A DNA stretch of 64,000 bases, taken from Serinicoccus sediminis. Its GTDB lineage: Bacteria; Actinomycetota; Actinomycetes; Actinomycetales; Dermatophilaceae. Made by a program: the position numbers and the translations under genes. Positions 1 through 64,000 of the stretch are shown here, in pieces. The stretch spans positions 1 through 64,000 of the forward strand of contig NZ_SDVA01000008.1 of the NCBI RefSeq assembly GCF_004153545.1. Reading direction: 5' to 3'. Below the pieces are notes generated by a model, which saw nothing but the letters and a program-made list of their open reading frames with translations, had not been told where the DNA came from and made no database searches. Positions within the stretch are counted from its first letter, which is position 1, and each line of letters opens with the position of its first letter.

Positions 1-1
1 C

Positions 2-541
2 GCGTCACCGGCGCCGTGGCCCGCGTCCCCCGGGGCGCCCGGCTCGCCGCGGCCCCCGTCTCCGCCGTCGAGCGCTGCGGCGGGGTCCGCCGACGGGGAC
101 CCCGGTGCGCGGCCCTCGGACACCCTGGCCGTGGTGCAGGGCCTCCTCGACCGCCGCGCGGCCGCCTGGGAGAGGGGCGACCCGGAGCGGCTGGGAGAGG
201 TGACCGTGCCCGGCTCGGGGGCGGAGGCGCAGGAGCGCTCACTGCTGCGGGCCGCCGCTGTGCAGGGCCTGCGCTATCCGGCCGTGGACTTCGAGGTGAG
301 CGGGGTCGCGGTCGCGGGACGGACCGCGGAGCGGCTGGTCGTCGACGCCACCGTGCTCCGAGCGCCGCTGGAGGTGTGGCGGGGTGAGGAGCTGGTGCAC
401 GCCGCGCCGGGGACCGAGGAGCGCGTGCGCCTGGAGCTGGCGGCGCACGAGGGTGGCTGGCGGGTGCGCAGCTGGGAGCTGCTCAGCCCCGAGGTGGGTG
501 CACCACCCACCGGGCCGCCTGCTCCACGTCCGGGTGCGTGA
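2..541 (+). CDS. Hypothetical protein, C-terminal part (5' end outside the window)
   Basis: The frame is open from the first bases of the window, so this is the 3' part of a longer gene; an internal GTG at 131 would give only 136 residues. The visible part begins with about 40 residues rich in Pro, Ala, Ser and Gly, like an extracytoplasmic linker. A compact domain of about 110 residues follows, starting near DTLAVVQGLLDRRAAAWERG and ending with a WRVRSWELL segment. This alternation of helix and strands resembles NTF2/SnoaL-like domains, but I do not recognise a family with certainty. The linker suggests a secreted or membrane-anchored protein. The last 59 bases overlap the convergent epimerase gene. 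Confidence 0.6.
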   Translation, partial: ASPAPWPASPGAPGSPRPPSPPSSAAAGSADGDPGARPSDTLAVVQGLLDRRAAAWERGDPERLGEVTVPGSGAEAQERSLLRAAAVQGLRYPAVDFEVSGVAVAGRTAERLVVDATVLRAPLEVWRGEELVHAAPGTEERVRLELAAHEGGWRVRSWELLSPEVGAPPTGPPAPRPGA

Positions 542-1442
542 AGACGAAGCCCGACTCCTGCAGGACCCCCGGCACGGCACGGGTCGAGGCGAGGATCTCC
601 GAGGACATCTCGCCGAGCACCAGGCGCAGCGCCCACCCGGGGGCGGGCACGACCGCGGGCCGGTGCAGCTCGTGGGCGATGGCACGGGTGACCTGCTGCT
701 GAGTCGCCGGGGCCGGGGCTCCGAGGTTCACCGGTCCGGTGACGTCGGGACGGTCCAGCAGGTGGACCAGGGCCCGCACCTGGTCGGGCAGGGTGATCCA
801 CGGCCACCAGGAGCCCCCGCCGGCCAGCGGTCCGGCCAGCCCCAGGCGGGCCAGGGGCAGGAGCCGGCCCAGGGCGCCGCCGTCGGGCGACAGCACGATG
901 CCGGTGCGGGCGTGGGCCACCGGCAGGCCGGCCTCCTGCGCCGGTGCGGTCGCGGCCTCCCAGTCGCGGCAGAGCTGGGCGAGGAACCCTGCGCCCGAGG
1001 AGCTGTCCTCGGTGAGCACCTCGTCGCCCCGGTCCCCGTAGTAGCCCACCGCCGACCCGGAGACCAGGCGCGGCCTCGTCCCGTCGGTCTCGGTGAGCTC
1101 GGCGAGGGTCCGGGCGAGGGTCGCGGTGCCGTCCACCCGGGAGGAGACCAGCACGCGCTTGCGCTCGGCGGTCCAGCGCTGGTCGCCGATGCCCGCGCCC
1201 GCGAGGTGCACCACCCCGTCGACGCCCTCGAGCGTCCCCGGGTCGAGCCGGTCACCCGGCGACCAGCGGGCCTCCTGCACCCCGTCCGGCAGCGTGTCCG
1301 GGCCGGCCGGGTCGCGGCGCACCAGGTGCAGCACCCGGTCGCCGCGGCCGCGCAGCTCGGTGCTCAGCCGCGACCCGATCAGGCCGCTGGCGCCGGTGAT
1401 CGCGACGAACCGCGGACCGGACGGGGAGGCAGGGAGGCTCAC
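483..1442 (-). CDS. TIGR01777 family NAD-dependent epimerase-like protein
   Basis: A 319-residue extended-SDR protein. The Rossmann motif TGASGLIG lies at about residues 16-23, and the family signature SAVGYYGDRGDE lies near the middle, where other SDRs carry the catalytic Tyr region. The last 60 residues match the small C-terminal domain (DUF1731) of the TIGR01777 family (YfcH-like). Its substrate is not known. It sits 6 bases downstream of the E2 acyltransferase gene on the same strand and is probably cotranscribed with it. Mycobacteria carry the same pair (dlaT-Rv2216) upstream of lipB and lipA, so a link with lipoate metabolism is possible but is inference. Its 3' end overlaps the gene entering from the window edge. 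Confidence 0.85.
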   Translation of the reverse strand: MSLPASPSGPRFVAITGASGLIGSRLSTELRGRGDRVLHLVRRDPAGPDTLPDGVQEARWSPGDRLDPGTLEGVDGVVHLAGAGIGDQRWTAERKRVLVSSRVDGTATLARTLAELTETDGTRPRLVSGSAVGYYGDRGDEVLTEDSSSGAGFLAQLCRDWEAATAPAQEAGLPVAHARTGIVLSPDGGALGRLLPLARLGLAGPLAGGGSWWPWITLPDQVRALVHLLDRPDVTGPVNLGAPAPATQQQVTRAIAHELHRPAVVPAPGWALRLVLGEMSSEILASTRAVPGVLQESGFVFTHPDVEQAARWVVHPPRG

Positions 1443-1448
1443 GACGGC

Positions 1449-3476
1449 TCAGACCTCGAACTTGCCGTCCTGCAGCCGCTCCTTCATCGTCGCGAGGAAG
1501 CGGGCCGCGTCGGCACCGTCCACGACCCGGTGGTCGTAGCTGATGGCGAGGTAGACCATGTCGCGGATGGCGATGGTCTCCATGCCGTCCTCGTCGACGA
1601 CGACGACCGGGCGCTTGACCACCGCGCCCGTGCCGAGGATGCCGACGTTGGGCTGGTTGATGATCGGCGTGTCGAAGAGCGCGCCGCGCGAGCCGGTGTT
1701 GGTCAGCGTGAAGGTGCCGCCCGACAGCTCGTCCGGCCCGACCTTGTTGTCCCGGGTCCGCTCGGCCAGGTCGGCGATCTTGCGGGCCAGCCCGGCGATG
1801 TTGAGGTCACCGGCGTCCTTGATGACCGGGACGAGCAGGCCGCGCGGCGTGTCCACCGCGACGCCCAGGTGCTCGGCGGCGTGGTAGACGATCGTGTCGT
1901 CCTCGACGCTGGCGTTGACGATCGGGTGCTCCTTGAGCGCCTCGATCGCGGCCATGGCGAAGAACGGCATGAACGACAGCTTGGTGCCCTCGCGCTTGAG
2001 GAACTCGTCCTTGGCCCGCTTGCGCAGCCGGGAGATCTTGGTGACGTCGACCTCGACGACCGTGGTGAGCTGGGCGCTGGTCTGCAGCGACTCCACCATC
2101 CGGGTCGCGATGACCTTGCGCAGCCGCGACATCTTCTCGGTCGTGCCGCGCTTGGCGTCGCTGCCGCCTCCCGCAGCCGCGGCGCCGGAGCCACCCTGGG
2201 CGGGGGCCTGCTCGGCCGGGGCCTCCTCGGCGGCCGGCTGCTCCGAGGCCGCCTGCTCGCTCTGCTGCTTCTTGGCCTGCGCGGCGTCCAGCACGTCCTG
2301 CTTGCGGACGCGACCGCCGACCCCGGTGCCGCTCAGGGAGGCCAGGTCCACCCCGTGCTGCGCGGCCAGCTTGCGCACCAGCGGGGTGACGTAGGCGCTG
2401 ACGTCCTGCGACGGCGCCTCGTCGGAGCCGGACCGCTGCTGGCCGTCCGGGGTGCCGTCACCGTCGGCGTCCTTGTGCGAGGTGGTGCCGTTCTCGGCGG
2501 AGGTGGTGCCCACGCCGGTCGCGACGCCCGAGTCGTCGGCCTCGGAGGTGCCCGACTTCTCGGCCGACTCCTCGGCGGCCTGCTCGTGCTTGTCCGACTC
2601 CTCGGCGAGGTCGTCGGAGGACCCGCCCTCCTCGTCGGAGCCCGAGTCGTCCTGCTGCTGCGCCTCGTCCTTCTCCCCGGTGTCGTCGGACCCCGCGTCG
2701 TCGGACCCGGCGTCGTCCTTCTCCTGCGCGTCGGCCCCGGCGGCGTCGTCCTGCTGCTCCTGCCCGCCGTCGGAGGACCCGGAGGACTCGCCGCCGATGA
2801 CGGCGAGCTCGCCGCCGACCTCGACGGTCTCGTCCTCGGCCGCGAGGATGGAGGTGAGGACGCCCGCCACGGGGGAGGGGATCTCGGTGTCGACCTTGTC
2901 GGTGGAGACCTCGAGCAGCGGCTCGTCGACCTCGACGGTGTCACCCTCGGACTTCAGCCAGCGGGTGACCGTGCCCTCGGTCACCGACTCGCCCAGCGCC
3001 GGCATCGTCACCGTCTCCCCGCCGGAGGAACCGCCGGACGAGCCGCCGTCGGAGGACCCGCCCTCGGACGTGCCACCCCCGGAGGTGTCGTCGGAGGAGG
3101 ACCCGTCGTCGGAGGTCTGCTCGTCGGAGGTCTGCTCGTCGTCCCCGCCCTGCTCGTCCTGCTCGGCGTCGTCCTGTGCGGAGCCGTCCTGCTCGTCGTC
3201 GGCCTCGGAGGAGCCGCCGTCGTCCCCGGAGCCACCCTCGTCGTCGCCCACGACGCAGAGGTCGGCCCCCACCTCCACGGTGTCGTCCTCCTCGGCGAGG
3301 ATCTCCTGCAGCACACCGGCGACGGGGGAGGGGATCTCGGTGTCGACCTTGTCGGTCGAGACCTCGAGCAGCGGCTCGTCGACCTCGACGGCGTCACCGA
3401 CGCTCTTCAGCCAGCGGGTGATGGTCCCCTCGGTGACGGACTCACCGAGGGCGGGCATCGATACACGTTCCGACAT
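1449..3476 (-). CDS. sucB: Dihydrolipoamide acyltransferase (E2) with two lipoyl domains
   Basis: A 675-residue E2 component of a 2-oxoacid dehydrogenase complex; it transfers the acyl group from lipoyl-lysine to CoA. Two lipoyl domains are visible, with lipoyl lysines at K43 and K194 inside [18 protein letters not shown]. They are joined by very acidic Ser/Asp/Glu-rich linkers. An E3/E1-binding domain begins near residue 362 ([17 protein letters not shown]), and the catalytic acyltransferase domain ends with [11 protein letters not shown], catalytic His at about 649. In annotation pipelines this is called SucB; the mycobacterial counterpart (DlaT) serves pyruvate dehydrogenase, so pyruvate versus 2-oxoglutarate specificity cannot be settled here. 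An ATG start is preceded by GAGGAGAGA, and a TAGACT box lies further upstream (agtcta on the plus strand, 3509-3514). Confidence 0.93.
2870..3391 (-). repeat. Duplicated lipoyl-domain segment
   Basis: About 69 bases at 2870-2938 recur at 3323-3391, 453 bases (151 codons) apart, with a single mismatch at 2904. They encode the core of the two lipoyl domains. The near identity at DNA level points to recent duplication or continuing gene conversion. Confidence 0.85.
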
Positions 3477-3663
3477 GTGTTGACTCTCTCCTCGTCCGGG
3501 GCCTGCAGTCTACGGGTGATGCTGCCGCTGGGTCAGGCACGGTGCCACCCAGGGAGGCCGGTCCGTGCGCCATCCTGCCACCTGGCCGAAATGTGGTGGC
3601 GACGCCTCCTCGCGCGTGTCAGGGTGGGCGGGTCATGTCCGGCGAGAGTGAGGAGGTGGCCCG

Positions 3664-3840
3664 ATGAGCAACGATCCGGTCACGGAGGACGTCAAGGCCA
3701 AGTTCCGAGCGGCCCTGTCGAAGAAGCAGGCCCACGGAGGCACGGACGTCTCTGACCACTCCGAGCACGGCAAGGTCGCGCAGGAGCGCACCGCCAAGAC
3801 CTCGGGTGCCCAGCAGATGTTCCGCCGCAAGAGCGGCTGA
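3664..3840 (+). CDS. DUF5302 family small protein
   Basis: A 58-residue basic, hydrophilic protein starting MSNDPVTEDVKAKFRAAL and ending GAQQMFRRKSG. This matches the actinobacterial DUF5302 family, whose conserved ends are VKAKFRAALDKK and the C-terminal MFRRKSG. Function is unknown. No membrane segment or signal peptide is visible; the middle is His- and Ser-rich and probably disordered. The start follows a strong ribosome binding site (GAGGAGGT, about 7 bases upstream of the ATG). It is transcribed divergently from the E2 gene and is followed at once by a strong bidirectional hairpin. Similarity to the family is from memory; the length agrees with it. Confidence 0.82.
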   Translation: MSNDPVTEDVKAKFRAALSKKQAHGGTDVSDHSEHGKVAQERTAKTSGAQQMFRRKSG

Positions 3841-3858
3841 CGTCCCACCGACGGACGC

Positions 3859-3893
3859 GAGGGGCACCACCGCCGTGTGCGGTGGTGCCCCTC
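3859..3893. terminator. Bidirectional intrinsic-type hairpin
   Basis: A perfect 15-bp stem (3859-3873 with 3879-3893) closes a 5-base loop between the convergent DUF5302 and leucyl aminopeptidase genes; a few further bases can pair outside it. There is no long T run, as is usual in actinobacteria. It can serve both genes. Confidence 0.85.
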
Positions 3894-3920
3894 GTGCGTC
3901 CTGCTCCGGTGCGGGTGGCC

Positions 3921-5441
3921 TCAGCCCGCGAGCGAGCGGGCCAGCGCCACGAGCGGGCGGACGCCCGCGCCCGTGCCGCCCTTGGGGTGGTAGCCCCAGG
4001 CCGCCTTCTCGTTGAACGCCGGACCGGCGATGTCGAGGTGCGCCCACGGGATCGGCCGGGCCTGCTCGCCCTCGCCCCGGGTGCCGACGAACTCCTGCAG
4101 GAAGGTGGCGGCCACCATCGCGCCGGCGGAGCGCTCACCGGTGTGCTTGAGGTCGGCGACCGGGGTGTCCAGGGTGGGGCGGATCTCCTCCGGCATCGGG
4201 AGCGCCCAGGCGGTGTCGCCGGACTCGGTCCCCAGGCGCACCAGCGTGTCCCGCAGCTCCTCGTCGTTGCCCATGATCCCCATCGTCCGCTCGCCCAGCG
4301 CGACTATGCAGGCGCCGGTGAGGGTGGCGACGTCGACGATGGCGTCGGGCTGCTGCTCGGTGGCCAGGGCCAGCCCGTCGGCCATGACGAGGCGGCCCTC
4401 GGCGTCGGTGTTGATGATCTCGACCGTGCGGCCGCCGCGCATCGTCACGACGTCGCCCGGACGCTGCGCGAGGTCGCCGGTCATGTTCTCGGCCAGGCAC
4501 AGGTATGCCGTGACCTGCACCGGGAGCCCCAGCTCGGCGATGGCGAGGGTCGCCGCCGCGCAGGCCGCCGCCCCGCCCATGTCCATCTTCATCGTCACCA
4601 TCGAGGCGCCCGGCTTGAGGCACAGCCCGCCGGAGTCGAAGGTGATGCCCTTGCCGACCAGGGCGAGGTGCTTGGAGGCGCCCTGCGGGGTGTACCGGAG
4701 GGTCACCAGGCGGGGTCCGCGGGCAGAGCCCTGGCCGACCCCGATGATCCCGCCGCAGCCCTCCTCGGCCAGCCGCTGCGGGTCCCAGACCTCGACCTCG
4801 ACCCCGGCCTCGCCGGCCCGGCGGACGACGTCGTCGGCGAAGCTCTCCGGGAAGAGCAGGTTGGGGGGAGTGTTGACCAGGTCGCGGGCGTAGCAGACCC
4901 CCTCGACCAACGCCTCGACCTCGGCCTGGGCCGCGGCGGCCTCCTCGCCGCCCAGCCCGGTCACCGTGGCGTGGGCCAGCGGCGTCTTCGCGCTGCCGGA
5001 CTTGCCGACCCCGTGCTGCTCGGCATACGTGTAGGCGCCCAGCGCGACCCCCTCCGCGACGGCCACCGTCTGCTGCCGGTCCTGCTGGCCGAGCGCGAAG
5101 ACCGCCGATCCCCGACCGGCGAGCGCCCGGGCGGCCGCCCCCGCGGCGCGGCGCAGCTGCTCGGTGCGGGGCGCCGGGCCGCGCCCCGCGACGCCGACCA
5201 CGACGACGAGGGGGGCGTCGATCCCAGCCACTCCGGTGAGCCGGGTGACCTCGTCCGGGCCGCCCTCGGCGCCCAGGGCGACGAGCGCCTCGTGGAGCGC
5301 GGCGGCTGCCTCGTCCCCCAGCCCGGAGCCGGGCAGCAGCACCACGGAGCCGTCCTGCTTGGCGGCACCCACCACGAGGGCGTCCGCGGAGACGGTGGTG
5401 GGGTCGTCGTCGGTGAAGGTCACGGGCGTGCGCGCAGCCAT
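3921..5441 (-). CDS. pepA: Leucyl aminopeptidase (M17 family)
   Basis: A 506-residue M17 aminopeptidase that removes N-terminal residues, often leucine, from peptides in the cytoplasm, using two metal ions and working as a hexamer. The diagnostic motifs are present: GKGITFDSGG with the metal-binding Lys near 264, KMDMGGAAA, and NTDAEGRL at about 344-351, the family signature. The length is typical. It is transcribed divergently from gcvT across about 80 bases and ends against DUF5302 at a shared hairpin. The neighbourhood (gcvT, pepA, E2, TIGR01777) recalls mycobacterial Rv2211c-Rv2216, where the gene is called pepB. Confidence 0.95.
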   Translation of the reverse strand: MAARTPVTFTDDDPTTVSADALVVGAAKQDGSVVLLPGSGLGDEAAAALHEALVALGAEGGPDEVTRLTGVAGIDAPLVVVVGVAGRGPAPRTEQLRRAAGAAARALAGRGSAVFALGQQDRQQTVAVAEGVALGAYTYAEQHGVGKSGSAKTPLAHATVTGLGGEEAAAAQAEVEALVEGVCYARDLVNTPPNLLFPESFADDVVRRAGEAGVEVEVWDPQRLAEEGCGGIIGVGQGSARGPRLVTLRYTPQGASKHLALVGKGITFDSGGLCLKPGASMVTMKMDMGGAAACAAATLAIAELGLPVQVTAYLCLAENMTGDLAQRPGDVVTMRGGRTVEIINTDAEGRLVMADGLALATEQQPDAIVDVATLTGACIVALGERTMGIMGNDEELRDTLVRLGTESGDTAWALPMPEEIRPTLDTPVADLKHTGERSAGAMVAATFLQEFVGTRGEGEQARPIPWAHLDIAGPAFNEKAAWGYHPKGGTGAGVRPLVALARSLAG

Positions 5442-5507
5442 GAGGCATCCTTTGTCGTCGTGGGTGGGGGTGGTCCGGCTCCGAGACTAGGCCACCCGAC
5501 CAGCCAC

Positions 5508-5513
5508 TAGGGT
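5508..5513 (+). promoter_or_regulatory. -10 box (TAGGGT) for leaderless gcvT
   Basis: A TANNNT hexamer lies 8 bases before the gcvT ATG with no ribosome binding site between, as expected of a leaderless promoter. Confidence 0.55.
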
Positions 5514-5521
5514 GGCTGCCC

Positions 5522-6634
5522 ATGAGCGACTCCGCGACGAAGACGTCCCCCCTGCACGACAAGCACGTCGCCCTGGGCGCGAAGCTGGCCGACTTCGGCG
5601 GCTGGTCGATGCCGATCGAGTACCCGGGCGGCGGGGTCGTGGCCGAGCACACGGCGGTGCGCGAGCGGGTGGGCCTCTTCGACGTCTCCCACCTGGGCAA
5701 CGCGCTGGTCTCCGGGCCGGGCGCCAAGGACTTCCTCAACCGCTGCCTCACCAACGACCTGGACCGCATCGAGCCCGGTCAGGCGCAGTACACCATGTGC
5801 TGCGCCGAGGACGGTGGCGTCGTCGACGACATGATCGCCTACCTGCGCTCCGCGGACGAGGTCTTCCTCATCCCCAACGCCGCCAACACCGCGGAGGTCG
5901 TCCGGATGCTCCAGCAGGCGTCCGACCGGCCGGAGGGGGTCGTGGTGGAGGACCAGCACGAGGACTACGCCATCCTGGCGCTCCAGGGGCCCCGGGTCGA
6001 CGAGGTCATGGACGCGGTGGGGCTGCCGACGGGGCACGGCTACATGAGCTTCGTCGAGGCGCGGTGGGGGAAGGTCCCGGTGACGGTGTGCCGGACCGGG
6101 TACACCGGCGAGCGCGGCTACGAGCTCGTGTGCGCGGTGGGCGACGCCCCGGCGCTGTGGGACGCCCTCGTGGAGGCCATGGACCCGGTCGGCGGCCTGG
6201 CCTGCGGCCTGGGTGCCCGGGACACGCTGCGCACCGAGATGGGCTACGCGCTGCACGGCAACGAGCTGTCCCGCGAGATCACCCCGGTGATGGGCCGGAC
6301 CGGGTGGGCCGTGGGGTGGGGCAAGCCGCAGTTCTGGGGCCGGGAGGCCCTGGTCGCGCAGAAGGAGGCCAAGGAGTCCCGGCTCTCCGGTGGGCTGGTG
6401 GTCACCGGTCGCGGGATCCCGCGGGCCGGCTGCCAGGTCCGGGACCGGGAGGGTCAGGAGGTCGGCACCGTCACCTCCGGCACCTTCAGCCCGACCCGCC
6501 GCCAGGGCGTCGCGCTGGCGCTGCTGGACCGCGGGGTGCAGCAGGGTGACCCGCTCGTCGTGGACGTCCGTGGCCGGGAGGTGCCGGTCGAGGTGTCGCG
6601 GCCGCCGTTCGTCACCGGGGGCGCCGCCGACTGA
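5522..6634 (+). CDS. gcvT: Glycine cleavage system T protein (aminomethyltransferase)
   Basis: A 370-residue aminomethyltransferase. It moves the methylene group from the aminomethyl-lipoyl H protein to tetrahydrofolate, releasing ammonia. The family start (ALGAKLADFGGWSMPIEYPG), the DVSHLG segment near residue 60 and the GGVVDDMIAY segment holding the catalytic Asp are all visible, as is the C-terminal barrel domain ending with PFVTGGA. Length is normal for the family. The ATG carries no ribosome binding site but has a TAGGGT box just upstream. No gcvH or gcvP lies in the window, so the gene is unlinked from the rest of the glycine cleavage system. Confidence 0.93.
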   Translation: MSDSATKTSPLHDKHVALGAKLADFGGWSMPIEYPGGGVVAEHTAVRERVGLFDVSHLGNALVSGPGAKDFLNRCLTNDLDRIEPGQAQYTMCCAEDGGVVDDMIAYLRSADEVFLIPNAANTAEVVRMLQQASDRPEGVVVEDQHEDYAILALQGPRVDEVMDAVGLPTGHGYMSFVEARWGKVPVTVCRTGYTGERGYELVCAVGDAPALWDALVEAMDPVGGLACGLGARDTLRTEMGYALHGNELSREITPVMGRTGWAVGWGKPQFWGREALVAQKEAKESRLSGGLVVTGRGIPRAGCQVRDREGQEVGTVTSGTFSPTRRQGVALALLDRGVQQGDPLVVDVRGREVPVEVSRPPFVTGGAAD

Positions 6635-6667
6635 GGACGGTGCCCGGCAGGCCCGGCGACGGGCCCG

Positions 6668-7261
6668 TCAGCGCCGGTGCAGCTCGGCGCCGCGGGGCAC
6701 GGCCGGGCGTGGGATCCGGCTGCGCCGCATCTGGAAGGCGCGCAGCACGACGTACCACGCCGAGCCGCGTCCCGGCTCGTGGCCGAAGGTCGTGGTGAAG
6801 CTCTTCCTGGTGCGCCGCCACAGCAACCAGCAGTCGACGATGCCCCCGAGCATGAGGGCGTAGGCGACGAGGAAGGTGCCGCCGGTCGCCCAGTCGAAGG
6901 GCAGCAGCGAGATCGCCAGCACGAGGATCATCGCCGGCAGCAGGATCTCGCCGACGTTCCAGCGCACGTCGACGGCGTCGCGCAGGTAGCGCCGCTCGGG
7001 CCCCTTGTCGCGGGCGGGGAGGTACTTCTCCTCACCCTCCAGCATGGCCTCCCGGACCCGGGCGCGCTCGGCCCGGACCTTGGCCTTCTGGTCGGCCGAC
7101 ATCGCCTTGCGGTCGACCACGAGGGGGCGCCGGTTGGCCCGCTCGGCGTCGCGGCGCCGGGGCGTGGGGCGGCCCTTGCCCGCGGGGCGGGCGGGGTCGG
7201 TCACGGGGTCGGCGGCCACCGGTTCCGGGGCCACCTCGGTCGACTTCTTCCCGAACAGCAC
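6668..7261 (-). CDS. DUF3043 membrane protein
   Basis: A 197-residue protein of the actinobacterial DUF3043 family. It starts MLFGKKSTEV and has a basic, charged N-terminal half (PTPRRRDAERANRRPL, then an Arg/Lys-rich helix). The DVRWNVGEILLP segment follows, then two hydrophobic helices at about 108-125 and 130-148. The tail FTTTFGHEPGRGSAWYVVLRAFQMR is typical of the family. Function is unknown; it is probably an inner-membrane protein. The start is GTG, preceded by a TAGACT box 7 bases upstream on the minus strand, which suggests a leaderless message. It is convergent with gcvT. Confidence 0.88.
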   Translation of the reverse strand: MLFGKKSTEVAPEPVAADPVTDPARPAGKGRPTPRRRDAERANRRPLVVDRKAMSADQKAKVRAERARVREAMLEGEEKYLPARDKGPERRYLRDAVDVRWNVGEILLPAMILVLAISLLPFDWATGGTFLVAYALMLGGIVDCWLLWRRTRKSFTTTFGHEPGRGSAWYVVLRAFQMRRSRIPRPAVPRGAELHRR

Positions 7262-7268
7262 GGGGGCC

Positions 7269-7274
7269 AGTCTA
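7269..7274 (-). promoter_or_regulatory. -10 box (TAGACT) for leaderless DUF3043 gene
   Basis: The minus-strand TANNNT hexamer lies 7 bases from the GTG start with no ribosome binding site between. It lies about 33 bases from the divergent dipeptidase box. Confidence 0.5.
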
Positions 7275-7307
7275 CTGGTCCCCCCGCGCCCTCCCGGTCC
7301 TCGTGAC

Positions 7308-7313
7308 TACCCT
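7308..7313 (+). promoter_or_regulatory. -10 box (TACCCT) for leaderless dipeptidase gene
   Basis: A TANNNT hexamer ends 6 bases before the GTG at 7320. Confidence 0.55.
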
Positions 7314-7319
7314 GGCCGG

Positions 7320-8726
7320 GTGATCTCCCCCAGCGACGACGACCGGCCGACGACGAGCGGGACGGACGCCCGGGCGGCCGAGCTGGCCGCGCGGGTCCGT
7401 GACCTGATGCCCGGGGTGCGGTCGGACCTCGAGGCCCTGACCCGCATCCCCTCCGTCTCCCTCGACTCCTTCGACCAGCGGCACGTCGACGACAGCGCGG
7501 CGGCCACGGCCGACCTGCTGCGGGCCGAGGGGCTCGACGTGCGGGTCGTCCGCGAGGGCGGCCGCCCGGCGGTGATCGGTCACCTGCCGGCGCCGGAGGG
7601 CGCCCCGACCGTCCTGCTCTACGCGCACCACGACGTGCAGCCCCCCGGCGACGACGCCGACTGGGACACCCCGGTCTTCACCCCGACCCAGGTCGGCGAC
7701 CGGCTCTACGCCCGTGGGGTCGCCGACGACAAGGCCGGCGTCATGGCGCACGTCGCCGCGCTCCGCGCCCACGCGGGCCGGCCCCCGGTCGGGGTCACGG
7801 TCTTCGTCGAGGGCGAGGAGGAGGTCGGCTCGGACTCCCTGCCCCAGATCCTGGAGGCGCACGGTGCGGAGCTGGAGTGCGACGCCATCGTGCTCGCCGA
7901 CTCGCACAACTGGAAGATCGGCGTGCCCGCGCTGACCACCACCCTGCGCGGCATGGTGCGGGTGGTCGTCGAGGTCCGGGCCCTGGAGCACGGGCTGCAC
8001 AGCGGTCTCTACGGCGGCGTCGTGCCGGACGGCCTCACCGCCCTGTGCCGGCTGCTCGCGACGCTGCACGACGAGCACGGCGACGTCGCGGTACCGGGTC
8101 TGCGCTCGTCCGAGGCGGCCGACCTGGACTTCTCCGAGGAGGACCTGCGGGCCGACGCCGGGCTGCCGGCCGGGGTCCGGCCCATCGGCACCGGGTCGCT
8201 GCTGTCCCGGATGTGGACCAAGCCCTCCATGACCGTCATCGGCATCGACGCGCCCGCGGTCGACGCCGCGGCCAACCTGCTGACGCCGGTCGGGCGGGCC
8301 AAGCTGTCCATGCGCATCCACCCCGAGGAGGACCCGGCGGTCGCCGCCGACGCGCTCACCCGTCACCTGCGGGAGCACGCACCCTGGGGGTGCGAGGTCG
8401 ACGTGACCGTGGTCGACGACGGGCGCGGTTTCGCCGCGGACGCGCAGGGTCCGGTCTACGACGCGGCCCGGGCCGCCTTCCGCGACGCCTGGGGCGGGGT
8501 CGACCCGGTGGACATCGGGGTCGGGGGCTCGATCCCCTTCGTCGCGGCCTTCGCCGAACGCTTCCCGGACGCCGCCATCCTCGTCACCGGCGTGGAGGAC
8601 CCGGACACCCGGGCGCACGCGGCGAACGAGAGCCTGCACCTCGGCGAGTTCGAGCGGGTATGCCTGGCGGAGGCCCTCCTGCTGGACCGGCTGCCGGGTG
8701 GGAGGCATCATGGGGAGCATGAGTGA
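7320..8726 (+). CDS. M20 family dipeptidase
   Basis: A 468-residue zinc peptidase of the M20 family (dipeptidase/ArgE-DapE type). The visible metal-site elements are LLYAHHDVQPPGD near residue 100 (His and Asp ligands), RGVADDKAG (bridging Asp), VEGEEEVGS (catalytic Glu and Glu ligand), LADSHNW (Asp) and the C-terminal His in HAANESLHLGEF. Cytosolic; likely to cleave dipeptides or N-acyl dipeptides, the exact substrate being unknown. I chose GTG 7320 because it follows a TACCCT box by 6 bases; upstream in-frame codons run into the divergent gene. Its 3' end overlaps the following reductase gene. Confidence 0.9.
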   Translation: MISPSDDDRPTTSGTDARAAELAARVRDLMPGVRSDLEALTRIPSVSLDSFDQRHVDDSAAATADLLRAEGLDVRVVREGGRPAVIGHLPAPEGAPTVLLYAHHDVQPPGDDADWDTPVFTPTQVGDRLYARGVADDKAGVMAHVAALRAHAGRPPVGVTVFVEGEEEVGSDSLPQILEAHGAELECDAIVLADSHNWKIGVPALTTTLRGMVRVVVEVRALEHGLHSGLYGGVVPDGLTALCRLLATLHDEHGDVAVPGLRSSEAADLDFSEEDLRADAGLPAGVRPIGTGSLLSRMWTKPSMTVIGIDAPAVDAAANLLTPVGRAKLSMRIHPEEDPAVAADALTRHLREHAPWGCEVDVTVVDDGRGFAADAQGPVYDAARAAFRDAWGGVDPVDIGVGGSIPFVAAFAERFPDAAILVTGVEDPDTRAHAANESLHLGEFERVCLAEALLLDRLPGGRHHGEHE

Positions 8727-9684
8727 CGATTCAACTACCCAGGACCAGGGGTCGTCGGGCTACGTGAGCTCCGAGGGCAGCTTCGAGCGCAAGAGCCACT
8801 ACATCCCCGACCGCATCACCCGCGACGGCCGGGACGGCTTCCCCGTCGAGCCCGGGCGGTACCGCCTCGCCGTCTCCCGGGCCTGCCCGTGGGCGCACCG
8901 GATGGTCCTCACCCGGCACCTGCTGGGTCTGGAGGACGTCATCAGCATGGCGGTCGCCGGCCCGGTGCACGACGAGGACTCCTGGACCTTCGACCTCGAC
9001 CCCGGCGGCGTCGACCCGGTGCTCGGCATACCCCGCCTCAAGGACGCCTACGACGCCCGCCCGGAGGGCTACCCCGACTCCGGCATCACCGTCCCCGCCT
9101 TCGTGGACACGACGACCGGCCGGGTCGTGACCAACGACTTCCACCAGATGGTCAAGGACCTCGTCACCGAGTGGGGCGACCACCACGCCCCCGACGCGCC
9201 GGACCTGTGGCCCGAGCACCTGAGGGACGAGATCGAGGAGGTCTCCGACCTCGTCTACGCCGACGTCAACAACGGGGTCTACCGGTGCGGCTTCGCCGGC
9301 ACCCAGGAGGCCTACGACGAGGCCTTCGAGCAGCTGTTCTCCCGCCTCGACTGGCTCTCCGAGCGGCTCGAGGGCCAGCGGTACCTCGTCGGTGACCAGC
9401 TGACCCTGGCGGACGTGCGCCTCTGGCCGACCCTGGTGCGCTTCGACGCGGCCTATCACGGCCACTTCAAGTGCAACCGGCACAAGCTCACCGAGATGCC
9501 CGTCCTCTGGGCTTACGCCCGCGACCTGTGGCAGACGTGGGACTTCGGCTCGACGACGAACCTCGAGCACGTCAAGGCGCACTACTACGCCACCCACCGC
9601 GACATCAACCCGACGGGCGTCGTGCCGCTGGGCCCGGACACCAGCGGCTGGACCACGCCGCACGGCCGCGAGTCGCTCGCCTGA
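8710..9684 (+). CDS. Glutathionyl-hydroquinone reductase (xi-class GST)
   Basis: A 324-residue protein of the YqjG/ECM4 family. These enzymes reduce glutathionyl- or similar thiol-hydroquinones through a cysteine. The catalytic motif SRACPWAHR lies near residue 56, followed by the family segment with WTFD and PVLGIPRLKDAY. The all-helical GST C-terminal domain contains RYLVGDQLTLADVRLWPTLVRFD. Actinobacteria mostly use mycothiol, so the thiol partner here may be mycothiol. The ATG at 8710 is favoured because GGAGG lies just before it; ATG 8719 and GTG 8698 are alternatives. It overlaps the end of the dipeptidase gene and is probably cotranscribed. Confidence 0.88.
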   Translation: MGSMSDDSTTQDQGSSGYVSSEGSFERKSHYIPDRITRDGRDGFPVEPGRYRLAVSRACPWAHRMVLTRHLLGLEDVISMAVAGPVHDEDSWTFDLDPGGVDPVLGIPRLKDAYDARPEGYPDSGITVPAFVDTTTGRVVTNDFHQMVKDLVTEWGDHHAPDAPDLWPEHLRDEIEEVSDLVYADVNNGVYRCGFAGTQEAYDEAFEQLFSRLDWLSERLEGQRYLVGDQLTLADVRLWPTLVRFDAAYHGHFKCNRHKLTEMPVLWAYARDLWQTWDFGSTTNLEHVKAHYYATHRDINPTGVVPLGPDTSGWTTPHGRESLA

Positions 9685-9692
9685 GCACCGGA

Positions 9693-9722
9693 CCACCCGC
9701 GCCGCGAGGGCGGCGCGGGTGG
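9693..9722 (+). terminator. Hairpin terminator after the reductase gene
   Basis: A 13-bp perfect stem (9693-9705 with 9710-9722) closes a 4-base loop. It lies 8 bases after the stop and ends just before the TACCAT box that drives trpS. Confidence 0.8.
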
Positions 9723-9723
9723 C

Positions 9724-9729
9724 TACCAT
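9724..9729 (+). promoter_or_regulatory. -10 box (TACCAT) for leaderless trpS
   Basis: A TANNNT hexamer lies 8 bases before the GTG at 9738, directly after the terminator hairpin. Confidence 0.5.
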
Positions 9730-9737
9730 CACACGTC

Positions 9738-10877
9738 GTGACCACCGAGCCCCAGCCGATCCTGCCCCACGACGCCGACGACAGCGAGGCGCTGTCCGAC
9801 TCCACCTCCGAGGCCTCGCTGCGCCGCAGCGTGGCCCGCAGCGAGCAGATCTGGGGCGACCTCGGGCAGCACCCCGGCCGCTACCGGATGCTCACCGGTG
9901 ACCGCCCGACCGGCCACCTCCACCTCGGTCACTACTTCGGGAGCCTGCGCAACCGGGTGGCGCTGCAGGACCAGGGCGTGGACACGTGGGTGCTCATCGC
10001 CGACTACCAGGTCATTACCGACCGGGACACCGTCGACTCGATCCAGGAGCGCGTGTTCTCGCTGCTCACGGACTACCTGGCCGTCGGCATCGACCCCTCC
10101 CGCACCACGGTCTTCGCCCACTCGCAGGTGCCGGCGCTCAACCAGCTGCTGCTGCCCTTCCTGTCCCTGGTGACCGACTCCGAGCTGCGGCGCAACCCGA
10201 CGGTCAAGGCGGAGCAGGAGGCCACCGGGGGCCGCCCCATGACCGGGCTCATGCTGACCTACCCGGTGCACCAGGCCGCCGACATCCTCTTCTGCAAGGC
10301 CAACGTCGTCCCGGTCGGCAAGGACCAGCTGCCGCACCTGGAGCAGACCCGGGTCGTGGCCCGTCGCTTCGACGAGCGCTACGGCAGGGCGGGGGACGGC
10401 AGCCTCCCGGTCTTCCCCGCCCCCGACGCCCTGCTCTCCGAGGTGCCGAACCTGCTCGGCACCGACGGGCAGAAGATGAGCAAGTCCCGCGGCAACGTCA
10501 TCGAGCTGCGGATGAGCGCGGACGAGACCGCTCGGGCCATCAAGAGGGCCGTCACCGACGCCGACCGGCACATCACCTACGACCCGGTCGGCCGGCCCGA
10601 GGTGTCCAACCTCGTGCTGCTGGCCTCGCTGACGACCGGGCGCGAGCCGCAGGCGGTCGCCGACGAGATCGGGGACGGGGGGTCCGGCACCCTCAAGCGG
10701 GTGGTCACCGAGGCCGTCAACGAGCACCTCGCGCCGCTGCGGGCCCGGCGGGCCGAGCTGGAGGCCGACCCCGCCGAGCTGCGGCGGGTGCTGGCCCTCG
10801 GCAACGCGCACGCCAACGAGGTGGCCGAGGCGACGCTGGCCGAGGTGCGCGAGGCCATGCAGATGGTCTACTCCTGA
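9738..10877 (+). CDS. trpS: Tryptophanyl-tRNA synthetase
   Basis: A 379-residue class I aminoacyl-tRNA synthetase that charges tRNA-Trp. The HIGH-type motif is in GDRPTGHLHLGHYFGSL (residues about 54-70) and KMSKS lies near 246. It belongs to the subgroup beginning with GDRPTG...HLGHYFGSL rather than the more usual SGIQPTG...LGNYLGA subgroup. About 45 extra N-terminal residues, acidic and Ser-rich, precede the catalytic domain. The GTG start is chosen because it follows a TACCAT box; upstream in-frame codons overlap the previous gene. Whether a second trpS exists elsewhere in the genome cannot be seen. Confidence 0.93.
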   Translation: MTTEPQPILPHDADDSEALSDSTSEASLRRSVARSEQIWGDLGQHPGRYRMLTGDRPTGHLHLGHYFGSLRNRVALQDQGVDTWVLIADYQVITDRDTVDSIQERVFSLLTDYLAVGIDPSRTTVFAHSQVPALNQLLLPFLSLVTDSELRRNPTVKAEQEATGGRPMTGLMLTYPVHQAADILFCKANVVPVGKDQLPHLEQTRVVARRFDERYGRAGDGSLPVFPAPDALLSEVPNLLGTDGQKMSKSRGNVIELRMSADETARAIKRAVTDADRHITYDPVGRPEVSNLVLLASLTTGREPQAVADEIGDGGSGTLKRVVTEAVNEHLAPLRARRAELEADPAELRRVLALGNAHANEVAEATLAEVREAMQMVYS

Positions 10878-10897
10878 CCCGCGACGGAGAGGCAGCG

Positions 10898-12007
10898 ATG
10901 GTGCACGCGCCACGGGTCGTGGTCGTCGTCGACCGTTCCGGCGACCGGCTGCCGCCCGGCACCGAGGAGACCGTCGCGCAGGGGTGGCGGACCGCGGCCC
11001 CCCACGCGCAGGTCGAGACGCACCTCCTGCACGACGGCGGGGCCGGGTTCGCGGCCGTGGTGGCCGAGCGAGCGGCGTCCGCCGGGGCTCCGGTGGCGAC
11101 CCACCCCGTCCTCGTGCCCGACCCGACCGGGCGCGAGGTGCCCGCCGCGGTCACCGTCGTGGGCGAGGGTGCCGGGGCCACGGCAGACCTCGACACCGCG
11201 CAGGTGGTCGGCCGGCACCTGGTGGACGCCGCCCGGCTCGCCGACCCGGGCGGTCTCAGCAGCGCCGGGGTCGGCATCCTGCTGCGCCGCGCCCGTGGTC
11301 TGGGCGCGCGACGGGTGGTCGTGGGCGCCGGCCCCGCGGCCGCCCACGACGGCGGCCGGGGTCTGCTCGCCGCGCTCGGCGCCGGGCCGGACCTCGAGCA
11401 CCTGGCCGCGGTGCGCGAGGAGTGGGCCGACGTCGCCCTGGTGCTCGCGACGACGAGCGAGGCCTCGCTGCTCGGCTTCCACGGCGCCAGCGCCTCCCTG
11501 GGCGAGCTCGGGGTCGCCCCGACCGTCACCCAGCGGCTGGAGACCGAGCTCGGGATGCTCAGCGACCGCGTCAACGCCCTGCTGCCGCCGCCGCGAGACC
11601 TGCTGACCGGGCTGCCCCGACGGCCCGAGCGCTCACCCGGGTCGGGGGTGGCCGGGGGCATCGGGTTCGCCCTGCAGCTGCTCGGCGCCCGCACCGACAC
11701 CGGGCCCCGGCTGCTCCTCGAGGAGCTCGGGGTCGGCCCCCGGCTGCCCGGCGGGCTCGTCGTCCTCGTCACGGACACCTACGACTGGACGACCATCCAC
11801 GCCGGGGTGGTCCCGGACGCGGCCCGGGCGGCCTCCGAGGCCGCCTCGCCCACCGTCGTCCTCGCCCGCGAGGTGGCCGTGGGCCGCCGGGAGGGGATGT
11901 CCCTGGGCGTGAGCGGCTCCTACGGGCTGCGGGCGGGGGAGGAGCTGGCGGACCTCGCCGCCCGGGTGGCCCGTACGTGGACCCCGACCCCGCCCCGACC
12001 CCGGTGA
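10898..12007 (+). CDS. Glycerate-kinase-like protein, apparently degenerate
   Basis: A 369-residue protein whose overall plan follows the GlxK/GarK glycerate 2-kinase family: N-terminal strand (RVVVVVDRSGD), DGGAGF, PDPTGREVPA, the SSAGVGILL segment, DGGRGLLAALG, GGIGFALQLLGA and a final VTDTYDW-EAASPTVVLAREVA part. Several hallmark residues are altered: the DSFKGSLSA-type start is lost, DGGEGT is DGGAGF, and the GGSATNDGG loop reads GAGPAAAHDGG. Catalytic activity is therefore doubtful. The ATG is preceded by GGAGAGG with 5 bases spacing. It follows trpS by 20 bases and precedes the ErpA-type gene. Confidence 0.7.
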   Translation: MVHAPRVVVVVDRSGDRLPPGTEETVAQGWRTAAPHAQVETHLLHDGGAGFAAVVAERAASAGAPVATHPVLVPDPTGREVPAAVTVVGEGAGATADLDTAQVVGRHLVDAARLADPGGLSSAGVGILLRRARGLGARRVVVGAGPAAAHDGGRGLLAALGAGPDLEHLAAVREEWADVALVLATTSEASLLGFHGASASLGELGVAPTVTQRLETELGMLSDRVNALLPPPRDLLTGLPRRPERSPGSGVAGGIGFALQLLGARTDTGPRLLLEELGVGPRLPGGLVVLVTDTYDWTTIHAGVVPDAARAASEAASPTVVLAREVAVGRREGMSLGVSGSYGLRAGEELADLAARVARTWTPTPPRPR

Positions 12008-12092
12008 CGTACCCTGGCGAGGACGGGAACAGGACGACCCCAGGGCGACGTTCCCCGTGCACGACTTCCCCTCACGAGAGGACTCTCAGCGC

Positions 12093-12443
12093 ATGACCGA
12101 CACCCAGACGACCAAGAGCCACGGCGTCACCCTCAGCGACGTCGCGGCGGGCAAGGTCAAGAGCCTGCTCGAGCAGGAGGGACGTGACGACCTGCGCCTA
12201 CGCATCGGGGTGCAGCCGGGTGGCTGCTCCGGGCTCATCTACCAGCTCTACTTCGACGAGCGCACCCTCGACGGCGACCTCGTCGCCGACTTCGACGGGG
12301 TCGAGGTGGTCGTGGACCGGATGAGCGCCCCCTACCTCGACGGCGCCTCCATCGACTTCGCCGACACCATCGAGAAGCAGGGCTTCACCATCGACAACCC
12401 CAACGCCGGGAGCTCCTGCGCCTGCGGGGACAGCTTCAGCTGA
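12093..12443 (+). CDS. erpA: Iron-sulfur cluster insertion protein, HesB/IscA/ErpA family
   Basis: A 116-residue A-type Fe-S carrier that passes clusters to apo-proteins. The three conserved cysteines are present: C45 in PGGCSGL, and C109 and C111 in the C-terminal SSCACGDSF. Length and motif spacing fit the family. The ATG at 12093 follows a GAGAGGA sequence; an in-frame upstream ATG at 12057 would add 12 residues unlike the family. A TACCCT box at 12010-12015 may start its message with a leader of about 70 bases. Its position just upstream of cytochrome oxidase genes is common in actinobacteria. Confidence 0.92.
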   Translation: MTDTQTTKSHGVTLSDVAAGKVKSLLEQEGRDDLRLRIGVQPGGCSGLIYQLYFDERTLDGDLVADFDGVEVVVDRMSAPYLDGASIDFADTIEKQGFTIDNPNAGSSCACGDSFS

Positions 12444-12456
12444 GACCGGCGCCCGG

Positions 12457-13167
12457 ATGGTCCCGCAGGAGCCGCCGTCCACCCCGTGGGAGCTCACCAC
12501 GGACGGCGCCCTCCCCGGGGAGGACCTCGTCGGGATCGGTGCCGACCTGGAGCCGGGCACGATCCTGGCCGCCTACCGTTCCGGGCTCTTCCCCATGGGC
12601 CTCGGGGACGGCGGCGCACCACCCATCGGGTGGTGGTCGCCCGACCCGCGGGGGGTCCTGCTCCCTGGCGACCTGCACCTGAGCCGCTCCGCGCGTCGGT
12701 CCACCCGCGCCCTGCGGACCACGGTCGACCAGGCCTTCGCCGCCGTCGTCGAGGGCTGCGCCGACCCGGGCCGGGACGGCGGCTGGATCACCAGGGAGAT
12801 CGCCGACGCCTACCTGGCCCTGCACGAGCTGGGCTGGGCGCACTCGGTGGAGGTGTGGCGCGAGGACGAGCTGGTGGGCGGGGTCTACGGCCTGGCGGTG
12901 GGGCGCCTCTTCGCCGGCGAGTCCATGTTCCACCGGGCACCTGACGCCTCCAAGGCCGCGCTGGCCGAGCTGGTCTCGGTGCTCTCCGAGGACGGGGAGC
13001 CCTGGCTGCTCGACGTGCAGTGGCAGACCCCCCACCTTCGCTCGCTGGGAGTGCGCACGGTGGGGCGCGTCGGCTACCTCCGGCTGCTGCGCGAACGGGT
13101 GGCGCAGGACCTCCCCAGCCGCTGGCGCGGCATACCCCCCGGTGGCCGCACCTCGCCCGACGCGTGA
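12457..13167 (+). CDS. aat: Leucyl/phenylalanyl-tRNA-protein transferase
   Basis: A 236-residue N-end-rule enzyme that attaches Leu or Phe from aminoacyl-tRNA to proteins with N-terminal Arg or Lys, marking them for ClpS/ClpAP-type degradation. Family segments are clear: AYRSGLFPMG, WWSPDPRGVLLPGDLHLSRS, GGWITREIADAYLALHELGWAHSVE, and VYGLAVGRLFAGESMFHR. Length is normal. It starts 13 bases after the erpA-type gene, with only a weak ribosome binding site, and is probably cotranscribed with it. Confidence 0.94.
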   Translation: MVPQEPPSTPWELTTDGALPGEDLVGIGADLEPGTILAAYRSGLFPMGLGDGGAPPIGWWSPDPRGVLLPGDLHLSRSARRSTRALRTTVDQAFAAVVEGCADPGRDGGWITREIADAYLALHELGWAHSVEVWREDELVGGVYGLAVGRLFAGESMFHRAPDASKAALAELVSVLSEDGEPWLLDVQWQTPHLRSLGVRTVGRVGYLRLLRERVAQDLPSRWRGIPPGGRTSPDA

Positions 13168-13170
13168 GGG

Positions 13171-13176
13171 TAGAGT
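13171..13176 (+). promoter_or_regulatory. -10 box (TAGAGT) upstream of ctaC
   Basis: A TANNNT hexamer ends 7 bases before an in-frame GTG at 13184. It would start transcription at or near that codon, giving either a leaderless start or a 36-base leader for the GTG at 13220. Confidence 0.5.
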
Positions 13177-13219
13177 GAGGCGCGTGAAGCCAGCCGTCCC
13201 AGCATCAAGAGGTGGATCC

Positions 13220-14107
13220 GTGCCGCGTGAACGAGGAGGGGCCGCGGTCGGTCCCCGTGGGCGCCGGGCCGTGGCCCTGGTGGCCGCCGGCGCGGGCGCG
13301 CTGGCCCTGTCAGGGTGCGGCGAGGCCGTCACCCGGGGCTTCCTCCCCGAGCCCGCGACCGAGGTGGGGCCGGAGGTCATCGGCTTCTGGAACGCCACCT
13401 GGATCGCCGCCCTGGCCGTGGGTGCCCTGGTCTGCTTCCTCGTCCTCTGGGCGGTCTTCGCCTACCGGCGCCGCGCCCAGGACGAGGTCCCCGTGCAGTT
13501 CCGCTACCACGTGCCGTTCGAGATCCTCTACACCGTCGTCCCCATCCTCATGGTCGCGGCGATGTTCGGGCAGACGGTCAACGTGCAGAACGCCCTGCTC
13601 GACACCGAGCAGGAGCCGGACGTCACCGTCAACGTCGTCGGCAAGAAGTGGAGCTGGGACTTCAACTACGTCGACGAGCAGGTCTACGTCAGCGGACAGC
13701 AGGCCCGCGACCTCAACGAGGGTGCGGAGGGGCTGCCGGAGACCCTGCCCCGCCTGGTGCTGCCCGTCGACAGCCGGGTCGAGTTCGTCCTCACCTCGCG
13801 CGACGTCATCCACTCCTTCTGGGTGGTGAACTTCCTGCAGAAGCTCGACATGGTCCCGGGGCGGGTCAACATCTTCCAGGTGACGACGACCGAGGAGGGC
13901 ACCTTCGCCGGCAAGTGCGCCGAGCTGTGCGGCGCCTACCACTCGGAGATGCTCTTCGAGGTCGACGTCGTCTCCCAGGAGGAGTACGACGCCTTCATCG
14001 CCGACCTCGAGGAGTCGGGGAACACCGGGCAGCTGGGGACGGAGCTGGACCAGTACGAGCTGATGCCCGACCAGCGCGCCAAGCTGCCTGAGGGAATGAG
14101 GAACTGA
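13220..14107 (+). CDS. ctaC: Cytochrome c oxidase subunit II
   Basis: A 295-residue membrane-anchored lipoprotein of the aa3 oxidase. It carries the CuA centre, which takes electrons from cytochrome c or, in actinobacteria, from the QcrC subunit. A lipobox (LALSGC, Cys about 33) ends the signal peptide. Two membrane helices follow (about 48-70 and 94-110). The CuA ligands are in [12 protein letters not shown], with the upstream His in [12 protein letters not shown] chose GTG 13220 because AGAGGTGG lies 5 bases upstream; GTG 13184 is an alternative that would fit a leaderless message. The stop overlaps the ctaD start. Confidence 0.93.
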
Positions 14108-15894
14108 TGGCCATCACCACGGACCGTCCGCAGGTCGGCGCGCCCACGACGGGTCGGCCGGCGCCGTCCATGCCCCAGCGCAGCTCGTTCGTGCGCAACG
14201 CCGTCAAGGTCCTCACGACCACCGACCACAAGGTCATCGGCAACCTCTACTTCGTCGCCACCATGGTGTGGTTCATCATCGGCGGGCTCATGGCGCTGCT
14301 CATCCGGGCCGAGCTGTTCGTGCCCGGGCTGCAGGTCGTGGACAACCCGGAGATCTACAACCAGCTGTTCACGATGCACGGCACGGTCATGCTGCTGATG
14401 TTCGCGACCCCGCTGTTCGCCGGCTTCGCGAACGCGCTCGTCCCGCTGCAGATCGGTTCGCCCGACGTGGCGTTCCCCCGGCTCAACATGCTCGCCTTCT
14501 GGATGTTCCTCTTCGGCAGCCTCATCGCGGTCGGCGGGTTCCTCACGCCCAGCGGCGCCGCGAGCTTCGGCTGGTTCGCCTACCAGCCGCTCGCCGGGCC
14601 CACGCACAGCCCCGGCCTGGGCGGTGACCTGTGGGTCATCGGCCTGGCGGTCAGCGGCTTCGCGACGATCTTCGGTGCGGTCAACTTCATCACCACCATC
14701 CTGTGCATGCGCGCCCCGGGCATGACGATGTTCCGGATGCCGATCTTCACGTGGACGGTGCTCGTCACCTCGATCCTCGTGCTCGTGGCCTTCCCGGTCC
14801 TGGCCGCCGCGTTCTTCGGGATGGCGGTCGACCGGATCTTCGGGTGGCACATCTTCGACCCCGAGCACGGCGGGGCGATGCTCTGGCAGCACCTGTTCTG
14901 GTTCTTCGGCCACCCCGAGGTCTACATCATCGCGCTGCCCTTCTTCGGCATCATCTCCGAGGTCATCCCGGTCTTCTCCCGCAAGCCGCTGTTCGGCTAC
15001 AAGACCTTGGTGATGGCGACGATGGCGATCGCCGCGCTCTCGGTGTCGGTGTGGGCGCACCACATGTACGCCACCGGCGCCATCCTGCTCGAGTTCTTCA
15101 CCATCATGACCATGCTCATCGCGGTCCCCACCGGCGTGAAGTTCTTCAACTGGATCGGCACCATGTGGAAGGGCTCCATCAAGATGGACACGCCCATGCT
15201 GTGGGCGGTCGGCTTCCTCATCACCTTCCTCTTCGGTGGCCTCACCGGCATCATCCTGGCCAGCCCGGCCCTGGACTTCCACGTCTCCGACACCTACTTC
15301 GTGGTCGCGCACTTCCACTACGTCGTGTTCGGCACCGTGGTGTTTGCGATGTTCGCCGGCTACTACTTCTGGTGGCCGAAGTTCACCGGCCACATGCTGG
15401 ACGAGCGGCTCGGCAAGGTCCACTTCTGGATGCTCTTCCTGGGCTTCCACGGCACCTTCCTCATCCAGCACTGGCTGGGCGTCCAGGGCATGCCGCGGCG
15501 CTACGCGGACTACCTGCCGGAGGACGGCTTCACCTGGATGAACCAGCTGTCGACGGTCTCCTCGTTCCTGCTGGCCGCCTCGATGCTCCCCTTCTTCTAC
15601 GCCGTCTGGAAGAGCTACAAGACGCCCAAGGTCGAGGTCGACGACCCCTGGGGCTGGGGCATGTCCCTGGAGTGGGCCACGTCCTGCCCGCCGCCGCGGC
15701 ACAACTTCGACTCGCTGCCGAGGATCCGCTCGGAACGGGCGGCGTTCGACCTGCACCACCCGGAGATCGGCACCCTGGAGTCGCCGGAGCCGGACAAGGG
15801 TGTCGCCGAGCAGCTGCTCGGCGGCCCGGACACCGACCCGGACGGGCGCAACGGCACCGACCGCGGCGGATACACCGGAAGTGAGCGCGGCTGA
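14107..15894 (+). CDS. ctaD: Cytochrome c oxidase subunit I
   Basis: The 595-residue catalytic subunit of the aa3 oxidase; it holds haem a and the haem a3-CuB centre that reduces oxygen and pumps protons. Twelve membrane helices are expected. Key segments are visible: [28 protein letters not shown] with the cross-linked His-Tyr of Cu[10 protein letters not shown] and [12 protein letters not shown] with the axial histidines. A cytoplasmic C-terminal extension follows the last helix ([21 protein letters not shown]), typical of actinobacteria. Start and stop overlap ctaC and ctaF by one base each. Confidence 0.97.
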
Positions 15895-16295
15895 TGCGGG
15901 CAGAGGTCAAGGTCTTCGGCGTGCTGGTGCCGTTCTTCGCGCTGGCCACGGTGCTCTACGCGTGGTTCACCACCCCCAAGGAGTGGGTCGGCATCATCGG
16001 GCTGATGCTCACGATGCTGTTCTCCGCGTTCATCGCGTTCTACCTCTGGGTCACCGGACGCAAGACCGACGCCCGCCCGGAGGACGACCTGCAGGGCGAG
16101 ATCGCCGACCTGTCCGGGGACTACGGGCACTTCGCGCCCTACTCCTGGTGGCCCCTGTGGCTGGGGCTGTCGGTCGCCGCGGTGGCGCTGGGGCTGGCCG
16201 TCGGGTGGTGGCTGCTCATCTGCGCCGTCCCCTTCCTGCTCATCTCCCTCCTCGGCTGGACCTTCGAGTTCTTCCGGGGCGAGAAGGCGGTCTAG
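15894..16295 (+). CDS. ctaF: Cytochrome c oxidase subunit 4 (actinobacterial CtaF type)
   Basis: A 133-residue membrane protein with four hydrophobic helices (about 7-27, 32-52, 82-102 and 104-122). This is the plan of the actinobacterial subunit IV that stabilises the aa3 oxidase. The N-terminus [20 protein letters not shown] and the GDYGHFAPYSWWPL loop are characteristic. It overlaps the ctaD stop by one base and ends the ctaC-ctaD-ctaF operon before a strong hairpin. Confidence 0.92.
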   Translation: MRAEVKVFGVLVPFFALATVLYAWFTTPKEWVGIIGLMLTMLFSAFIAFYLWVTGRKTDARPEDDLQGEIADLSGDYGHFAPYSWWPLWLGLSVAAVALGLAVGWWLLICAVPFLLISLLGWTFEFFRGEKAV

Positions 16296-16319
16296 ACGCC
16301 CCGACGGGGCACACGTGCG

Positions 16320-16350
16320 AGGAGCGGGCGGCCGGTGGCCGCCCGCTCCT
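16320..16350 (+). terminator. Hairpin terminator after ctaF
   Basis: A perfect 14-bp stem (16320-16333 with 16337-16350) has a 3-base loop and lies between the convergent ctaF and quinone reductase genes; it can act in both directions. Confidence 0.85.
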
Positions 16351-16388
16351 GCGTCGTGGTCTGCCCTGGTCCCAGGGCACCAGCGGTC

Positions 16389-17360
16389 TCAGGGCACCAG
16401 CAGCAGCTTCCCGGCCGTCCCGCCGGCCTCGAGGTCCTCGTGCGCCTGCCGGGCCTCGGCCAGGGGGTAGCGCGCCGAGATGCGCACGTCGAGCTCGCCG
16501 GCGGCGACGAGGTGGAGCAGGTCGTCCGCGCGGGCGGTGAGCTCGGCGCGGTCGGCGACGTAGTGGGCCAGGCTGGGCCGGGTGAGGAACAGCGAGCCAC
16601 GCTGGTTGAGGACCTGGGGGTCGACGGGCGGGACCGGCCCGCTCGCGGCGCCGAACAGCACCATCATGCCGCGCGGGCGCAGCAGCTCCAGGCCGGCCTC
16701 GAAGGTGTCCCGGCCCACCCCGTCGTAGACCACGTGCACGCCCTCCCCGCCGGTGACCTCGCGGACGCGCTCGACCAGGTCCTCCTCGCGGTACAGCACC
16801 ACCTCATCGGCTCCGGCGTCCCGGGCCAGCTCCGCCTTCGGCGTGGTGCCCACCGTGCCGACGACCCGGACCCCCGCCCGGGAGAGCAGCTGGGTCAGCA
16901 GCAGGCCGACGCCGCCGGCGGCGGCGGTCACCAAGGCGGTCTGCCCGGGGGAGGCCGGGAAGGTGCTGCGGGCGAGGTAGTGGGCGGTCAGCCCCTGCAG
17001 CATGACGGCGGCAGCGGTCTCCAGCTCCACCTCGGCGGGCACCAGCACGAGCCGGTCGGCGGCCACCACGGCCTCGTCAGTGTACCCGGTGCCCGGGGAC
17101 ATGGCCCACGCCACCCGGTCGCCCTCGGCGACGCCGGTGACCTCGGTGCCGACCGAGCGCACGGTCCCCGCCCCCTCGCTGCCCACGACGAACGGGGTGG
17201 GCAGGGGGTAGGCGCCGGAGCGGTGGTAGACGTCGATGAAGTTCACCCCGGACGCGGCGACGTCCACCAGGACCTCACCCGGGCCGGGCTCAGGGGTGGG
17301 GCGGTCGACGAGGGTGAGGGCCTGCGGCCCTCCGGTCTGTTCCACGATGATGGCGCGCAT
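16389..17360 (-). CDS. NADPH:quinone oxidoreductase, zinc-free MDR family
   Basis: A 323-residue medium-chain dehydrogenase/reductase of the quinone reductase (QOR) type. The GroES-like half includes GPGEVLVDVAASGVNFIDVYHRSG, and the cofactor half has TAAAGGVGLLLTQLL near residues 148-163. The structural and catalytic zinc cysteines of alcohol dehydrogenases are absent, as expected for QOR. It probably reduces quinones or other activated alkenes with NADPH. A TAGCGT box lies 6 bases before the ATG, with no ribosome binding site. It stands alone between the two cytochrome operon parts, convergent with ctaF. Confidence 0.88.
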   Translation of the reverse strand: MRAIIVEQTGGPQALTLVDRPTPEPGPGEVLVDVAASGVNFIDVYHRSGAYPLPTPFVVGSEGAGTVRSVGTEVTGVAEGDRVAWAMSPGTGYTDEAVVAADRLVLVPAEVELETAAAVMLQGLTAHYLARSTFPASPGQTALVTAAAGGVGLLLTQLLSRAGVRVVGTVGTTPKAELARDAGADEVVLYREEDLVERVREVTGGEGVHVVYDGVGRDTFEAGLELLRPRGMMVLFGAASGPVPPVDPQVLNQRGSLFLTRPSLAHYVADRAELTARADDLLHLVAAGELDVRISARYPLAEARQAHEDLEAGGTAGKLLLVP

Positions 17361-17366
17361 GCCGCG

Positions 17367-17372
17367 ACGCTA
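17367..17372 (-). promoter_or_regulatory. -10 box (TAGCGT) for leaderless quinone reductase gene
   Basis: The minus-strand TANNNT hexamer lies 6 bases from the ATG at 17360. It lies inside the short gap after trpD. Confidence 0.5.
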
Positions 17373-17383
17373 TCGCGCGTCGC

Positions 17384-18481
17384 TCAGCCGGTCGCGGTGA
17401 CCCACCGTCGCAGCACCCGGGCCGCGGCGCCGCTGTCGAGCGCCTCGGCGGCTTGTCCGACGCCAGCGCGGACGACGTCGTGCACCTCGTCCTCGGTGCG
17501 GGGGTGCGCGGACGACTCGCCGGCGTGCACCAGCGCCAGCGCGAGCCCCGCGTTGAGGAGCACCGCGTCGCGCACGGCGCCGGACTGCCCGGAGAACAGG
17601 TCCCGCGCGACCTGCGCGTTGTGCTCGGCGTCGTCGCCGCGTAGCTCCTCCAGCGGGTGCAGGGGGAGGCCCAGGCGTCGCGGGTCGAGGGTATGGGCGT
17701 GCACCTGCCCCGCCGCGTCCGCCCACCACAGCGAGCTCGTCGTCGCCGTGGTGATCTCGTCCAGCCCGTCGTCGCCCCGGAAGACGACCGCCGGGCTGCC
17801 CCGACCGGCGAAGACCTGCGCCATGAGCGGCGCCATCCGGGCGTCCGCGCAGCCGACGGCGGCGTAGCGGGGCTGCGCCGGGTTGGTCAGCGGCCCGAGG
17901 AAGTTGAACGCGGTCCCGATCCCGAGCTCGCGGCGCACCGACCCGGCATACCTCATGGAGGGGTGGAAGGTGAGGGCGAAGCAGAACGTGATGCCCGCGT
18001 CGAGGGCGACCTGGCGGACCCGCTCGGGGGACAGGTCCAGGCGGACTCCGAGCGCCTCGAGCATGTCGGCGGACCCGGACCGGCTCGAGGCGGCGCGGTT
18101 GCCGTGCTTGACCACCGTCGCCCCGGCCGCGGCCATGACCACCGCGGACATGGTGGAGATGTTGACGGTCATCGCGCGGTCCCCGCCGGTCCCGACGATG
18201 TCGACCGTGGGGCCCGGCACCTCGAACCGGTGCGCGTGCTCGAGCATCGTGGCCGACAGCCCCGCCATCTCCTGGGCGGTCTCGCCCTTGGTGCGCAGCG
18301 CGGCGAGGAACCCGCCGAGCTGGGCGTCGCTGGCCGCCCCGGTCATCACCTGGTCCATGACCCAGGAGGTGGTGCCGCTGGACAGGTCCTCGCCCCGCGT
18401 CACCGAGCTGAGCACGTCGGCCCAGGTGATGTCGCGTCCCCCCGCGCCGTGCCCGTCGCTGCGGCCGGCGCCGTCGGTCAC
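17384..18481 (-). CDS. trpD: Anthranilate phosphoribosyltransferase
   Basis: A 365-residue enzyme of tryptophan synthesis that joins anthranilate to PRPP. Signature segments are GTGGDRAMTVNIST (PRPP binding), KHGNRAASSRSGSADMLEALG and HPSMRYAGSVRRELGIGTAFNFLGPLTNP. The GTG start at 18481 overlaps the stop of the upstream receiver-domain gene (GTGA), so the two are translationally coupled. Placement next to the cytochrome bc genes, away from other trp genes, is also found in Streptomyces. About 20 extra residues precede the usual family start. Confidence 0.94.
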   Translation of the reverse strand: MTDGAGRSDGHGAGGRDITWADVLSSVTRGEDLSSGTTSWVMDQVMTGAASDAQLGGFLAALRTKGETAQEMAGLSATMLEHAHRFEVPGPTVDIVGTGGDRAMTVNISTMSAVVMAAAGATVVKHGNRAASSRSGSADMLEALGVRLDLSPERVRQVALDAGITFCFALTFHPSMRYAGSVRRELGIGTAFNFLGPLTNPAQPRYAAVGCADARMAPLMAQVFAGRGSPAVVFRGDDGLDEITTATTSSLWWADAAGQVHAHTLDPRRLGLPLHPLEELRGDDAEHNAQVARDLFSGQSGAVRDAVLLNAGLALALVHAGESSAHPRTEDEVHDVVRAGVGQAAEALDSGAAARVLRRWVTATG

Positions 18482-18900
18482 CGGCGGGCCAGGTCCGCGA
18501 CGGCCGCGGTCAGGCGCGCCTCGTCGAGGGGCCGGGACAGCACCGCGTCGGCCTGCGACCAGGTCGCGAGCCAGCCGTCGCCGGGCCGACCGGTGAGCAC
18601 GAGGACCGGCGGGCAGTCGAACAGCTCGTTCTTGAGCTGTCGGCACACCCCCATCCCGCCGTAGGGTCGCGACTCGCCGTCCAGGATGAGCAGGTCGTAG
18701 TCGCCGTCGCGCGCCTCGATGAGCGCCACCTCGGGGGTGGCGCACTCCATCCAGCGGGTGATGACCACGTCGTCGGCGGGCCGGTCCCCGACCCCGACGC
18801 GCACGGCGTCCCGGACCGACCGGTCGTCGCTGTAGAGCAGGACCGAGACGGAGGCCGTGGTGACGTCGGTGGAGGCGGAGGGGACCGCGGGAGTGCTCAT
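18478..18900 (-). CDS. Orphan receiver-domain protein, atypical
   Basis: A 140-residue protein made of one response-regulator receiver domain with no output domain. The acidic pair (YSDD, about 22-25), the likely phosphoacceptor Asp in LLILDGESRP and the switch Thr in VLVLTGRPGD are present. The conserved Lys of the KP motif is replaced by Arg (VLSRPLD), which in typical receivers would disturb phosphorylation chemistry. No histidine kinase lies nearby. It is the first gene of a two-gene operon with trpD (4-base overlap), preceded by a TAGGAT box 7 bases upstream of its ATG. Function unknown; it may bind a partner protein. Confidence 0.82.
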   Translation of the reverse strand: MSTPAVPSASTDVTTASVSVLLYSDDRSVRDAVRVGVGDRPADDVVITRWMECATPEVALIEARDGDYDLLILDGESRPYGGMGVCRQLKNELFDCPPVLVLTGRPGDGWLATWSQADAVLSRPLDEARLTAAVADLARR

Positions 18901-18907
18901 GCGGGCG

Positions 18908-18913
18908 ATCCTA
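18908..18913 (-). promoter_or_regulatory. -10 box (TAGGAT) for the receiver-trpD operon
   Basis: The minus-strand TANNNT hexamer lies 7 bases from the ATG at 18900, with no ribosome binding site between. Confidence 0.5.
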
Positions 18914-18988
18914 CCGAGGCGCTCCGGTCGGTGGAAGCGCGGGAGCGACCGCGGCGGGGTGGCCGCGCGGGCTGTGCCCCGATGGGCC

Positions 18989-18994
18989 TAAGAT
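18989..18994 (+). promoter_or_regulatory. -10 box (TAAGAT) for leaderless ctaE operon
   Basis: A TANNNT hexamer ends 6 bases before the GTG at 19001. Confidence 0.55.
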
Positions 18995-19000
18995 GGGCGT

Positions 19001-19657
19001 GTGGCGACATCTGCAGCAACCCTGAGCGAGGCTGACCGGTTCCACGCGACCGCGCACGGACCGGCCACCCGGCCCAACATGGTCGCCGTCGGCACCATGG
19101 TCTGGCTCGGCAGCGAGATCATGTTCTTCGCGGGACTGTTCGCGATGTACTTCACGATCCGCTCCGTGTCGCCTGACCTGTGGGCCGAGCGCACCGAGTA
19201 CCTCGACGTCACCTTCGCCTCCATCAACACGATGATCCTGGTGATCTCGTCGGTGTGGTGCCAGCTCGGCGTGTGGCAGGCCGAGCGCGGCATCCCGCAC
19301 CGCACCGGAAGCCTGCTCAACGTCAAGAGCTGGGGCATGCGCGAGTGGTACACCCTGACGTACCTCTTCGGGGCGACCTTCATCGCCGGCCAGGTCTGGG
19401 AGTACGCCACCCTCACCATGGAGGGGCTCACGCCCACCGCAGACCCCTACGGCTCGGTCTTCTACATCACGACCGGCTTCCACGGGTTGCACGTGACGGG
19501 CGGACTCATCGCCTTCCTGCTCATCATCGGGCGCAGCTTCACCGCCAAGCGCTACACCCACGCCCAGGCGACCGGTGCCGTGGTCACCTCCTACTACTGG
19601 CACTTCGTCGACGTCGTCTGGATCGCCCTCTTCGCGGTCATCTACCTCCTGCAATGA
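19001..19657 (+). CDS. ctaE: Cytochrome c oxidase subunit III
   Basis: The 218-residue third subunit of the aa3 oxidase, with five hydrophobic helices as in other actinobacterial subunits III. Family segments are [26 protein letters not shown] at the first helix, [32 protein letters not shown] with the conserved Glu/His neighbourhood, and the end [20 protein letters not shown]. It opens the ctaE-qcrC-qcrA-qcrB operon, which encodes the rest of the bcc-aa3 supercomplex. The start is a GTG without ribosome binding site but with a TAAGAT box. Confidence 0.95.
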
Positions 19658-19707
19658 GCCGCACCCCCTCCCGTCCCGCCGCCTCCGCACCCCGGAAGGA
19701 CCGCCGA

Positions 19708-20511
19708 GTGAGTTTCCTCGCCGCCCGCCGCCGCAGCCCGCTGGCCCTGCTCGTGCTGCTGTTCCTCGGCCTGACCTTCACGGGCACCGCCTACGCGGCC
19801 CTGCAGACCAACGTGCCCCCCGGTACCTCGGCCGAGGGTGCCTCCCAGGAGCAGATCGACGAGGGCCGCGAGCTCTTCCTCGGCAACTGCGCCTCCTGCC
19901 ACGGCGAGAACGCCGAGGGCAACGGCGAGGCCGGTCCCTCGCTCTACGGGGTCGGTGCGGCGGCCGTCGACTTCCAGGTCGCGACCGGCCGCATGCCGCT
20001 CCCGGCCCCGACGGTGCAGGCCAAGCGCAACGTCTCGCAGGTGCACTTCAGCGACGAGCAGATCACCGCCCTGGCCGTCTACGTCGACTCCCTCGCCCCC
20101 GGCCCTGACGTGCCGGAAGCGCAGTGGCTGGACACGGCGGAGGGCGACCCGGCCAACGGGGGCGCGGTCTACCGGACCAACTGCGCGATGTGCCACAACT
20201 CCTCGGGCACCGGTGGTGCCCTCACGCGCGGCAAGTACGCGCCGACCCTCATGGGGGTCGACGAGCAGCACATCTACGAGGCCATGCTCACCGGACCGCA
20301 GTCCATGCCCGTCTTCAACGACCAGAACATCACCCCGGAGGAGAAGCGCGACGTGATCGCCTTCCTCAAGACCATCGAGGACGGCGCCAACGACCAGGGT
20401 GGCCACACGCTGGGCAGCCTCGGCCCGGCCGGTGACGCCCTCTTCGCGTGGACGATCGGCATCCTGGCCTTCATCGGCGCTGCCGTGTGGCTCGGACGAA
20501 AGGCGGCCTGA
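19708..20511 (+). CDS. qcrC: Dihaem cytochrome c subunit of the bc1 complex
   Basis: A 267-residue membrane-bound dihaem cytochrome c, which replaces both cytochrome c1 and soluble cytochrome c in actinobacteria. An N-terminal anchor (SPLALLVLLFLGLTFTGTAYA) precedes two haem-binding domains with CASCH (about residue 60) and CAMCH (about 160). A C-terminal helix ends in WLGRKAA. I chose GTG 19708, which follows GGAAGGA by 7 bases and gives the family-typical start MSFLAARRRSPLA; the ATG at 19654 overlapping the ctaE stop would add 18 residues. Electrons pass from the Rieske protein through both haems to CuA of CtaC. Confidence 0.94.
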   Translation: MSFLAARRRSPLALLVLLFLGLTFTGTAYAALQTNVPPGTSAEGASQEQIDEGRELFLGNCASCHGENAEGNGEAGPSLYGVGAAAVDFQVATGRMPLPAPTVQAKRNVSQVHFSDEQITALAVYVDSLAPGPDVPEAQWLDTAEGDPANGGAVYRTNCAMCHNSSGTGGALTRGKYAPTLMGVDEQHIYEAMLTGPQSMPVFNDQNITPEEKRDVIAFLKTIEDGANDQGGHTLGSLGPAGDALFAWTIGILAFIGAAVWLGRKAA

Positions 20512-20514
20512 GGT

Positions 20515-21603
20515 ATGACGAACCCCCACCACGACGACACCGCGCCGGCCGTGCGCGACGAGGCGGCAGCGCCGGCCAGGGCCGAGACCTTCGAGAACCC
20601 GGGCCTGCCGCCGCACGTGCCCCGCCGCGCCGACGTCGACCCCAAGGCCGCCAAGCGTGCCGAGATCCAGGTCGTCGTCCTGTTCACCCTGTCCGCGCTG
20701 GCGTCCATCGCCTTCGTCGTCGCCTACTTCGCGATCGACCAGGACCTCAAGGGCTACCTGCTGGGGATCGGGGAGATCAACCTCTACCACCTGGCCATCG
20801 GTCTCACCATGGGCGTGTCCCTCCTCGGGATCGGGCTGGGCGCCATCCACTGGGCCAAGACCCTCATGCCCGACGAGGAGGTCGTCGAGCAGCGTCACCC
20901 GCAGGCCTCCACCGAGGAGGACCGCCTCGTCGTCGGCCAGACCCTCTCCCACGGCTGGCGCAGCTCGCAGCTCAACCGCCGCTCTGCCCTCCTCGGCTCC
21001 GCCGGTGGTGCGCTCGGCCTGTTCGCGCTGCCGCTCGTCCTCCCCGTCGTGGCCGGGCTGGGACCGCGTCCGCAGGGGCTCTACACCACCAACTGGGCCG
21101 AGGGAACCCTGCTGAGGATCGACCCCTCGGGTGCGGCCATCCGGGCGGGGGACGTCACCCAGGGCTCCGTGTTCCACGTCATGCCGGACGGCTGGGTGGG
21201 CCACGAGGCGGTCGAGGAGCACGGCGCCGAGGCCGCCATGGTCGCCAAGGCCAAGGACCAGGTCATCCTGGTCCGCCTCGACCCCTCGCTCATCAAGAGC
21301 CAGAAGCAGCGCGAGTGGGGCTACGAGGGCATCGTGGCCTACTCCAAGGTGTGCACCCACGTCGGGTGCCCCGTGGCGCTGTACGAGCAGCAGACCCACC
21401 ACCTGCTGTGCCCCTGCCACCAGTCGACGTTCGACATGACCGACGACTGCAACGTCATCTTCGGGCCGGCGAAGCGGCCCCTCCCGCAGCTGCCGATCAC
21501 CGTCGACGGCGACGGGTACATCGTGGCCGCGGGCGGCTTCCGCGAGCCCGTCGGACCGAGCTTCTGGGAGCGCGAGCGCCCAGGCCTGTTGGGAGTTGAG
21601 TAG
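20515..21603 (+). CDS. qcrA: Rieske iron-sulfur subunit of the bc1 complex
   Basis: A 362-residue actinobacterial Rieske protein. It has three N-terminal hydrophobic segments (about 58-80, 95-120 and 165-187) where most bacteria have one. The Rieske [2Fe-2S] ligands are in CTHVGCP (about residue 278) and CPCHQS. It takes electrons from menaquinol and hands them to QcrC. The ATG lies 3 bases after the qcrC stop, with an overlapping GAGGT. An acidic, Ala-rich N-terminal stretch of about 45 residues precedes the first helix. Confidence 0.95.
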   Translation: MTNPHHDDTAPAVRDEAAAPARAETFENPGLPPHVPRRADVDPKAAKRAEIQVVVLFTLSALASIAFVVAYFAIDQDLKGYLLGIGEINLYHLAIGLTMGVSLLGIGLGAIHWAKTLMPDEEVVEQRHPQASTEEDRLVVGQTLSHGWRSSQLNRRSALLGSAGGALGLFALPLVLPVVAGLGPRPQGLYTTNWAEGTLLRIDPSGAAIRAGDVTQGSVFHVMPDGWVGHEAVEEHGAEAAMVAKAKDQVILVRLDPSLIKSQKQREWGYEGIVAYSKVCTHVGCPVALYEQQTHHLLCPCHQSTFDMTDDCNVIFGPAKRPLPQLPITVDGDGYIVAAGGFREPVGPSFWERERPGLLGVE

Positions 21604-21605
21604 CC

Positions 21606-23417
21606 ATGACGACGCACGTCCCCCAGGGCGCTGACCACCTGCGCACCGACGAGTCGCCGCCGGAGCGCCCGGTGAGCCAGACCGACCAGTCCTCCCCGGA
21701 CGCCGCGTTCCCTCGGGCGCTCGTCTGGTCCGACGAGCGGGTCGGCACGGCCAAGGGCCTGCGCTTCGCGTTGAAGAAGGTCTTCCCCGACCACTGGAGC
21801 TTCCTGCTCGGCGAGATCGCGATGTACTCGATGATCATCGCGCTCATCACCGGCACGTTCCTCACCCTCTGGTACGTCCCCAGCATGGGCCACGTCGTCT
21901 ACGACGGCGACTACGTGCCGCTCAAGGGTGTCGGTATGTCGGAGGCGTACGCCTCGACCCTCCACATCAGCTTCGAGGTCAAGGGCGGTCTGCTCATCCG
22001 GCAGCTGCACCACTGGTCGGCGCTGTTCTTCATCGTCGGCATCGCGCTGCACGCGGCCCGCGTCTTCTTCACCGGCGCCTTCCGCAAGCCCCGCGAGCTC
22101 AACTGGGTCATCGGCGTCGTGCTCTCGCTGCTGGCCATCATCGAGGGATTCGCCGGCTACTCCCTCCCGGACGACCTGCTCTCCGGCACCGGCATCCGGG
22201 CCATGAACGGCTTCATGATGTCCGCCCCGGTCATCGGCACCTGGATGACCTTCTTCGTCTTCGGCGGGGAGTTCCCCGGCGAGGCCATCATCCCGCGGCT
22301 CTACATCGCGCACGTGCTGCTGATTCCCGCGATCCTCGTGGGGCTCTTCGTCCTGCACCTCGCCCTCGTGGTCATCCACAAGCACACGCAGTACCCCGGG
22401 CCTGGACGGACCAACGACAACGTCGTCGGTTTCCCGATCATGCCGGTGTATGCCGCCAAGGCCGGCGGGTTCTTCTTCGTCGTCTTCGGCATCACCGCGC
22501 TGGTCTCGGCCCTCGTCCAGATCAACGGCGTGTGGGTCTACGGTCCGTACGACCCGACCCAGGTGACGGCGGGCAGCCAGCCGGACTTCTACATGTGGTT
22601 CTCCGACGGCGCGTTGCGCCTGCTCCCGGGCTGGCTGGAGGTCAACCTCTTCGACACCGTGTGGAGCTTCAACATCTTCCTCGGCTCCTTGGTGCTGCTG
22701 CCCCTGGTCTGGGTGGTCATGGGTGCCTACCCGTTCGTGGAGGCCTGGGTCACCGGCGACAAGCGCGAGCACCACATCCTGCAGCGCCCGCGCAACGCCC
22801 CGACCCGGACCGCGGTCGGCGCGGCCGCGATCTCGATGTACCTCGTGCTCGCGCTGGCCTGCGTCAACGACATCCTGGCGATCAAGCTGGGCCTGTCGAT
22901 CAACGACCTGACCATCCTGTTCCGCACCATGTTCTTCGTGCTGCCGGTCCTCGTGTTCTTCGTCACCAAGCGGCTGTGCCTGTCGCTGCAGCGGCACGAC
23001 CGCGAGCGGGTGCTGCACGGCAACGAGACCGGCCGGATCGTGCGGACCCCCGAGGGCCGGTTCTTCGAGGCCCACGAGCCGCTGGACGAGTACGAGCGCT
23101 GGGCGCTCGTCGACTACGACACCCCGACGCCCCTCGGTCTCACCCAGGGCCCGGACGTCGACGGTCGGGGTGTGGCCCGCCGCCGCAGCCCCCTGGCGGG
23201 CGTGCAGGCCGCGGTCTCGTCGTTCTTCTACAAGGACGCCGTCCGCGCGGTCACCCCGGAGGAGCTGGCGGCCGCCCACCACCACGGTGGCGAGCACGAG
23301 GCCCTCGAGGCACCGGGTGTCCCGCAGCTCGGCGCGCCGGTGAACGACAGCACCGGGGACGACGACTTCTCCGACAGCCACGGCTCGTCGGTCCAGGCCC
23401 CGTCCGGTCATCGCTGA
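21606..23417 (+). CDS. qcrB: Cytochrome b subunit of the bc1 complex
   Basis: A 603-residue cytochrome b that oxidises menaquinol and holds two b haems. Helices with the haem histidines are visible (RQLHHWSALFFIVGIALHAARVF and RLYIAHVLLIPAILVGLFVLHLALVVIHKH), and the Qo-site PDDLLSGTG segment is present. As in other actinobacteria, a long cytoplasmic C-terminal extension follows the last helix, here about 110 residues ending in an acidic and His-containing tail. The family is the target of Q203-type inhibitors in mycobacteria. It ends the four-gene operon. Confidence 0.96.
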   Translation: MTTHVPQGADHLRTDESPPERPVSQTDQSSPDAAFPRALVWSDERVGTAKGLRFALKKVFPDHWSFLLGEIAMYSMIIALITGTFLTLWYVPSMGHVVYDGDYVPLKGVGMSEAYASTLHISFEVKGGLLIRQLHHWSALFFIVGIALHAARVFFTGAFRKPRELNWVIGVVLSLLAIIEGFAGYSLPDDLLSGTGIRAMNGFMMSAPVIGTWMTFFVFGGEFPGEAIIPRLYIAHVLLIPAILVGLFVLHLALVVIHKHTQYPGPGRTNDNVVGFPIMPVYAAKAGGFFFVVFGITALVSALVQINGVWVYGPYDPTQVTAGSQPDFYMWFSDGALRLLPGWLEVNLFDTVWSFNIFLGSLVLLPLVWVVMGAYPFVEAWVTGDKREHHILQRPRNAPTRTAVGAAAISMYLVLALACVNDILAIKLGLSINDLTILFRTMFFVLPVLVFFVTKRLCLSLQRHDRERVLHGNETGRIVRTPEGRFFEAHEPLDEYERWALVDYDTPTPLGLTQGPDVDGRGVARRRSPLAGVQAAVSSFFYKDAVRAVTPEELAAAHHHGGEHEALEAPGVPQLGAPVNDSTGDDDFSDSHGSSVQAPSGHR

Positions 23418-23523
23418 GCCCCAGCCCGACGACCTGCGCCCCGCCGCTCCGGACACGGACGGCGGGGCGCCGTCGCGCCAGGACCAGGACCAGGACCCCG
23501 ACCCGGACGGCCCGCCGGCGGCG

Positions 23524-23859
23524 ATGACCGCCGAGGAGTTCGAGGACGCCGTGGGCGACTCCCTCGACCTCGTGCCGGCGGCGTTGATGGACCGGCTGGA
23601 CAACGTCGTCTTCCTGGTGGAGGACGAGCCTCCCCCGGAGGACCCCGACCTGCTCGGGCTCTACGACGGGGTCCCGCTCACCGAGCGCGACTGGGGCGTC
23701 CAGCTCCCGGACCGGATCTTCATCTACCGCGGGCCGCTCGTCCGCCTGTGTGCCGATCGGGAGGAGCTCCTGGAGGAGATCGCGGTGACGGTGGTGCACG
23801 AGATCGCCCACCACTTCGGCATCGACGACGCCCGTCTCCACGAGCTGGGATGGGGCTGA
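23524..23859 (+). CDS. Small zincin-fold metallopeptidase family protein
   Basis: A 111-residue protein of the actinobacterial 'metallopeptidase family' (possible zinc protease, MPN-less zincin). The HEIAHHFGIDDARLHELGW segment carries an HExxH site followed by the conserved GI-DD and Glu. The upstream half, VPAALMDRLDNVVFLVEDEPPPEDPDLLGLY, is typical of the family, which is usually 110-140 residues long. The start is uncertain: ATG 23524 has no clear ribosome binding site, and the frame is open upstream into the end of qcrB, where about 35 acidic, Pro-rich residues could be added from a non-ATG codon. Substrate unknown. Confidence 0.8.
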   Translation: MTAEEFEDAVGDSLDLVPAALMDRLDNVVFLVEDEPPPEDPDLLGLYDGVPLTERDWGVQLPDRIFIYRGPLVRLCADREELLEEIAVTVVHEIAHHFGIDDARLHELGWG

Positions 23860-23870
23860 CCGGCCCGGGC

Positions 23871-23876
23871 TACAGT
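23871..23876 (+). promoter_or_regulatory. -10 box (TACAGT) for leaderless Lrp-like gene
   Basis: A TANNNT hexamer ends 6 bases before the GTG at 23883. Confidence 0.55.
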
Positions 23877-23882
23877 GGGTGG

Positions 23883-24164
23883 GTGATTTCTGCCATCGTC
23901 ATGATCAAGGCCGAGGTCGGCCGTATCCCCGAGGTCGCGCAGGAGATCGCCGAGATCGAGGGCATCCGGGAGGTCTACTCCGTCACCGGCGACGTCGACC
24001 TCATCGCGATCGCCCGGGTCAACCGGCACGAGGAGTTCGCCGATGTCATCGCCGACCGGCTGAACAAGGTCGGCGGGGTGCTGGAGACCACCACCCACAT
24101 CTCCTTCCGGGCCTACTCCTCCTCCGACCTCGAGGCCGGCTTCTCCCTCGGCCTGGAGCACTAG
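23883..24164 (+). CDS. Stand-alone Lrp/AsnC ligand-binding (RAM) domain protein
   Basis: A 93-residue protein starting MISAIVMIKAEVGRIPEVAQ and made only of the Lrp/AsnC effector-binding domain (VYSVTGDVDLIAIARV, then LNKVGGVLETTTHI). The helix-turn-helix half is absent, so it cannot bind DNA alone by that route; such proteins form octameric rings that bind small molecules such as amino acids. It is often found beside the bc1 operon in actinobacteria. The GTG start follows a TACAGT box by 6 bases. Its stop overlaps the convergent nuclease gene. Confidence 0.87.
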   Translation: MISAIVMIKAEVGRIPEVAQEIAEIEGIREVYSVTGDVDLIAIARVNRHEEFADVIADRLNKVGGVLETTTHISFRAYSSSDLEAGFSLGLEH

Positions 24165-25990
24165 GCCGCTCCGGCGGGGAGCGCGCCGACCGGCCGCTCC
24201 AGCGGCTGCGGCAGGTGCTCACGGGCCTCGCCGGTGGTCGACCAGGACGCGGCGCCGGGCTCGAGGAGGGCACGGCTCGCGCCCGCGCCCCCGACGGGGC
24301 AGGTCCACTCCCCGTCCAGGTCCACCAACCGGGCCCCGGGGGACTCCAGCCAGCGCAGCACCAGCTCGGTCTCCTCCGGCAGCGCGGCCGACAGGGCTGC
24401 GGACGGCGGGGCGACGACCTCCGCGGTCTCGCGCAGCGCGTCGATGTAGGGCAGCGGGTCCACCCCGCGCGGGCTGACGCTGGCTCCGGCCAGCCGTCCG
24501 TAGCGCACGCAGATGAGCTCCCAGCCCCCCTGCTCGGCCCGTCGTGCGGCGACCACCTCGGGGGAGCGGGTGAGGGGACGTAGCCGCTGGCTGCGGGCGG
24601 TGGCGCGCACCAGGGCCATCATCCGGTCGCGCATCGTGCGGGCCTCCTCGAAACGTTCCTGCCGGGCGAGCTCCTCGAGCCGGGACCGCAGCGCGGCCAC
24701 CACGTCGGCGGTGCTGCCCACCAGGGCCTGCCCCGCCTGCCCGGCCACCTGCGCGTAGTCCTCCTTGCTCTGGGCCCCGACGCAGGGGCCGCCGCAGCGG
24801 CCGATCTCCAGCAGCACGCAGGCGCTGCTGCCCGGGGAGCGCTCGGAGAGCCGCCGGGTGCACTGCCGCAGCGGGACGACCTCGTGCAGGGCGGTGACCG
24901 CCGCCTCGGCCGCGCGGCGGGAGCCGAACGGTCCGGCATACTGCGCCTCGTCGTCCTTGACCGACCGGACGACGGAGAGCCGGGGGAACGCCTCGTCGGT
25001 CAGACGCACCCAGACGGCCTTCTCCGGGTGACGGGACCGGCGGTTGTAGCGCGGTTTGTGCTCGGCGATGAGCCGCAGCTCGCGCACCGAGGCCTCGAGG
25101 GCGGTGGCGCAGACGATGGGGGTCAGCGACTCGGCGAGGCCCACCATCTCGGTCATCCGGCGCCGGGTCTCCGACGCCGTGAAGTAGGTGAGGGTGCGTC
25201 GGCGCAGGTCGGTGGCGGTGCCGACGTAGAGCGGGGTGCCCGTCCGGTCGCGGAAGACGTAGACCCCGGGGGCCGAGGGCATCGCCTCGGCCAGGACCCG
25301 CTTGCGTCGCTGCCCGGGGCTCACCCGGGAGCTGTAGGACTGCAGCTCCTCCAGGGTGTGCACACCGAGGTTGCCGACCCGCTCCACCAGCCCGTGCAGG
25401 ACGTCCACGGTCGCCCTGGCGTCGTGCAGCGCCCGGTGGTCGGGGGTCGTGGCGGAGCCGAAGAGGCGGGCCAGGCTGGCGAGCTTGTGGTTGGGGGCCT
25501 CGTCCTTGTGGACGAGCTGGCGGGCGAGCCGCACCGTGTCCAGGACGGGGAAGCCGGGCCAGGGGTGCCCGGTCTCGGCGGCGGCGGCCTTGAGGAAGGA
25601 CACGTCGAACCCGGCGTTGTGGGCGACGAGGACGCTGCCCCGCGCGAACTCCAGGAACTGCGGCAGCACCACGGAGATGGGCGGTGCCTCCACGACCATC
25701 GCGTTGGTGATCCCGGTCAGGACGGTGATGAAGCCGGGGATCGGGGTGGCCGGACGGACCAGCGTCTGGAGCTCACCCAGGACCTGGCCGCCGCGCACCT
25801 TGACGGCCCCGATCTCGGTGATCTGCGAGCCCGAGGGCGACCCACCGGTGGTCTCGAGGTCGACGACCACGAAGGTGACCTCGGACAACGGGGTGCCGAG
25901 GTCCCCGAAGGTCGGCTGCGTGTAGGTCGCCGGGCGGTCCCGGCCGGGCGGAGGGCCCGGGGCCCGCCGTCTCGTGTCCAGCGTCTGCAT
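24161..25990 (-). CDS. DEDDh exonuclease fused to a GIY-YIG/UvrC-like domain
   Basis: A 609-residue two-part nuclease. The N-terminal half is a DnaQ-like 3'-5' exonuclease: VVVDLETTGG (D44, E46), LVAHNAGFDVSFL, and HRALHDARATVDVL. From about residue 245 a GIY-YIG endonuclease domain follows (APGVYVFRDRTGTPLYVGTA, Arg in DLRRRT, Glu in ELRLIAEHKPRYN), then a UvrC/Cho-like region with a UvrB-contact-like helix (LEELARQERFEEARTMRDRM). The likely role is DNA repair, possibly alternative incision as for E. coli Cho. The ATG at 25990 is chosen because a TAGCCT box lies 7 bases upstream; an in-frame codon at 26014 is an alternative. Confidence 0.9.
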   Translation of the reverse strand: MQTLDTRRRAPGPPPGRDRPATYTQPTFGDLGTPLSEVTFVVVDLETTGGSPSGSQITEIGAVKVRGGQVLGELQTLVRPATPIPGFITVLTGITNAMVVEAPPISVVLPQFLEFARGSVLVAHNAGFDVSFLKAAAAETGHPWPGFPVLDTVRLARQLVHKDEAPNHKLASLARLFGSATTPDHRALHDARATVDVLHGLVERVGNLGVHTLEELQSYSSRVSPGQRRKRVLAEAMPSAPGVYVFRDRTGTPLYVGTATDLRRRTLTYFTASETRRRMTEMVGLAESLTPIVCATALEASVRELRLIAEHKPRYNRRSRHPEKAVWVRLTDEAFPRLSVVRSVKDDEAQYAGPFGSRRAAEAAVTALHEVVPLRQCTRRLSERSPGSSACVLLEIGRCGGPCVGAQSKEDYAQVAGQAGQALVGSTADVVAALRSRLEELARQERFEEARTMRDRMMALVRATARSQRLRPLTRSPEVVAARRAEQGGWELICVRYGRLAGASVSPRGVDPLPYIDALRETAEVVAPPSAALSAALPEETELVLRWLESPGARLVDLDGEWTCPVGGAGASRALLEPGAASWSTTGEAREHLPQPLERPVGALPAGAA

Positions 25991-25997
25991 ACCGCCG

Positions 25998-26003
25998 AGG
26001 CTA
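25998..26003 (-). promoter_or_regulatory. -10 box (TAGCCT) for leaderless nuclease gene
   Basis: The minus-strand TANNNT hexamer lies 7 bases from the ATG at 25990 and supports that start. Confidence 0.5.
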
Positions 26004-26117
26004 GGTGGGCGCACCGACAGACCGGGCCGGACGCGCCGCTCGCACGGCGGGCGAGGACGGCGCAGCGGGTATGTCGGTGGCCCCTCCTAGCGTCGTCGTC
26101 ATGAAGGAGGTGGACCC

Positions 26118-26468
26118 ATGTCCTCGTACTCGACCCCACCACCCACCCCGGACGACCGGGCCGTCACGCTGATCGACTGTCAGACGTGCCCGGTCCGTGG
26201 CCGCCACTGCGGCGACTGCTTCGTGCCGGTCCTCGGACGCCTCTGGCTCGACGACCTTGCGCCGGCCCCGAGACAGGCGCCGGAGCCCCAGGGACGTCAG
26301 GTGCCGCCGGGCGGTCACGACCCGGAACCGCGGCGTGCGGGTGCCGACCTGGACAGCGACGAGCTCGCGGCCGTCAGCGCCTTCGTCCGAGCGGGTCTGG
26401 TGACGCGTCAGGAGGCGCTGGCGACCCGGGCCGAGGTCACGCCGTCGCGACGCGCGGCGGCGGGCTGA
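26118..26468 (+). CDS. Hypothetical protein with a double CxxC motif
   Basis: A 116-residue protein of unknown function. The N-terminal half holds DCQTCPVRGRHCGDCFVPVL (residues about 18-37), where four cysteines and a histidine could bind a metal or form disulfides. A Pro/Arg-rich middle follows, then a short helical part (LDSDELAAVSAFVRAGLVTRQEAL). Similar short proteins with DC-TC---HCGDC beside DEDDh/GIY-YIG nuclease genes occur in other actinobacteria as far as I recall. It has the strongest ribosome binding site seen here (AAGGAGGTGG, about 6 bases before the ATG). It is transcribed divergently from the nuclease gene. Confidence 0.72.
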   Translation: MSSYSTPPPTPDDRAVTLIDCQTCPVRGRHCGDCFVPVLGRLWLDDLAPAPRQAPEPQGRQVPPGGHDPEPRRAGADLDSDELAAVSAFVRAGLVTRQEALATRAEVTPSRRAAAG

Positions 26469-26504
26469 GCGGGTCTGCTGCGGCCGGCCGCCGAGGGAGC
26501 GGCC

Positions 26505-27149
26505 TCAGACGAGACGATCCCAGATCGGCAGGAGGGGCCTGGCCACCGCGGCGAGGTCGGGCAGCGACGGCGTGTCCTTCTCCGCCACCCGTCGTGCAGC
26601 CGCGTGGACGAGGGCCGCACCGAGGGCCGTGACGAGGTCGGACTGCTCGTCCAGCTCCGCGGTGTCCACCCGTCGTCCGTCGGCCCGTGCCGACGCCTCC
26701 AGCTTGAGCCGGACCAGGACGCGCAGCTCGCCCAGGATGGGTTGGAACCGCTCGGCCTGGCGCGCCTGGAGCTGCGGCGACCGGGCCAGCAACCGGAGCT
26801 GGTCCACCTGGGTGGCCGGGTCGGATCCGGCAGGCAGGTCGATGAGGGCGACCGCGCCGGCGAGGATCGGCACGTCCGGGTCGCTGAGGTAGTGCTGCGC
26901 ACGCTGCTGCGAGATCGCCGGGAGCTCGAGGCCGAGCAGCGCGTCGTCCTTGGTCGGGAAGTGGTGGAAGAACGTCCGCTGGCTGACCCCCGCATCGGCA
27001 CACACGGCGTCCACCGTCAGGGCCTCCAGACCCGCGGTCGTCGCCACCCGGACGGCCGAGCGGTGCAGGCGGCGGGCCGTCGCCAGCCCCCGCGCGTTGC
27101 GCGGCGACGGGCCGGGCGTGGAGAGCCCACCACCCTGTTCCGCCTGCAC
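26505..27149 (-). CDS. TetR family transcriptional regulator
   Basis: A 214-residue TetR repressor. The N-terminal helix-turn-helix is clear at about residues 25-72 (RRLHRSAVRVATTAGLEAL, then VCADAGVSQRTFFHHFPTKDDAL). The C-terminal ligand-binding domain is not assignable to a known ligand. It is the last gene of a three-gene operon after an ABC ATPase and permease, starting with GTG 9 bases after the permease stop. A perfect palindrome in the operon promoter (29188-29204) is the probable operator, implying autoregulation and induction of the transporter by its substrate. Confidence 0.9.
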   Translation of the reverse strand: MQAEQGGGLSTPGPSPRNARGLATARRLHRSAVRVATTAGLEALTVDAVCADAGVSQRTFFHHFPTKDDALLGLELPAISQQRAQHYLSDPDVPILAGAVALIDLPAGSDPATQVDQLRLLARSPQLQARQAERFQPILGELRVLVRLKLEASARADGRRVDTAELDEQSDLVTALGAALVHAAARRVAEKDTPSLPDLAAVARPLLPIWDRLV

Positions 27150-27158
27150 ACCACCACC

Positions 27159-28454
27159 CTACTCGTAGCGCAGCGCGTCGATGGGTTCCTGCCGCGCAGC
27201 GCGTCGGGCGGGCAGCGTCCCGGCCAGGAACGCGATGGCCACGATGAGCCCGACCACGCCGAGCACTGAGCCCGGCCGGAACAGCAGCACGTCCAGGCCA
27301 CCCAGTGCCGACAGCGGGCCCGCCGCGAGCACGGCGTTGAGGCCGGTGCCGACCGCCATCGCGACCACGGATCCGAGCACGCTGCCGAGCAGACCGAGGA
27401 AGGCGGCCTCGAGGCTGAACAGCCCGAAGACGCGTCCGCCGCTCATGCCCAGGGCCTTCATGAGACCGATCTCCCTGGTGCGTTCCTGCACGCTCATGAG
27501 GAGGGTGTTGACGATCCCGAACGCCGCGGCGACCAGGGCGACCACCGCGAACGCGTTCAGGACGCCCGTGATGCCCGCGATGACCGTCGTGATGAGGCCC
27601 AGCTGGTCCTCGACGGTCTGTGCACTGAGGCCCAGGTCGGCCACCGCGTCCTTGATCTGCTGGACGGCCGCGTCGTCCGAGGACGGGTCGAAGCGGGCGG
27701 TGGCGACGGCGTACAACGGCCGCTGGTCGACCCCGGCGCCCTGGAGCTCGGCCAGCTCCTCGACCAGGGCCCGACCGGCCCCGCCACCCGCACCGAGCAG
27801 GCTGGGGTTGGTGATGCCGACGAGCTCGGCCTCCACCTCGTGCTGTTCCCCGAGCACGTCCGTGACCCCGACCAGCACCGTGGTCCCCAGCGCGTCCTCG
27901 GCGTCGGCGAACCCGAGCGGCTCCACGTACTCCTCCGGGAGGAGGACCTCGTGGGCTGAGCCCTCGGCGGCAAGCTGCTCACCCGCGGCGAGGTCGGCGC
28001 GGGCGATGGAGGCGGTGGGCGCGATCGTCAGCTGGTAGCGCTCGTCGAGGTCCCCGCCGGCCACCCGCACGTAGTCGACCGCCGTGGTGCGCACGGGCTC
28101 GATGTCCGAGATGCCCGCGACCGTCTCCAGATCCTCGAGGTCGGCCTCGGTGAGGGCGCCACCGGCCGCGGCGCCGGGCAGGGGCCCGGCGCCTGCGCCT
28201 GACGGTGTCGAGGTGTCGGGGTCGTACCGAGCCGGCCCCGGCGCGCTGTCGGCGGCTGCGGTGACGACCAGCACGTCCTGCGCCCCGAGCTGGTCCACCT
28301 GTCGGGTGACGTAGTCGGTCACACCGGCCCCGAGAGCGGTGGTCAGGGTCAGGGTGAACGCCCCGACGAACAACGCCAGCACGGTCAAGGTGGTGCGCAC
28401 CCTGCTGCGCAGGGTGTTGCCGACCGCGGCGCGGACGAGGTCGGAGGTCCTCAC
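27159..28454 (-). CDS. ABC transporter permease, MacB/FtsX type
   Basis: A 431-residue permease. One N-terminal membrane helix ([21 protein letters not shown]) is followed by a large periplasmic-type MacB core domain of about 220 residues. Three C-terminal helices follow: [20 protein letters not shown], a second around [18 protein letters not shown], and a third near [17 protein letters not shown]. The cytoplasmic segment [20 protein letters not shown], typical of FtsX permeases, is present. Such permeases work as dimers in mechanotransmission and export rather than classic import. Its GTG overlaps the ATPase stop by 4 bases. Substrate unknown; a drug, peptide or cell-wall precursor is possible. 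Confidence 0.92.
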
Positions 28455-29167
28455 GCCGCCACCTCCGGACGGCCGAGCGCGCCGTCACGGATGACGACGT
28501 GGCGCTCGCAGCGTGCCGCCAGGTCCTCGTCGTGCGTGACGAGCACCAGGGTGATGCCCCGCTCGCGGTGGAGCCGGAAGAGCTCGTCGGCGACCAGGTC
28601 GCCGGTGGCGCTGTCCAGGTTGCCGGTGGGCTCGTCGGCGAAGACGACGTCCGGCTCCGTGACGAGGGCGCGGGCGATGACGACCCGCTGCTTCTGCCCA
28701 CCGGACAGCGCCGTGGCGCGGTTGTCCTTCTTCTCGGCGAGCCGCAACTGCTCGAGGACCGCCATACCGCGGCGCCGGCGCTCCACGAGCGGGACACCGG
28801 CGATGGTCAGGGGCAGCACGACGTTGTCGAGGACGGTCGCGTCCGGCACCAGGAAGAACTGCTGGAACACGAAGCCGAAGCGCTGGTTGCGGATCCGGCC
28901 GATAGCGCGCGGGCTCATCCTGGTGGCGTCGACGCCGTCCACGAGGAGCCGGCCCTCGTCGGGTCGGTCGAGCAGGGCGAGCACGTGCATCAGGGTCGAC
29001 TTGCCGGATCCGCTCTTGCCGACGAGGGCGAGCGACTGACCGGTGTGGACGTCGAGGGAGACGTCGTGAAGGGCACGGAAACGGCCGGAGCCCCTGCCGT
29101 ACCAGGTGGACACCCCGTCCAGCCGCAGCAGCGGCTCGGGTCGGTGGGGAGAAGACGTCGTCAACAT
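28451..29167 (-). CDS. ABC transporter ATP-binding protein, MacB/LolD type
   Basis: A 238-residue ATPase. Walker A is GKSGSGKST, the Q loop is in [13 protein letters not shown], the signature is LSGGQKQRV, Walker B is VVFADEPTG with the LolD/MacB-type NLDS following, and the switch His is in VLVTHDED. It partners the permease downstream. I chose ATG 29167; an in-frame ATG at 29203 would put 12 residues across the operator palindrome and is unlikely. It is the first gene of the operon, with a message that probably starts within a few tens of bases upstream. Confidence 0.93.
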
Positions 29168-29187
29168 GGGGGTGACTGTAATCTCAA

Positions 29188-29204
29188 ATTGCAGTAACTG
29201 CAAT
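29188..29204. promoter_or_regulatory. Perfect palindrome, probable TetR operator
   Basis: ATTGCAGTAACTGCAAT has 8-base arms around one central base. It lies 21 bases upstream of the ABC ATPase start, inside a notably AT-rich patch that must hold the promoter. The size and symmetry fit a TetR site, and the operon ends with a tetR gene. It lies between that operon and the convergent end of the ligase gene, so only the ABC operon can be its target. Confidence 0.75.
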
Positions 29205-29234
29205 ATGCAGCGCCCGTACGCGCTCCGCTCCGGG

Positions 29235-31028
29235 TCAGCCTCCGCCGTAGATGGCCTCGACCTCAGCGGCGAACGTCTCGGCCAGGACGTGCCGACGCAG
29301 CTTGAGGGACGGGGTGAGCGTCCCGGCCGCGACGGTGAAGTCCTCCGGGAGGACCGTGAAGGCGCGGATCGACTCGGCGCGGCTCACCGTGGCGTTGGCC
29401 TCGTCCACCGCGGTCTGGACCTCCCGCCGCACGAGCGGGTGCCGCGCCGCGTCGGCGACGGACAACCCACCCAGCCCGCGCTGCTCGAGCCAGTCGGGCA
29501 GGGGGTCGGCGTCCAGCGTCACCAGGGCCGCGACGAAGGGGCGGGCCTCGCCGACCACCATGCACTGCGACACCAGGGGATGGGCGCGGACCCGGTCCTC
29601 GAGCGGGCCCGGGCGCACGTTCTTGCCCCCCGCGGTGACGATGATCTCCTTGCTGCGACCGGTGACCCGCAGGAAGCCGTCGGCGTCGAGCTCCCCGAGG
29701 TCGCCGGTCGGCAGCCATCCGTCCCGCAGTGCGGTGCCCGAGCCCGGTGGGTCGTCGCGGTAGCCGCGGAACACACCCACCCCGGCCACGAGGATCTCGC
29801 CGCTGCCGTCCACCCGGACGGACACCCCGGGCAGAGGGCGCCCCACGGTCCCGATGCGGATCTGGTCCGGGGTGTTCACGGTGACCGGCGCGGTGGTCTC
29901 GGTCAGTCCGTAGCCCTCCAGCACGACGAGACCGGCACCGCGGAAGAAGTGCCCGAGCCGTTCCCCGAGCGCGGCCCCGCCGGAGATGGCGTACTCGACC
30001 CGACCGCCGAGCGAGGCGCGCAGCCGGCGCAGCACGAGGCGGTCGGCGATCGCGTGCCGCAGCCGCAGCGCCGGGCCGACGGGCCCGGCGTCCAGCGCGC
30101 GGCTGTAGGCGTCGGCGACCCGCGCCGCCCACCGGAAGACCGGGGCGCGGCCGGCGGACTGCGCCCGCTGCTCGGCCGAGGCGTAGATCTTCTCGAAGAC
30201 CCGGGGCACCGCCAGCAGGAAGGTGGGTCGGAAGGTGGCCAGGTCGTCCAGCAGGGTGCGGGCGTCCGGGCAGTGCCCCATGCGCACCCCGGCCCGCAGA
30301 CAGACCACCTCGATGAACCGCGCGAACACGTGCGCCAACGGGAGGAAGACCAGGTTGGCGGCGCCGGGGGCGTCGACGACGACGCCCAGCCGCTCGCAGG
30401 CGTTCTCGGCCAGCCCCATGAAGTTGTCGTGGGTGAGCTCGCACCCGCGGGGCGCGCCGGTCGTCCCGGAGGTGTAGATGACGGTCGCGAGGTCGGTGCG
30501 GGCCACCGAGCCCCGCCGCTCCCGCAGCTCCGCGTCACCGACCTCCGTGCCCGCCGTGGCCAGCTCCTCCAGCGACCCGGAGTCGATCTGCCACACGTCC
30601 CGCAGCTCCGGCAGGGTGCTCCGGCAGCTCGTGACCAGGGCCCTCATCGCGCCGTCCTCGACGATGACCGCCACCGCCCCGGAGTCCGCGCAGATCCACC
30701 GCACCTGCTCTGCCGAGCTGGTCTCGTAGATCGGCACCGGCACGGCGGCCACGGACCACAGGGCCAGGTCCGTCAGGGTCCACTCCAGCCGGGTGCGGCT
30801 CATGAGCGCCACCCGGTCACCGGGGCCGATCCCCGCCGCCAGGAAGCCCTTGGCGAGACGGTCCACCCGCCGCTGCAGCTCTATCGCGGTGACGTCCTGC
30901 CAGGTGTCCCCGACCCGGTCGGACGCGAGGACCCGGCCCGGCTCCCTCCGCGCCCAGTCCACCAGGTAGTCCGCGAGGCCACCGGGCGTGGAGCCGGTGA
31001 CCAGGGGTGGGACGGACACCTCGGACAC
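29235..31028 (-). CDS. Long-chain fatty-acid-CoA ligase (FadD15-like)
   Basis: A 597-residue AMP-forming acyl-CoA synthetase. The AMP motif is TVIYTSGTTGAPRGCELTH (about 178-196), followed by EGYGLTETTAPV, the LPTGDLGELDADGFLRVTGR segment with the ATP-contacting Asp and Arg, and the C-terminal GGKNVRPGPLEDR hinge. It activates long-chain fatty acids for lipid synthesis or degradation. The closest type is FadD15 (Rv2187) of mycobacteria, in agreement with the neighbours downstream. It starts with GTG after GGGAG and is divergent from the ROK kinase gene; a minus-strand TAGGGT box lies about 50 bases upstream. Confidence 0.92.
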   Translation of the reverse strand: MSEVSVPPLVTGSTPGGLADYLVDWARREPGRVLASDRVGDTWQDVTAIELQRRVDRLAKGFLAAGIGPGDRVALMSRTRLEWTLTDLALWSVAAVPVPIYETSSAEQVRWICADSGAVAVIVEDGAMRALVTSCRSTLPELRDVWQIDSGSLEELATAGTEVGDAELRERRGSVARTDLATVIYTSGTTGAPRGCELTHDNFMGLAENACERLGVVVDAPGAANLVFLPLAHVFARFIEVVCLRAGVRMGHCPDARTLLDDLATFRPTFLLAVPRVFEKIYASAEQRAQSAGRAPVFRWAARVADAYSRALDAGPVGPALRLRHAIADRLVLRRLRASLGGRVEYAISGGAALGERLGHFFRGAGLVVLEGYGLTETTAPVTVNTPDQIRIGTVGRPLPGVSVRVDGSGEILVAGVGVFRGYRDDPPGSGTALRDGWLPTGDLGELDADGFLRVTGRSKEIIVTAGGKNVRPGPLEDRVRAHPLVSQCMVVGEARPFVAALVTLDADPLPDWLEQRGLGGLSVADAARHPLVRREVQTAVDEANATVSRAESIRAFTVLPEDFTVAAGTLTPSLKLRRHVLAETFAAEVEAIYGGG

Positions 31029-31089
31029 GACAACAGCTCCCGTTCGCGGTTCGGCTCGGTTCAGGCGGGCTCACCCTACCCTCGCCCGA

Positions 31090-31095
31090 TAGGGT
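31090..31095 (+). promoter_or_regulatory. -10 box (TAGGGT) for leaderless ROK gene
   Basis: A TANNNT hexamer ends 6 bases before the GTG at 31102. A second TAGGGT box points the other way 9 bases upstream (minus strand, 31075-31080) for the ligase gene. Confidence 0.55.
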
Positions 31096-31101
31096 GACCG
31101 G

Positions 31102-32058
31102 GTGAGGACCTGCGTCGGCGTGGACATCGGAGGCACCAAGATCGCCGCGAGCGCGGTCCAGGACGGCACCATCCTGGCGCAGGCGCTGCGGGAGACCCCG
31201 GCGCAGGCGCCGGACGACATCGTGACCGCCGTCGCGGACCTCCTGCGCGAGCTGGCCGAGCGCCTGGGGCCCGACCGGCCCGTCGAGGCGGTGGGGGTGG
31301 CCTGCGCCGGCTTCGTCGACCGTGCGGGCGACATGGTGGTCTTCGCGCCCAACCTCGCCTGGCGGGACGAGCCGCTGCGGGAGCGGCTCGAGCGGGCGAC
31401 CGGGCTGCCGGTCGTGCTGGAGAACGACGCCAACGCGGCCGCGTGGGGAGAGTTCCGCTTCGGCGCCGCCCGCGACGTCGAGGAGATGGTGCTCATCACC
31501 CTGGGCACCGGGGTCGGCGGGGGCATCGTCGTGGACGGCGAGCTGGTGCGGGGCACGCACGGCATGGCGGCCGAGGTGGGGCACATGCGGATGGTCCCCG
31601 ACGGGCACCGGTGCGGGTGCGGCAACAAGGGCTGCTGGGAGGTGTATGCCTCCGGCAGCGCCCTGGTGCGCGAGGCCCGCGACCTCGTGGCCGGCGGAAG
31701 CCCGCACGCGGGCGCCCTCGCGGACGCCTGCGGGGGCGACCCGGCCGCGCTCACCGGGATGATGGTGACGGAGGTGGCGCGGGACGGCGACCCGGCGGCC
31801 CAGGAGCTGCTCGAGGACGTCGGCCGCTGGGCGGGCGAGGGGCTGGCCTCCCTGGCGGCCGTCCTGGACCCGGGGCTGCTCGTCATCGGTGGCGGGGTCT
31901 CCGCGGCGGGCGACCTCGTCCTGCAGCCCGCCCGCCGTGCCTTCGGGCGCCACCTCACCGGTCGGGGGCACCGGCAGATCACCCCGCTGGTGCTGGCCGA
32001 GCTGGGCAACGAGGCGGGCATGATCGGCGCGGCGGACCTGGCCTCGCGCCGGGTGTGA
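31102..32058 (+). CDS. ROK family sugar kinase (glucokinase-like), first of a tandem pair
   Basis: A 318-residue ROK protein starting MRTCVGVDIGGTKIAASAV. It shows the ATP-binding DIGGTK, the catalytic ENDANAAAWGE segment, LGTGVGGGIV, the His/Cys zinc site ending in CGCGNKGCWEVYASG, and a C-terminal GGGVSAAGD. No helix-turn-helix is present, so it is a kinase rather than a repressor. Polyphosphate/ATP glucokinase is the likely activity. GTG start after a TAGGGT box; its stop overlaps the start of a second ROK gene. Confidence 0.9.
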   Translation: MRTCVGVDIGGTKIAASAVQDGTILAQALRETPAQAPDDIVTAVADLLRELAERLGPDRPVEAVGVACAGFVDRAGDMVVFAPNLAWRDEPLRERLERATGLPVVLENDANAAAWGEFRFGAARDVEEMVLITLGTGVGGGIVVDGELVRGTHGMAAEVGHMRMVPDGHRCGCGNKGCWEVYASGSALVREARDLVAGGSPHAGALADACGGDPAALTGMMVTEVARDGDPAAQELLEDVGRWAGEGLASLAAVLDPGLLVIGGGVSAAGDLVLQPARRAFGRHLTGRGHRQITPLVLAELGNEAGMIGAADLASRRV

Positions 32059-33071
32059 GCACCCGGGCCGGCGGTCCGGCCGGGGGCCCGGCCGTCGGTG
32101 TCGACGTGGGGGGCACCCGGGTGAAGGCCGGGCTCGTCGACGACCGTGGTCGGGTGCTCAAGGCCACCGCCCGACCCACGCCGGAGCGCACCGCGGCGGC
32201 CGCCACCGTGGAGTCGCTCGTCGTGGAGGTGGTGCACGAGCTGCTGGGTCAGGTTCCGGTCACCAGGCGACCGGCGGTGCCGGTCGGGGTGGGGGCCGCC
32301 GGCTTCGTCGACGCGGCGCGGGGCCGGGTCGTCTTCGCGCCCCACCTGTCGTGGCGGGACGAGCCGTTGCGCGACCGGCTCACGGCGCGGCTGGGTCGGG
32401 CGGTCCTCGTGGACAACGACGCCCACGCGGTGGCCTGGGCCGAGCACCGGTTCGGTGCCGGGCAGGGGGAGAGCCACCTGGTCGTGCTCACGCTCGGCAC
32501 CGGCATCGGTGGGGCGATCCTCACCGACGGCCGCCTGCAGCGCGGGCGGCACGGGCTGGCCGGGGAGTTCGGCCACCAGCAGCTGGTCCCCGGGGGCCTG
32601 CCCTGCGAGTGCGGCAACCGGGGCTGCTGGGAGCAGTACGCCTCTGGCCGCGCGCTCGCCCGGCTGGCCCGTGAGGCGGCGCTCGCCGGGGGTGGACGCG
32701 CTGCCGGGCTGCTGGAGGCTGCTCCGGACGGCGACGCCCCCGAGCTCACCGGTGAGCACGTCTCGCGGACCGCCCGGCAGGGGGACCCCGCCAGCCGCGA
32801 GATCCTGGCCGAGGTCGGCCGGTGGCTCGGGGTGGGGCTGGCCGGTGTCGTCGCCTCCCTCGACCCCGGCACGGTCGTCGTCGGCGGGGGCGCGAGCCTG
32901 GCCGGTGACCTGCTGCTCGACCCGGCGCGCGAGACCCTCGCCCGCACCCTGGTCGGACGGGGCCACCGGCCGGTGCCCCCGGTCCGGGCCGCCCGGCTGG
33001 GAGGACGGGCGGGGGTGGTCGGCGCGGCCGACCTGGCCCGGGGGGCCGCGGCGGGAGGCCCGTCGGGGTGA
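32055..33071 (+). CDS. ROK family sugar kinase, second of a tandem pair
   Basis: A 338-residue paralogue of the preceding protein. It repeats the order GVDVGGTRVKAGLVDD, GFVDAARGRVVFAPHLSWRD, VDNDAHAVAWAEHRFGAG, LGTGIGGAIL, CECGNRGCWEQYASGRAL and GGGASLAGD. The ATP site and zinc cysteines are conserved. The GTG at 32055 overlaps the previous stop (GTGA), so the pair is translationally coupled, which suggests either a heteromer or two related substrates. Specificity is unknown. Confidence 0.87.
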   Translation: MSTRAGGPAGGPAVGVDVGGTRVKAGLVDDRGRVLKATARPTPERTAAAATVESLVVEVVHELLGQVPVTRRPAVPVGVGAAGFVDAARGRVVFAPHLSWRDEPLRDRLTARLGRAVLVDNDAHAVAWAEHRFGAGQGESHLVVLTLGTGIGGAILTDGRLQRGRHGLAGEFGHQQLVPGGLPCECGNRGCWEQYASGRALARLAREAALAGGGRAAGLLEAAPDGDAPELTGEHVSRTARQGDPASREILAEVGRWLGVGLAGVVASLDPGTVVVGGGASLAGDLLLDPARETLARTLVGRGHRPVPPVRAARLGGRAGVVGAADLARGAAAGGPSG

Positions 33072-33128
33072 CCCGGGCGCCGTGACCCGCGTGCCGGTCC
33101 GTCGGGTCGGGTGGGGGAGGATGAGCCC

Positions 33129-33815
33129 ATGCCCTCCCTGCGCGTCGCCTCCTACAACCTGCGCGGCCTCAAGGACAGCGCGGAGGCCGCCGCCGCGGTC
33201 GTCCGCGCCCTCGCCCCCGACGTCCTGCTGCTCCAGGAGCTGCCCCGCTACCCCGGCTCGGAGTATGCCGTCGCCGCCTTCGCGCGCCGCTGCGACCTGC
33301 TCTGGTCCGGGCGCACCCGGCTGCTCAGCGGCACCGGGCTGATGACCGCGCTGCGGGTGACCGCCACCGACTCCGTCGACCGCCGGCTGCGCGTCGGGCT
33401 GCGGGAGAACCCGCGCGGCTACACGCAGACCCGGGTCCGGCTGCCGGAGGGGCCGCAGGTCGACGTCGTCTCGGTCCACCTGTCCCTGCGGGCGGAGCAG
33501 CGGGTGGAGCACGCGAGCACCGTCCTCGCCGAGCTGGCCGCGGGCCGGGAGGACCCGGAGCAGGTGCCGCTGGTGGTCGGCGGCGACCTCAATGAGGGCC
33601 GCGACGGCGCGGCGTGGGGCGTCCTGGCCGCCGGCCTGGAGGAGGTGTCGGCGGACCGGCCGACCTTCCCGGCCCACCAGCCGCACCGTCACATCGACGC
33701 GGTCTTCGCCCGGGGGCACCGGGCGGCGCGGCCGGGTGACCCCGCCGTGCTGGAGGGTATGCCGCTGCGCGAGGCGAGCGACCACCTGCCGGTCTGGGTC
33801 GACCTGGAGGTCTGA
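33129..33815 (+). CDS. Endonuclease/exonuclease/phosphatase family protein
   Basis: A 228-residue EEP-fold metal-dependent hydrolase. The recognisable elements are RVASYNLRGLKD (Asn), LLLQELPR (Glu), VSVHLSL (His), VVGGDLNEG (Asp, Asn) and the final ASDHLPVWVDLEV (Asp, His). It could act on nucleic acid, phospholipid or inositol phosphates; nothing here decides. The ATG at 33129 is preceded by GGGGGAGGA. It follows the ROK pair by about 58 bases. Confidence 0.85.
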   Translation: MPSLRVASYNLRGLKDSAEAAAAVVRALAPDVLLLQELPRYPGSEYAVAAFARRCDLLWSGRTRLLSGTGLMTALRVTATDSVDRRLRVGLRENPRGYTQTRVRLPEGPQVDVVSVHLSLRAEQRVEHASTVLAELAAGREDPEQVPLVVGGDLNEGRDGAAWGVLAAGLEEVSADRPTFPAHQPHRHIDAVFARGHRAARPGDPAVLEGMPLREASDHLPVWVDLEV

Positions 33816-33837
33816 GGGCGCCTCAGACCCGGGCGCC

Positions 33838-34350
33838 TCAGACGCGGGCGCCGTCGTCGCCGTCGTAGGGGAGCCGCCGGCGCGGCTGCCGCAGCACCAG
33901 CAGCACGAACCCGCCGACGGTCATCAAGACACCCACGGCGGCGAACCCCGGGTGCAGCAGCGGCACGACCGCCGCGAGCACCACCAGCAGCGGGCCGGCG
34001 ACCAGCCCGACGACGATGCCCCAGAAGTGCAGGTCGCCGGCCGGCAGCGGCTCGGTCGGCGGGGGGACGAAGTGGTCCTCGTCGTCCTCCGACGGCTCGT
34101 AGGAGCGGTGGTCGGTCGCCATGCCGTCGGGGGTCCGCGGGCCCAGGTGCGAGGCAGGACGGGGGGCCGGCCCCGCGTCCGAGCCGGGTGACGGAGCCGG
34201 CGGGGGCTCGTGCTCGGCCCCGGGCCAGGGCGGGTTGACCGTGCGGCCGGGCGGGGTGCCGCCCTCACCGCGCAGTCCGGCCACGATCTCGCGGAAGACC
34301 CGGTCCACGTCGGGGTCGGCCGGGCCGTCCTCGGGGCTGCGGGGGCTCAC
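33838..34350 (-). CDS. Conserved actinobacterial small membrane protein
   Basis: A 170-residue protein. An acidic N-terminal part with VDRVFREIVAGL is followed by about 70 Pro/Gly-rich residues, then the segment EDDEDHFVPPPTEPLP and two hydrophobic helices (about 109-130 and 134-155), and it ends DGDDGARV. The DHFVPPP-P-LP plus two-helix plan is common in actinobacterial hypothetical proteins, function unknown. Two adjacent GTG codons (34353 and 34350) are possible starts; the frame is open further upstream but that part overlaps the divergent promoter. Confidence 0.75.
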   Translation of the reverse strand: MSPRSPEDGPADPDVDRVFREIVAGLRGEGGTPPGRTVNPPWPGAEHEPPPAPSPGSDAGPAPRPASHLGPRTPDGMATDHRSYEPSEDDEDHFVPPPTEPLPAGDLHFWGIVVGLVAGPLLVVLAAVVPLLHPGFAAVGVLMTVGGFVLLVLRQPRRRLPYDGDDGARV

Positions 34351-34471
34351 CACCCCAGTCTCGCACGGTGCCGCCCCGCGTCCCACGCGGCGAGGGTCGC
34401 GCAGGGGTAGAGTCGGCGCGCACACCGGCGCCCGCAGCGCGGCGGACGACACGGCCCGAGGAGGACGCCCG

Positions 34472-35362
34472 ATGATCTACTGGATCCTCAAGCACCTGGT
34501 CGTCGGACCCCCGCTCAAGGCGCTCTTCCGGCCCTGGATCGAGGGCAGGCAGCACCTGCCGGAGACCGGCGCGGCGATCCTCGCCAGCAACCACCTGTCC
34601 TTCTCCGACTCGATCTTCCTGCCGCTCATGGTCGACCGCAGGATCACCTTCCCCGCCAAGATGGAGTACTTCACCGGCACCGGCGTCAAGGGCTGGCTGA
34701 CCCGGCTGTTCTTCACCTCCACCGGACAGATCCCCATCGACCGCTCCGGCGGGTCCGCCTCGATGGCCGCGCTCGAGCAGGGTCTGCAGGTGCTCCGGCG
34801 CGGCGAGCTGTTCGGGATCTACCCCGAGGGGACGCGCAGCCCGGACGGGCGGCTCTACCGCGGCAAGACGGGGATGGCGAGGCTCGCCCTGGAGGCGGAC
34901 GTGCCGATCATCCCGTGCGCGATGATCGACACCGACAAGGCGCAGCCGACGGGCCAGAAGGTGCCCAACGTGGTGCAGGTGGGGGTGCGGGTCGGCCGGC
35001 CCATGCACTACCCGGAGTACGCCGGGCGCAGCGAGGACCACGTGGTCCTGCGGCAGATCACCGACGAGGTGATGGCCGAGCTGCAGCGGCTCTCCGGCCA
35101 GGTCTACGTCGACGAGTACGCCGCCACCGTCAAGGAGCGGCTCGCCGCCCGGGCGCGGTCCGGGGTCGAGCAGGCCCGGGCCGGGCTGGAGCAGGCCACG
35201 GAGCGGGCCAGGGAGGGCCTGGAGCAGGCGGGGGAGAAGGCCCGGGAGGGCCTGGGCCACGCCCGCGAGGACATCGCCGGGGCCACCGGCCGGGCCCGGG
35301 AGAGCCTCGCCGAGCGGCGGGCGCGGAGGCATACCGAGCACGAGGACGCCCCGGAGGCATGA
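34472..35362 (+). CDS. PlsC-type 1-acylglycerol-3-phosphate acyltransferase with a helical C-terminal tail
   Basis: A 296-residue acyltransferase of phospholipid synthesis. The catalytic NHLSFSDS (HX4D) lies near residue 37 and IYPEGTRSPDG near 120. The acceptor is probably lysophosphatidic acid or a related lipid. The catalytic domain ends at about residue 215; a further 65 residues (about 218-285) form repeats such as EQARAGLEQATERAREGL rich in Ala, Glu, Arg and Leu, which read as one long amphipathic helix. The ATG has GAGGAGGA upstream, and a TAGAGT box lies at 34407-34412. Mycobacterial Rv2182c has a similar position near aroG. Confidence 0.88.
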   Translation: MIYWILKHLVVGPPLKALFRPWIEGRQHLPETGAAILASNHLSFSDSIFLPLMVDRRITFPAKMEYFTGTGVKGWLTRLFFTSTGQIPIDRSGGSASMAALEQGLQVLRRGELFGIYPEGTRSPDGRLYRGKTGMARLALEADVPIIPCAMIDTDKAQPTGQKVPNVVQVGVRVGRPMHYPEYAGRSEDHVVLRQITDEVMAELQRLSGQVYVDEYAATVKERLAARARSGVEQARAGLEQATERAREGLEQAGEKAREGLGHAREDIAGATGRARESLAERRARRHTEHEDAPEA

Positions 35363-35393
35363 CGCGGCGTCAGAGGCACCACGGGCCGTCTCC

Positions 35394-35399
35394 TACGAT
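35394..35399 (+). promoter_or_regulatory. -10 box (TACGAT) for leaderless aroG operon
   Basis: A TANNNT hexamer ends 6 bases before the GTG at 35406. Confidence 0.55.
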
Positions 35400-35405
35400 G
35401 GAGCG

Positions 35406-36773
35406 GTGAGCACCGACCTGACCGGCCTGGCCACCACCGGTGGCCACGACATCGACTGGCCCGACCTGCCCGCGCGCCAGCAGCCCACCTGGGCCGACCC
35501 CGCGGCCCTCGCGCAGACCCTCTCGGTGCTCGGGACCTATCCGCCGCTCGTCTTCGCCGGCGAGTGCGACCAGCTGCGCTCACGGATGGCCGACGTCGCC
35601 GCCGGGCGGGCCTTCACGCTGCAGGGCGGCGACTGCGCCGAGACCCTGGCCGACGTGACCGGCCCCAACATCCGGGACCGCATCAAGACCATCCTGCAGA
35701 TGGCCGTCGTCCTCACCTACGGTGCGGGCACGCCGATCGTCAAGGTGGGTCGGATGGCGGGGCAGTTCGCCAAGCCGCGCAGCGCGGACACCGAGACGCG
35801 GGACGGGGTGACCCTGCCCGCCTACCGCGGAGACATGGTCAACGGCTTCGAGTTCACGCCCGAGGCGCGCCGGCCCGACCCCGAGCGGCTGCTGCGCTGC
35901 TACCACGCGAGCTCGGCCACCCTCAACCTCGTGCGCGGCTTCACCAGCGGTGGCTTCGCGGACCTGCGCAGCGTGCACGCCTGGAACAAGGGCTTCCTCA
36001 CCGGGCCGGCGCAGGCGCGCTACGAGGTCATGGCCGGGCAGATCGACCGCGCGGTCCGCTTCCTGGAGGCCTCCGGGGTCGCGGACGCCGAGGAGATGCG
36101 GCGGGTGGAGTTCTACTCCGCCCACGAGGCGCTCGTCCTCGACTACGAGCGCCCCATGGTGCGCCGCGACCACCGGACCGGGCTGCTCTACGACACCTCC
36201 AGCCACCTGGTCTGGGTCGGCGAGCGCACCCGGGACCTCGACGGGGCGCACATCGACTTCGTCTCCCGGATCCAGAACCCGGTGGCGGTCAAGCTCGGCC
36301 CGTCCGCGGACCGTGACACCGTGCTGTCCCTCATCGACCGCATCGACCCCGACCGCACGCCGGGGCGGCTCACCTTCATCACCCGGATGGGGGCGGGGAG
36401 GATCAGGGACGTCCTGCCCTCGCTGCTGACCTCCCTGGGCGAGGACGCCCGGCGGGTGGCGTGGGTGTGCGACCCCATGCACGGCAACACCTTCACCTCG
36501 CCCAGCGGCTTCAAGACCCGCCGCTTCGAGGACGTGGTGGAGGAGGTGCGGGGGTTCTTCGCCGCGCACGCCGAGGCCGGCACGCATCCCGGCGGCATCC
36601 ACGTGGAGCTCACCGGCAACGACGTCACCGAGTGCGTCGGGGGCACCACCCCGGTCGACCTCGACGACCTGGGGCTGCGCTACGAGACGCTGTGCGACCC
36701 GCGGCTCAACCACCAGCAGAGCCTGGAGCTGGCCTTCCTCGTCGCGGAGATGCTGGAACGGGCCGGGCGCTGA
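35406..36773 (+). CDS. aroG: Class II DAHP synthase
   Basis: The 455-residue first enzyme of the shikimate pathway, condensing phosphoenolpyruvate and erythrose 4-phosphate. It is the class II (plant/mycobacterial) type: FTLQGGDCAET, KVGRMAGQFAKPRS, YHASSATLNLVRGFTSGG, SHLVWVGERTRDLDGAHI and WVCDPMHGNTF are visible, including the metal-binding Cys, His, Glu and Asp contexts. Class II enzymes are feedback-regulated and can pair with chorismate mutase. Leaderless GTG start. It heads an operon with a threonine aldolase gene and a molybdopterin protein gene. Confidence 0.95.
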   Translation: MSTDLTGLATTGGHDIDWPDLPARQQPTWADPAALAQTLSVLGTYPPLVFAGECDQLRSRMADVAAGRAFTLQGGDCAETLADVTGPNIRDRIKTILQMAVVLTYGAGTPIVKVGRMAGQFAKPRSADTETRDGVTLPAYRGDMVNGFEFTPEARRPDPERLLRCYHASSATLNLVRGFTSGGFADLRSVHAWNKGFLTGPAQARYEVMAGQIDRAVRFLEASGVADAEEMRRVEFYSAHEALVLDYERPMVRRDHRTGLLYDTSSHLVWVGERTRDLDGAHIDFVSRIQNPVAVKLGPSADRDTVLSLIDRIDPDRTPGRLTFITRMGAGRIRDVLPSLLTSLGEDARRVAWVCDPMHGNTFTSPSGFKTRRFEDVVEEVRGFFAAHAEAGTHPGGIHVELTGNDVTECVGGTTPVDLDDLGLRYETLCDPRLNHQQSLELAFLVAEMLERAGR

Positions 36774-36789
36774 CGTGGGGGAGCACGTG

Positions 36790-37850
<1,061 letters not shown>

Positions 37851-37854
<4 letters not shown>

Positions 37855-38444
37855 CCGACGCGGAGGGCGATCCAGGCACGCCGCTGCCCCCGGGGCAGCG
37901 GGCGACCCGGACCTGGCGCCCCTCGCACTACGGGCGGGTGCCCCGGCTGGACCCCGAGACATGGACCCTGCGGATCGGGGGAGACACCCTCGACGGCGGG
38001 GTCACCGTGCTGACCTGGGACGACCTCGCCGCGCTGCCCTTCGTGGAGGTCACCGCCAGCCTGCACTGCGTCGACCGGCACAGCGTCCCGGGCCTGCGCT
38101 GGGGCGGGGTGCGGATGCGCGACGTGCTCGCGCTCGCGCCCCCGCAGCCGGACGCCCGGCACGTGCTGCTGGCGGCGGCCCGGGGGTATGCGGCAGGGGT
38201 CCTGCTCGAGGACCTGCAGCACCCCGACGCCCTCGTCGCCCACAGCGTGCAGGGAGAGCCGTTGACCGCCGAGCACGGGTGGCCGGCCCGGGCCGTGCTG
38301 CCGCACCTCTACGGCTTCAAGGGGCCGAAGTGGCTGGCCGAGGTGACCTACCACCGGGCACCCCAGCAGGGGTGGTGGGAGTCGCACGGCTACCACCAGC
38401 GGGCCCGGGTGGACCGGGAGGAGCGGTGGGCCCACCAGGGGTGA
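37851..38444 (+). CDS. Molybdopterin-dependent oxidoreductase (sulfite-oxidase fold), small
   Basis: A 197-residue protein with the Moco-binding fold of sulfite oxidase/YedY. The conserved cysteine that would ligate molybdenum is in ASLHCVDRHSVPGLRWGGV (about residue 72), and GVRMRDVLALA, GYAAGVLLEDLQHPDALVAH and the end LYGFKGPKWLAEV follow the family. It has no signal peptide, so it is probably cytoplasmic, unlike YedY. The GTG start overlaps the aldolase stop (GTGA). Natural substrate unknown. Confidence 0.86.
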
Positions 38445-38472
38445 GCGGGGTGGGCCGCGTCGACCGACCGGG

Positions 38473-40428
38473 CTAGACGACGGTCAGCACGACCCGGGTG
38501 CCCCGTGGCACCTGCTCCCCGGGCTCCACCGACTGCTCGCGGACCGTGCCGAAGAACCCGCCTCGCACGTCCTCCCGCTCCACCTCCAGGCCCAGCTCCA
38601 CGAGCTGCTCCTCCGCCGCGGAGAACTGCCGCCCGACCACCTGCGGCACGCTGACCAGCTCGGGTCCCTGGGAGAGCACGATGGTGACCGTGCTCCCGCG
38701 CTCGACCTGGCCCGAGGTGGGCGCCTGGCTGACGACCGACCCCTCGGCCACCGCGTCGTCGAAGACCCGCTCCGGGGCCACCGTCACCGTCAACCCGGCG
38801 TCGACGAGGGCCGCCGTCGCCTCCTGCTCGGTGCGGCCGCCGACCTGCGGCACGGCCACCGGCGCGGGGCCGTCGCTCACGACGAGGGCGACCTCCCCGC
38901 CGGGGGGCAGCGGCTCCCCGGCGGCCGGTGTGCTGCTGAGGACGCGCCCCTCGGGCTCGCTCTCGTGGTGCTGGCGGGTCTGCGCGCCCAGGACGAGGTT
39001 GGCGCCCTCCAGCGCCTCCCGCGCCGAGTCCACGCTCAGCCCGGCCAGCGGGGGCACGGCATACCGCTCGGGGCCCTGGGAGACGACGAGGGGCACGTCG
39101 GTGCCGTGGCGCAGCTGGGTTCCGGCCTCCTGGTCGGTGGAGACGACGACCCCGGTCGCGACCTGCTCGGAGTAGGCGTAGGTGACGACCGGGTCGAGCT
39201 GCTCGGCGTCGAGCAGGGCCCGCGCCTGGTCCTCCGGCAGGTCCACCACCGCCGGCATGGGCGAGTGGACGCCCGGCCCCTCCAGCAGCCACCAGGCGGC
39301 GTACCCGGCGCCGCCGAGCAGCAGCACGAGCAGGATCCCCAGGACGGGCCCGCCCCGTCGGCGGGAGGGCCGCGGCGCCGGGGTGCGCGTCGTGGCGGAC
39401 GTCCGGGGCGGACGGTTGCCCGTCGTCCGGGCGTAGTGTCCCTCGCCCGCCGCGGGTCGGCCCACCGGCAGGTGCCGGGTGGAGTCCCCGGCGGCCCCCA
39501 CGACCTGGGTCAGGTCGCCGTCGGAGGTCGCGGGGGCAGCCGCGAACGGCGCGGGCGCGGCGTCCAGCTGCCGGTCGTCGAGCTCGCGCAGGCAGTCGCG
39601 CAGCTGCGCCAGCAGGTCGGCCGCGTCGTGGGGCCGGTCGGCGGGGTCGGTCGCGGCCGCGCGACGCACCAGCGCGTCGACCGGCGCCGGGACGGTCGGC
39701 ACGAGCTGGCGGGGGGACGGCACGGCACCGTGGACGTGCTCGTAGGCCACGCGCAACGGGTCTCCGCCCGGGAACGCCTTGCGACCGGTCAGCAGCTCGA
39801 AGAGCAGCAGACCCACGGCATACACGTCGGTCCGGGCGTCGACGGCGTCCTGCTCGACCTGCTCCGGGGCCAGGTAGGCCGCCGTCCCCCACAGCAGCTC
39901 GGAGCTGGCCTGCCGGCCGGCCGCGGAGACCGCCCGCGCCAGGCCGAAGTCGGCGACCTTGACCCCGCTCTCGCGCCCGTCGGCGAGCAGGACGTTCTCC
40001 GGCTTGATGTCCCGGTGGACCACGCCGCGGCGGTGCGCCTCGGCGAGCGCCTCGGTGACCGGGAGCAGGAGCGCCATCGCCCGGCGCGTCGACATCGGCG
40101 CGTGGGCGGCCACCACGTCGCGCAGGGTGGGCCCCTCCACCAGCTCCATCGCCAGGAAGACGACGTCGCCGTCCTCCCCCTGGTCGTAGACGCCGACGAC
40201 GTGCGGGTGGGACAGTCGGGCGGCCGCCCGTGCCTCGGCGACGAAGCGCCGCACGAAGGCGTCGTCGTCGGCCAGGTCCGGGCGCATCACCTTCAGCGCG
40301 ACCGGGCGGTCGAGACGCAGGTCCCGCGCTCGGTAGACCGTCGCCATGCCGCCCCGCGCGAGCTCGCGCTCCACCTGGTACCGACCGTCGATGACGCGGT
40401 CGAGGAGGGTGGAGGTGGGGGCGGTCAC
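38473..40428 (-). CDS. pknL: Serine/threonine protein kinase with PASTA domains (PknL-like)
   Basis: A 651-residue transmembrane kinase. The N-terminal kinase domain has GGMATVYRARD, the VALK lysine, HRDIKPENVLL (about 138-148) and VADFGLAR. A Pro/Arg-rich linker leads to one membrane helix (GGPVLGILLVLLLGGAGYAAWWLL, about 316-339), followed by four extracellular PASTA domains that in relatives bind muropeptides or lipid II. By position (beside Rv2175c- and IdsA2-like genes and near aroG) it corresponds to mycobacterial PknL, but mycobacterial PknL lacks PASTA domains in my recollection, so the match is by context. The GTG start at 40428 is preceded closely by GGAGG. No phosphatase gene is in the window. 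Confidence 0.9.
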   Translation of the reverse strand: MTAPTSTLLDRVIDGRYQVERELARGGMATVYRARDLRLDRPVALKVMRPDLADDDAFVRRFVAEARAAARLSHPHVVGVYDQGEDGDVVFLAMELVEGPTLRDVVAAHAPMSTRRAMALLLPVTEALAEAHRRGVVHRDIKPENVLLADGRESGVKVADFGLARAVSAAGRQASSELLWGTAAYLAPEQVEQDAVDARTDVYAVGLLLFELLTGRKAFPGGDPLRVAYEHVHGAVPSPRQLVPTVPAPVDALVRRAAATDPADRPHDAADLLAQLRDCLRELDDRQLDAAPAPFAAAPATSDGDLTQVVGAAGDSTRHLPVGRPAAGEGHYARTTGNRPPRTSATTRTPAPRPSRRRGGPVLGILLVLLLGGAGYAAWWLLEGPGVHSPMPAVVDLPEDQARALLDAEQLDPVVTYAYSEQVATGVVVSTDQEAGTQLRHGTDVPLVVSQGPERYAVPPLAGLSVDSAREALEGANLVLGAQTRQHHESEPEGRVLSSTPAAGEPLPPGGEVALVVSDGPAPVAVPQVGGRTEQEATAALVDAGLTVTVAPERVFDDAVAEGSVVSQAPTSGQVERGSTVTIVLSQGPELVSVPQVVGRQFSAAEEQLVELGLEVEREDVRGGFFGTVREQSVEPGEQVPRGTRVVLTVV

Positions 40429-40498
40429 GCCTCCGAGTCTACGGAGCGCGGGCGGCCGACCGTGGGACGTGCAGGTCGGGGATGCCCGCGACCGGGCC

Positions 40499-41767
40499 TC
40501 AGAGCGTCTTCTGGAAGTGCTTGATGTTGCGGACGTACTGCCTGGTGTCGGCGAACAGACCGTGCTGGCGGACGCTGGCCAGTCCCTGGTAGTAGCCACC
40601 GATGGCCTCGTCCGTGCTCCCGGCGGACCGCAGCAGCGTGCGCATGATGACGACACCCGCGGTGACGTTGTCCTCCGGGTCGAGCAGGTTGAGCTCCCGT
40701 CCCACGAGACCGGACGCCCACTGGCCCGAGCTCGGGATGACCTGCATCGCCCCGATGGCGTTGGCGGGGGACACCGCCCGGTGGTTCCAGCCCGACTCCT
40801 GGTAGGAGAGCGCGAGCATGAGGGTGGGGTCCACCCCGTGCCGCTCGCTGGTCCGCACGATGAGGTCGCGGACGGCGGACCGGCTCGGGACGTCGATCCC
40901 GGCGAGGTAGTCGCGGTTGGCCGCCGCGGACCGCGCGATGCCGTCGCTGTAGCGGTAGTGCAGGAAGGTGTCCGGGACCTTCTCCCCGGCCCGGTGGTCC
41001 CCGATGGTCGACTCGTCGTAGGGGCGGTCCAGGGTCGAGGACGCGGTGGGACGCCCGGCCGCGGCCGCCCCGGACCCGCCGAGCCGCAGCTTCTGGCCGG
41101 GGTAGATGAGCCGGGTGTCGGTGAGGTCGTTGGCCCGGGCGAGGTCGGCGACGGTGACACCGTGCCGCCCGGCGATCCCGCTCAGGGTGTCCCCGGGGCG
41201 GACCGTGATGGTGCGGGCCCCGGAGGTGGAGGACGAGGGTGCGGCCGGGGCCGGGCCGCCGGACGGGAGCCTCTGCCCGCCCGCCCCGGGCAGGTGCAGG
41301 ACCTGGCCGGGGTAGATGAGCCGGCTGTTGGCGATGGCGTTGACCGAGACGAGGTCCTTGATGCTCACGCCGTGGCGCACCGCGAGGTGGGAGAGGGTGT
41401 CGCCCGCCCGCACGGTCACGGTGCCCCGGCCGGCGGGCCGCTGCGTCCTCGGTGCCGAGGACGACGAGGAGGCCGGGGCCGGGGCGGTGGCCGTGGCCCG
41501 GTCGCCGCTGGGGATCCGCAGCCGGGTCCCGGGCATGATCCAGCGGCCGCCGTCGCGCAGGTCGTTGGCCTGGACGATGGCGCGGGCGCTCACGTCGTAG
41601 CGCGCGGCCAGGTCGTAGACGGTGTCACCGGCGGTGACGGTGTGCGTGGTGTCCGTGCGGGTGCGCACGACCGTGTCCAGGGGCGCGGTGGCGTGCACAC
41701 CGGTGGGTGCGACATAGGCCTGGGACGGCAGGTCGCCCGGGGGCAGGGCGGCGAAGAGCGGGCTCAC
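40499..41767 (-). CDS. Lytic transglycosylase with three LysM domains
   Basis: A 422-residue cell-wall hydrolase. Three LysM peptidoglycan-binding domains lie at about 42-85, 116-159 and 186-229 (for example ITVRPGDTLSGIAGRHGV), joined by Ser/Ala/Pro linkers. The C-terminal SLT domain (about 300-420) has ALSYQESGWNHRAVSPANAIGAMQ with the catalytic Glu at about 324. It should cleave the MurNAc-GlcNAc bond. The GTG at 41767 is preceded by GGAGGAAA. No clear signal peptide is visible with this start or with the upstream in-frame GTG/ATG, which is odd for a secreted enzyme. It is adjacent to the PASTA kinase gene on the same strand. Confidence 0.87.
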   Translation of the reverse strand: MSPLFAALPPGDLPSQAYVAPTGVHATAPLDTVVRTRTDTTHTVTAGDTVYDLAARYDVSARAIVQANDLRDGGRWIMPGTRLRIPSGDRATATAPAPASSSSSAPRTQRPAGRGTVTVRAGDTLSHLAVRHGVSIKDLVSVNAIANSRLIYPGQVLHLPGAGGQRLPSGGPAPAAPSSSTSGARTITVRPGDTLSGIAGRHGVTVADLARANDLTDTRLIYPGQKLRLGGSGAAAAGRPTASSTLDRPYDESTIGDHRAGEKVPDTFLHYRYSDGIARSAAANRDYLAGIDVPSRSAVRDLIVRTSERHGVDPTLMLALSYQESGWNHRAVSPANAIGAMQVIPSSGQWASGLVGRELNLLDPEDNVTAGVVIMRTLLRSAGSTDEAIGGYYQGLASVRQHGLFADTRQYVRNIKHFQKTL

Positions 41768-41923
41768 GTCTTTCCTCCAGTGACGTCTGTGCAACGAGGT
41801 ATGCGGGGACACTCCCGGGACGTGGGGGGACAAGGTGACCCGTGAGGCATGAGGGACAGTACCCTGCGGACCGAACCACCGCCACCCTTTCGGCGTGTCG
41901 TACCGATGTGATTGACTAGACGT

Positions 41924-42280
41924 GTGGTAAGTGACAGCGATGTAGTTTCTGAGTGGTGGACCATCCCCGACGTCATGGAACGCACCGGGGCGAGCCTGCA
42001 GGAGGCGCGCCGGTGGGTCCAGGAACGTGATGTGGTCGGCCGGCGGCGCGGCCCCGACGCGGTCCTCATGGTCCCGGCCGGGTTCTTCGTGGACGACGGC
42101 CCGCTGCCGTCGTTACGGGGCACCATCACCGTGCTCGCCGACGGTGGGCAGAGCGACGAGGAGATCATCGCCTGGCTGCACGCCCCGGACGAGTCGCTGC
42201 CGGGCGGAAGCGCCCTGGCCTCGTTGCACTCCGGGGCCAAGACCGAGGTGCGCCGCCGGGCGCAGGAGCAGGCCTTCTGA
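41924..42280 (+). CDS. Rv2175c family DNA-binding protein
   Basis: A 118-residue protein with an N-terminal winged-helix-like part (WWTIPDVMERTGASLQEARRWVQERDVVG) and the Rv2175c C-terminal domain (FFVDDGPLPSLRGTITVLADGG, then EEIIAWL). In Mycobacterium the homologue is phosphorylated by PknL, whose counterpart lies nearby, and phosphorylation abolishes DNA binding. GTG 41924 is preferred; an in-frame TTG at 41912 is also possible, since no ribosome binding site is visible and the message may be leaderless. It is divergent from the LysM gene; the 156 bases between them hold both promoters. Confidence 0.87.
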   Translation: MVSDSDVVSEWWTIPDVMERTGASLQEARRWVQERDVVGRRRGPDAVLMVPAGFFVDDGPLPSLRGTITVLADGGQSDEEIIAWLHAPDESLPGGSALASLHSGAKTEVRRRAQEQAF

Positions 42281-42304
42281 CCTGCCCGGCGGGCGCGCCC
42301 CGCC

Positions 42305-43387
42305 CTACGTGGAGCGGTCGGTGCAGACCGCCACGAGCTCGGTCAGGGCCTCTCGTCCCTCCGCGGTGAGGTCGGGCGTGCCCCCGAGCTCCTCGAGGGC
42401 CCGCTCCGCGCCACGGCCGACCATCTGCTCGGTCCGCTCGAGGGCGCCGGAGCCCACGAGGACCTCGCGCACCCGCTCGACCGCGTCCTCGTCGAGGTCC
42501 GGGTCGCCCAGGGCCTCCTCGACGAGCGCCGCTCCAGCGGGGCCGGCCTGGGCGAGGGCGTGGGCGATGAGCACGGTGTGCTTGCCCTCGCGCAGGTCGT
42601 CCCCGGCCGGCTTGCCGGTCTGAGAGGGGTCGCCGAAGACGCCGAGGACGTCGTCGCGCAGCTGGAAGGCCTCGCCGAGGGCGGCGCCGTAGCGGCCCAG
42701 GGCAGGCCGGGTCCGCGGTCCGACCCGCGCCGCGTCCGCGCCGATGAGCAGGGGCTGCTGCACCGAGTAGCGCGCGCTCTTGTAGCGGATGACCGTGAGG
42801 CACCGCTCCAGGCGCTGCTCGAGGTCGAGGCCGCCCCAGCCGCGGGCGCCCTCGAGCATGTCGAGGAACTGGCCACCCATGAGCTGGGTGCGCATCCGGT
42901 CGAACTCGGGGCGCGCCCGCTGCAGGGCCTCCTGGGGCAGGCCGCTGGTGGTGAAGACCTCGTCGGTCCAGTTGAGGCAGAGGTCCCCGGCGAGGATCGC
43001 GGCGGCGTGGCCGAAGGAGTCCGGGTCGCCGGACCACCCCTGCTCCCGGTGGTGCCGGGCGAAGCGACGGTGGGCGGTGGGGTGCCCGCGCCGCAGGTCG
43101 CTGTGGTCCATGACGTCGTCGTGCAGCAGGGCGGCGGCCTGGAAGACCTCCATCGCGCTCGCCGCACGCACCGCGGCCGGGTCGTCCGGCCCGCCCAGGG
43201 CGCGCCAGCCCCAGTAGAGGAAGGTGGCCCGCAACCGCTTGCCGCCGTTGAGCAGGTCGGCGATCGCCTCGAGCAGCGGTGCCATGGGCGGCCCCAGCTC
43301 GTCCAGGACGGCGCGCTGCCGGGCGAGCTGCTCGTCCAGAGCCTGCTGCACGCGGGGGCGCAGGTCCACGCGGTCCAGGGCCTGCAT
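42305..43387 (-). CDS. Polyprenyl diphosphate synthase (IdsA/GGPP synthase type)
   Basis: A 360-residue trans-isoprenyl diphosphate synthase that condenses isopentenyl diphosphate with allylic diphosphates. The first Asp-rich motif is DDVMD at 90-94 and the second is DDVLGVFGD; GGKRLRATF and KHTVLIAHAL are further family segments. The product is probably geranylgeranyl or farnesyl diphosphate. The ATG at 43387 follows AGAGGA by 6 bases. A TAGGCT box on the minus strand (43466-43471) suggests a leader of about 70 bases. Confidence 0.92.
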   Translation of the reverse strand: MQALDRVDLRPRVQQALDEQLARQRAVLDELGPPMAPLLEAIADLLNGGKRLRATFLYWGWRALGGPDDPAAVRAASAMEVFQAAALLHDDVMDHSDLRRGHPTAHRRFARHHREQGWSGDPDSFGHAAAILAGDLCLNWTDEVFTTSGLPQEALQRARPEFDRMRTQLMGGQFLDMLEGARGWGGLDLEQRLERCLTVIRYKSARYSVQQPLLIGADAARVGPRTRPALGRYGAALGEAFQLRDDVLGVFGDPSQTGKPAGDDLREGKHTVLIAHALAQAGPAGAALVEEALGDPDLDEDAVERVREVLVGSGALERTEQMVGRGAERALEELGGTPDLTAEGREALTELVAVCTDRST

Positions 43388-43704
43388 CACGGATCCTCTC
43401 GTCCCTCGACGGGCCTGCTGCGGGTGCCGGACGGTCGGTGCGTCCTGGCGGGGCGGCCCGGCCCGAGCCTATCCGCTGCGGCGTCCGGCCCGGGCCGCCC
43501 CCTCCTGCGGCCCGGGCCGTGTCCCATGGTCGCGGGCGGGGCGCCGGCCCCGCGGGAGTTGTCCACAGCCGGCGGCGGTCGCCCGGGACGGGAGGGGTTG
43601 AGTCCGTCGGTGGCTGGTCGTACATTTGTTCCATCACGGTGTCGAACACGAGTTCGATGGACCTGGCTGTCTGCGGACAGGCCGTCATGGAGGAGGTGCA
43701 GCTC
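43388..43704. other. Divergent intergenic region with LexA box and GC-rich palindromes
   Basis: About 317 bases without a convincing gene, between the divergent polyprenyl synthase and DUF6504 genes. It holds a -10-like box for the synthase (43466-43471, minus strand), two copies of a 12-base GC palindrome (43486-43497 and 43508-43519) that can pair with each other, an AT-rich TACATT at 43621-43626 that may be a -10 box for the DUF6504 operon, and a perfect LexA box. An open frame runs through it but has no coding character before 43705. Confidence 0.75.
43642..43657. promoter_or_regulatory. LexA (SOS) box
   Basis: TCGAACACGAGTTCGA is a perfect palindrome and an exact match to the actinobacterial/Gram-positive SOS consensus GAAC-N4-GTTC with TCGA ends. 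It lies 48 bases upstream of the DUF6504 start and just downstream of a TACATT hexamer. It should place the four genes that follow under LexA control. Confidence 0.9.
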
Positions 43705-44154
43705 ATGAGCAGGAGCTATCACGAACCGGTCGAGGTGAGGCTGGGGAGGGCGGCGGAGCACGGCGTGCGGGTCGAGACCGCGCTGCCCGCGGGCGTGGCC
43801 GGGCTGTCCGAGGGCACGGGGGCGCTCGTGTCCGAGGACCCGCAGGTCCCCGCCGTCTTCCTCTGGCGGGGGCGGCTGCACCTCGTGCAGGCGGTCCTGG
43901 GGCAGTGGAGCCTGCGCGTGGCGTGGTGGCGACCCGAGGACCGGGGAGGCCCCATGACGACCGGTCGTGACCGGTCCGAGCTCGGCGACGGGTCCGAGCT
44001 CGGCGACGGGTCCGACCTCGGCGACGGACCGGGCCAGGAGGAGCTGGAGCGGGTCGTCTGGCGGGTCGAGGCCGGGCCGGGGCGTCTCGCGGGGACGGGG
44101 GTCTACGACCTCGTCCAGGGCGAGCGGTGGTGGCTGGAACGGGTCGCCGACTGA
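43705..44154 (+). CDS. DUF6504 family protein, first gene of SOS operon
   Basis: A 149-residue protein of unknown function. Its conserved parts are the start SRSYHEPVEVRLG, the FLWRGRLHLVQAVLGQWSLRVAWWRPED segment (about 50-75) and the final RVVWRVEAGPG...GVYDLVQGERWWLERVAD. The two halves are joined by a linker carrying three SELGDG-type repeats. DUF6504 proteins are, as far as I recall, often encoded beside translesion polymerases in actinobacteria. ATG 43705 is chosen for its strong ribosome binding site (AGGAGGT, 7 bases upstream). No catalytic residues stand out; several conserved Trp suggest a compact binding domain. Confidence 0.8.
   Translation: MSRSYHEPVEVRLGRAAEHGVRVETALPAGVAGLSEGTGALVSEDPQVPAVFLWRGRLHLVQAVLGQWSLRVAWWRPEDRGGPMTTGRDRSELGDGSELGDGSDLGDGPGQEELERVVWRVEAGPGRLAGTGVYDLVQGERWWLERVAD
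43975..44028 (+). repeat. Three 18-bp tandem repeats inside the DUF6504 gene
   Basis: TCCGAGCTCGGCGACGGG at 43975-43992 is repeated exactly at 43993-44010 and with two changes at 44011-44028. It encodes SELGDG three times and is likely to vary in copy number between strains. Confidence 0.9.
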
Positions 44155-44230
44155 CCACCCGCACCGCACCCCGGCGGGTGCTGACCGAGGCGCCGGAGCA
44201 GGCCATGAGGACCACGAGAGGAACGACGAG

Positions 44231-44674
44231 ATGACGACCACCGAGACCGGGGCCACCGCAGGCGCGGTGCTGGACCTGCTGGATCGTTCGCGCGGTGTGC
44301 TGCTGCAGGCCTGCCACAGCGGGACGGCGGCGGAGCGCTACACCCAGGCCCACCTGTCCGCGCTGCGCGCCGGGGCCGCGTTGCTGGCGGCGCGCACGAC
44401 GCCTGCCCCCGGGCGGCGCAGCCGCCCCCGCAGCGTCTGGGAGATGCTTCCGTCGGTCGCTCCCGAGCTGACCGAGTGGGCCGCGTTCTTCGCCGCGTCC
44501 GGCCGTCGCCGGGTGGCCCTGGAGCGGGGTGCGTCCAGCGCCACCGTGACGACACGGGAGGCCGACGACATGGTGCGGGCGGGGGAGCACTTCCTCGAGC
44601 TGGTGCGGGCGGCGCTGCACCTGCCGTGCGAGACCTCCCTGCACGCCGAGCTCGCCCCGCTGGGCCACGGGTGA
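44231..44674 (+). CDS. SAV_6107 family HEPN domain protein
   Basis: A 147-residue helical protein of the SAV_6107 HEPN family. Family segments are VLDLLDRSRGVLLQA, ERYTQAHLSALRAGAALLAAR, RSVWEMLPSVAPELTEWAAFFAASGRRR and TREADDMVRAGEHFLELV. A Rx4H pair (R36, H41) sits in the second helix and matches the spacing of the HEPN RNase motif, although it lies nearer the N-terminus than in HEPN toxins. The ATG follows GAGAGGA by 8 bases; the stop overlaps the start of the polymerase gene (GTGA). Proposed roles are RNA cleavage or a protein-protein scaffold in the SOS response; no function is established. Confidence 0.83.
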   Translation: MTTTETGATAGAVLDLLDRSRGVLLQACHSGTAAERYTQAHLSALRAGAALLAARTTPAPGRRSRPRSVWEMLPSVAPELTEWAAFFAASGRRRVALERGASSATVTTREADDMVRAGEHFLELVRAALHLPCETSLHAELAPLGHG

Positions 44675-47600
44675 GGGCGGCCGTGCCGACGGGGCCGACC
44701 ACGGCAGCAGGGAGTGACGACTTCGTCCACCTGCACGTCGCCTCCAGCGCCTCCATGCGCTACGGCGCCTCCCACCCGGCCGACCTGGTGCGCCGCGCGG
44801 CCGAGCTGGGCCAGTCCGCGCTGGCCCTGACCGACCGCGACGGTCTCTACGGCGCGGTGCGCTTCGTCCGCGCCTGCACCGAGGCGGGGATCGCCCCGGT
44901 GCTGGGGGTGGACCTCGCCCTGGCGGGCTCCCCCTCCGGGCCGGGTGCCGGGCCGGAGGCGCCCGGCCCGGCGCCGACCCCGTTCGTCACCGGGCTGCGG
45001 CCGACGGCTCCCCAGGTGCCGGACCGGGTGGCGCCCGGCCAGGGCTGGGGAGAGGGCCTGGACGTCCGGCCGGCCCGGCGTGGCCCGCGGACCCCGGTCA
45101 AGGGGGGCGCCCTCGTCGACGACCAGCAGCCCCGGGTGGTGCTGCTGGCGCGTGGGCAGCGTGGCGGTGCCGAGGCGGGGGTGGGGTGGGCCCGGTTGTG
45201 CCGCCTGGTGACGCACACCCATCTCTCGGGCGAGCGGTCGGTGCCACGGGTCACCCCCGAGCTCATCGCCCGGGCCGCGACCGGGACCGCCGGGGTCTCC
45301 CCGGTCGTCCTGCTGCTGGGCCCGGACTCCGACGTCGGCAGGGCGCTGCTGGCCCGCCGTCGCGACCTGGCCCGGCGGCTGCTCCAGGCCTGGACGAGGA
45401 TGCTCCCGGCCGGGGCCGTGCGGGTCGAGGTGGTCTGCCACGGTGGCCCCGAGGGGACACCGGGGAGCCTCGCCCACGCGACGGCGTCCTGGGCGCTGGC
45501 CCGGGAGGTCGGGGTGCCTGCCGTGCTCACCGCGGCGGTCCGGCACGTCCACCCGGAGCAGGCGCGGGTCGTCGACGTCCTCGACGCCGCCCGGCGCCGG
45601 GTCGCGCTCGACGAGCGCCATCTCGACCGGGTGAGCGGTGCCGGCCACCTGGCGGGGACCGCCGTCATGCACGGGCTGGCCCGTCAGCTGGAGCGTGCGG
45701 CCGGGCCCGGTGCCCGCGCGGACGAGCTCGTGCGCGACACCCTGCAGCTGGCCGCCGACTGCCACCAGGACGCCCGGTCCGACCTCGGGATCGGGGGCGT
45801 CCACCTGCCGGAGCCCGAGGTGCTCGGCGTCCACGGGGTGGGGCAGGCCCACCAGGTCCTCACCGAGCGCTGCACCCAGGCCGTCGGCGGGCGCTACCCG
45901 GCTGCCGGGAGGGCGTTCGAGCAGCAGGTCCGCGACCGGCTCGAGCAGGAGCTGGGGGTGATCGCCGGGCTGGGGTACCCGACCTACTTCCTCACCGTCG
46001 CCCAGGTCTGCGACCTGGTCCGGGAGCAGGGGGTGCGGGTCGCGGCGCGCGGCTCCGGGGCGGGGAGCCTGGTGGCCTACCTGCTCGGCATCAGCGGGGT
46101 GGACCCGATGGAGCACGGCCTGCTCATGGAGCGGTTCTGCTCCCCGCTGCGGGCCCAGCTGCCGGACATCGACATCGACGTCGAGTCGGCCCGACGCACC
46201 GAGATCTACGAGCGCATCCTCGAGCGCTTCGGGTCCGAGCGGGTGACCTGCGTGTCGATGACCGAGACCTATCGCGTACGGCACGCCGTGCGCGACGTCG
46301 CGGCGACGCTGGGCCTTCCCCCCGGGGAGATCGACGTCATCGCCAAGGCCTTCCCCCACATCCGGGCCCGCGACGCCCGCGCCGCGATCCGGGACCTCCC
46401 CGAACTGCGGCGTCAGGGCCTGGACGCGCCCCGGATGCGCGTCCTCATGGAGCTGGTGGAGTCGCTCGACGGACTGCCGCGGCACATCGCGATGCACCCG
46501 TGCGGGGTGGTCCTGTCCGACACCGGGCTGCTCGACCGGACGCCGGTCGAGGCGAGCTGGCTGGGCTTCCCCATGAGCCAGTTCGACAAGGACGACGTGG
46601 AGGAGCTGGGGCTGCTCAAGCTCGACGTGCTGGGGATCCGGATGCAGTCGGCGATGGCGCACGCCGTCGAGGAGGTCGCGCGGGTCGACGGCACCAGCAT
46701 CGACCTGGACGACCGGGCCCAGGTGCCGCTCGACGACCCGGACACCTTCGCCCTGGTCCAGTCCACCCGCACCCTCGGGTGCTTCCAGATCGAGTCCCCG
46801 GGTCAGCGCGAGCTGGTGGGCAAGTTCGCCCCGGAGACCTTCTCCGACATCATCATCGACATCTCCCTCTTCCGGCCCGGCCCGGTGAAGTCCGACATGA
46901 TCCGCCCGTTCCTCCACGCCCGCCAGGGCTGGGGCGAACCGGAGTACCTCCACCCCAGCCTCATCCCCTACCTCGAGCAGACCTGCGGGGTCGTGGTCTT
47001 CCACGAGCAGGTGCTGCAGATCGTCGCCGAGACCACGGGGGTCTCGCTGGCCCAGGCCGACGAGGTGCGTCGGGCCATGGGCAGCCCTGTCGGGCAGGAG
47101 GAGGTGGAGGTGTGGTGGCGTGCCGCGGCGACCGCCCGGGGCTACCGCGCCGACGAGGTGGACCGGATCTGGGAGGTCCTGGCCGCCTTCGCCTCGTTCG
47201 GCTTCTGCAAGGCGCACGCGGCCGCCTTCGCCCTCCCGACCTACCAGTCGGCCTGGCTCAAGACCCACCACACGGCCGCCTTCCTCGCCGGCGTCCTGAC
47301 CCACGACCCCGGGATGTATCCCAAGCGGCTCATCCTGGACGAGGCCAGGAGCATGGGCGTCCACGTGCTCGGGCTCGACGTCAACGCCTCCCGGGCGACC
47401 TACCGGGTCGAGCGGGTGGCGCCGACGGCGGGGCAGGGGGCTCCCGGCTGGGGTGGGCCGTCCTCGCCCGACGCCTCCTGCGCCGTCGGGGCCCGGGGCA
47501 CGCTGCGCCGCCCACCGGACCACGTGGACGCGGTCATGGCCGCGGTCGAGCGGCGGGCCGGCGGTTACGGCATCCGGTTGTCCCTGGCCGACGTCAAGGG

Positions 47601-48732
47601 CATCACCGAGGACGAGGTCGGCCGGATCGTCGCGGGGCAGCCCTATGACTCCCTGTCCGACCTGTGGCACCGGGCCCGACCCAGCCGGCCCACCGCCGAG
47701 CGGCTGGTGCTGGCCGGGGGGCTCGACGAGCTGCACCGGGTGGGTCGGTGCAGCCCGCGGGCCGGTGGCGACGGGGGTGGCCGCCGGACCGCCGGGGGCG
47801 GTCGGCGTGCCGGGCTGACCCGTCGTGACCTGATGCTCCACGTCCGCGACCTGGAGCGCTGGTCCAGGCACGCGGGCGGGTCGCAGGGGAGCGCCCGGGG
47901 CGGACGCCGTCGCCCGGCGCCGGTGGTCGAGGCGGGGGAGGTCGCCGCGCGGGCGGAGAGCCAGGCGGCGGGTCGCCGCTCGTGGCGTGGTGACGGTGCC
48001 GCCGCGCCCGCCCAGCTGACCCTCGAGCTCGGTGACGACCCGGCACCGCTGGTCGGCAGCGGGCTGCCGGAGATGAGCCCGTCCGAGCAGCTCAGGGCCG
48101 AGCTGGAGGTGCTCGGGCTGGACGTCAGCAGCCACGTGGTCGAGGGGTTCGGGCCCATGCTGGCCGAGCTGGGGGTCACCCGGGCGCGCGACCTGCTCTC
48201 CTACCGGGGTGGCGCCGAGGTGCTGGTCGCCGGGGCCAAGGTCGCCACCCAGACCCCGCCGGTGCGGTCCGGGAGGCGGGTCGTCTTCCTCACCCTCGAG
48301 GACGGCAGCGGGCCGGCCGACGCGACGTTCTTCGAGGACGTCCAGGGACCGTTCGCGACCACGGTGTTCCACTCCTGGCTGCTCCTGGTGCGCGGGGTCG
48401 TGCGCCGCACCGGCCCCCGCGGGATCTCGATCCGGGCCACCGCCGCCTGGGAGCTGGGCGAGGTGGCACAGGCCTGGGAGCACGGCGGGCCGGCGGCGGC
48501 CCGGACGCTCATGGAGCAGTCCGTGCAGCAGGCGCAGCTGCTCGCGCAGGAGGCCGAGGCCGTGTCCCGGGAGGCGTCCTCGACGGCCGGGGCGCCGCCC
48601 GGGCGGCGCGTGCTGGTCCACGCCTCGGGCTTCGTGCAGTCGCCCTACGCCGACATCGCCCCGGCCGGCGAGGCGACCAGGCAGCCCGGGGGCAAGCTGT
48701 GGCACTCCAGCCCCGGGAGCTCCGGATGGTGA
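44671..48732 (+). CDS. dnaE2: DnaE2-like error-prone DNA polymerase III alpha subunit
   Basis: A 1353-residue C-family polymerase. The N-terminal PHP domain starts FVHLHVASSASM and has ALTDRDGLYG. The catalytic Asp pair is in PDIDIDVESARR (about 497) and the third Asp in LLKLDVLGIR (about 652); RPGPVKSDMIRPFLHAR and SFGFCKAHAAAFALPTY are conserved fingers segments. A C-terminal OB fold (about 1180-1270) and the KLWHSSPGSSG tail resemble DnaE2. QLTLEL (about 1114) could bind the sliding clamp. It is longer than mycobacterial DnaE2 owing to Gly/Pro/Arg-rich insertions near residues 90-150, 915-950 and 1025-1110. Start and stop overlap the HEPN and DinB genes. Confidence 0.9.
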   Translation: MRAAVPTGPTTAAGSDDFVHLHVASSASMRYGASHPADLVRRAAELGQSALALTDRDGLYGAVRFVRACTEAGIAPVLGVDLALAGSPSGPGAGPEAPGPAPTPFVTGLRPTAPQVPDRVAPGQGWGEGLDVRPARRGPRTPVKGGALVDDQQPRVVLLARGQRGGAEAGVGWARLCRLVTHTHLSGERSVPRVTPELIARAATGTAGVSPVVLLLGPDSDVGRALLARRRDLARRLLQAWTRMLPAGAVRVEVVCHGGPEGTPGSLAHATASWALAREVGVPAVLTAAVRHVHPEQARVVDVLDAARRRVALDERHLDRVSGAGHLAGTAVMHGLARQLERAAGPGARADELVRDTLQLAADCHQDARSDLGIGGVHLPEPEVLGVHGVGQAHQVLTERCTQAVGGRYPAAGRAFEQQVRDRLEQELGVIAGLGYPTYFLTVAQVCDLVREQGVRVAARGSGAGSLVAYLLGISGVDPMEHGLLMERFCSPLRAQLPDIDIDVESARRTEIYERILERFGSERVTCVSMTETYRVRHAVRDVAATLGLPPGEIDVIAKAFPHIRARDARAAIRDLPELRRQGLDAPRMRVLMELVESLDGLPRHIAMHPCGVVLSDTGLLDRTPVEASWLGFPMSQFDKDDVEELGLLKLDVLGIRMQSAMAHAVEEVARVDGTSIDLDDRAQVPLDDPDTFALVQSTRTLGCFQIESPGQRELVGKFAPETFSDIIIDISLFRPGPVKSDMIRPFLHARQGWGEPEYLHPSLIPYLEQTCGVVVFHEQVLQIVAETTGVSLAQADEVRRAMGSPVGQEEVEVWWRAAATARGYRADEVDRIWEVLAAFASFGFCKAHAAAFALPTYQSAWLKTHHTAAFLAGVLTHDPGMYPKRLILDEARSMGVHVLGLDVNASRATYRVERVAPTAGQGAPGWGGPSSPDASCAVGARGTLRRPPDHVDAVMAAVERRAGGYGIRLSLADVKGITEDEVGRIVAGQPYDSLSDLWHRARPSRPTAERLVLAGGLDELHRVGRCSPRAGGDGGGRRTAGGGRRAGLTRRDLMLHVRDLERWSRHAGGSQGSARGGRRRPAPVVEAGEVAARAESQAAGRRSWRGDGAAAPAQLTLELGDDPAPLVGSGLPEMSPSEQLRAELEVLGLDVSSHVVEGFGPMLAELGVTRARDLLSYRGGAEVLVAGAKVATQTPPVRSGRRVVFLTLEDGSGPADATFFEDVQGPFATTVFHSWLLLVRGVVRRTGPRGISIRATAAWELGEVAQAWEHGGPAAARTLMEQSVQQAQLLAQEAEAVSREASSTAGAPPGRRVLVHASGFVQSPYADIAPAGEATRQPGGKLWHSSPGSSGW

Positions 48733-50099
48733 CCGTCACGGCGCCGGCCCCTGTGACGGCCCCGGCGCCCGCGACAGCTACGGTCCCCGCCACGGCTCCG
48801 GCGCCCGCGACGGCTACGGTCCCCGTCACGGTTCCGGCCCCGGCGGCAGCCCCCGCGGTCCCCGGTGCTCCGGGTCGGCAGGACGCCCCTGCCCCGCGAG
48901 CACGGCCCGGCCCGGTGACGACCGGTGACGCCGGTCGAGGCTGGGTGCTCCACGTCGACATGGACGCCTTCTACGTCGCGGTCTCGCTCCTGGACCGCCC
49001 CGACCTGCACGGACGACCGGTGGCGGTGGGCGGGGGCTGGCGCAGCGTGGTGCTGTCGACCAGCTACGAGGCCCGGGCCTACGGCGTGCGCTCCGGCATG
49101 CCGATGGCCACCGCCCGCCGCAGGTGCCCGTCGCTCGTGGTGGTCCGGCCGGAGCCCGAGCGCTACTCCCGGGTCTCCGACGCGGTGATGGCGGTCTTCG
49201 CCGAGGTCACCCCCCAGGTCGAGCCGGTCTCGATGGAGGAGGCCTTCCTCGACCTCTCCTCCACGGGCCGGCGGTGGGGCGGCCCGGAACGCGTCGGCAG
49301 CTGGATCAGGGACACCGTCGCCGACGAGCAGGGGATCACCTGCTCGGTCGGCGGCGCCCCGTCCAAGGCCGTCGCCAAGATGGCGTCCCGCGCGGCCAAG
49401 CCGGACGGTATGCGCCTGGTCACCCGGGACGAGGTCGTCCCCTTCCTGCACCCCATGCCGGTGGGGGCCCTGTGGGGGGTGGGGGAGTCCACCGAGGCCG
49501 AGCTGCACCGGCTGGGGCTGCACACGGTCGCCGAGCTGGCGCACGTGCCGCTGGCCACGCTGCGACGGGCCCTGGGGGAGCAGTCCGCCGCCCGGTTGCA
49601 CGCCCTGGCGTGGGGCACCGACGACGACCCGGTCGTGGCCCACCGCCGGGAGCGCAGCGTGGGGTCCTCCGAGACGTTCTCGCACGACGTCGACGACCCC
49701 CAGGTCATCCGTCGCCAGCTGCTGCACCTCGCGGAGCGCACCGCGAGCCGCATGCGGCACGGGGGGGTGCTCGGACGCACCGTGGTGCTGACCGTGCGGT
49801 TCTCCGACTTCACCACGATCACCCGCTCACGCACCGTGGCGAGCCCGACCGACGTCACCCGCGAGGTGCACGCGGTCTCCTGCTCGCTGTATGCCGCGCT
49901 GGGGCTGCAGCGCGCCCGCATCCGCATGCTGGGGGTCCGGGTCGAGGGCATCACCGAGGCGGACCGGACCCTCGTCCAGGGCCGGCTCGACGAACCGGAG
50001 CGCGGCTGGCGCGACGCGGAGCGGGCGGTGGACCGAGCCGTCGCCAGGTTCGGCCGCCAGGCGGTGCGACCAGCCAGTCTGCTCTCCCGGCAGCCGTGA
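48726..50099 (+). CDS. dinB: Y-family translesion DNA polymerase (DinB/Pol IV-like)
   Basis: A 457-residue Y-family polymerase. After about 70 low-complexity residues, the catalytic core starts WVLHVDMDAFYVAV (metal Asp at 78 and 80). The second metal motif reads EPVSMEEAFLD (E171-E172), where DinB normally has Asp-Glu, so the first residue is changed to Glu. SYEARAYGVRSGMP, GGAPSKAVAKMASRAAKPDG and a full little-finger domain (RTVVLTVRFSDFTTITRSRT) are present. No ImuB-type loss of the whole active site is seen. It is the last gene of the SOS operon and overlaps the DnaE stop by 7 bases. Confidence 0.9.
   Translation: MVTVTAPAPVTAPAPATATVPATAPAPATATVPVTVPAPAAAPAVPGAPGRQDAPAPRARPGPVTTGDAGRGWVLHVDMDAFYVAVSLLDRPDLHGRPVAVGGGWRSVVLSTSYEARAYGVRSGMPMATARRRCPSLVVVRPEPERYSRVSDAVMAVFAEVTPQVEPVSMEEAFLDLSSTGRRWGGPERVGSWIRDTVADEQGITCSVGGAPSKAVAKMASRAAKPDGMRLVTRDEVVPFLHPMPVGALWGVGESTEAELHRLGLHTVAELAHVPLATLRRALGEQSAARLHALAWGTDDDPVVAHRRERSVGSSETFSHDVDDPQVIRRQLLHLAERTASRMRHGGVLGRTVVLTVRFSDFTTITRSRTVASPTDVTREVHAVSCSLYAALGLQRARIRMLGVRVEGITEADRTLVQGRLDEPERGWRDAERAVDRAVARFGRQAVRPASLLSRQP
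48756..48840 (+). repeat. 36-bp tandem repeats at the 5' end of the DinB-like gene
   Basis: Two 36-base units (48756-48791 and 48792-48827) differ at a few bases and are followed by part of a third. They encode TAPAPATATVPA-type residues in the N-terminal extension. Confidence 0.85.
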
Positions 50100-50211
50100 C
50101 GGAACTCCGGGTAGTGCTCCGTCCGTTGACGTCTTATCCTGGAACTCAACGACGTGGCGTCGGCCCCGTGTCGCAGGTCGCCGACCCCCATCCGCACCAC
50201 CGGAGGTGAAC

Positions 50212-50637
50212 GTGCCGCTCTCAGACCACGAGCAGCGTGTGCTCGAGCAGATGGAGCAGGCCCTCTACGCCGAGGACCCCCGGCTCGCCAGCCAGCTCAA
50301 GCGGTCCGCCAGCAGCGGGGGGGCCGCCGGTCTGGACCGGCGGCGTCTCGTGCTCGGGGTGCTCGTCGCCCTGGGCGGCCTCGGGCTGGTGGTCGTGGGC
50401 GTCATGTCCTCGATGATCTGGATCGGGGTGATCGGCTTCCTCGCCATGGTCCTCGGCGGCGCCTGGGCCGCCTCCCCGACCCGTTCCGGTTCCGGGCGCG
50501 CCGGTCAGCTCACCGTCGTCGGCAAGGACGGGGCGGTGCGCAAGCCCAGCGGCGGCGCGCGCAAGAACCCCCGCACCGGCACCTTCATGCAGCGGATGGA
50601 GCAGCAGTGGGACCGGCGGCGGGAGCAGGGTCCCTGA
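50212..50637 (+). CDS. DUF3040 membrane protein
   Basis: A 141-residue protein starting MPLSDHEQRVLEQMEQALYAEDPRLASQL, the hallmark of DUF3040. Two hydrophobic helices (about 43-64 and 67-85) are followed by a basic tail (RKPSGGARKNPRTGTFMQRMEQQW). In many actinobacteria it lies beside mraZ at the start of the division gene cluster, where it was Rv2169c in M. tuberculosis; here a sigma factor gene follows instead. Function unknown. The GTG follows GGAGGTGA, and a TATCCT box lies at 50135-50140. Confidence 0.92.
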   Translation: MPLSDHEQRVLEQMEQALYAEDPRLASQLKRSASSGGAAGLDRRRLVLGVLVALGGLGLVVVGVMSSMIWIGVIGFLAMVLGGAWAASPTRSGSGRAGQLTVVGKDGAVRKPSGGARKNPRTGTFMQRMEQQWDRRREQGP

Positions 50638-51245
50638 GTCCCGACGCCGCCGACCGCGACCCGGGCCCAGCCCGGGTCGTCGACCTTCCCGACGCGGACC
50701 GCCGCGAGATCTTCCCGCTGATCGCCCGTATCGCCGACGGTGACCAGCGCGCCCTGGCCGACCTGTACGACCAGGTGTCCCCCCGCATCTTCGGGCTGGC
50801 CCTGCGCATCGTCCGGGACCGGTCGATCGCCGAGGAGGTCACCCAGGACGTCTTCGTCCAGATCTGGCGGCAGGCCGCCGAGGTCGACCCGCGGCGCGGC
50901 TCGGCCATCGGCTGGATCATGACCCTGACCCACCGGCGCGCGGTCGACCGGGTCAGATCCGAGCAGGCGCAATCCGATCGGCTGCACCGCTACGAATCCC
51001 GGCAGACGACGAGGCCCTACGACGTCACCGCCGAGGAGGTGACCGACCGGGCCGAGGCGGAACGCGTCCACGCAGCGCTGGACCGGATCGGTGAGCCGCA
51101 CCGCACGACGGTGGCCTTGGCGTACTTCTCCGGGCTGACGCAGAGCGAGGTCGCGCACCGGCTCGGCATACCGCTCGGCACCGCTAAGACGCGGATCAGA
51201 GACGGGTTGAAGAAGCTGCGCGGACAGCTGGAGGAGGTGAGCTGA
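50607..51245 (+). CDS. sigK: ECF sigma factor, SigK type
   Basis: A 212-residue sigma-70 family factor. Region 2 is ALADLYDQVSPRIFGLALRIVRDRSIAEEVTQDVFVQIWR and SAIGWIMTLTHRRAVDRVRSE; region 4 is IGEPHRTTVALAYFSGLTQSEVAHRLGIPLGTAKTRIRDGLKKL. It is followed without gap by an RskA anti-sigma gene, which defines the SigK group. The start is uncertain: no ATG or TTG exists near the conserved part. GTG 50607 lies inside the DUF3040 gene; a CTG at 50634 overlapping the DUF3040 stop would give 203 residues. Confidence 0.88.
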   Translation: MGPAAGAGSLSPDAADRDPGPARVVDLPDADRREIFPLIARIADGDQRALADLYDQVSPRIFGLALRIVRDRSIAEEVTQDVFVQIWRQAAEVDPRRGSAIGWIMTLTHRRAVDRVRSEQAQSDRLHRYESRQTTRPYDVTAEEVTDRAEAERVHAALDRIGEPHRTTVALAYFSGLTQSEVAHRLGIPLGTAKTRIRDGLKKLRGQLEEVS

Positions 51246-52055
51246 ATGGGTGAGGACGACGTGCGTGACCACGACGTCTCCGGTGACGGACACCACGAGG
51301 ACCTGCACGGGGCCGCCTTCGCGTACGCCATCGACGCCCTCGACGACGACGAACGACACGAGTTCGAGGCCCACCTGGCCGACTGTGCGTCCTGCCGAGC
51401 CGAGGTCGCCGAGACCCAGGACGCGGTGGGCGTGCTCAGCGACGACCTGGCGGTGGACCCGCCACCGGGGCTCCGCGCGCAGGTGCTCGACCGGGTGGCG
51501 GCCGAGGCGGGCGGTCAGGGCGAGCGGTCGCCCCGGACCGAGGCCCGACCCAGCTCGGGCTCCGGTGTGACCTCGCTGGACTCGCGGCGCGCCGCGTCCC
51601 GGGACCGTGCCGGACGTATGCCGCACGTAGGTCGCTGGCTCGGGGCGGCGGCGGCCGCGGTGGTCCTCGCCGGCGGGATCTGGGGCGTGTCGCAGACGCT
51701 GGACCCCGATCCCACCCAGGAGGTGCTCAGGGCCGACGACGCGTCCGAGCACACCGCGGACACCGAGACCGGCCCGGTCGCCGTCACCGTGTCCGGCGCC
51801 GTCGGACAGGCCGTGGTCCAGCTGCCCGGTGGCTTCGCCGCCCCGCAGGCCGGGCAGGTCTACCAGGCCTGGTTCGTCGGCCCGGACGGGTCCGCCCGGT
51901 CCGCCGGCCTCATCGACGCGGAGACGGTCGCCCAGGGGGAGACCCTGCTCGAGGGCGCGCCCCAGGACGCCGTCGCCGTCGGTCTCACGGTGGAGCCGGA
52001 GGGCGGCTCCGACCAGCCCACCAGTGAGCCGTTCGTCGTGGTGCCGCTGACCTGA
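51246..52055 (+). CDS. rskA: RskA-type anti-sigma factor
   Basis: A 269-residue membrane protein that holds SigK at the membrane. The N-terminal zinc-containing anti-sigma domain includes HEFEAHLADCASCRAEV (H-x3-C-x2-C). One membrane helix lies at about 133-152 (LGAAAAAVVLAGGIWGV), and the extracytoplasmic RskA domain follows (QVYQAWFVGPDGSARSAGLI). In mycobacteria RskA is removed by regulated proteolysis, releasing SigK. The ATG follows GGAGGAGGTGA and immediately abuts the sigma gene stop. Confidence 0.93.
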   Translation: MGEDDVRDHDVSGDGHHEDLHGAAFAYAIDALDDDERHEFEAHLADCASCRAEVAETQDAVGVLSDDLAVDPPPGLRAQVLDRVAAEAGGQGERSPRTEARPSSGSGVTSLDSRRAASRDRAGRMPHVGRWLGAAAAAVVLAGGIWGVSQTLDPDPTQEVLRADDASEHTADTETGPVAVTVSGAVGQAVVQLPGGFAAPQAGQVYQAWFVGPDGSARSAGLIDAETVAQGETLLEGAPQDAVAVGLTVEPEGGSDQPTSEPFVVVPLT

Positions 52056-52073
52056 GCGGCGGCATACCGCAGC

Positions 52074-52089
52074 CGTGACGTGGGTCACA
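52074..52089. promoter_or_regulatory. Crp/GlxR-like palindrome upstream of the CHRD gene
   Basis: CGTGACGTGGGTCACA fits the Crp/GlxR pattern TGTGA-N6-TCACA with one mismatch. It lies about 95 bases before the CHRD start, in a 127-base gap. A weak SigK-like pair (CAATCC at 52094, TCGAAC at 52115) follows it but is speculative. Confidence 0.4.
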
Positions 52090-52182
52090 CCTGCAATCCG
52101 GACCCGGTGCGGCGTCGAACCCCTGGTGTTCCACGACGCCGCGGCACCCGGCTGCGGCGCCGGACACCAAGGAGTGAGATCC

Positions 52183-52947
52183 ATGAAGGTCACCACCGCA
52201 CTGGCCGCCCTGGCCGCACCCGCGATCCTCGCGGTGAGTGCCGCCCCGGCCACGGCCCACGACATCGAGAACGAGACCGTCGAGCTGATGACGTCGCTGG
52301 ACGAGCTGAACGACTCCGGCGGCAGCGGGGAGGCCTGGGCCAAGGTCACCGGCAACGAGGTGTGGATCAAGGTCGAGGTCCAGGGTCTGCTGGACGGCGC
52401 GCCGCACGCCCAGCACATCCACCTCGGTGGTGCAGCGGAGTGCCCCGACCCGTCGATGATGGGCAGCGGCTACGAGGGGGCCATCCGGACCACCGACGCC
52501 ATCGACAGCTACGGCGAGGTGCGGGTCTCCCTGACCGGCAACGACGCCGACACCTCTGAGGCCGCGGCCCTCGACGTGGCCAACTTCCCGGCCGACGGCA
52601 CCTACACCTACGAGCGGACCTTCGAGGTGCCGCAGGACGTGGCCGAGGGCCTGCACCACGGCGACGGCGTCGTCGTCGTCCACGGGGTGGACCACGACGG
52701 CTCCGGCGAGTACGACGGCGAGCAGATGTCCGACCTCGACGACAGCCTGCCGTCGGAGGCCACGGACCCGGCCCTCTGCGGGGCCCTCCAGGAGGGCCAG
52801 ATGAGCGCTCCGGGCGGTGGCGTCGCGACCGGTGGTGGCAGCACCGGCGGGCTGGAGAACACCGGGCTGATCGCCGGTGGCGCGCTCCTGGTCGCCGCAG
52901 GGGCGGGGGCCTTCGCGCTCAACCAGCGTCGGCGCGCGGAGAGCTGA
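52183..52947 (+). CDS. Secreted CHRD domain protein with sortase-type C-terminus
   Basis: A 254-residue surface protein. The N-terminus is a signal peptide (MKVTTALAALAAPAILAVSA, cleavage near ATA-HD). The CHRD domain follows (residues about 30-190) with HAQHIHLGGAAECP. A Gly/Thr linker leads to LENTG (224-228), a hydrophobic stretch [18 protein letters not shown] and the basic tail NQRRRAES, which is the plan of a cell-wall sorting signal with Glu in place of the usual Pro or Ala. The next gene encodes a class F sortase, its probable partner. The CHRD domain has no established bacterial function. ATG after AAGGAGTGAG. Confidence 0.86.
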   Translation: MKVTTALAALAAPAILAVSAAPATAHDIENETVELMTSLDELNDSGGSGEAWAKVTGNEVWIKVEVQGLLDGAPHAQHIHLGGAAECPDPSMMGSGYEGAIRTTDAIDSYGEVRVSLTGNDADTSEAAALDVANFPADGTYTYERTFEVPQDVAEGLHHGDGVVVVHGVDHDGSGEYDGEQMSDLDDSLPSEATDPALCGALQEGQMSAPGGGVATGGGSTGGLENTGLIAGGALLVAAGAGAFALNQRRRAES

Positions 52948-52948
52948 C

Positions 52949-53734
52949 ATGAGCACGGACCAGCCGGGCCAGGGCCGGCGGGGAGTCCTCCTCACGGCCC
53001 TGGCCGTGCTGGCCGTCCTCGTCGGTGTCGTGGTCATCGCGGTCGGTGTCGCCACCCAGCGACCCGATCCTCCCTCGCCCCCGGCGGCCACCTCCGCGGC
53101 CGAGCCGACCGAGGCCACCGGCGGGCCGGAGGACGAGCAGCCGGACGAGGCGGGGTCCGACGACCCTGCCGACGACGGGCAGTCGGCCACCTCGGCCCCC
53201 GGGAGCTCCGCGCAGGACGAGGGCCAGGACGGGCAGGAGACGGAGCAGCCCGCCGAGCCGGAGGTCGCCGCCCTCGACCCCTCCGAGCCGGTCGAGGTGC
53301 GCATCCCGTCGATCGACGTGGTGAGCCCGCTGCACCCCCTCGGTCTGGCCGAGGACGGCACCCTGGAGGTCCCGAGCGGCGACCGCTACGACGAGGCCGC
53401 CTGGTACGACGGCTCGCCCACCCCGGGCGAGGTCGGGCCGACGGTCATCGAGGGTCACGTCACCGGTGCCGGTGGTGTGGAGTCCGTGTTCTTCGACCTG
53501 GGGGCGTTGCGGGCCGGGGACACGGCCGAGGTCGAGCGCGAGGACGGCCGCACGGTCACCTTCGAGGTCTACCGGGTGGACCAGTTCGCCAAGGACGCCT
53601 TCCCGACGGTCGACGTCTACGGCCCGACCGACAGCCCCGAGCTGCGGCTCATCACCTGCGGCGGGGAGTTCGACGAGGCGGAGCAGAGCCACGAGGACAA
53701 CACCGTGGTGTACGCCCGCATGGTCGAGGGCTGA
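52949..53734 (+). CDS. Class F sortase
   Basis: A 261-residue transpeptidase. An N-terminal membrane anchor (LLTALAVLAVLVGVVVIAVGVA, about 14-35) is followed by a 75-residue Pro/Glu/Asp/Ser-rich spacer and then the sortase barrel. Catalytic elements are His in VIEGHVTG, Cys in RLITCGG and Arg in VVYARMVEG. It should cleave a sorting motif and link the protein to the cell wall. It starts 1 base after the CHRD stop, with GGAGAG upstream, so the two are an operon. Confidence 0.9.
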   Translation: MSTDQPGQGRRGVLLTALAVLAVLVGVVVIAVGVATQRPDPPSPPAATSAAEPTEATGGPEDEQPDEAGSDDPADDGQSATSAPGSSAQDEGQDGQETEQPAEPEVAALDPSEPVEVRIPSIDVVSPLHPLGLAEDGTLEVPSGDRYDEAAWYDGSPTPGEVGPTVIEGHVTGAGGVESVFFDLGALRAGDTAEVEREDGRTVTFEVYRVDQFAKDAFPTVDVYGPTDSPELRLITCGGEFDEAEQSHEDNTVVYARMVEG

Positions 53735-53749
53735 GGACCCGCCTGACCA

Positions 53750-53786
53750 CCCCCGGTGCCGTCCGCAGGGAGACCGGCACCGGGGG
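53750..53786 (+). terminator. Hairpin after the sortase gene
   Basis: An 11-bp perfect stem (53750-53760 with 53776-53786) has a 15-base loop, 15 bases after the sortase stop, between two convergent genes. Confidence 0.6.
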
Positions 53787-53808
53787 AACCGGGGGAACCG
53801 ACCTCAGG

Positions 53809-53864
53809 GTCACGACGGGGTGAGCACCAGGGGACCGAGGTGGGTCACGAGGGGGTGAGCACCA
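53809..53864. repeat. Duplicated 3' end of the DUF456 gene
   Basis: A 21-base segment at 53844-53864, spanning the last codons and stop of the DUF456 gene, recurs at 53809-53829 with one mismatch, 35 bases away. The copy recreates VLTPS-stop downstream of the real stop. Confidence 0.75.
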
Positions 53865-54333
53865 CGGCGGCGACGACGAACATGGCGATGAGGGCGAACG
53901 CCGTCCCCAGCTCGATGAGGATGTTGAGACCGACCGCGTGCAGCGCGTGCCGCGTGGCGCGCAGCGCCTCGCCACGGTCGCGGGTGCGGACCAGGGACAC
54001 GAGGAAGATGCCCAGGGGGAAGCCGACGAACAGCCCCACCACGGGGATGACCACCCCGAGCACCAGGGCGCAGACGACCCCGATGACGAGGGTCGACGTG
54101 CGGACCCCGGCGCGACGCATCCGCTGCCCGGGCACGGCCCACTGCAGGCCGACCCCCAGCAGGTAGACCAGCGCCGAGAGCCCGAAGACCACCCACCCCA
54201 GGGTGGTCCGCTCCTCGAGCGCCCAGACCAGCGACCCGGCGAGCACGATGAGGAGCCCGGGGAGGACCGGCAGGACGATGCCGACCACCCCGACGAGCAT
54301 CAGGGCCAGGACCAGCACCTCGGTGAGCGACAT
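53845..54333 (-). CDS. DUF456 membrane protein
   Basis: A 162-residue hydrophobic protein with four or five membrane helices, starting MSLTEVLVLALMLVGVVGIVLPVLPG, the characteristic DUF456 beginning. Conserved GLFVGFPLGIFLVSLVR and a C-terminal helix pair around residues 130-155 follow. Glycine-zipper-like regions are typical of the family; function unknown. ATG 54333 is preferred over an upstream in-frame codon because the family starts there. It is convergent with the sortase gene. Confidence 0.88.
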   Translation of the reverse strand: MSLTEVLVLALMLVGVVGIVLPVLPGLLIVLAGSLVWALEERTTLGWVVFGLSALVYLLGVGLQWAVPGQRMRRAGVRTSTLVIGVVCALVLGVVIPVVGLFVGFPLGIFLVSLVRTRDRGEALRATRHALHAVGLNILIELGTAFALIAMFVVAAVVLTPS

Positions 54334-54426
54334 GGGCCAGATTCTGCCTGATGCAGCACGACGCCCGCCCACGGCTGGTGCCGGGGCGGGCGTCGGACGG
54401 GGATGGAGCGGTCCGGGGTGGACGGG

Positions 54427-54642
54427 TCAGACCGCGGGGGTCTCCTGCTGCTCCAGCCGGTGGGTCTCGTCCAGGATCGCGACGTCGTCCTGCGCGCGCA
54501 GCTTGTCGAGGTGCTCGCGCCCGTGGTGGGCGCAGAACAGCAGGTGCAGACCGTCCCCGAGGCTGGCCCGGATGTAGGCCTGCGCCCCGCAACGGTCGCA
54601 CCGGTCGGAGGTGGTCAGTTCGGGGGCCAGAGTGGCGTTCAC
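54427..54642 (-). CDS. DUF7455 zinc-ribbon-like small protein
   Basis: A 71-residue protein, starting MNATLAPELTTSDRCDRCGAQAYIRA and containing LLFCAHHGREHLDKLRAQ. The CDRCG and FCAHHG elements could bind zinc. It belongs to the actinobacterial DUF7455 family, often encoded next to the parE/gyrB2 gene or sigA. Function unknown. GTG 54642 follows GGAGAGGAGA. It is divergent from parE; a 15-base palindrome lies 21 bases upstream of its start. Confidence 0.85.
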   Translation of the reverse strand: MNATLAPELTTSDRCDRCGAQAYIRASLGDGLHLLFCAHHGREHLDKLRAQDDVAILDETHRLEQQETPAV

Positions 54643-54662
54643 GGCGGTCTCCTCTCCTTGGG

Positions 54663-54677
54663 CCAACCGGCGGTTGG
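54663..54677. promoter_or_regulatory. Palindrome upstream of the DUF7455 gene
   Basis: CCAACCGGCGGTTGG has 7-base arms about a central G. It lies 21 bases upstream of the DUF7455 GTG and about 160 bases from the parE start; it could be an operator or a leader hairpin. No cognate regulator can be named. Confidence 0.4.
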
Positions 54678-54824
54678 TCGACCCAGTCAAGCATGCCAAC
54701 GACGTGAGGGCCGGTCTTTGTGCCCGTCCGACCGGGTGTTTCGCTCTGCGCGTAAGCACCGGCCCGTGGCGCTGGGACCGGCCCTCCCGTGCCGCGCCTC
54801 CCCTGGCCTGTCACGCCCGCGCGC

Positions 54825-54830
54825 TAGCCT
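54825..54830 (+). promoter_or_regulatory. -10 box (TAGCCT) for leaderless parE
   Basis: A TANNNT hexamer ends 6 bases before the GTG at 54837. Confidence 0.55.
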
Positions 54831-54836
54831 GCGGAC

Positions 54837-56948
54837 GTGACCACTCAGGACTACTCAGCCCGGCACCTGCAGGTGCTCGAAGGCCTCGAGGCCGTGCGCA
54901 AGCGCCCGGGGATGTATGTCGGATCCACCGATTCACGCGGCCTGATGCACTGCCTGTGGGAGATCATCGACAACGCCGTCGACGAGGCGCTCGGTGGGCA
55001 CGGGGACCGGATCGAGGTCATCCTGCACCGGGACGGGTCGGTCGAGGTCCGCGACCGCGCCCGTGGCATCCCGGTCGACATCGAGCCGCGCACGGGTCTG
55101 TCCGGTGTCGAGGTGGTCTTCACCAAGCTCCACGCCGGCGGCAAGTTCGGCGGGGGCTCCTACGCCGCCTCCGGTGGCCTGCACGGCGTGGGCGCCTCCG
55201 TGGTCAACGCCCTGTCCGCCCGGCTGGACGTCGAGGTCGACCGCGCGGGCAAGACCTACGGCATGAGCTTCCGGCGGGGCGAGCCGGGCACCTTCGACGA
55301 CGCCGCCTCCGAGCCCGGCCCGGAGGCGGCGTTCCACCCGTTCGAGCGCAGCAGCGAGCTCGCTGTGGTCGGCAAGGCGCGGCGCGGCCAGACCGGCACC
55401 CGGGTGCGCTACTGGGCCGACCCGCAGATCTTCCTCCGCAAGGCCGAGTTCGCCTACGACGAGCTCGTCGCCCGCGCCCGGCAGACCGCCTTCCTGGTCC
55501 CCGGACTAACGATGGTCGTCCGGGACGAGCGCCGGCTCCCCGGTACCCCCGGCGCGGACGCCCCGACCGAGGAGTCGTTCGCCTACTCCGGCGGCATCGC
55601 GGAGTACGCCGAGTACCTCGCCCCCGACCCGGCGGTCACCGACGTGTGGCGGCTGCAGGGGTCGGGTACCTTCACCGAGACGGTGCCCATGCTCGACGAG
55701 CTGGGGCACATGGTGTCCCGGGAGACCGAGCGGGAGTGCGAGGTCGACGTGGCCCTGCGCTGGGGCACCGGCTACGACACCACCCTGCGCAGCTTCGTCA
55801 ACATCATCACCACGCCGAAGGGCGGCACCCACGTCGCCGGGTTCGAGCAGGCGCTGCTCAAGGTCTTCCGCAAGCAGCTGGAGGTGAACGCCCGCAAGCT
55901 GAAGGTGGGCGGGGACAAGGTGGACAAGGACGACATCCTGGCGGGGTTGACCGCCGTCGTCACCGTGCGCCTGCCCGAGCCCCAGTTCGAGGGGCAGACC
56001 AAGGAGGTCCTCGGCACGAGCGCCGTGCGCTCCATCGTCTCCCGGACCGTCGAGCAGGCGCTGACCGAGCGGCTCGCCAGCAAGCACCGCGGCGACAAGG
56101 CCCAGGCCGCGCTGCTGCTCGAGAAGGTCGTCGCCGAGATGAAGTCGCGCATCTCCGCGCGGCTGCACAAGGAGACGCAGCGCCGCAAGAACGCCCTCGA
56201 GTCCTCCTCCCTGCCGGCCAAGCTGGCCGACTGCCGCAGCAACGACACGGAGCGCACGGAGCTGTTCATCGTGGAGGGGGACAGCGCCCTCGGGACGGCC
56301 AAGCTGGCCCGCAGCAGCGACCACCAGGCGCTGCTGCCGATCCGCGGCAAGATCCTCAACGTCCAGAAGGCCTCGGTCCAGGACATGCTGTCCAACGCCG
56401 AGTGCGCCGCCATCATCCAGGTCATCGGCGCGGGCTCGGGCCGGTCCTTCGACCTCGACATGGTGCGCTACGGCAAGGTCATCATCATGACCGACGCCGA
56501 TGTCGACGGCGCGCACATCCGCACGCTCCTGCTGACCCTCTTCTTCCGCTACATGCGGCCCCTGGTGGACGCCGGCCGGGTCTACGCCGCCATGCCCCCG
56601 CTGCACCGCATCGAGGTGAGCGGTGGCCGGGGCAAGGGCCGGGAGCGGGAGTTCCTCTACACCTACACGGAGGCCGAGATGCGGCGCACGGTGGCCGGGC
56701 TGGAGAAGAGGGGGCGGGTGGTCAAGCAGCCGATGCAGCGCTACAAGGGGCTGGGTGAGATGGACGCCGACCAGCTCGCCGAGACGACCATGGACCCGCG
56801 GCACCGGACCCTGCGCAAGATCACCCTCAAGGACGCCGAGCGCGCGGACCAGGTCTTCGACCTGCTCATGGGGTCCTCGGTCGCGCCACGCAAGGACTTC
56901 ATCGTGGAGTCCGCGCACGACCTGGACCGCGAACGCATCGACGCCTGA
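54837..56948 (+). CDS. parE: Type IIA DNA topoisomerase B subunit (ParE/GyrB2)
   Basis: The 703-residue ATPase subunit of topoisomerase IV-type enzymes, which separate daughter chromosomes. The GHKL ATPase has EIIDNAVDEAL, DRARGIPVDI and GGLHGVGASVVNALS. The transducer segment with QTKEVLG follows. The TOPRIM domain has LFIVEGDSALGTAK and IMTDADVDGAHIRTLLLT, and the C-terminus contains QRYKGLGEMDADQL and ends at HDLDRERIDA. The ParC/GyrA2 partner is not in the window. The GTG is leaderless by context. DUF7455 beside it is the usual neighbour. Confidence 0.95.
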   Translation: MTTQDYSARHLQVLEGLEAVRKRPGMYVGSTDSRGLMHCLWEIIDNAVDEALGGHGDRIEVILHRDGSVEVRDRARGIPVDIEPRTGLSGVEVVFTKLHAGGKFGGGSYAASGGLHGVGASVVNALSARLDVEVDRAGKTYGMSFRRGEPGTFDDAASEPGPEAAFHPFERSSELAVVGKARRGQTGTRVRYWADPQIFLRKAEFAYDELVARARQTAFLVPGLTMVVRDERRLPGTPGADAPTEESFAYSGGIAEYAEYLAPDPAVTDVWRLQGSGTFTETVPMLDELGHMVSRETERECEVDVALRWGTGYDTTLRSFVNIITTPKGGTHVAGFEQALLKVFRKQLEVNARKLKVGGDKVDKDDILAGLTAVVTVRLPEPQFEGQTKEVLGTSAVRSIVSRTVEQALTERLASKHRGDKAQAALLLEKVVAEMKSRISARLHKETQRRKNALESSSLPAKLADCRSNDTERTELFIVEGDSALGTAKLARSSDHQALLPIRGKILNVQKASVQDMLSNAECAAIIQVIGAGSGRSFDLDMVRYGKVIIMTDADVDGAHIRTLLLTLFFRYMRPLVDAGRVYAAMPPLHRIEVSGGRGKGREREFLYTYTEAEMRRTVAGLEKRGRVVKQPMQRYKGLGEMDADQLAETTMDPRHRTLRKITLKDAERADQVFDLLMGSSVAPRKDFIVESAHDLDRERIDA

Positions 56949-57121
56949 CCCGGGCCGGCGCGCTCGCCCGGGTCCGGGAGGCGTGGCGCCCGGGTGGCCC
57001 GGCGCGCGATAGACTGGTCCTTCCCCGCGGCGGCTCTCGCCCGGGTGACTCCTCAGGGCGATCCGTCCCTGGGGGACGATCGGGCGCCACGTCGAGCGCC
57101 TGGAGGTAGGTCCGGTCACGC

Positions 57122-57160
57122 CACAGGCGTCGAGGCGAGAACCCACCTCGACCCCCTGTG
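57122..57160 (+). promoter_or_regulatory. Leader hairpin before the DEAD-box helicase gene
   Basis: CACAGG pairs with CCTGTG and, inside, GTCGAGG pairs with CCTCGAC around a 10-base loop (57122-57160), with a 1/2-base internal bulge. It ends 1 base before the ribosome binding site (AGAGG, 57162-57166), so it could control translation. A second imperfect hairpin lies near 57060-57083. No T run follows, so it is not a terminator. Confidence 0.6.
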
Positions 57161-57174
57161 AAGAGGTAGCCGAT

Positions 57175-59451
57175 ATGGCCAAGCCCAGCAGCGCCGGCGC
57201 GTCCGGCAAGAAGAAGCCCCGCCACAGCGCGGCCCAGAAGAAGGTGGCCCGCCAGGCCAGGGAGAAGCAGTCCCGTGCACAGCTCAAGGGTGGCCGCGGT
57301 GACCGGCGCACCACGCCGGGGCGGGGTGCCGAGGACCGCGGGTCCGACAAGCAGCGCTGGCGCGACCGGGACGAGCGCGACCCTCGGGGTCGTGGTGACC
57401 GTGCCGACCGCCGCGAGTCCGGTCAGGACCGCCCTCGCCGTGAGGCCGTCGGGCGCGGGCCCCGGCCGGACCAGCGCGAGGACCGCGGGCGTGCCTGGGA
57501 GGACCGTCCCCGTCGTGACCGCGACGAGCGCGGTGGTCGCGGCGGGTCCTACGCCGGTCGTCAGGAGGACCGCGGGTACCGACGTCCGGAGCGGGCCGAG
57601 CGCGAGAGCCGGGGCTACCAGGAGCGCACCTGGCGTTCCCACCGCGAGGAGCGCGAGGGCCGTCCCGGTCGCGGGCACCACGAGGGGCGCAGCTGGGACG
57701 CCGGGCGACGTCGGGAGGACCGGGGTCGTCAGGACCGCTGGGAGGACCGTGGCGGTGACCGTCGGGACGACCGGGGTCGTGGGGCCCGTTGGGAGGACCG
57801 TGGCGGTGACCGTCGGGACGACCGGGGTCGTGGGGCCCGTTGGGAGGACCGTGGTGGTGACCGTCGGGACGACCGGGGTCGTGGGGCTCGCTGGGAGGAC
57901 CGTGGCGGTGACCGCCGCGGCTCGCGCCCCTGGCAGCGCGAGGACCAGGCGCGTCCGGACGACACCTTCGCCGAGGCCGAGGTCGAGCGGGACGAGGCGG
58001 ACGCCGCATACCAGGAGCGGCGCTTCGTGGCGCGGGCCGAGGACGCGGACGCCGCCGTCGAGGCGGACAACGGCTTCGCCCCGCTGGGGCTGCACGAGCA
58101 GCTGGTGGCGACGCTGGCCCGCGTCGGCATCACCACGCCCTTCCCCATCCAGGCTGCGACCATCCCGGACGCCATGGCCGGCCGCGACCTGCTCGGCCGC
58201 GGTCAGACCGGGTCGGGCAAGACCATGGCCTTCGGGCTCCCGCTGCTGGACCGGCTGGCCCGGCGGCCCCGGGCCGTCCCGCACCGGCCCCGCGCGGTCA
58301 TCATGACCCCGACCCGCGAGCTCGCGATGCAGATCGTCGACGCGCTGGCCCCGCTCATGCGGGCCGTGGACCGCAGGTTCGTCCTCGTCGCCGGCGGGAT
58401 GTCCTACACCCCGCAGCTGCGGGCGCTGGAGAAGGGTGTCGACGTGCTCGTGGCCACCCCCGGCCGGCTCATCGACCTCGTCGACCGTAGCGCCGCCGAC
58501 CTGTCCGAGGTCGAGGTGATGGTCCTGGACGAGGCCGACCACATGGCCGAGATGGGCTTCGTCGAGGCGATCCGCCAGATCCTGGACCTCACGCCCACCG
58601 ACGGCCAGCGGCTGCTGTTCTCCGCCACCCTGGACCACGGGGTGGACCAGGTGGCGAAGACGTACCTCAAGGACCCGGTGACCCACTCCACGGACGACGT
58701 GCGGGCGAGCGTCACGACGATGGCCCACCACGTCTTCCTGGTGCACCCGCACCACAAGCGGCCGATCACCGCGGCCATCGCCAACCGGCCCGGCCGGACC
58801 GTCGTCTTCTGCCGCACCAAGCTCGGCGCCGACCGCGTCGCCCTCCAGCTGCGCGAGTCCGGCGTCTTCGCGGCAGCGCTCCACGGCGGGCTCAACCAGG
58901 CCCAGCGGACGAGGGTGCTCGACGCCTTCAAGTCCGGGACCCTCCCCGTCCTCGTGGCGACCGACGTGGCCGCTCGAGGCATCCACGTCGACGACGTCTC
59001 GCTGGTCCTCCAGGTCGACCCGCCGGCCGACCACAAGGACTACCTGCACCGGTCCGGGCGCACCGCCCGCGCCGGCGAGGACGGGGTCGTCGTGACCCTG
59101 GCCCTGCCGCACCAGAAGCGTCAGGTCTCCCGGATGCTGGACGCCGCCGGTGTCGAGACCGACCCGCAGACGGTCGCCCCGGAGGACCATGCCGTCATCG
59201 AGACCGCCGGCGGGTCGGTGCCCGACGCCGAGCCGGTGCCGCAGAGCCGGCTGGACGAGGTCATGCGACCCAAGCGCCCTGCCGGGCGAGGACCTGGTCG
59301 CGGTGGCCCCGGTGGACGACGCCAGGGTGGCCCCTCCGGCAACCGGCGAGGACCCCAGGGCGAACGTCGTCCCCGGCAGGGGGGCGACCGACGCCCGGAC
59401 TGTCGACCGCGCTCGGACGACCGGCGACCGGACTGGAGGCCGCGCGACTGA
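57175..59451 (+). CDS. DEAD-box RNA helicase with Arg/Asp/Gly-rich N-terminal repeats
   Basis: A 758-residue helicase. About 265 N-terminal residues are low complexity, rich in Arg, Asp, Gly and Glu, and include three and a half copies of WEDRGGDRRDDRGRGAR. The helicase core follows: GQTGSGKT, TPTRELAMQI, ATPGRLIDL, VLDEADHMAEMGF, FSATLD, VATDVAARGIHVDD and HRSGRTARAG. A second basic tail rich in Gly, Arg and Pro closes the protein. Such tails bind RNA and favour condensates. Likely roles are ribosome assembly or RNA turnover, perhaps in cold. A leader of at least 100 bases with hairpins precedes the ATG. Confidence 0.93.
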   Translation: MAKPSSAGASGKKKPRHSAAQKKVARQAREKQSRAQLKGGRGDRRTTPGRGAEDRGSDKQRWRDRDERDPRGRGDRADRRESGQDRPRREAVGRGPRPDQREDRGRAWEDRPRRDRDERGGRGGSYAGRQEDRGYRRPERAERESRGYQERTWRSHREEREGRPGRGHHEGRSWDAGRRREDRGRQDRWEDRGGDRRDDRGRGARWEDRGGDRRDDRGRGARWEDRGGDRRDDRGRGARWEDRGGDRRGSRPWQREDQARPDDTFAEAEVERDEADAAYQERRFVARAEDADAAVEADNGFAPLGLHEQLVATLARVGITTPFPIQAATIPDAMAGRDLLGRGQTGSGKTMAFGLPLLDRLARRPRAVPHRPRAVIMTPTRELAMQIVDALAPLMRAVDRRFVLVAGGMSYTPQLRALEKGVDVLVATPGRLIDLVDRSAADLSEVEVMVLDEADHMAEMGFVEAIRQILDLTPTDGQRLLFSATLDHGVDQVAKTYLKDPVTHSTDDVRASVTTMAHHVFLVHPHHKRPITAAIANRPGRTVVFCRTKLGADRVALQLRESGVFAAALHGGLNQAQRTRVLDAFKSGTLPVLVATDVAARGIHVDDVSLVLQVDPPADHKDYLHRSGRTARAGEDGVVVTLALPHQKRQVSRMLDAAGVETDPQTVAPEDHAVIETAGGSVPDAEPVPQSRLDEVMRPKRPAGRGPGRGGPGGRRQGGPSGNRRGPQGERRPRQGGDRRPDCRPRSDDRRPDWRPRD
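57739..57915 (+). repeat. 51-bp tandem repeats in the helicase gene
   Basis: Three 51-base units begin at 57739, 57790 and 57841 and a partial fourth at 57892. Units 1 and 2 are nearly identical and unit 3 has a few changes. Each encodes 17 residues of the pattern WEDRGGDRRDDRGRGAR. Confidence 0.92.
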
Positions 59452-59477
59452 CGGGTGGCCGCGCGACCGACCGCGGC

Positions 59478-59483
59478 TACCAT
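59478..59483 (+). promoter_or_regulatory. -10 box (TACCAT) for leaderless flavoprotein gene
   Basis: A TANNNT hexamer ends 6 bases before the ATG at 59490, which favours that start over GTG 59487. Confidence 0.55.
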
Positions 59484-59489
59484 CGGGTG

Positions 59490-61043
59490 ATGACGTCCAC
59501 CCACGACGCCGTGGTGGTCGGTGGTGGTCACAACGGCCTCACCGCCGCGGCATACCTCGCCCGGGCCGGGCGGTCGGTGCTGCTGCTCGAACGGTCACCG
59601 GAGCTCGGTGGCGCGACGGTGTCCGCCGAGGCCTTCCCCGGGACGGGCGCCCGCCTCTCGCGCTACTCCTACCTGGTGAGCCTGCTGCCGCGGGAGATCA
59701 CCCGTGACCTGTCGCTGTCGCTGCGGCTGGCGCGGCGTCGCTACTCCTCCTACACCCCGCTCCCGGGGTCACGGGCCGGCCTGCTGGTCGACCACGGCGA
59801 CCCCAGGGCGACCGCCGCGTCCTTCGCGGCGGTCGGCGCGGCCGCCGACGCCCCCCGGTGGGAGGGCTTCTACCGGCGCGTCGAGCAGCTGGCGCAGGCG
59901 GTGTGGCCGACCGTCACCGCGCCGCTGCTCCGCCGTCGCGAGATGGCCCGTCGGATCGGCGACCCCGGCCTGGTCCGGGACTTCCTCGAGCGTCCCCTGG
60001 GCGAGGTGATCGAGGCGAGCATCACCGACGACCTCGTGCGCGGCGTCGTGCTCACCGACGGCCTCATCAGCACCTTCGCCCACCCGCACTCGGCGCACCT
60101 GCGGCACAACATCTGCTTCCTCTACCACGTCGTGGGCGGCGGCACCGGGGACTGGGACGTCCCGGTGGGTGGGATGGGCGAGGTCTCCGGCCAGCTGGAG
60201 CGGGCCGCCCGCTCGGCCGGGGCGCAGCTGCGCACCGGGGCCCGGGTGACGGCCGTGGAGGAGGGGGCCGTGACCTGGGAGGACGACGACGGGACCGTCC
60301 ACCGCGCCACGGCGCGGGACGTCCTCTGGGCGGCCGCCCCTGCCGTGCTCGACGAGGTCGCCGGTGGCGTGCCGGGGGACCGGGTCGAGGGGGCCCAGGT
60401 CAAGGTCAACCTGCTCCTGACCCGGCTGCCCCGCCTGCGCGACTCCGCGGTCGCGCCGGAGGCGGCCTTCGGCGGGACCCTGCACGTCAACGAGAGCTAC
60501 ACCCAGCTGTCGCAGGCCCACGCCGCGGCGGAGGCGGGCACGCTCCCGGACCCGGTCCCGGCCGAGATCTACTGCCACACCCTGACCGACCCCAGCATCC
60601 TGTCGCCGCGGCTGCGCGCAGAGCACCCGCAGGCGCACACCATGACGGTCTTCACCCTGCAGACACCCGACCGGCTGCTCGACGGGCGCGGCGAGGACGC
60701 CCGGTCCGACCTCCAGCGCCGGGTGCTGGACTCGCTGTCCTCGGTGCTCGCCGAACCGGTCGAGGACGTCGTCCTCACCGGTCCCGACGGCCGCCCGTGC
60801 ATCGAGACGCGCACGACGAGGGACCTGCAGGAGAGCCTGGCGATGCCGGGCGGCAACATCTTCCACGCGCCGCTGGACTGGCCCTGGGCCGACGACGACG
60901 CACCCCTCGACACGGCGGCCCGCCGCTGGGGCGTGGACACGGCATACCCCGGGGTGCTGCTGGCCGGTGCCGGGTCACGGCGCGGCGGCGGGGTGAGCGG
61001 GCTCGGCGGCTACCACGCCGCCCGCGCCCTGCTCGAGGGCTAG
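59490..61043 (+). CDS. Phytoene-dehydrogenase-like FAD oxidoreductase (PYROXD2 type)
   Basis: A 517-residue flavoprotein. The FAD-binding start is DAVVVGGGHNGLTAAAYLARAGRSVLLLERSPELGG, with the GxGxxG-type loop and acidic end of the second strand. GGTGDWDVPVGGMGEVSGQLE in the middle and the C-terminal GVLLAGAGSRRGGGVSGLGGYHAARALL are typical of the NAD(P)/FAD oxidoreductases related to PYROXD2 and carotenoid desaturases. No carotenoid genes are nearby, so the substrate is unknown. The stop lies 10 bases from the convergent metS stop. Confidence 0.86.
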   Translation: MTSTHDAVVVGGGHNGLTAAAYLARAGRSVLLLERSPELGGATVSAEAFPGTGARLSRYSYLVSLLPREITRDLSLSLRLARRRYSSYTPLPGSRAGLLVDHGDPRATAASFAAVGAAADAPRWEGFYRRVEQLAQAVWPTVTAPLLRRREMARRIGDPGLVRDFLERPLGEVIEASITDDLVRGVVLTDGLISTFAHPHSAHLRHNICFLYHVVGGGTGDWDVPVGGMGEVSGQLERAARSAGAQLRTGARVTAVEEGAVTWEDDDGTVHRATARDVLWAAAPAVLDEVAGGVPGDRVEGAQVKVNLLLTRLPRLRDSAVAPEAAFGGTLHVNESYTQLSQAHAAAEAGTLPDPVPAEIYCHTLTDPSILSPRLRAEHPQAHTMTVFTLQTPDRLLDGRGEDARSDLQRRVLDSLSSVLAEPVEDVVLTGPDGRPCIETRTTRDLQESLAMPGGNIFHAPLDWPWADDDAPLDTAARRWGVDTAYPGVLLAGAGSRRGGGVSGLGGYHAARALLEG

Positions 61044-61053
61044 ACCACCCGGG

Positions 61054-61209
61054 TCAACGGCCGTCCGTCGCGGGCGCGTCGCCGTCCGGGTCCGGGAGCC
61101 GCGCGTCGTCCACCTCGGGGCGTGCCCGCAAGAAGAGGATGCTCGCGACCAGACCGCCCCAGACGACGAGCATCGCGACGACCATCATCAGCACCGCGGA
61201 CGTCGTCAT
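61054..61209 (-). CDS. NSS transporter small subunit (MetS)
   Basis: A 51-residue single-helix membrane protein: MTTSAVLMMVVAMLVVWGGLVASILFL followed by a short acidic tail. It matches MetS, the small partner of the Corynebacterium MetP methionine/alanine importer, in length, plan and position. Its ATG overlaps the stop of the transporter gene (ATGA), so the two are coupled. Its loss would be expected to abolish or weaken transport, by analogy with MetP/MetS. Confidence 0.82.
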   Translation of the reverse strand: MTTSAVLMMVVAMLVVWGGLVASILFLRARPEVDDARLPDPDGDAPATDGR

Positions 61210-62753
61210 CGCCGCTCCTCCTCGAGCTCGGGCCAGGCGTGGAAGTCGGTGTCGTCGCGGTCCCGCCACGGCGCCAGGGTCAGGATGAGCGCCCCCACCA
61301 CGACCAGGGCGATGGCGCCCCAGCCGAAGAGGGCGAGGTACCACGTCGGGTAGCCCTCGTAGCCCTCGGTGAGCAGGGTGCGTACCCGCTCGACCAGCAT
61401 GTAGGTCAGCAGCACCGGCGCCAGACCGCCGACCAGGACGTACCACACGCGGCCCACCTGGAAGGTGGACACCCGGTTGAGGTGGGCGCGCAGGACGGGG
61501 GCGGTGCGGAAGACCCACGCCACCAGGACCGTCATGACGATGGCCGAGACGACGATGCCCACGTTGTTCGCCCACTGGTCGACGGTGTCCAGCGCGATGA
61601 GGCCGGAGGTGGTGGAGAACAGCCCGATCGAGATGACCGCGCACACCCCGCAGACGACGATCGAGGCCGTGCGGTGCGCGAGGCCGAACTTCTCCGAGAC
61701 CGAGGCCGCCACCCCGAGCAGGATCGAGATGATCGAGGTGAAGCCGGCCAGCACGAGGGCACCGAAGAAGACGGCGCCGAAGAGGTTGCCGCCGGGCATC
61801 TCGCTGATGACCGCGGGGAAGGTCACGAACGACAGGATCGGTCCGGAGAGGCCCTCGAGCTGGTCCACGGTGCTCGCCTGCTGGTGGGCGAGGAAGCCGA
61901 GGGTCGCGAAGACGCCGATGCCGGCGAGGATCTCGAAGCTGGAGTTGGCGAAGGCGACGACGAGGCCCGAGCTGGTCATGTTGGCCCGGCGCCGCTGGTA
62001 GGACGCGTAGGTGACCATGATGCCGAAGGCGATGGACAGGCTGAAGAAGATCTGGCTGTAGGCGGCGATCCACACGCCGGGGTCGGCCAGCGCCGCCCAG
62101 TCGGGGGTGAAGAGGGCGTTCAGCCCGTCGGCGGCGCCCGGCAGGGTCAGCGCCCGCGCCACCAGACCCACGAAGGCCACGACGAGCAGCGGGATGAAGA
62201 CGACGTTGACCCGCTGGACCCCCCTGCTCACCCCCAGGGCGATGATGGCCAGCACGACGACCCACACGAGCACGAGCGGCACCGCCACCCCGGGCACCAG
62301 GGTGGTCGAGACCTCCGGGTCGCCCACCTGCAGGTACTCCCCGGTGAAGAAGACGGCCGTGTCCTCGCCCCAGCGCAGGTCGAAGGCGAAGACGAAGTAG
62401 CTGAGCGACCAGGCGATGACCGCCGCGTAGTAGACCGCGATGACGAAGCTGAGCACGATCTGGAACCACCCGAGCGCCTCCGCCGGCCGGGCCATCCGAC
62501 GGTACGACAGCGGTGCCGCCCCGCGGTAGCGGTGCCCGATGGCGTAGTCCAGGAAGAGGATGGGGATGCCGGCGGTCAGCAGCGCCACGAGGTAGGGGAT
62601 GAGGAAGGCGCCGCCGCCGCTCTCGTACGCCACCCCGGGGAAGCGCCAGATGTTGCCGAGACCGACGGCCGACCCGACGGCCGCCAGGATGAAGCCGGTC
62701 GAGCTGGTCCACGTCTCACGTTCCGGTGCCGCCGCGGCGGATCCTCCGGCCAT
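61206..62753 (-). CDS. Sodium-dependent amino acid transporter, NSS family (MetP-like)
   Basis: A 515-residue transporter with 11 or 12 membrane helices of the LeuT fold. The family start FILAAVGSAVGLGNIWRFPGVAYESGGGAFLIPYL includes the Na+/substrate site of helix 1, and the unwound helix 6 region FFSLSIAFGIMVTYASY is visible. It should import methionine, alanine or a similar amino acid with sodium. The ATG at 62753 follows GAGGAGA. It is encoded upstream of, and overlapping, metS. AroQ lies 43 bases upstream on the same strand. Confidence 0.92.
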   Translation of the reverse strand: MAGGSAAAAPERETWTSSTGFILAAVGSAVGLGNIWRFPGVAYESGGGAFLIPYLVALLTAGIPILFLDYAIGHRYRGAAPLSYRRMARPAEALGWFQIVLSFVIAVYYAAVIAWSLSYFVFAFDLRWGEDTAVFFTGEYLQVGDPEVSTTLVPGVAVPLVLVWVVVLAIIALGVSRGVQRVNVVFIPLLVVAFVGLVARALTLPGAADGLNALFTPDWAALADPGVWIAAYSQIFFSLSIAFGIMVTYASYQRRRANMTSSGLVVAFANSSFEILAGIGVFATLGFLAHQQASTVDQLEGLSGPILSFVTFPAVISEMPGGNLFGAVFFGALVLAGFTSIISILLGVAASVSEKFGLAHRTASIVVCGVCAVISIGLFSTTSGLIALDTVDQWANNVGIVVSAIVMTVLVAWVFRTAPVLRAHLNRVSTFQVGRVWYVLVGGLAPVLLTYMLVERVRTLLTEGYEGYPTWYLALFGWGAIALVVVGALILTLAPWRDRDDTDFHAWPELEEERR

Positions 62754-62796
62754 GCCGTCTCCTCGTCGTCGGTGTCGTCGTGGTGCGGGCGGGTCG

Positions 62797-63240
62797 TCAG
62801 CCGTCGGTCGAGGCCAGGTGGTCCACGGCGTAGCCGTAACCGCGCACCCCCGCACCGGCGATGACGGCCTCGGCCACGGGGGAGATGTAGGAGGTGTGCC
62901 GGAACGGCTCGCGGGAGTGCGGGTTCGACAGGTGGACCTCGACGACACGCGCCCCGGTGGCCTTGACGGCGTCCAGCAGCGCGACCGAGGTATGCGTGTA
63001 GGCGGCGGCGTTGAGGACCACCCCGACGACCTCCGGGTCGGCGCCGGCCTCCTGCAGCGCGGTGACCAGCTCGCCCTCGTGGTTCGTCTGCCGGCACGTC
63101 ACCTCGAGCCCGTGGGCGGCGGCCCGCTCGGCGCACAGTGCCTCGAGGTCGGCGAGGGTGGCGGTGCCGTAGAGGTGCGGCTCGCGGGTGCCGAGCAGGT
63201 TGAGGTTGGGTCCGTTGAGGACGACGATGCGCCGCGCCAT
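62797..63240 (-). CDS. aroQ: Type II 3-dehydroquinate dehydratase
   Basis: A 147-residue enzyme of the shikimate pathway that removes water from 3-dehydroquinate. Family segments are IVVLNGPNLNLLGTREPHLYG with the active-site Asn and Arg/Tyr, RQTNHEGELV, NAAAYTHTSVALLDAV, EVHLSNPHSREPFRH and SYISPVAEAVIAGAG. It usually forms dodecamers. ATG 63240 is chosen by family length; an upstream in-frame codon at 63273 is unlikely. It is unlinked from aroG in the window except by distance. Confidence 0.95.
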   Translation of the reverse strand: MARRIVVLNGPNLNLLGTREPHLYGTATLADLEALCAERAAAHGLEVTCRQTNHEGELVTALQEAGADPEVVGVVLNAAAYTHTSVALLDAVKATGARVVEVHLSNPHSREPFRHTSYISPVAEAVIAGAGVRGYGYAVDHLASTDG

Positions 63241-63281
63241 GGGGCCTACGCTCTCACACCACCGCGCCGCCACCGAGCAAC

Positions 63282-63287
63282 TAGTCT
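63282..63287 (+). promoter_or_regulatory. -10 box (TAGTCT) for leaderless DUF429 gene
   Basis: A TANNNT hexamer ends 6 bases before the ATG at 63294. Confidence 0.5.
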
Positions 63288-63293
63288 GCCGTC

Positions 63294-64000
63294 ATGGTCC
63301 CGGGAGAGCCCAGCAGCCCCGCCGGGCCCGCGAGCCGTCCTCAGGCGCCCGGACCGGCGCGCGGGGTCGTCGGCGTGGACGCGTGCCGGGCCGGCTGGGT
63401 CGGGGCGTTCCTGCCGCCGCAGGGCCGGGGCCCGGCGCGGGTGGTCGTGGCACCGACGGTAGCGCTCCTGCTGCAGCTCGGCGAGGACGTCGCGGTGGTC
63501 GGCGTGGACATCCCCATCGGGCTGCCGGACCGAACCCGGCGGCAGGCGGACGTGCGGACCCGCCGGTTGCTGGGAGGTGCCAAGGCCTCCTCGGTCTTCA
63601 CCACCCCGACCCGGGCCGCGCTGGAGGAGGCCGACTACGCCGTGGCCAACCTCCGCAACCGGGAGCGCGCCGGGATGGGCCTGTCCCGGCAGGCGCACGC
63701 CCTGCGCGCCAGCGTCCTGGAGGTGGACGCCTGGGTCCGGGCCGGGCCCCCCTGCCCGGTCCACGAGGTGCATCCGGAGGCGAGCTTCGCCCTCATGACC
63801 GGGGCGACGCTCACGACGCGCAAGCGCACCCCCGAGGGTGCCCGCGAGCGGCGCGCCGCGCTCGCGTCGGTCGGCATCGAGGCCCCGGACGCCCCGCCGC
63901 GGGGCGCGGGCCTGGACGACCTCCTCGACGCCTGCGCCGCGGCCTGGAGCGCCCACCGGGTCCGCCACGGCCGGGCGCTCACCCTCCCCGAGGAGCCCGA
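63294..64000 (+). CDS. DUF429 family predicted RNase H-like nuclease, 3' end outside the window
   Basis: A frame starts at ATG 63294 and stays open to the window edge (235 residues so far), so the gene is incomplete at its 3' end. It shows the DUF429 plan: GVDACRAGWVGAF with the first Asp, VGVDIPIGLPD with the second Asp, SVFTTPTRAAL, VHEVHPEASFALM with a Glu, and LDDLLDACAAAWSAHR with the last acidic residues. These are arranged like an RNase H fold active site. The natural substrate is unknown. The message is probably leaderless, and the gene is divergent from aroQ. Confidence 0.83.
   Translation, partial: MVPGEPSSPAGPASRPQAPGPARGVVGVDACRAGWVGAFLPPQGRGPARVVVAPTVALLLQLGEDVAVVGVDIPIGLPDRTRRQADVRTRRLLGGAKASSVFTTPTRAALEEADYAVANLRNRERAGMGLSRQAHALRASVLEVDAWVRAGPPCPVHEVHPEASFALMTGATLTTRKRTPEGARERRAALASVGIEAPDAPPRGAGLDDLLDACAAAWSAHRVRHGRALTLPEEP

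Follow-up and report, generated by a model that had tools for sequence, protein, structure and literature searches.

Damage-induced mutagenesis helps bacteria to adapt, and the accessory factors behind it in actinobacteria are incompletely known. A mutasome made of DnaE2B, ImuB-C, an active Y-family polymerase (PolY) and RecA was predicted in 2026, with Tessaracoccus lapidicaptus as an example (PMC12926913), and the dnaE2-dinP genes of S. venezuelae are described as LexA-controlled in passages of PMC9380542. Here, we analyzed a 64-kb stretch of DNA (the window) carrying an operon that is likely, from its sequence and from its relatives, to be an SOS operon for a split mutasome (DnaE2B, PolY and a DUF6504 protein), together with a separate and widely conserved SOS product, a HEPN protein.

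Operon layout and chromosomal site

The LexA (SOS) box TCGAACACGAGTTCGA lies at 43642-43657 on the forward strand, 47 bases ahead of the ATG at 43705, in the promoter region of the DUF6504 operon, and equivalent boxes are found upstream in relatives. This is the single occurrence of GAACNNNNGTTC found by pattern search in the window, where 0.30 sites would be expected on mean and at least one site appeared in 26 of 100 shuffles. The whole 3.55-Mb genome holds three perfect CGAACNNNNGTTCG sites, the box at 43642 among them, and the reversed control pattern gave 0 sites in the same genome. When up to two mismatches were tolerated, three LexA-like sites were found against 1.85 expected; an imperfect one with two mismatches (43618-43633, +) is possibly due to chance.

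Four co-directional genes follow the box, encoding DUF6504, HEPN_SAV_6107, DnaE2-like and Y-family polymerase proteins, and the last two junctions overlap. Direct reading of the sequence places the HEPN-DnaE overlap at GTGA (44671-44674), while the DnaE stop (48730-48732) overlaps the PolY start (ATG at 48726 or GTG at 48729). An earlier note on this DNA had described a perfect LexA box ahead of four co-directional genes, overlaps of a few bases in the HEPN-DnaE and DnaE-DinB pairs and SOS-type control; all three points hold, the last at the sequence level, and the operon looks as though it is under putative LexA/DNA-damage control.

Profile annotation places an Rv2175c-type protein (41912-42280, +) and a polyprenyl synthetase divergent from the operon (42305-43390, −) on one side, and a DUF3040 protein (50212-50637, +; start approximate) on the other. 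DUF3040 is the next profiled gene 3′ of PolY in most relatives. The survey of gene neighborhoods suggested in the earlier note finds the DUF6504-HEPN-DnaE-PolY order again in other genomes, in a conserved neighborhood, so the arrangement is not due to chance; Tessaracoccus antarcticus (locus L139) shows DUF6504>HEPN>DnaE2>PolY with a perfect box. The same note took the cassette for an insertion between the polyprenyl synthetase and DUF3040 genes. Those flanks stand, but insertion of all four genes at once is unlikely and was discarded, because many genomes keep HEPN, PolY and DUF3040 in the block without DUF6504 and DnaE2B there. The variable part is either DUF6504 plus DnaE2B or, at the same place, ImuA′-ImuB-DnaE2, as in families f26 and f39 (our labels), where the order is HEPN>ImuA′>ImuB>DnaE2>MTase>PolY. 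The HEPN gene may be the marker of a fixed spot on the chromosome where mutasome modules come and go or replace one another.

A HEPN protein with a probable link to the SOS response

The second gene (44231-44674, +) encodes a helical protein of 147 aa that belongs to the HEPN_SAV_6107 family (PF18726: E 1.1e-32, 112.9 bits, cut-off 27.2). A Foldseek search of its model against the PDB returned HEPN proteins at ranks 1-3, with probabilities of 0.99-1.00 but non-significant E values (0.15-0.62), and mostly cytochrome b562-like bundles from rank 4 on. The canonical HEPN RNase pair (R-X4-6-H) is absent among the invariant residues of 27 aligned HEPN_SAV_6107 sequences; the protein has an R36-x4-H41 pair in helix 2, which is not invariant. 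The table of PMC3710099 likewise gives the SAV_6107 family no conserved HEPN motif, and on the basis of the alignment and that table we rejected a toxin of the kind that carries the standard RNase motif.

A perfect LexA box stands upstream of HEPN at 94 of 114 loci, against 20 of 3555 random windows, and boxes occur in 27 of 31 families; none of the six loci of family f27 has a perfect one. Such boxes also precede HEPN ahead of canonical ImuA′-ImuB-DnaE2 cassettes. Among 236 genomes, co-occurrence of HEPN and DUF6504 was not positive (56/93, odds ratio 0.59, p 0.066). This makes it probable that HEPN is an SOS factor in its own right, sharing a transcript with the polymerases here, rather than an obligate mutasome subunit. 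The earlier note had proposed an alternative actinobacterial mutasome with its own accessory factors. Its first half stands, but HEPN does not appear to be the cassette's own accessory, because it carries boxes where no polymerase is in view and because two loci (L070 and L132) show DUF6504>DnaE2>PolY without HEPN.

We consider it somewhat unlikely that HEPN works as a checkpoint in the SOS response or as an RNA-directed effector, such as a brake on growth or division, which is unrelated to lesion bypass and shares an operon with the polymerases only since all are SOS genes. Perfect boxes at HEPN without a polymerase in view (f25 10/10, f28 9/9, f23 3/4, f44 1/1) would suit such a role, as would the RNase activity described for most HEPN domains in PMC3710099. 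The same can be said of C. glutamicum cg2381, which we infer from its position near mraZ (cg2378) to be the HEPN gene of that species: of the induced genes whose function is unknown, only divS ranks above it. Its place in the LexA regulon (M 3.86 with ciprofloxacin) supports our main reading of HEPN as a separate SOS product. The missing motif, both in the alignment and in the published table, and the strong attachment of HEPN to polymerase loci speak against a checkpoint or RNA-directed role.

It is rather doubtful, in spite of the tight gene arrangement, that HEPN serves the DnaE2B mutasome as a genuine fourth subunit or as its loader, and ImuA′-ImuB-DnaE2 as well. At 71 of the 74 loci with named genes, HEPN lies directly 5′ of DnaE2B, often overlapping it; it also precedes ImuA′ in six loci of f26 and f39, and has an active-type PolY 3′ of it in many genomes without DnaE2 there. 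However, 23 genomes of family f31 have DUF6504, and the 159 genomes with HEPN include no f31 genome; L070, the one such locus read, has the order DUF6504>DnaE2>PolY; in f25, f28 and f23, HEPN stands behind a LexA box of its own with no polymerase gene visible; and the co-occurrence with DUF6504 is not positive.

A mere passenger of the conserved block, with LexA boxes serving the polymerases only, is improbable. Orders such as HEPN>DUF3040 and HEPN>MTase>DUF3040 do exist without any polymerase, but of the 35 loci at which HEPN has no polymerase gene in view, 26 carry a perfect box, far above the random windows. At locus L029 the next coding-like ORF after HEPN is on the opposite strand, which supports HEPN as a separate SOS product. 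The downstream stretches inspected at the loci without a polymerase in view spanned 3-10 kb, and more distant operon members are possible.

HEPN looks, from these gene neighborhoods, like an overlooked DNA-damage-response protein common to many actinobacteria. A literature search combining HEPN and translesion terms returned, judging by its listing, no paper on this link. If HEPN is a general SOS factor, the SOS regulon gains a component left so far as a hypothetical protein, and two mutasome types become linked via one shared gene and site.

The polymerases and a probable free-standing ImuB-C domain

Profile, motifs and tree identify the third product (44671-48732, +; 1353 aa) as a DnaE2B-type error-prone C-family polymerase. 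It groups with a Tessaracoccus DnaE and the DnaE of a Streptomyces plasmid (support 100/100), and the seven ImuA-ImuB-linked DnaE2s are set apart (100/99). By sequence, it falls outside the ImuA-ImuB-linked clade and is DnaE2B, an assignment made on our own tree. Its polymerase carboxylate motifs are present, its PHP motif is broken and its clamp-type motif is QLTLEL. The DxD and KLD-type polymerase motifs occur in 39 of 40 DnaE2 matches, the exception being a 103-aa piece, and PHP starts with HLHVAS or HLHTAS in 30 of the 40, against HLHNHT in the genome's own DnaE1.

The Y-family polymerase (48726-50099, +; start at 48699, 48726 or 48729) is of active type by profile and motifs and ends in a tail that resembles, as judged by eye, the N-terminus of the genome's own RecA. 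The acidic residues are kept in 47 of 47 matches other than ImuB, in agreement with the apparently complete enzyme described earlier, but one catalytic Asp is Glu at 7/7 loci of the window's genus. Three IMS proteins of the genome score 130-165 bits, whereas five ImuBs scored 25-57, and no ImuB-like IMS protein was found by these scores. A weak RecA-profile search for ImuA′ in the genome returned RecA and one match under the cut-off; in one relative, ImuA′ hits none of the Pfam families. A mis-read canonical ImuA′-ImuB-DnaE2 mutasome is hardly credible, since the DnaE2-type polymerase and Y-family protein behind a LexA box that would suggest it are a DnaE outside the ImuA-ImuB-linked clade and a catalytic-type PolY, and the tree and IMS scores led us to reject this identity.

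The first gene (43705-44154, +) encodes a protein of 149 aa that matches PF20114 (52.3 bits, cut-off 24.2). Because the same profile matches the C-terminus of the annotated Agrobacterium vitis ImuB (residues 428-502, 28.7 bits, cut-off 24.2), the likeliest reading of DUF6504 is an ImuB-C domain that stands on its own. The A. vitis protein was the one ImuB above the cut-off among three proteobacterial ones tested: that of Dinoroseobacter scored 13.7 bits, under the cut-off, and that of B. glumae gave no match, nor did two actinobacterial ImuB2s. Among 14 control genomes, only Caulobacter vibrioides had a match. Our own DUF6504 profile found nothing convincing in four actinobacterial ImuB2 tails (best E 0.0084 in this four-sequence set), and hhalign gave these tails a probability of 0.9%. 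The DUF6504 model is β-stranded and a fold search found no match for it in the PDB, which is also how ImuB-C has been described. A literature search for DUF6504 found nothing, and reading it as ImuB-C offers a role for a Pfam family of unknown function. ImuB would therefore be split here and not simply missing, as its absence in the earlier note had implied; the lack of an inactive ImuB stands as far as IMS proteins go. The two small proteins of unknown function listed there can now be read as an SOS-linked HEPN protein and, most likely, ImuB-C.

We hypothesize that LexA represses the operon at the 43642 box and that RecA-driven loss of LexA would release it. DnaE2B would copy across lesions and, with a broken PHP site, would do so without proofreading. 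PolY, with its RecA-NT-like tail, would replace the ImuB body and recruit RecA. DUF6504 would replace the ImuB C-terminal domain and, following published ImuB models, dock on DnaE2, the three forming a split mutasome. The HEPN gene would be a constant member of the chromosomal site, co-transcribed here, and its product would most likely work in damage tolerance as a helical adaptor without enzymatic activity, used with either mutasome type and also where neither is encoded nearby.

Comparison with known mutasomes

The operon shares with the ImuA′-ImuB-DnaE2 mutasome a LexA box, a DnaE2 with polymerase motifs and an ImuB-C module, and in f26 and f39 that mutasome is found at this very site, with the same HEPN gene ahead of it. 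It differs in its DnaE2 clade, in that no inactive ImuB was found and in that ImuA′ was not found by the weak search. The Streptomyces DnaE2B-scDinB2-RecA system likewise has DnaE2B and PolY in one operon but, according to passages of PMC12926913 and PMC6511836, its PolY is inactivated and ImuB-C is missing; HEPN goes unmentioned for it in those passages and in those of PMC9380542.

The operon resembles DnaE2B-[ImuB-C]-PolY-RecA (PMC12926913) in several features: B-type clade, active-type PolY, free-standing ImuB-C (as DUF6504) and actinobacterial host, with the Glu for one catalytic Asp in the window PolY as a difference. HEPN has no occurrence in the main text of that paper, and the SAV_6107 entry in the table of PMC3710099 gives no gene context; the present analysis adds the LexA boxes and the linkage to polymerases. 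Taken together, the operon looks, by its sequence features, like the mutasome type already predicted, and what appears to be new is the HEPN protein as an SOS-linked protein.

Organization and conservation of the probable operon

A perfect 16-base LexA palindrome (43642-43657, forward strand) precedes four genes on the same strand: DUF6504 (43705-44154), HEPN_SAV_6107 (PF18726, here HEPN; 44231-44674), DnaE (44671-48732) and a Y-family polymerase, PolY, which ends at 50099 and starts at 48726 or 48729, less likely at 48699. HEPN and DnaE overlap by GTGA, and DnaE and PolY by 4 or 7 bases. The sequence thus bears out the earlier note on both the box ahead of co-directional genes (43705-50099) and their short overlaps, and damage induction of the whole set would be expected. 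Within the window, GAACNNNNGTTC is single-copy, which is modest evidence alone (at least one copy in 26/100 shuffles); the 3.55-Mb genome has three perfect CGAACNNNNGTTCG sites, the window box among them. The other two lie at C6:20536 (L222), between a DUF222/HNH ORF and an ORF for an AAA, RuvB-like P-loop protein, and at C14:53447 (L223), by or inside a phage-type integrase ORF, perhaps in a mobile element. An imperfect LexA-like site is found immediately 5′ of the window box (43618-43633), and the genome's own recA (L217) has no LexA box at up to one mismatch in the fetched stretch, which includes about 1.4 kb upstream. In the window (50154-53734), DUF3040 is followed by genes for an ECF sigma factor, an RskA-type anti-sigma factor and a sortase.

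The DUF6504-HEPN-DnaE-DinB neighborhood, for which the earlier note had suggested a survey, is conserved. Among the best 80 of a larger number of named DnaE2 loci, 74 had at least 1.5 kb upstream; HEPN was immediately 5′ of DnaE2 on the same strand in 71 of these and DUF6504 was upstream in 67. The three loci without HEPN at that place are L089 (no profiled gene near), L132 (none found) and L156, from a Nocardioides MAG, where HEPN and DUF6504 lie in reverse orientation and point away from DnaE2. PolY was located downstream within 9 kb of the DnaE2 start in 46 of the 61 loci with enough sequence; 13 of the remaining 15 belong to Blastococcus, Trujillonella, Geodermatophilus or Modestobacter, six of them with a PolY match slightly beyond 9 kb (L117, L124, L131, L133, L138, L140), and the other two are L089 and L119. 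A perfect LexA box preceded the first gene in 65/72 loci; allowing a single mismatch raised this to 71/72. Sixty further loci were selected to span families, and 30 of the 60 (15 families) present the full order DUF6504>HEPN>DnaE2>PolY>DUF3040. A class I methyltransferase gene often separates DnaE2 from PolY, and is not present there in the window; at L017, L042, L034 and others, it is conserved on the 3′ side of HEPN or DnaE2, ahead of PolY or DUF3040. DnaE2 matches are in two pieces at L013, L103, L121 and L137, possibly due to assembly errors or decay.

HEPN and its LexA box

In many genomes, the block has neither DUF6504 nor DnaE2B and reads HEPN>methyltransferase>PolY>DUF3040, HEPN>methyltransferase>DUF3040 or HEPN>DUF3040. 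HEPN>ImuA′>ImuB>DnaE2>methyltransferase>PolY is the order at four loci from f26 and f39, and two more f26 loci begin alike; ImuA′, which has no Pfam family, was identified there by reading and with a profile built from one of these ImuA′ sequences. Judged by gene order, the canonical mutasome occupies the same place in these blocks.

We searched the 500 bases 5′ of HEPN, or of a DUF6504 ahead of it, for a perfect box at 114 loci chosen non-randomly over families (108 of the 159 HEPN-positive genomes plus six of the window's genus, window excluded). It was found at 94 loci from 27/31 families, and in 20/3555 random windows of the same loci. By class, it was present at 43/50 DUF6504 loci, 4/6 ImuA′ loci and 47/58 others. 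Of 35 loci whose downstream sequence (about 3 to 10 kb) shows neither DnaE2 nor PolY nor ImuA′, 26 have it. At L029 (f25), the next coding-like ORF runs the opposite way, which suggests a monocistronic HEPN transcript there. Families failing the rule are f27 (0/6), whose genomes are as large as those of Streptomyces, f39 (one mismatch in both), f43 (one locus) and f29, which yet has a box before HEPN.

Corynebacterium glutamicum has a PF18726 member, and HEPN adjoins DUF3040 in two f15 loci. According to PMC5055667, cg2381 is a conserved hypothetical gene of the LexA regulon. Its M value under ciprofloxacin is 3.86, and only divS ranks higher among the genes of unknown function; mraZ is cg2378. 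It is likely that cg2381 is the HEPN gene.

Across 236 genomes (HEPN in 159, DUF6504 in 93, both in 56; odds ratio 0.59, p 0.066), the two occur together no more than by chance. They are adjacent in 42 of the 53 genomes with both positions listed, the other 11 all being f25; 9/159 HEPN genomes have no listed position, and at least three of these nine have DUF6504 adjacent. Family f31 has 23 genomes with DUF6504 and none among the 159 HEPN-positive ones; its single locus read, L070, is DUF6504>DnaE2>PolY>DUF3040. Given the missing positive co-occurrence and f31, the mutasome appears not to require HEPN, nor HEPN a mutasome beside it.

The predicted HEPN structure is helical and confident (mean pLDDT 90.8). 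A PDB search with it returned HEPN proteins at ranks 1-3 (probability 0.99-1.00), mostly cytochrome b562-like helical bundles from rank 4, and no match with an E-value below 0.1. A27, A44, W70, P78, W83, A111, D112, F121 and V125 are invariant in 27 sequences. PMC3710099 describes the SAV_6107 family as actinobacterial and without conserved motif, and gives no context; literature searches using SAV_6107 in combination with other terms found no mention elsewhere, and the main text of PMC12926913 never refers to HEPN. The helical model and invariant residues, together with the missing RNase motif, favor a binding role.

Polymerases, DUF6504 and known mutasomes

The DxD, KLD and PHP-start motifs of DnaE have catalytic meaning. 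The window DnaE keeps DxD and KLD and has HLHVAS instead of the HLHNHT of the genome's own DnaE1, so its PHP site looks broken; HLHVAS or HLHTAS occurs in 30/40 DnaE2 matches. Only one other gene of the genome matches DnaE, on contig C19; its PHP start is intact and we read it as DnaE1. Among the matches listed, the closest named relatives of the window DnaE are from Ornithinimicrobium cerasi and O. tianjinense (74-76% identity), which makes an origin of the window in or near this genus probable. A tree of 27 proteins of our choosing placed the window DnaE with other DUF6504-linked DnaEs, Tessaracoccus antarcticus and a Streptomyces plasmid DnaE (19 rows, 100/100), and seven DnaE2s adjoining ImuA and ImuB in a separate group (100/99); DnaE1 and Streptomyces rows are long, the Streptomyces position is unsure and three rows have unlike composition. 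The window DnaE fits DnaE2B as described in PMC12926913. A Streptomyces plasmid (L076) pairs a DnaE with a short PolY of 339 aa, whose matches are mostly to the IMS C-terminal and HHH domains, and an IS5 transposase is not far off.

The window PolY carries DMDAFY and SMEEAFL; one catalytic Asp is Glu in 7/7 loci of the window's genus and Asp in the other 40 PolY matches. Both motif types are missing in 4/4 ImuBs. Judged by eye, the PolY tail is similar to the N-terminal end of RecA from this genome; it would be the RecA-NT motif described in PMC6511836 and might recruit RecA. One ImuB ORF (L059, 9426-13274) has a linker with a long tandem repeat of about ten residues.

The earlier note had seen no inactive ImuB and two small unknown proteins, one of which we now read, mainly from one ImuB above threshold and context, as a free-standing ImuB-C. 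The Pfam DUF6504 model (PF20114) matches the C-terminus of Agrobacterium vitis ImuB at 28.7 bits (curated cut-off 24.2); of two other proteobacterial ImuBs, one scored 13.7 bits at the same place and the other had no match. Neither of two actinobacterial ImuB2s matched, and our own profile gave no convincing match to the tails of four ImuB2s. PMC3765255 notes free-standing copies of ImuB-C, defined by Aravind and colleagues, with DinB or DnaE2. The structure predicted for the window DUF6504 is chiefly beta-stranded (mean pLDDT 78.7) and found no relative in a PDB search, resembling ImuB-C as reported in PMC12926913, a beta-barrel without close PDB relatives.

We consider it probable that this is an SOS operon encoding a split DnaE2B/PolY/DUF6504 mutasome, which may assemble as a complex with docking through ImuB-C, and HEPN as a separate SOS product; the weakness of our search for ImuA′ in this genome slightly lowers our confidence. 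Gene content and order, the LexA box, the DnaE clade and the conservation come from sequence; induction, complex formation, ImuB-C docking, RecA recruitment and the role of HEPN are inferred. The alternative mutasome with its own accessory factors proposed in the earlier note stands in part. HEPN appears separable from it (odds ratio and L070). The polymerase genes seem to represent the already predicted DnaE2B-[ImuB-C]-PolY-RecA type, to which the gene order adds, as the putative new element, a constant, LexA-boxed HEPN gene.
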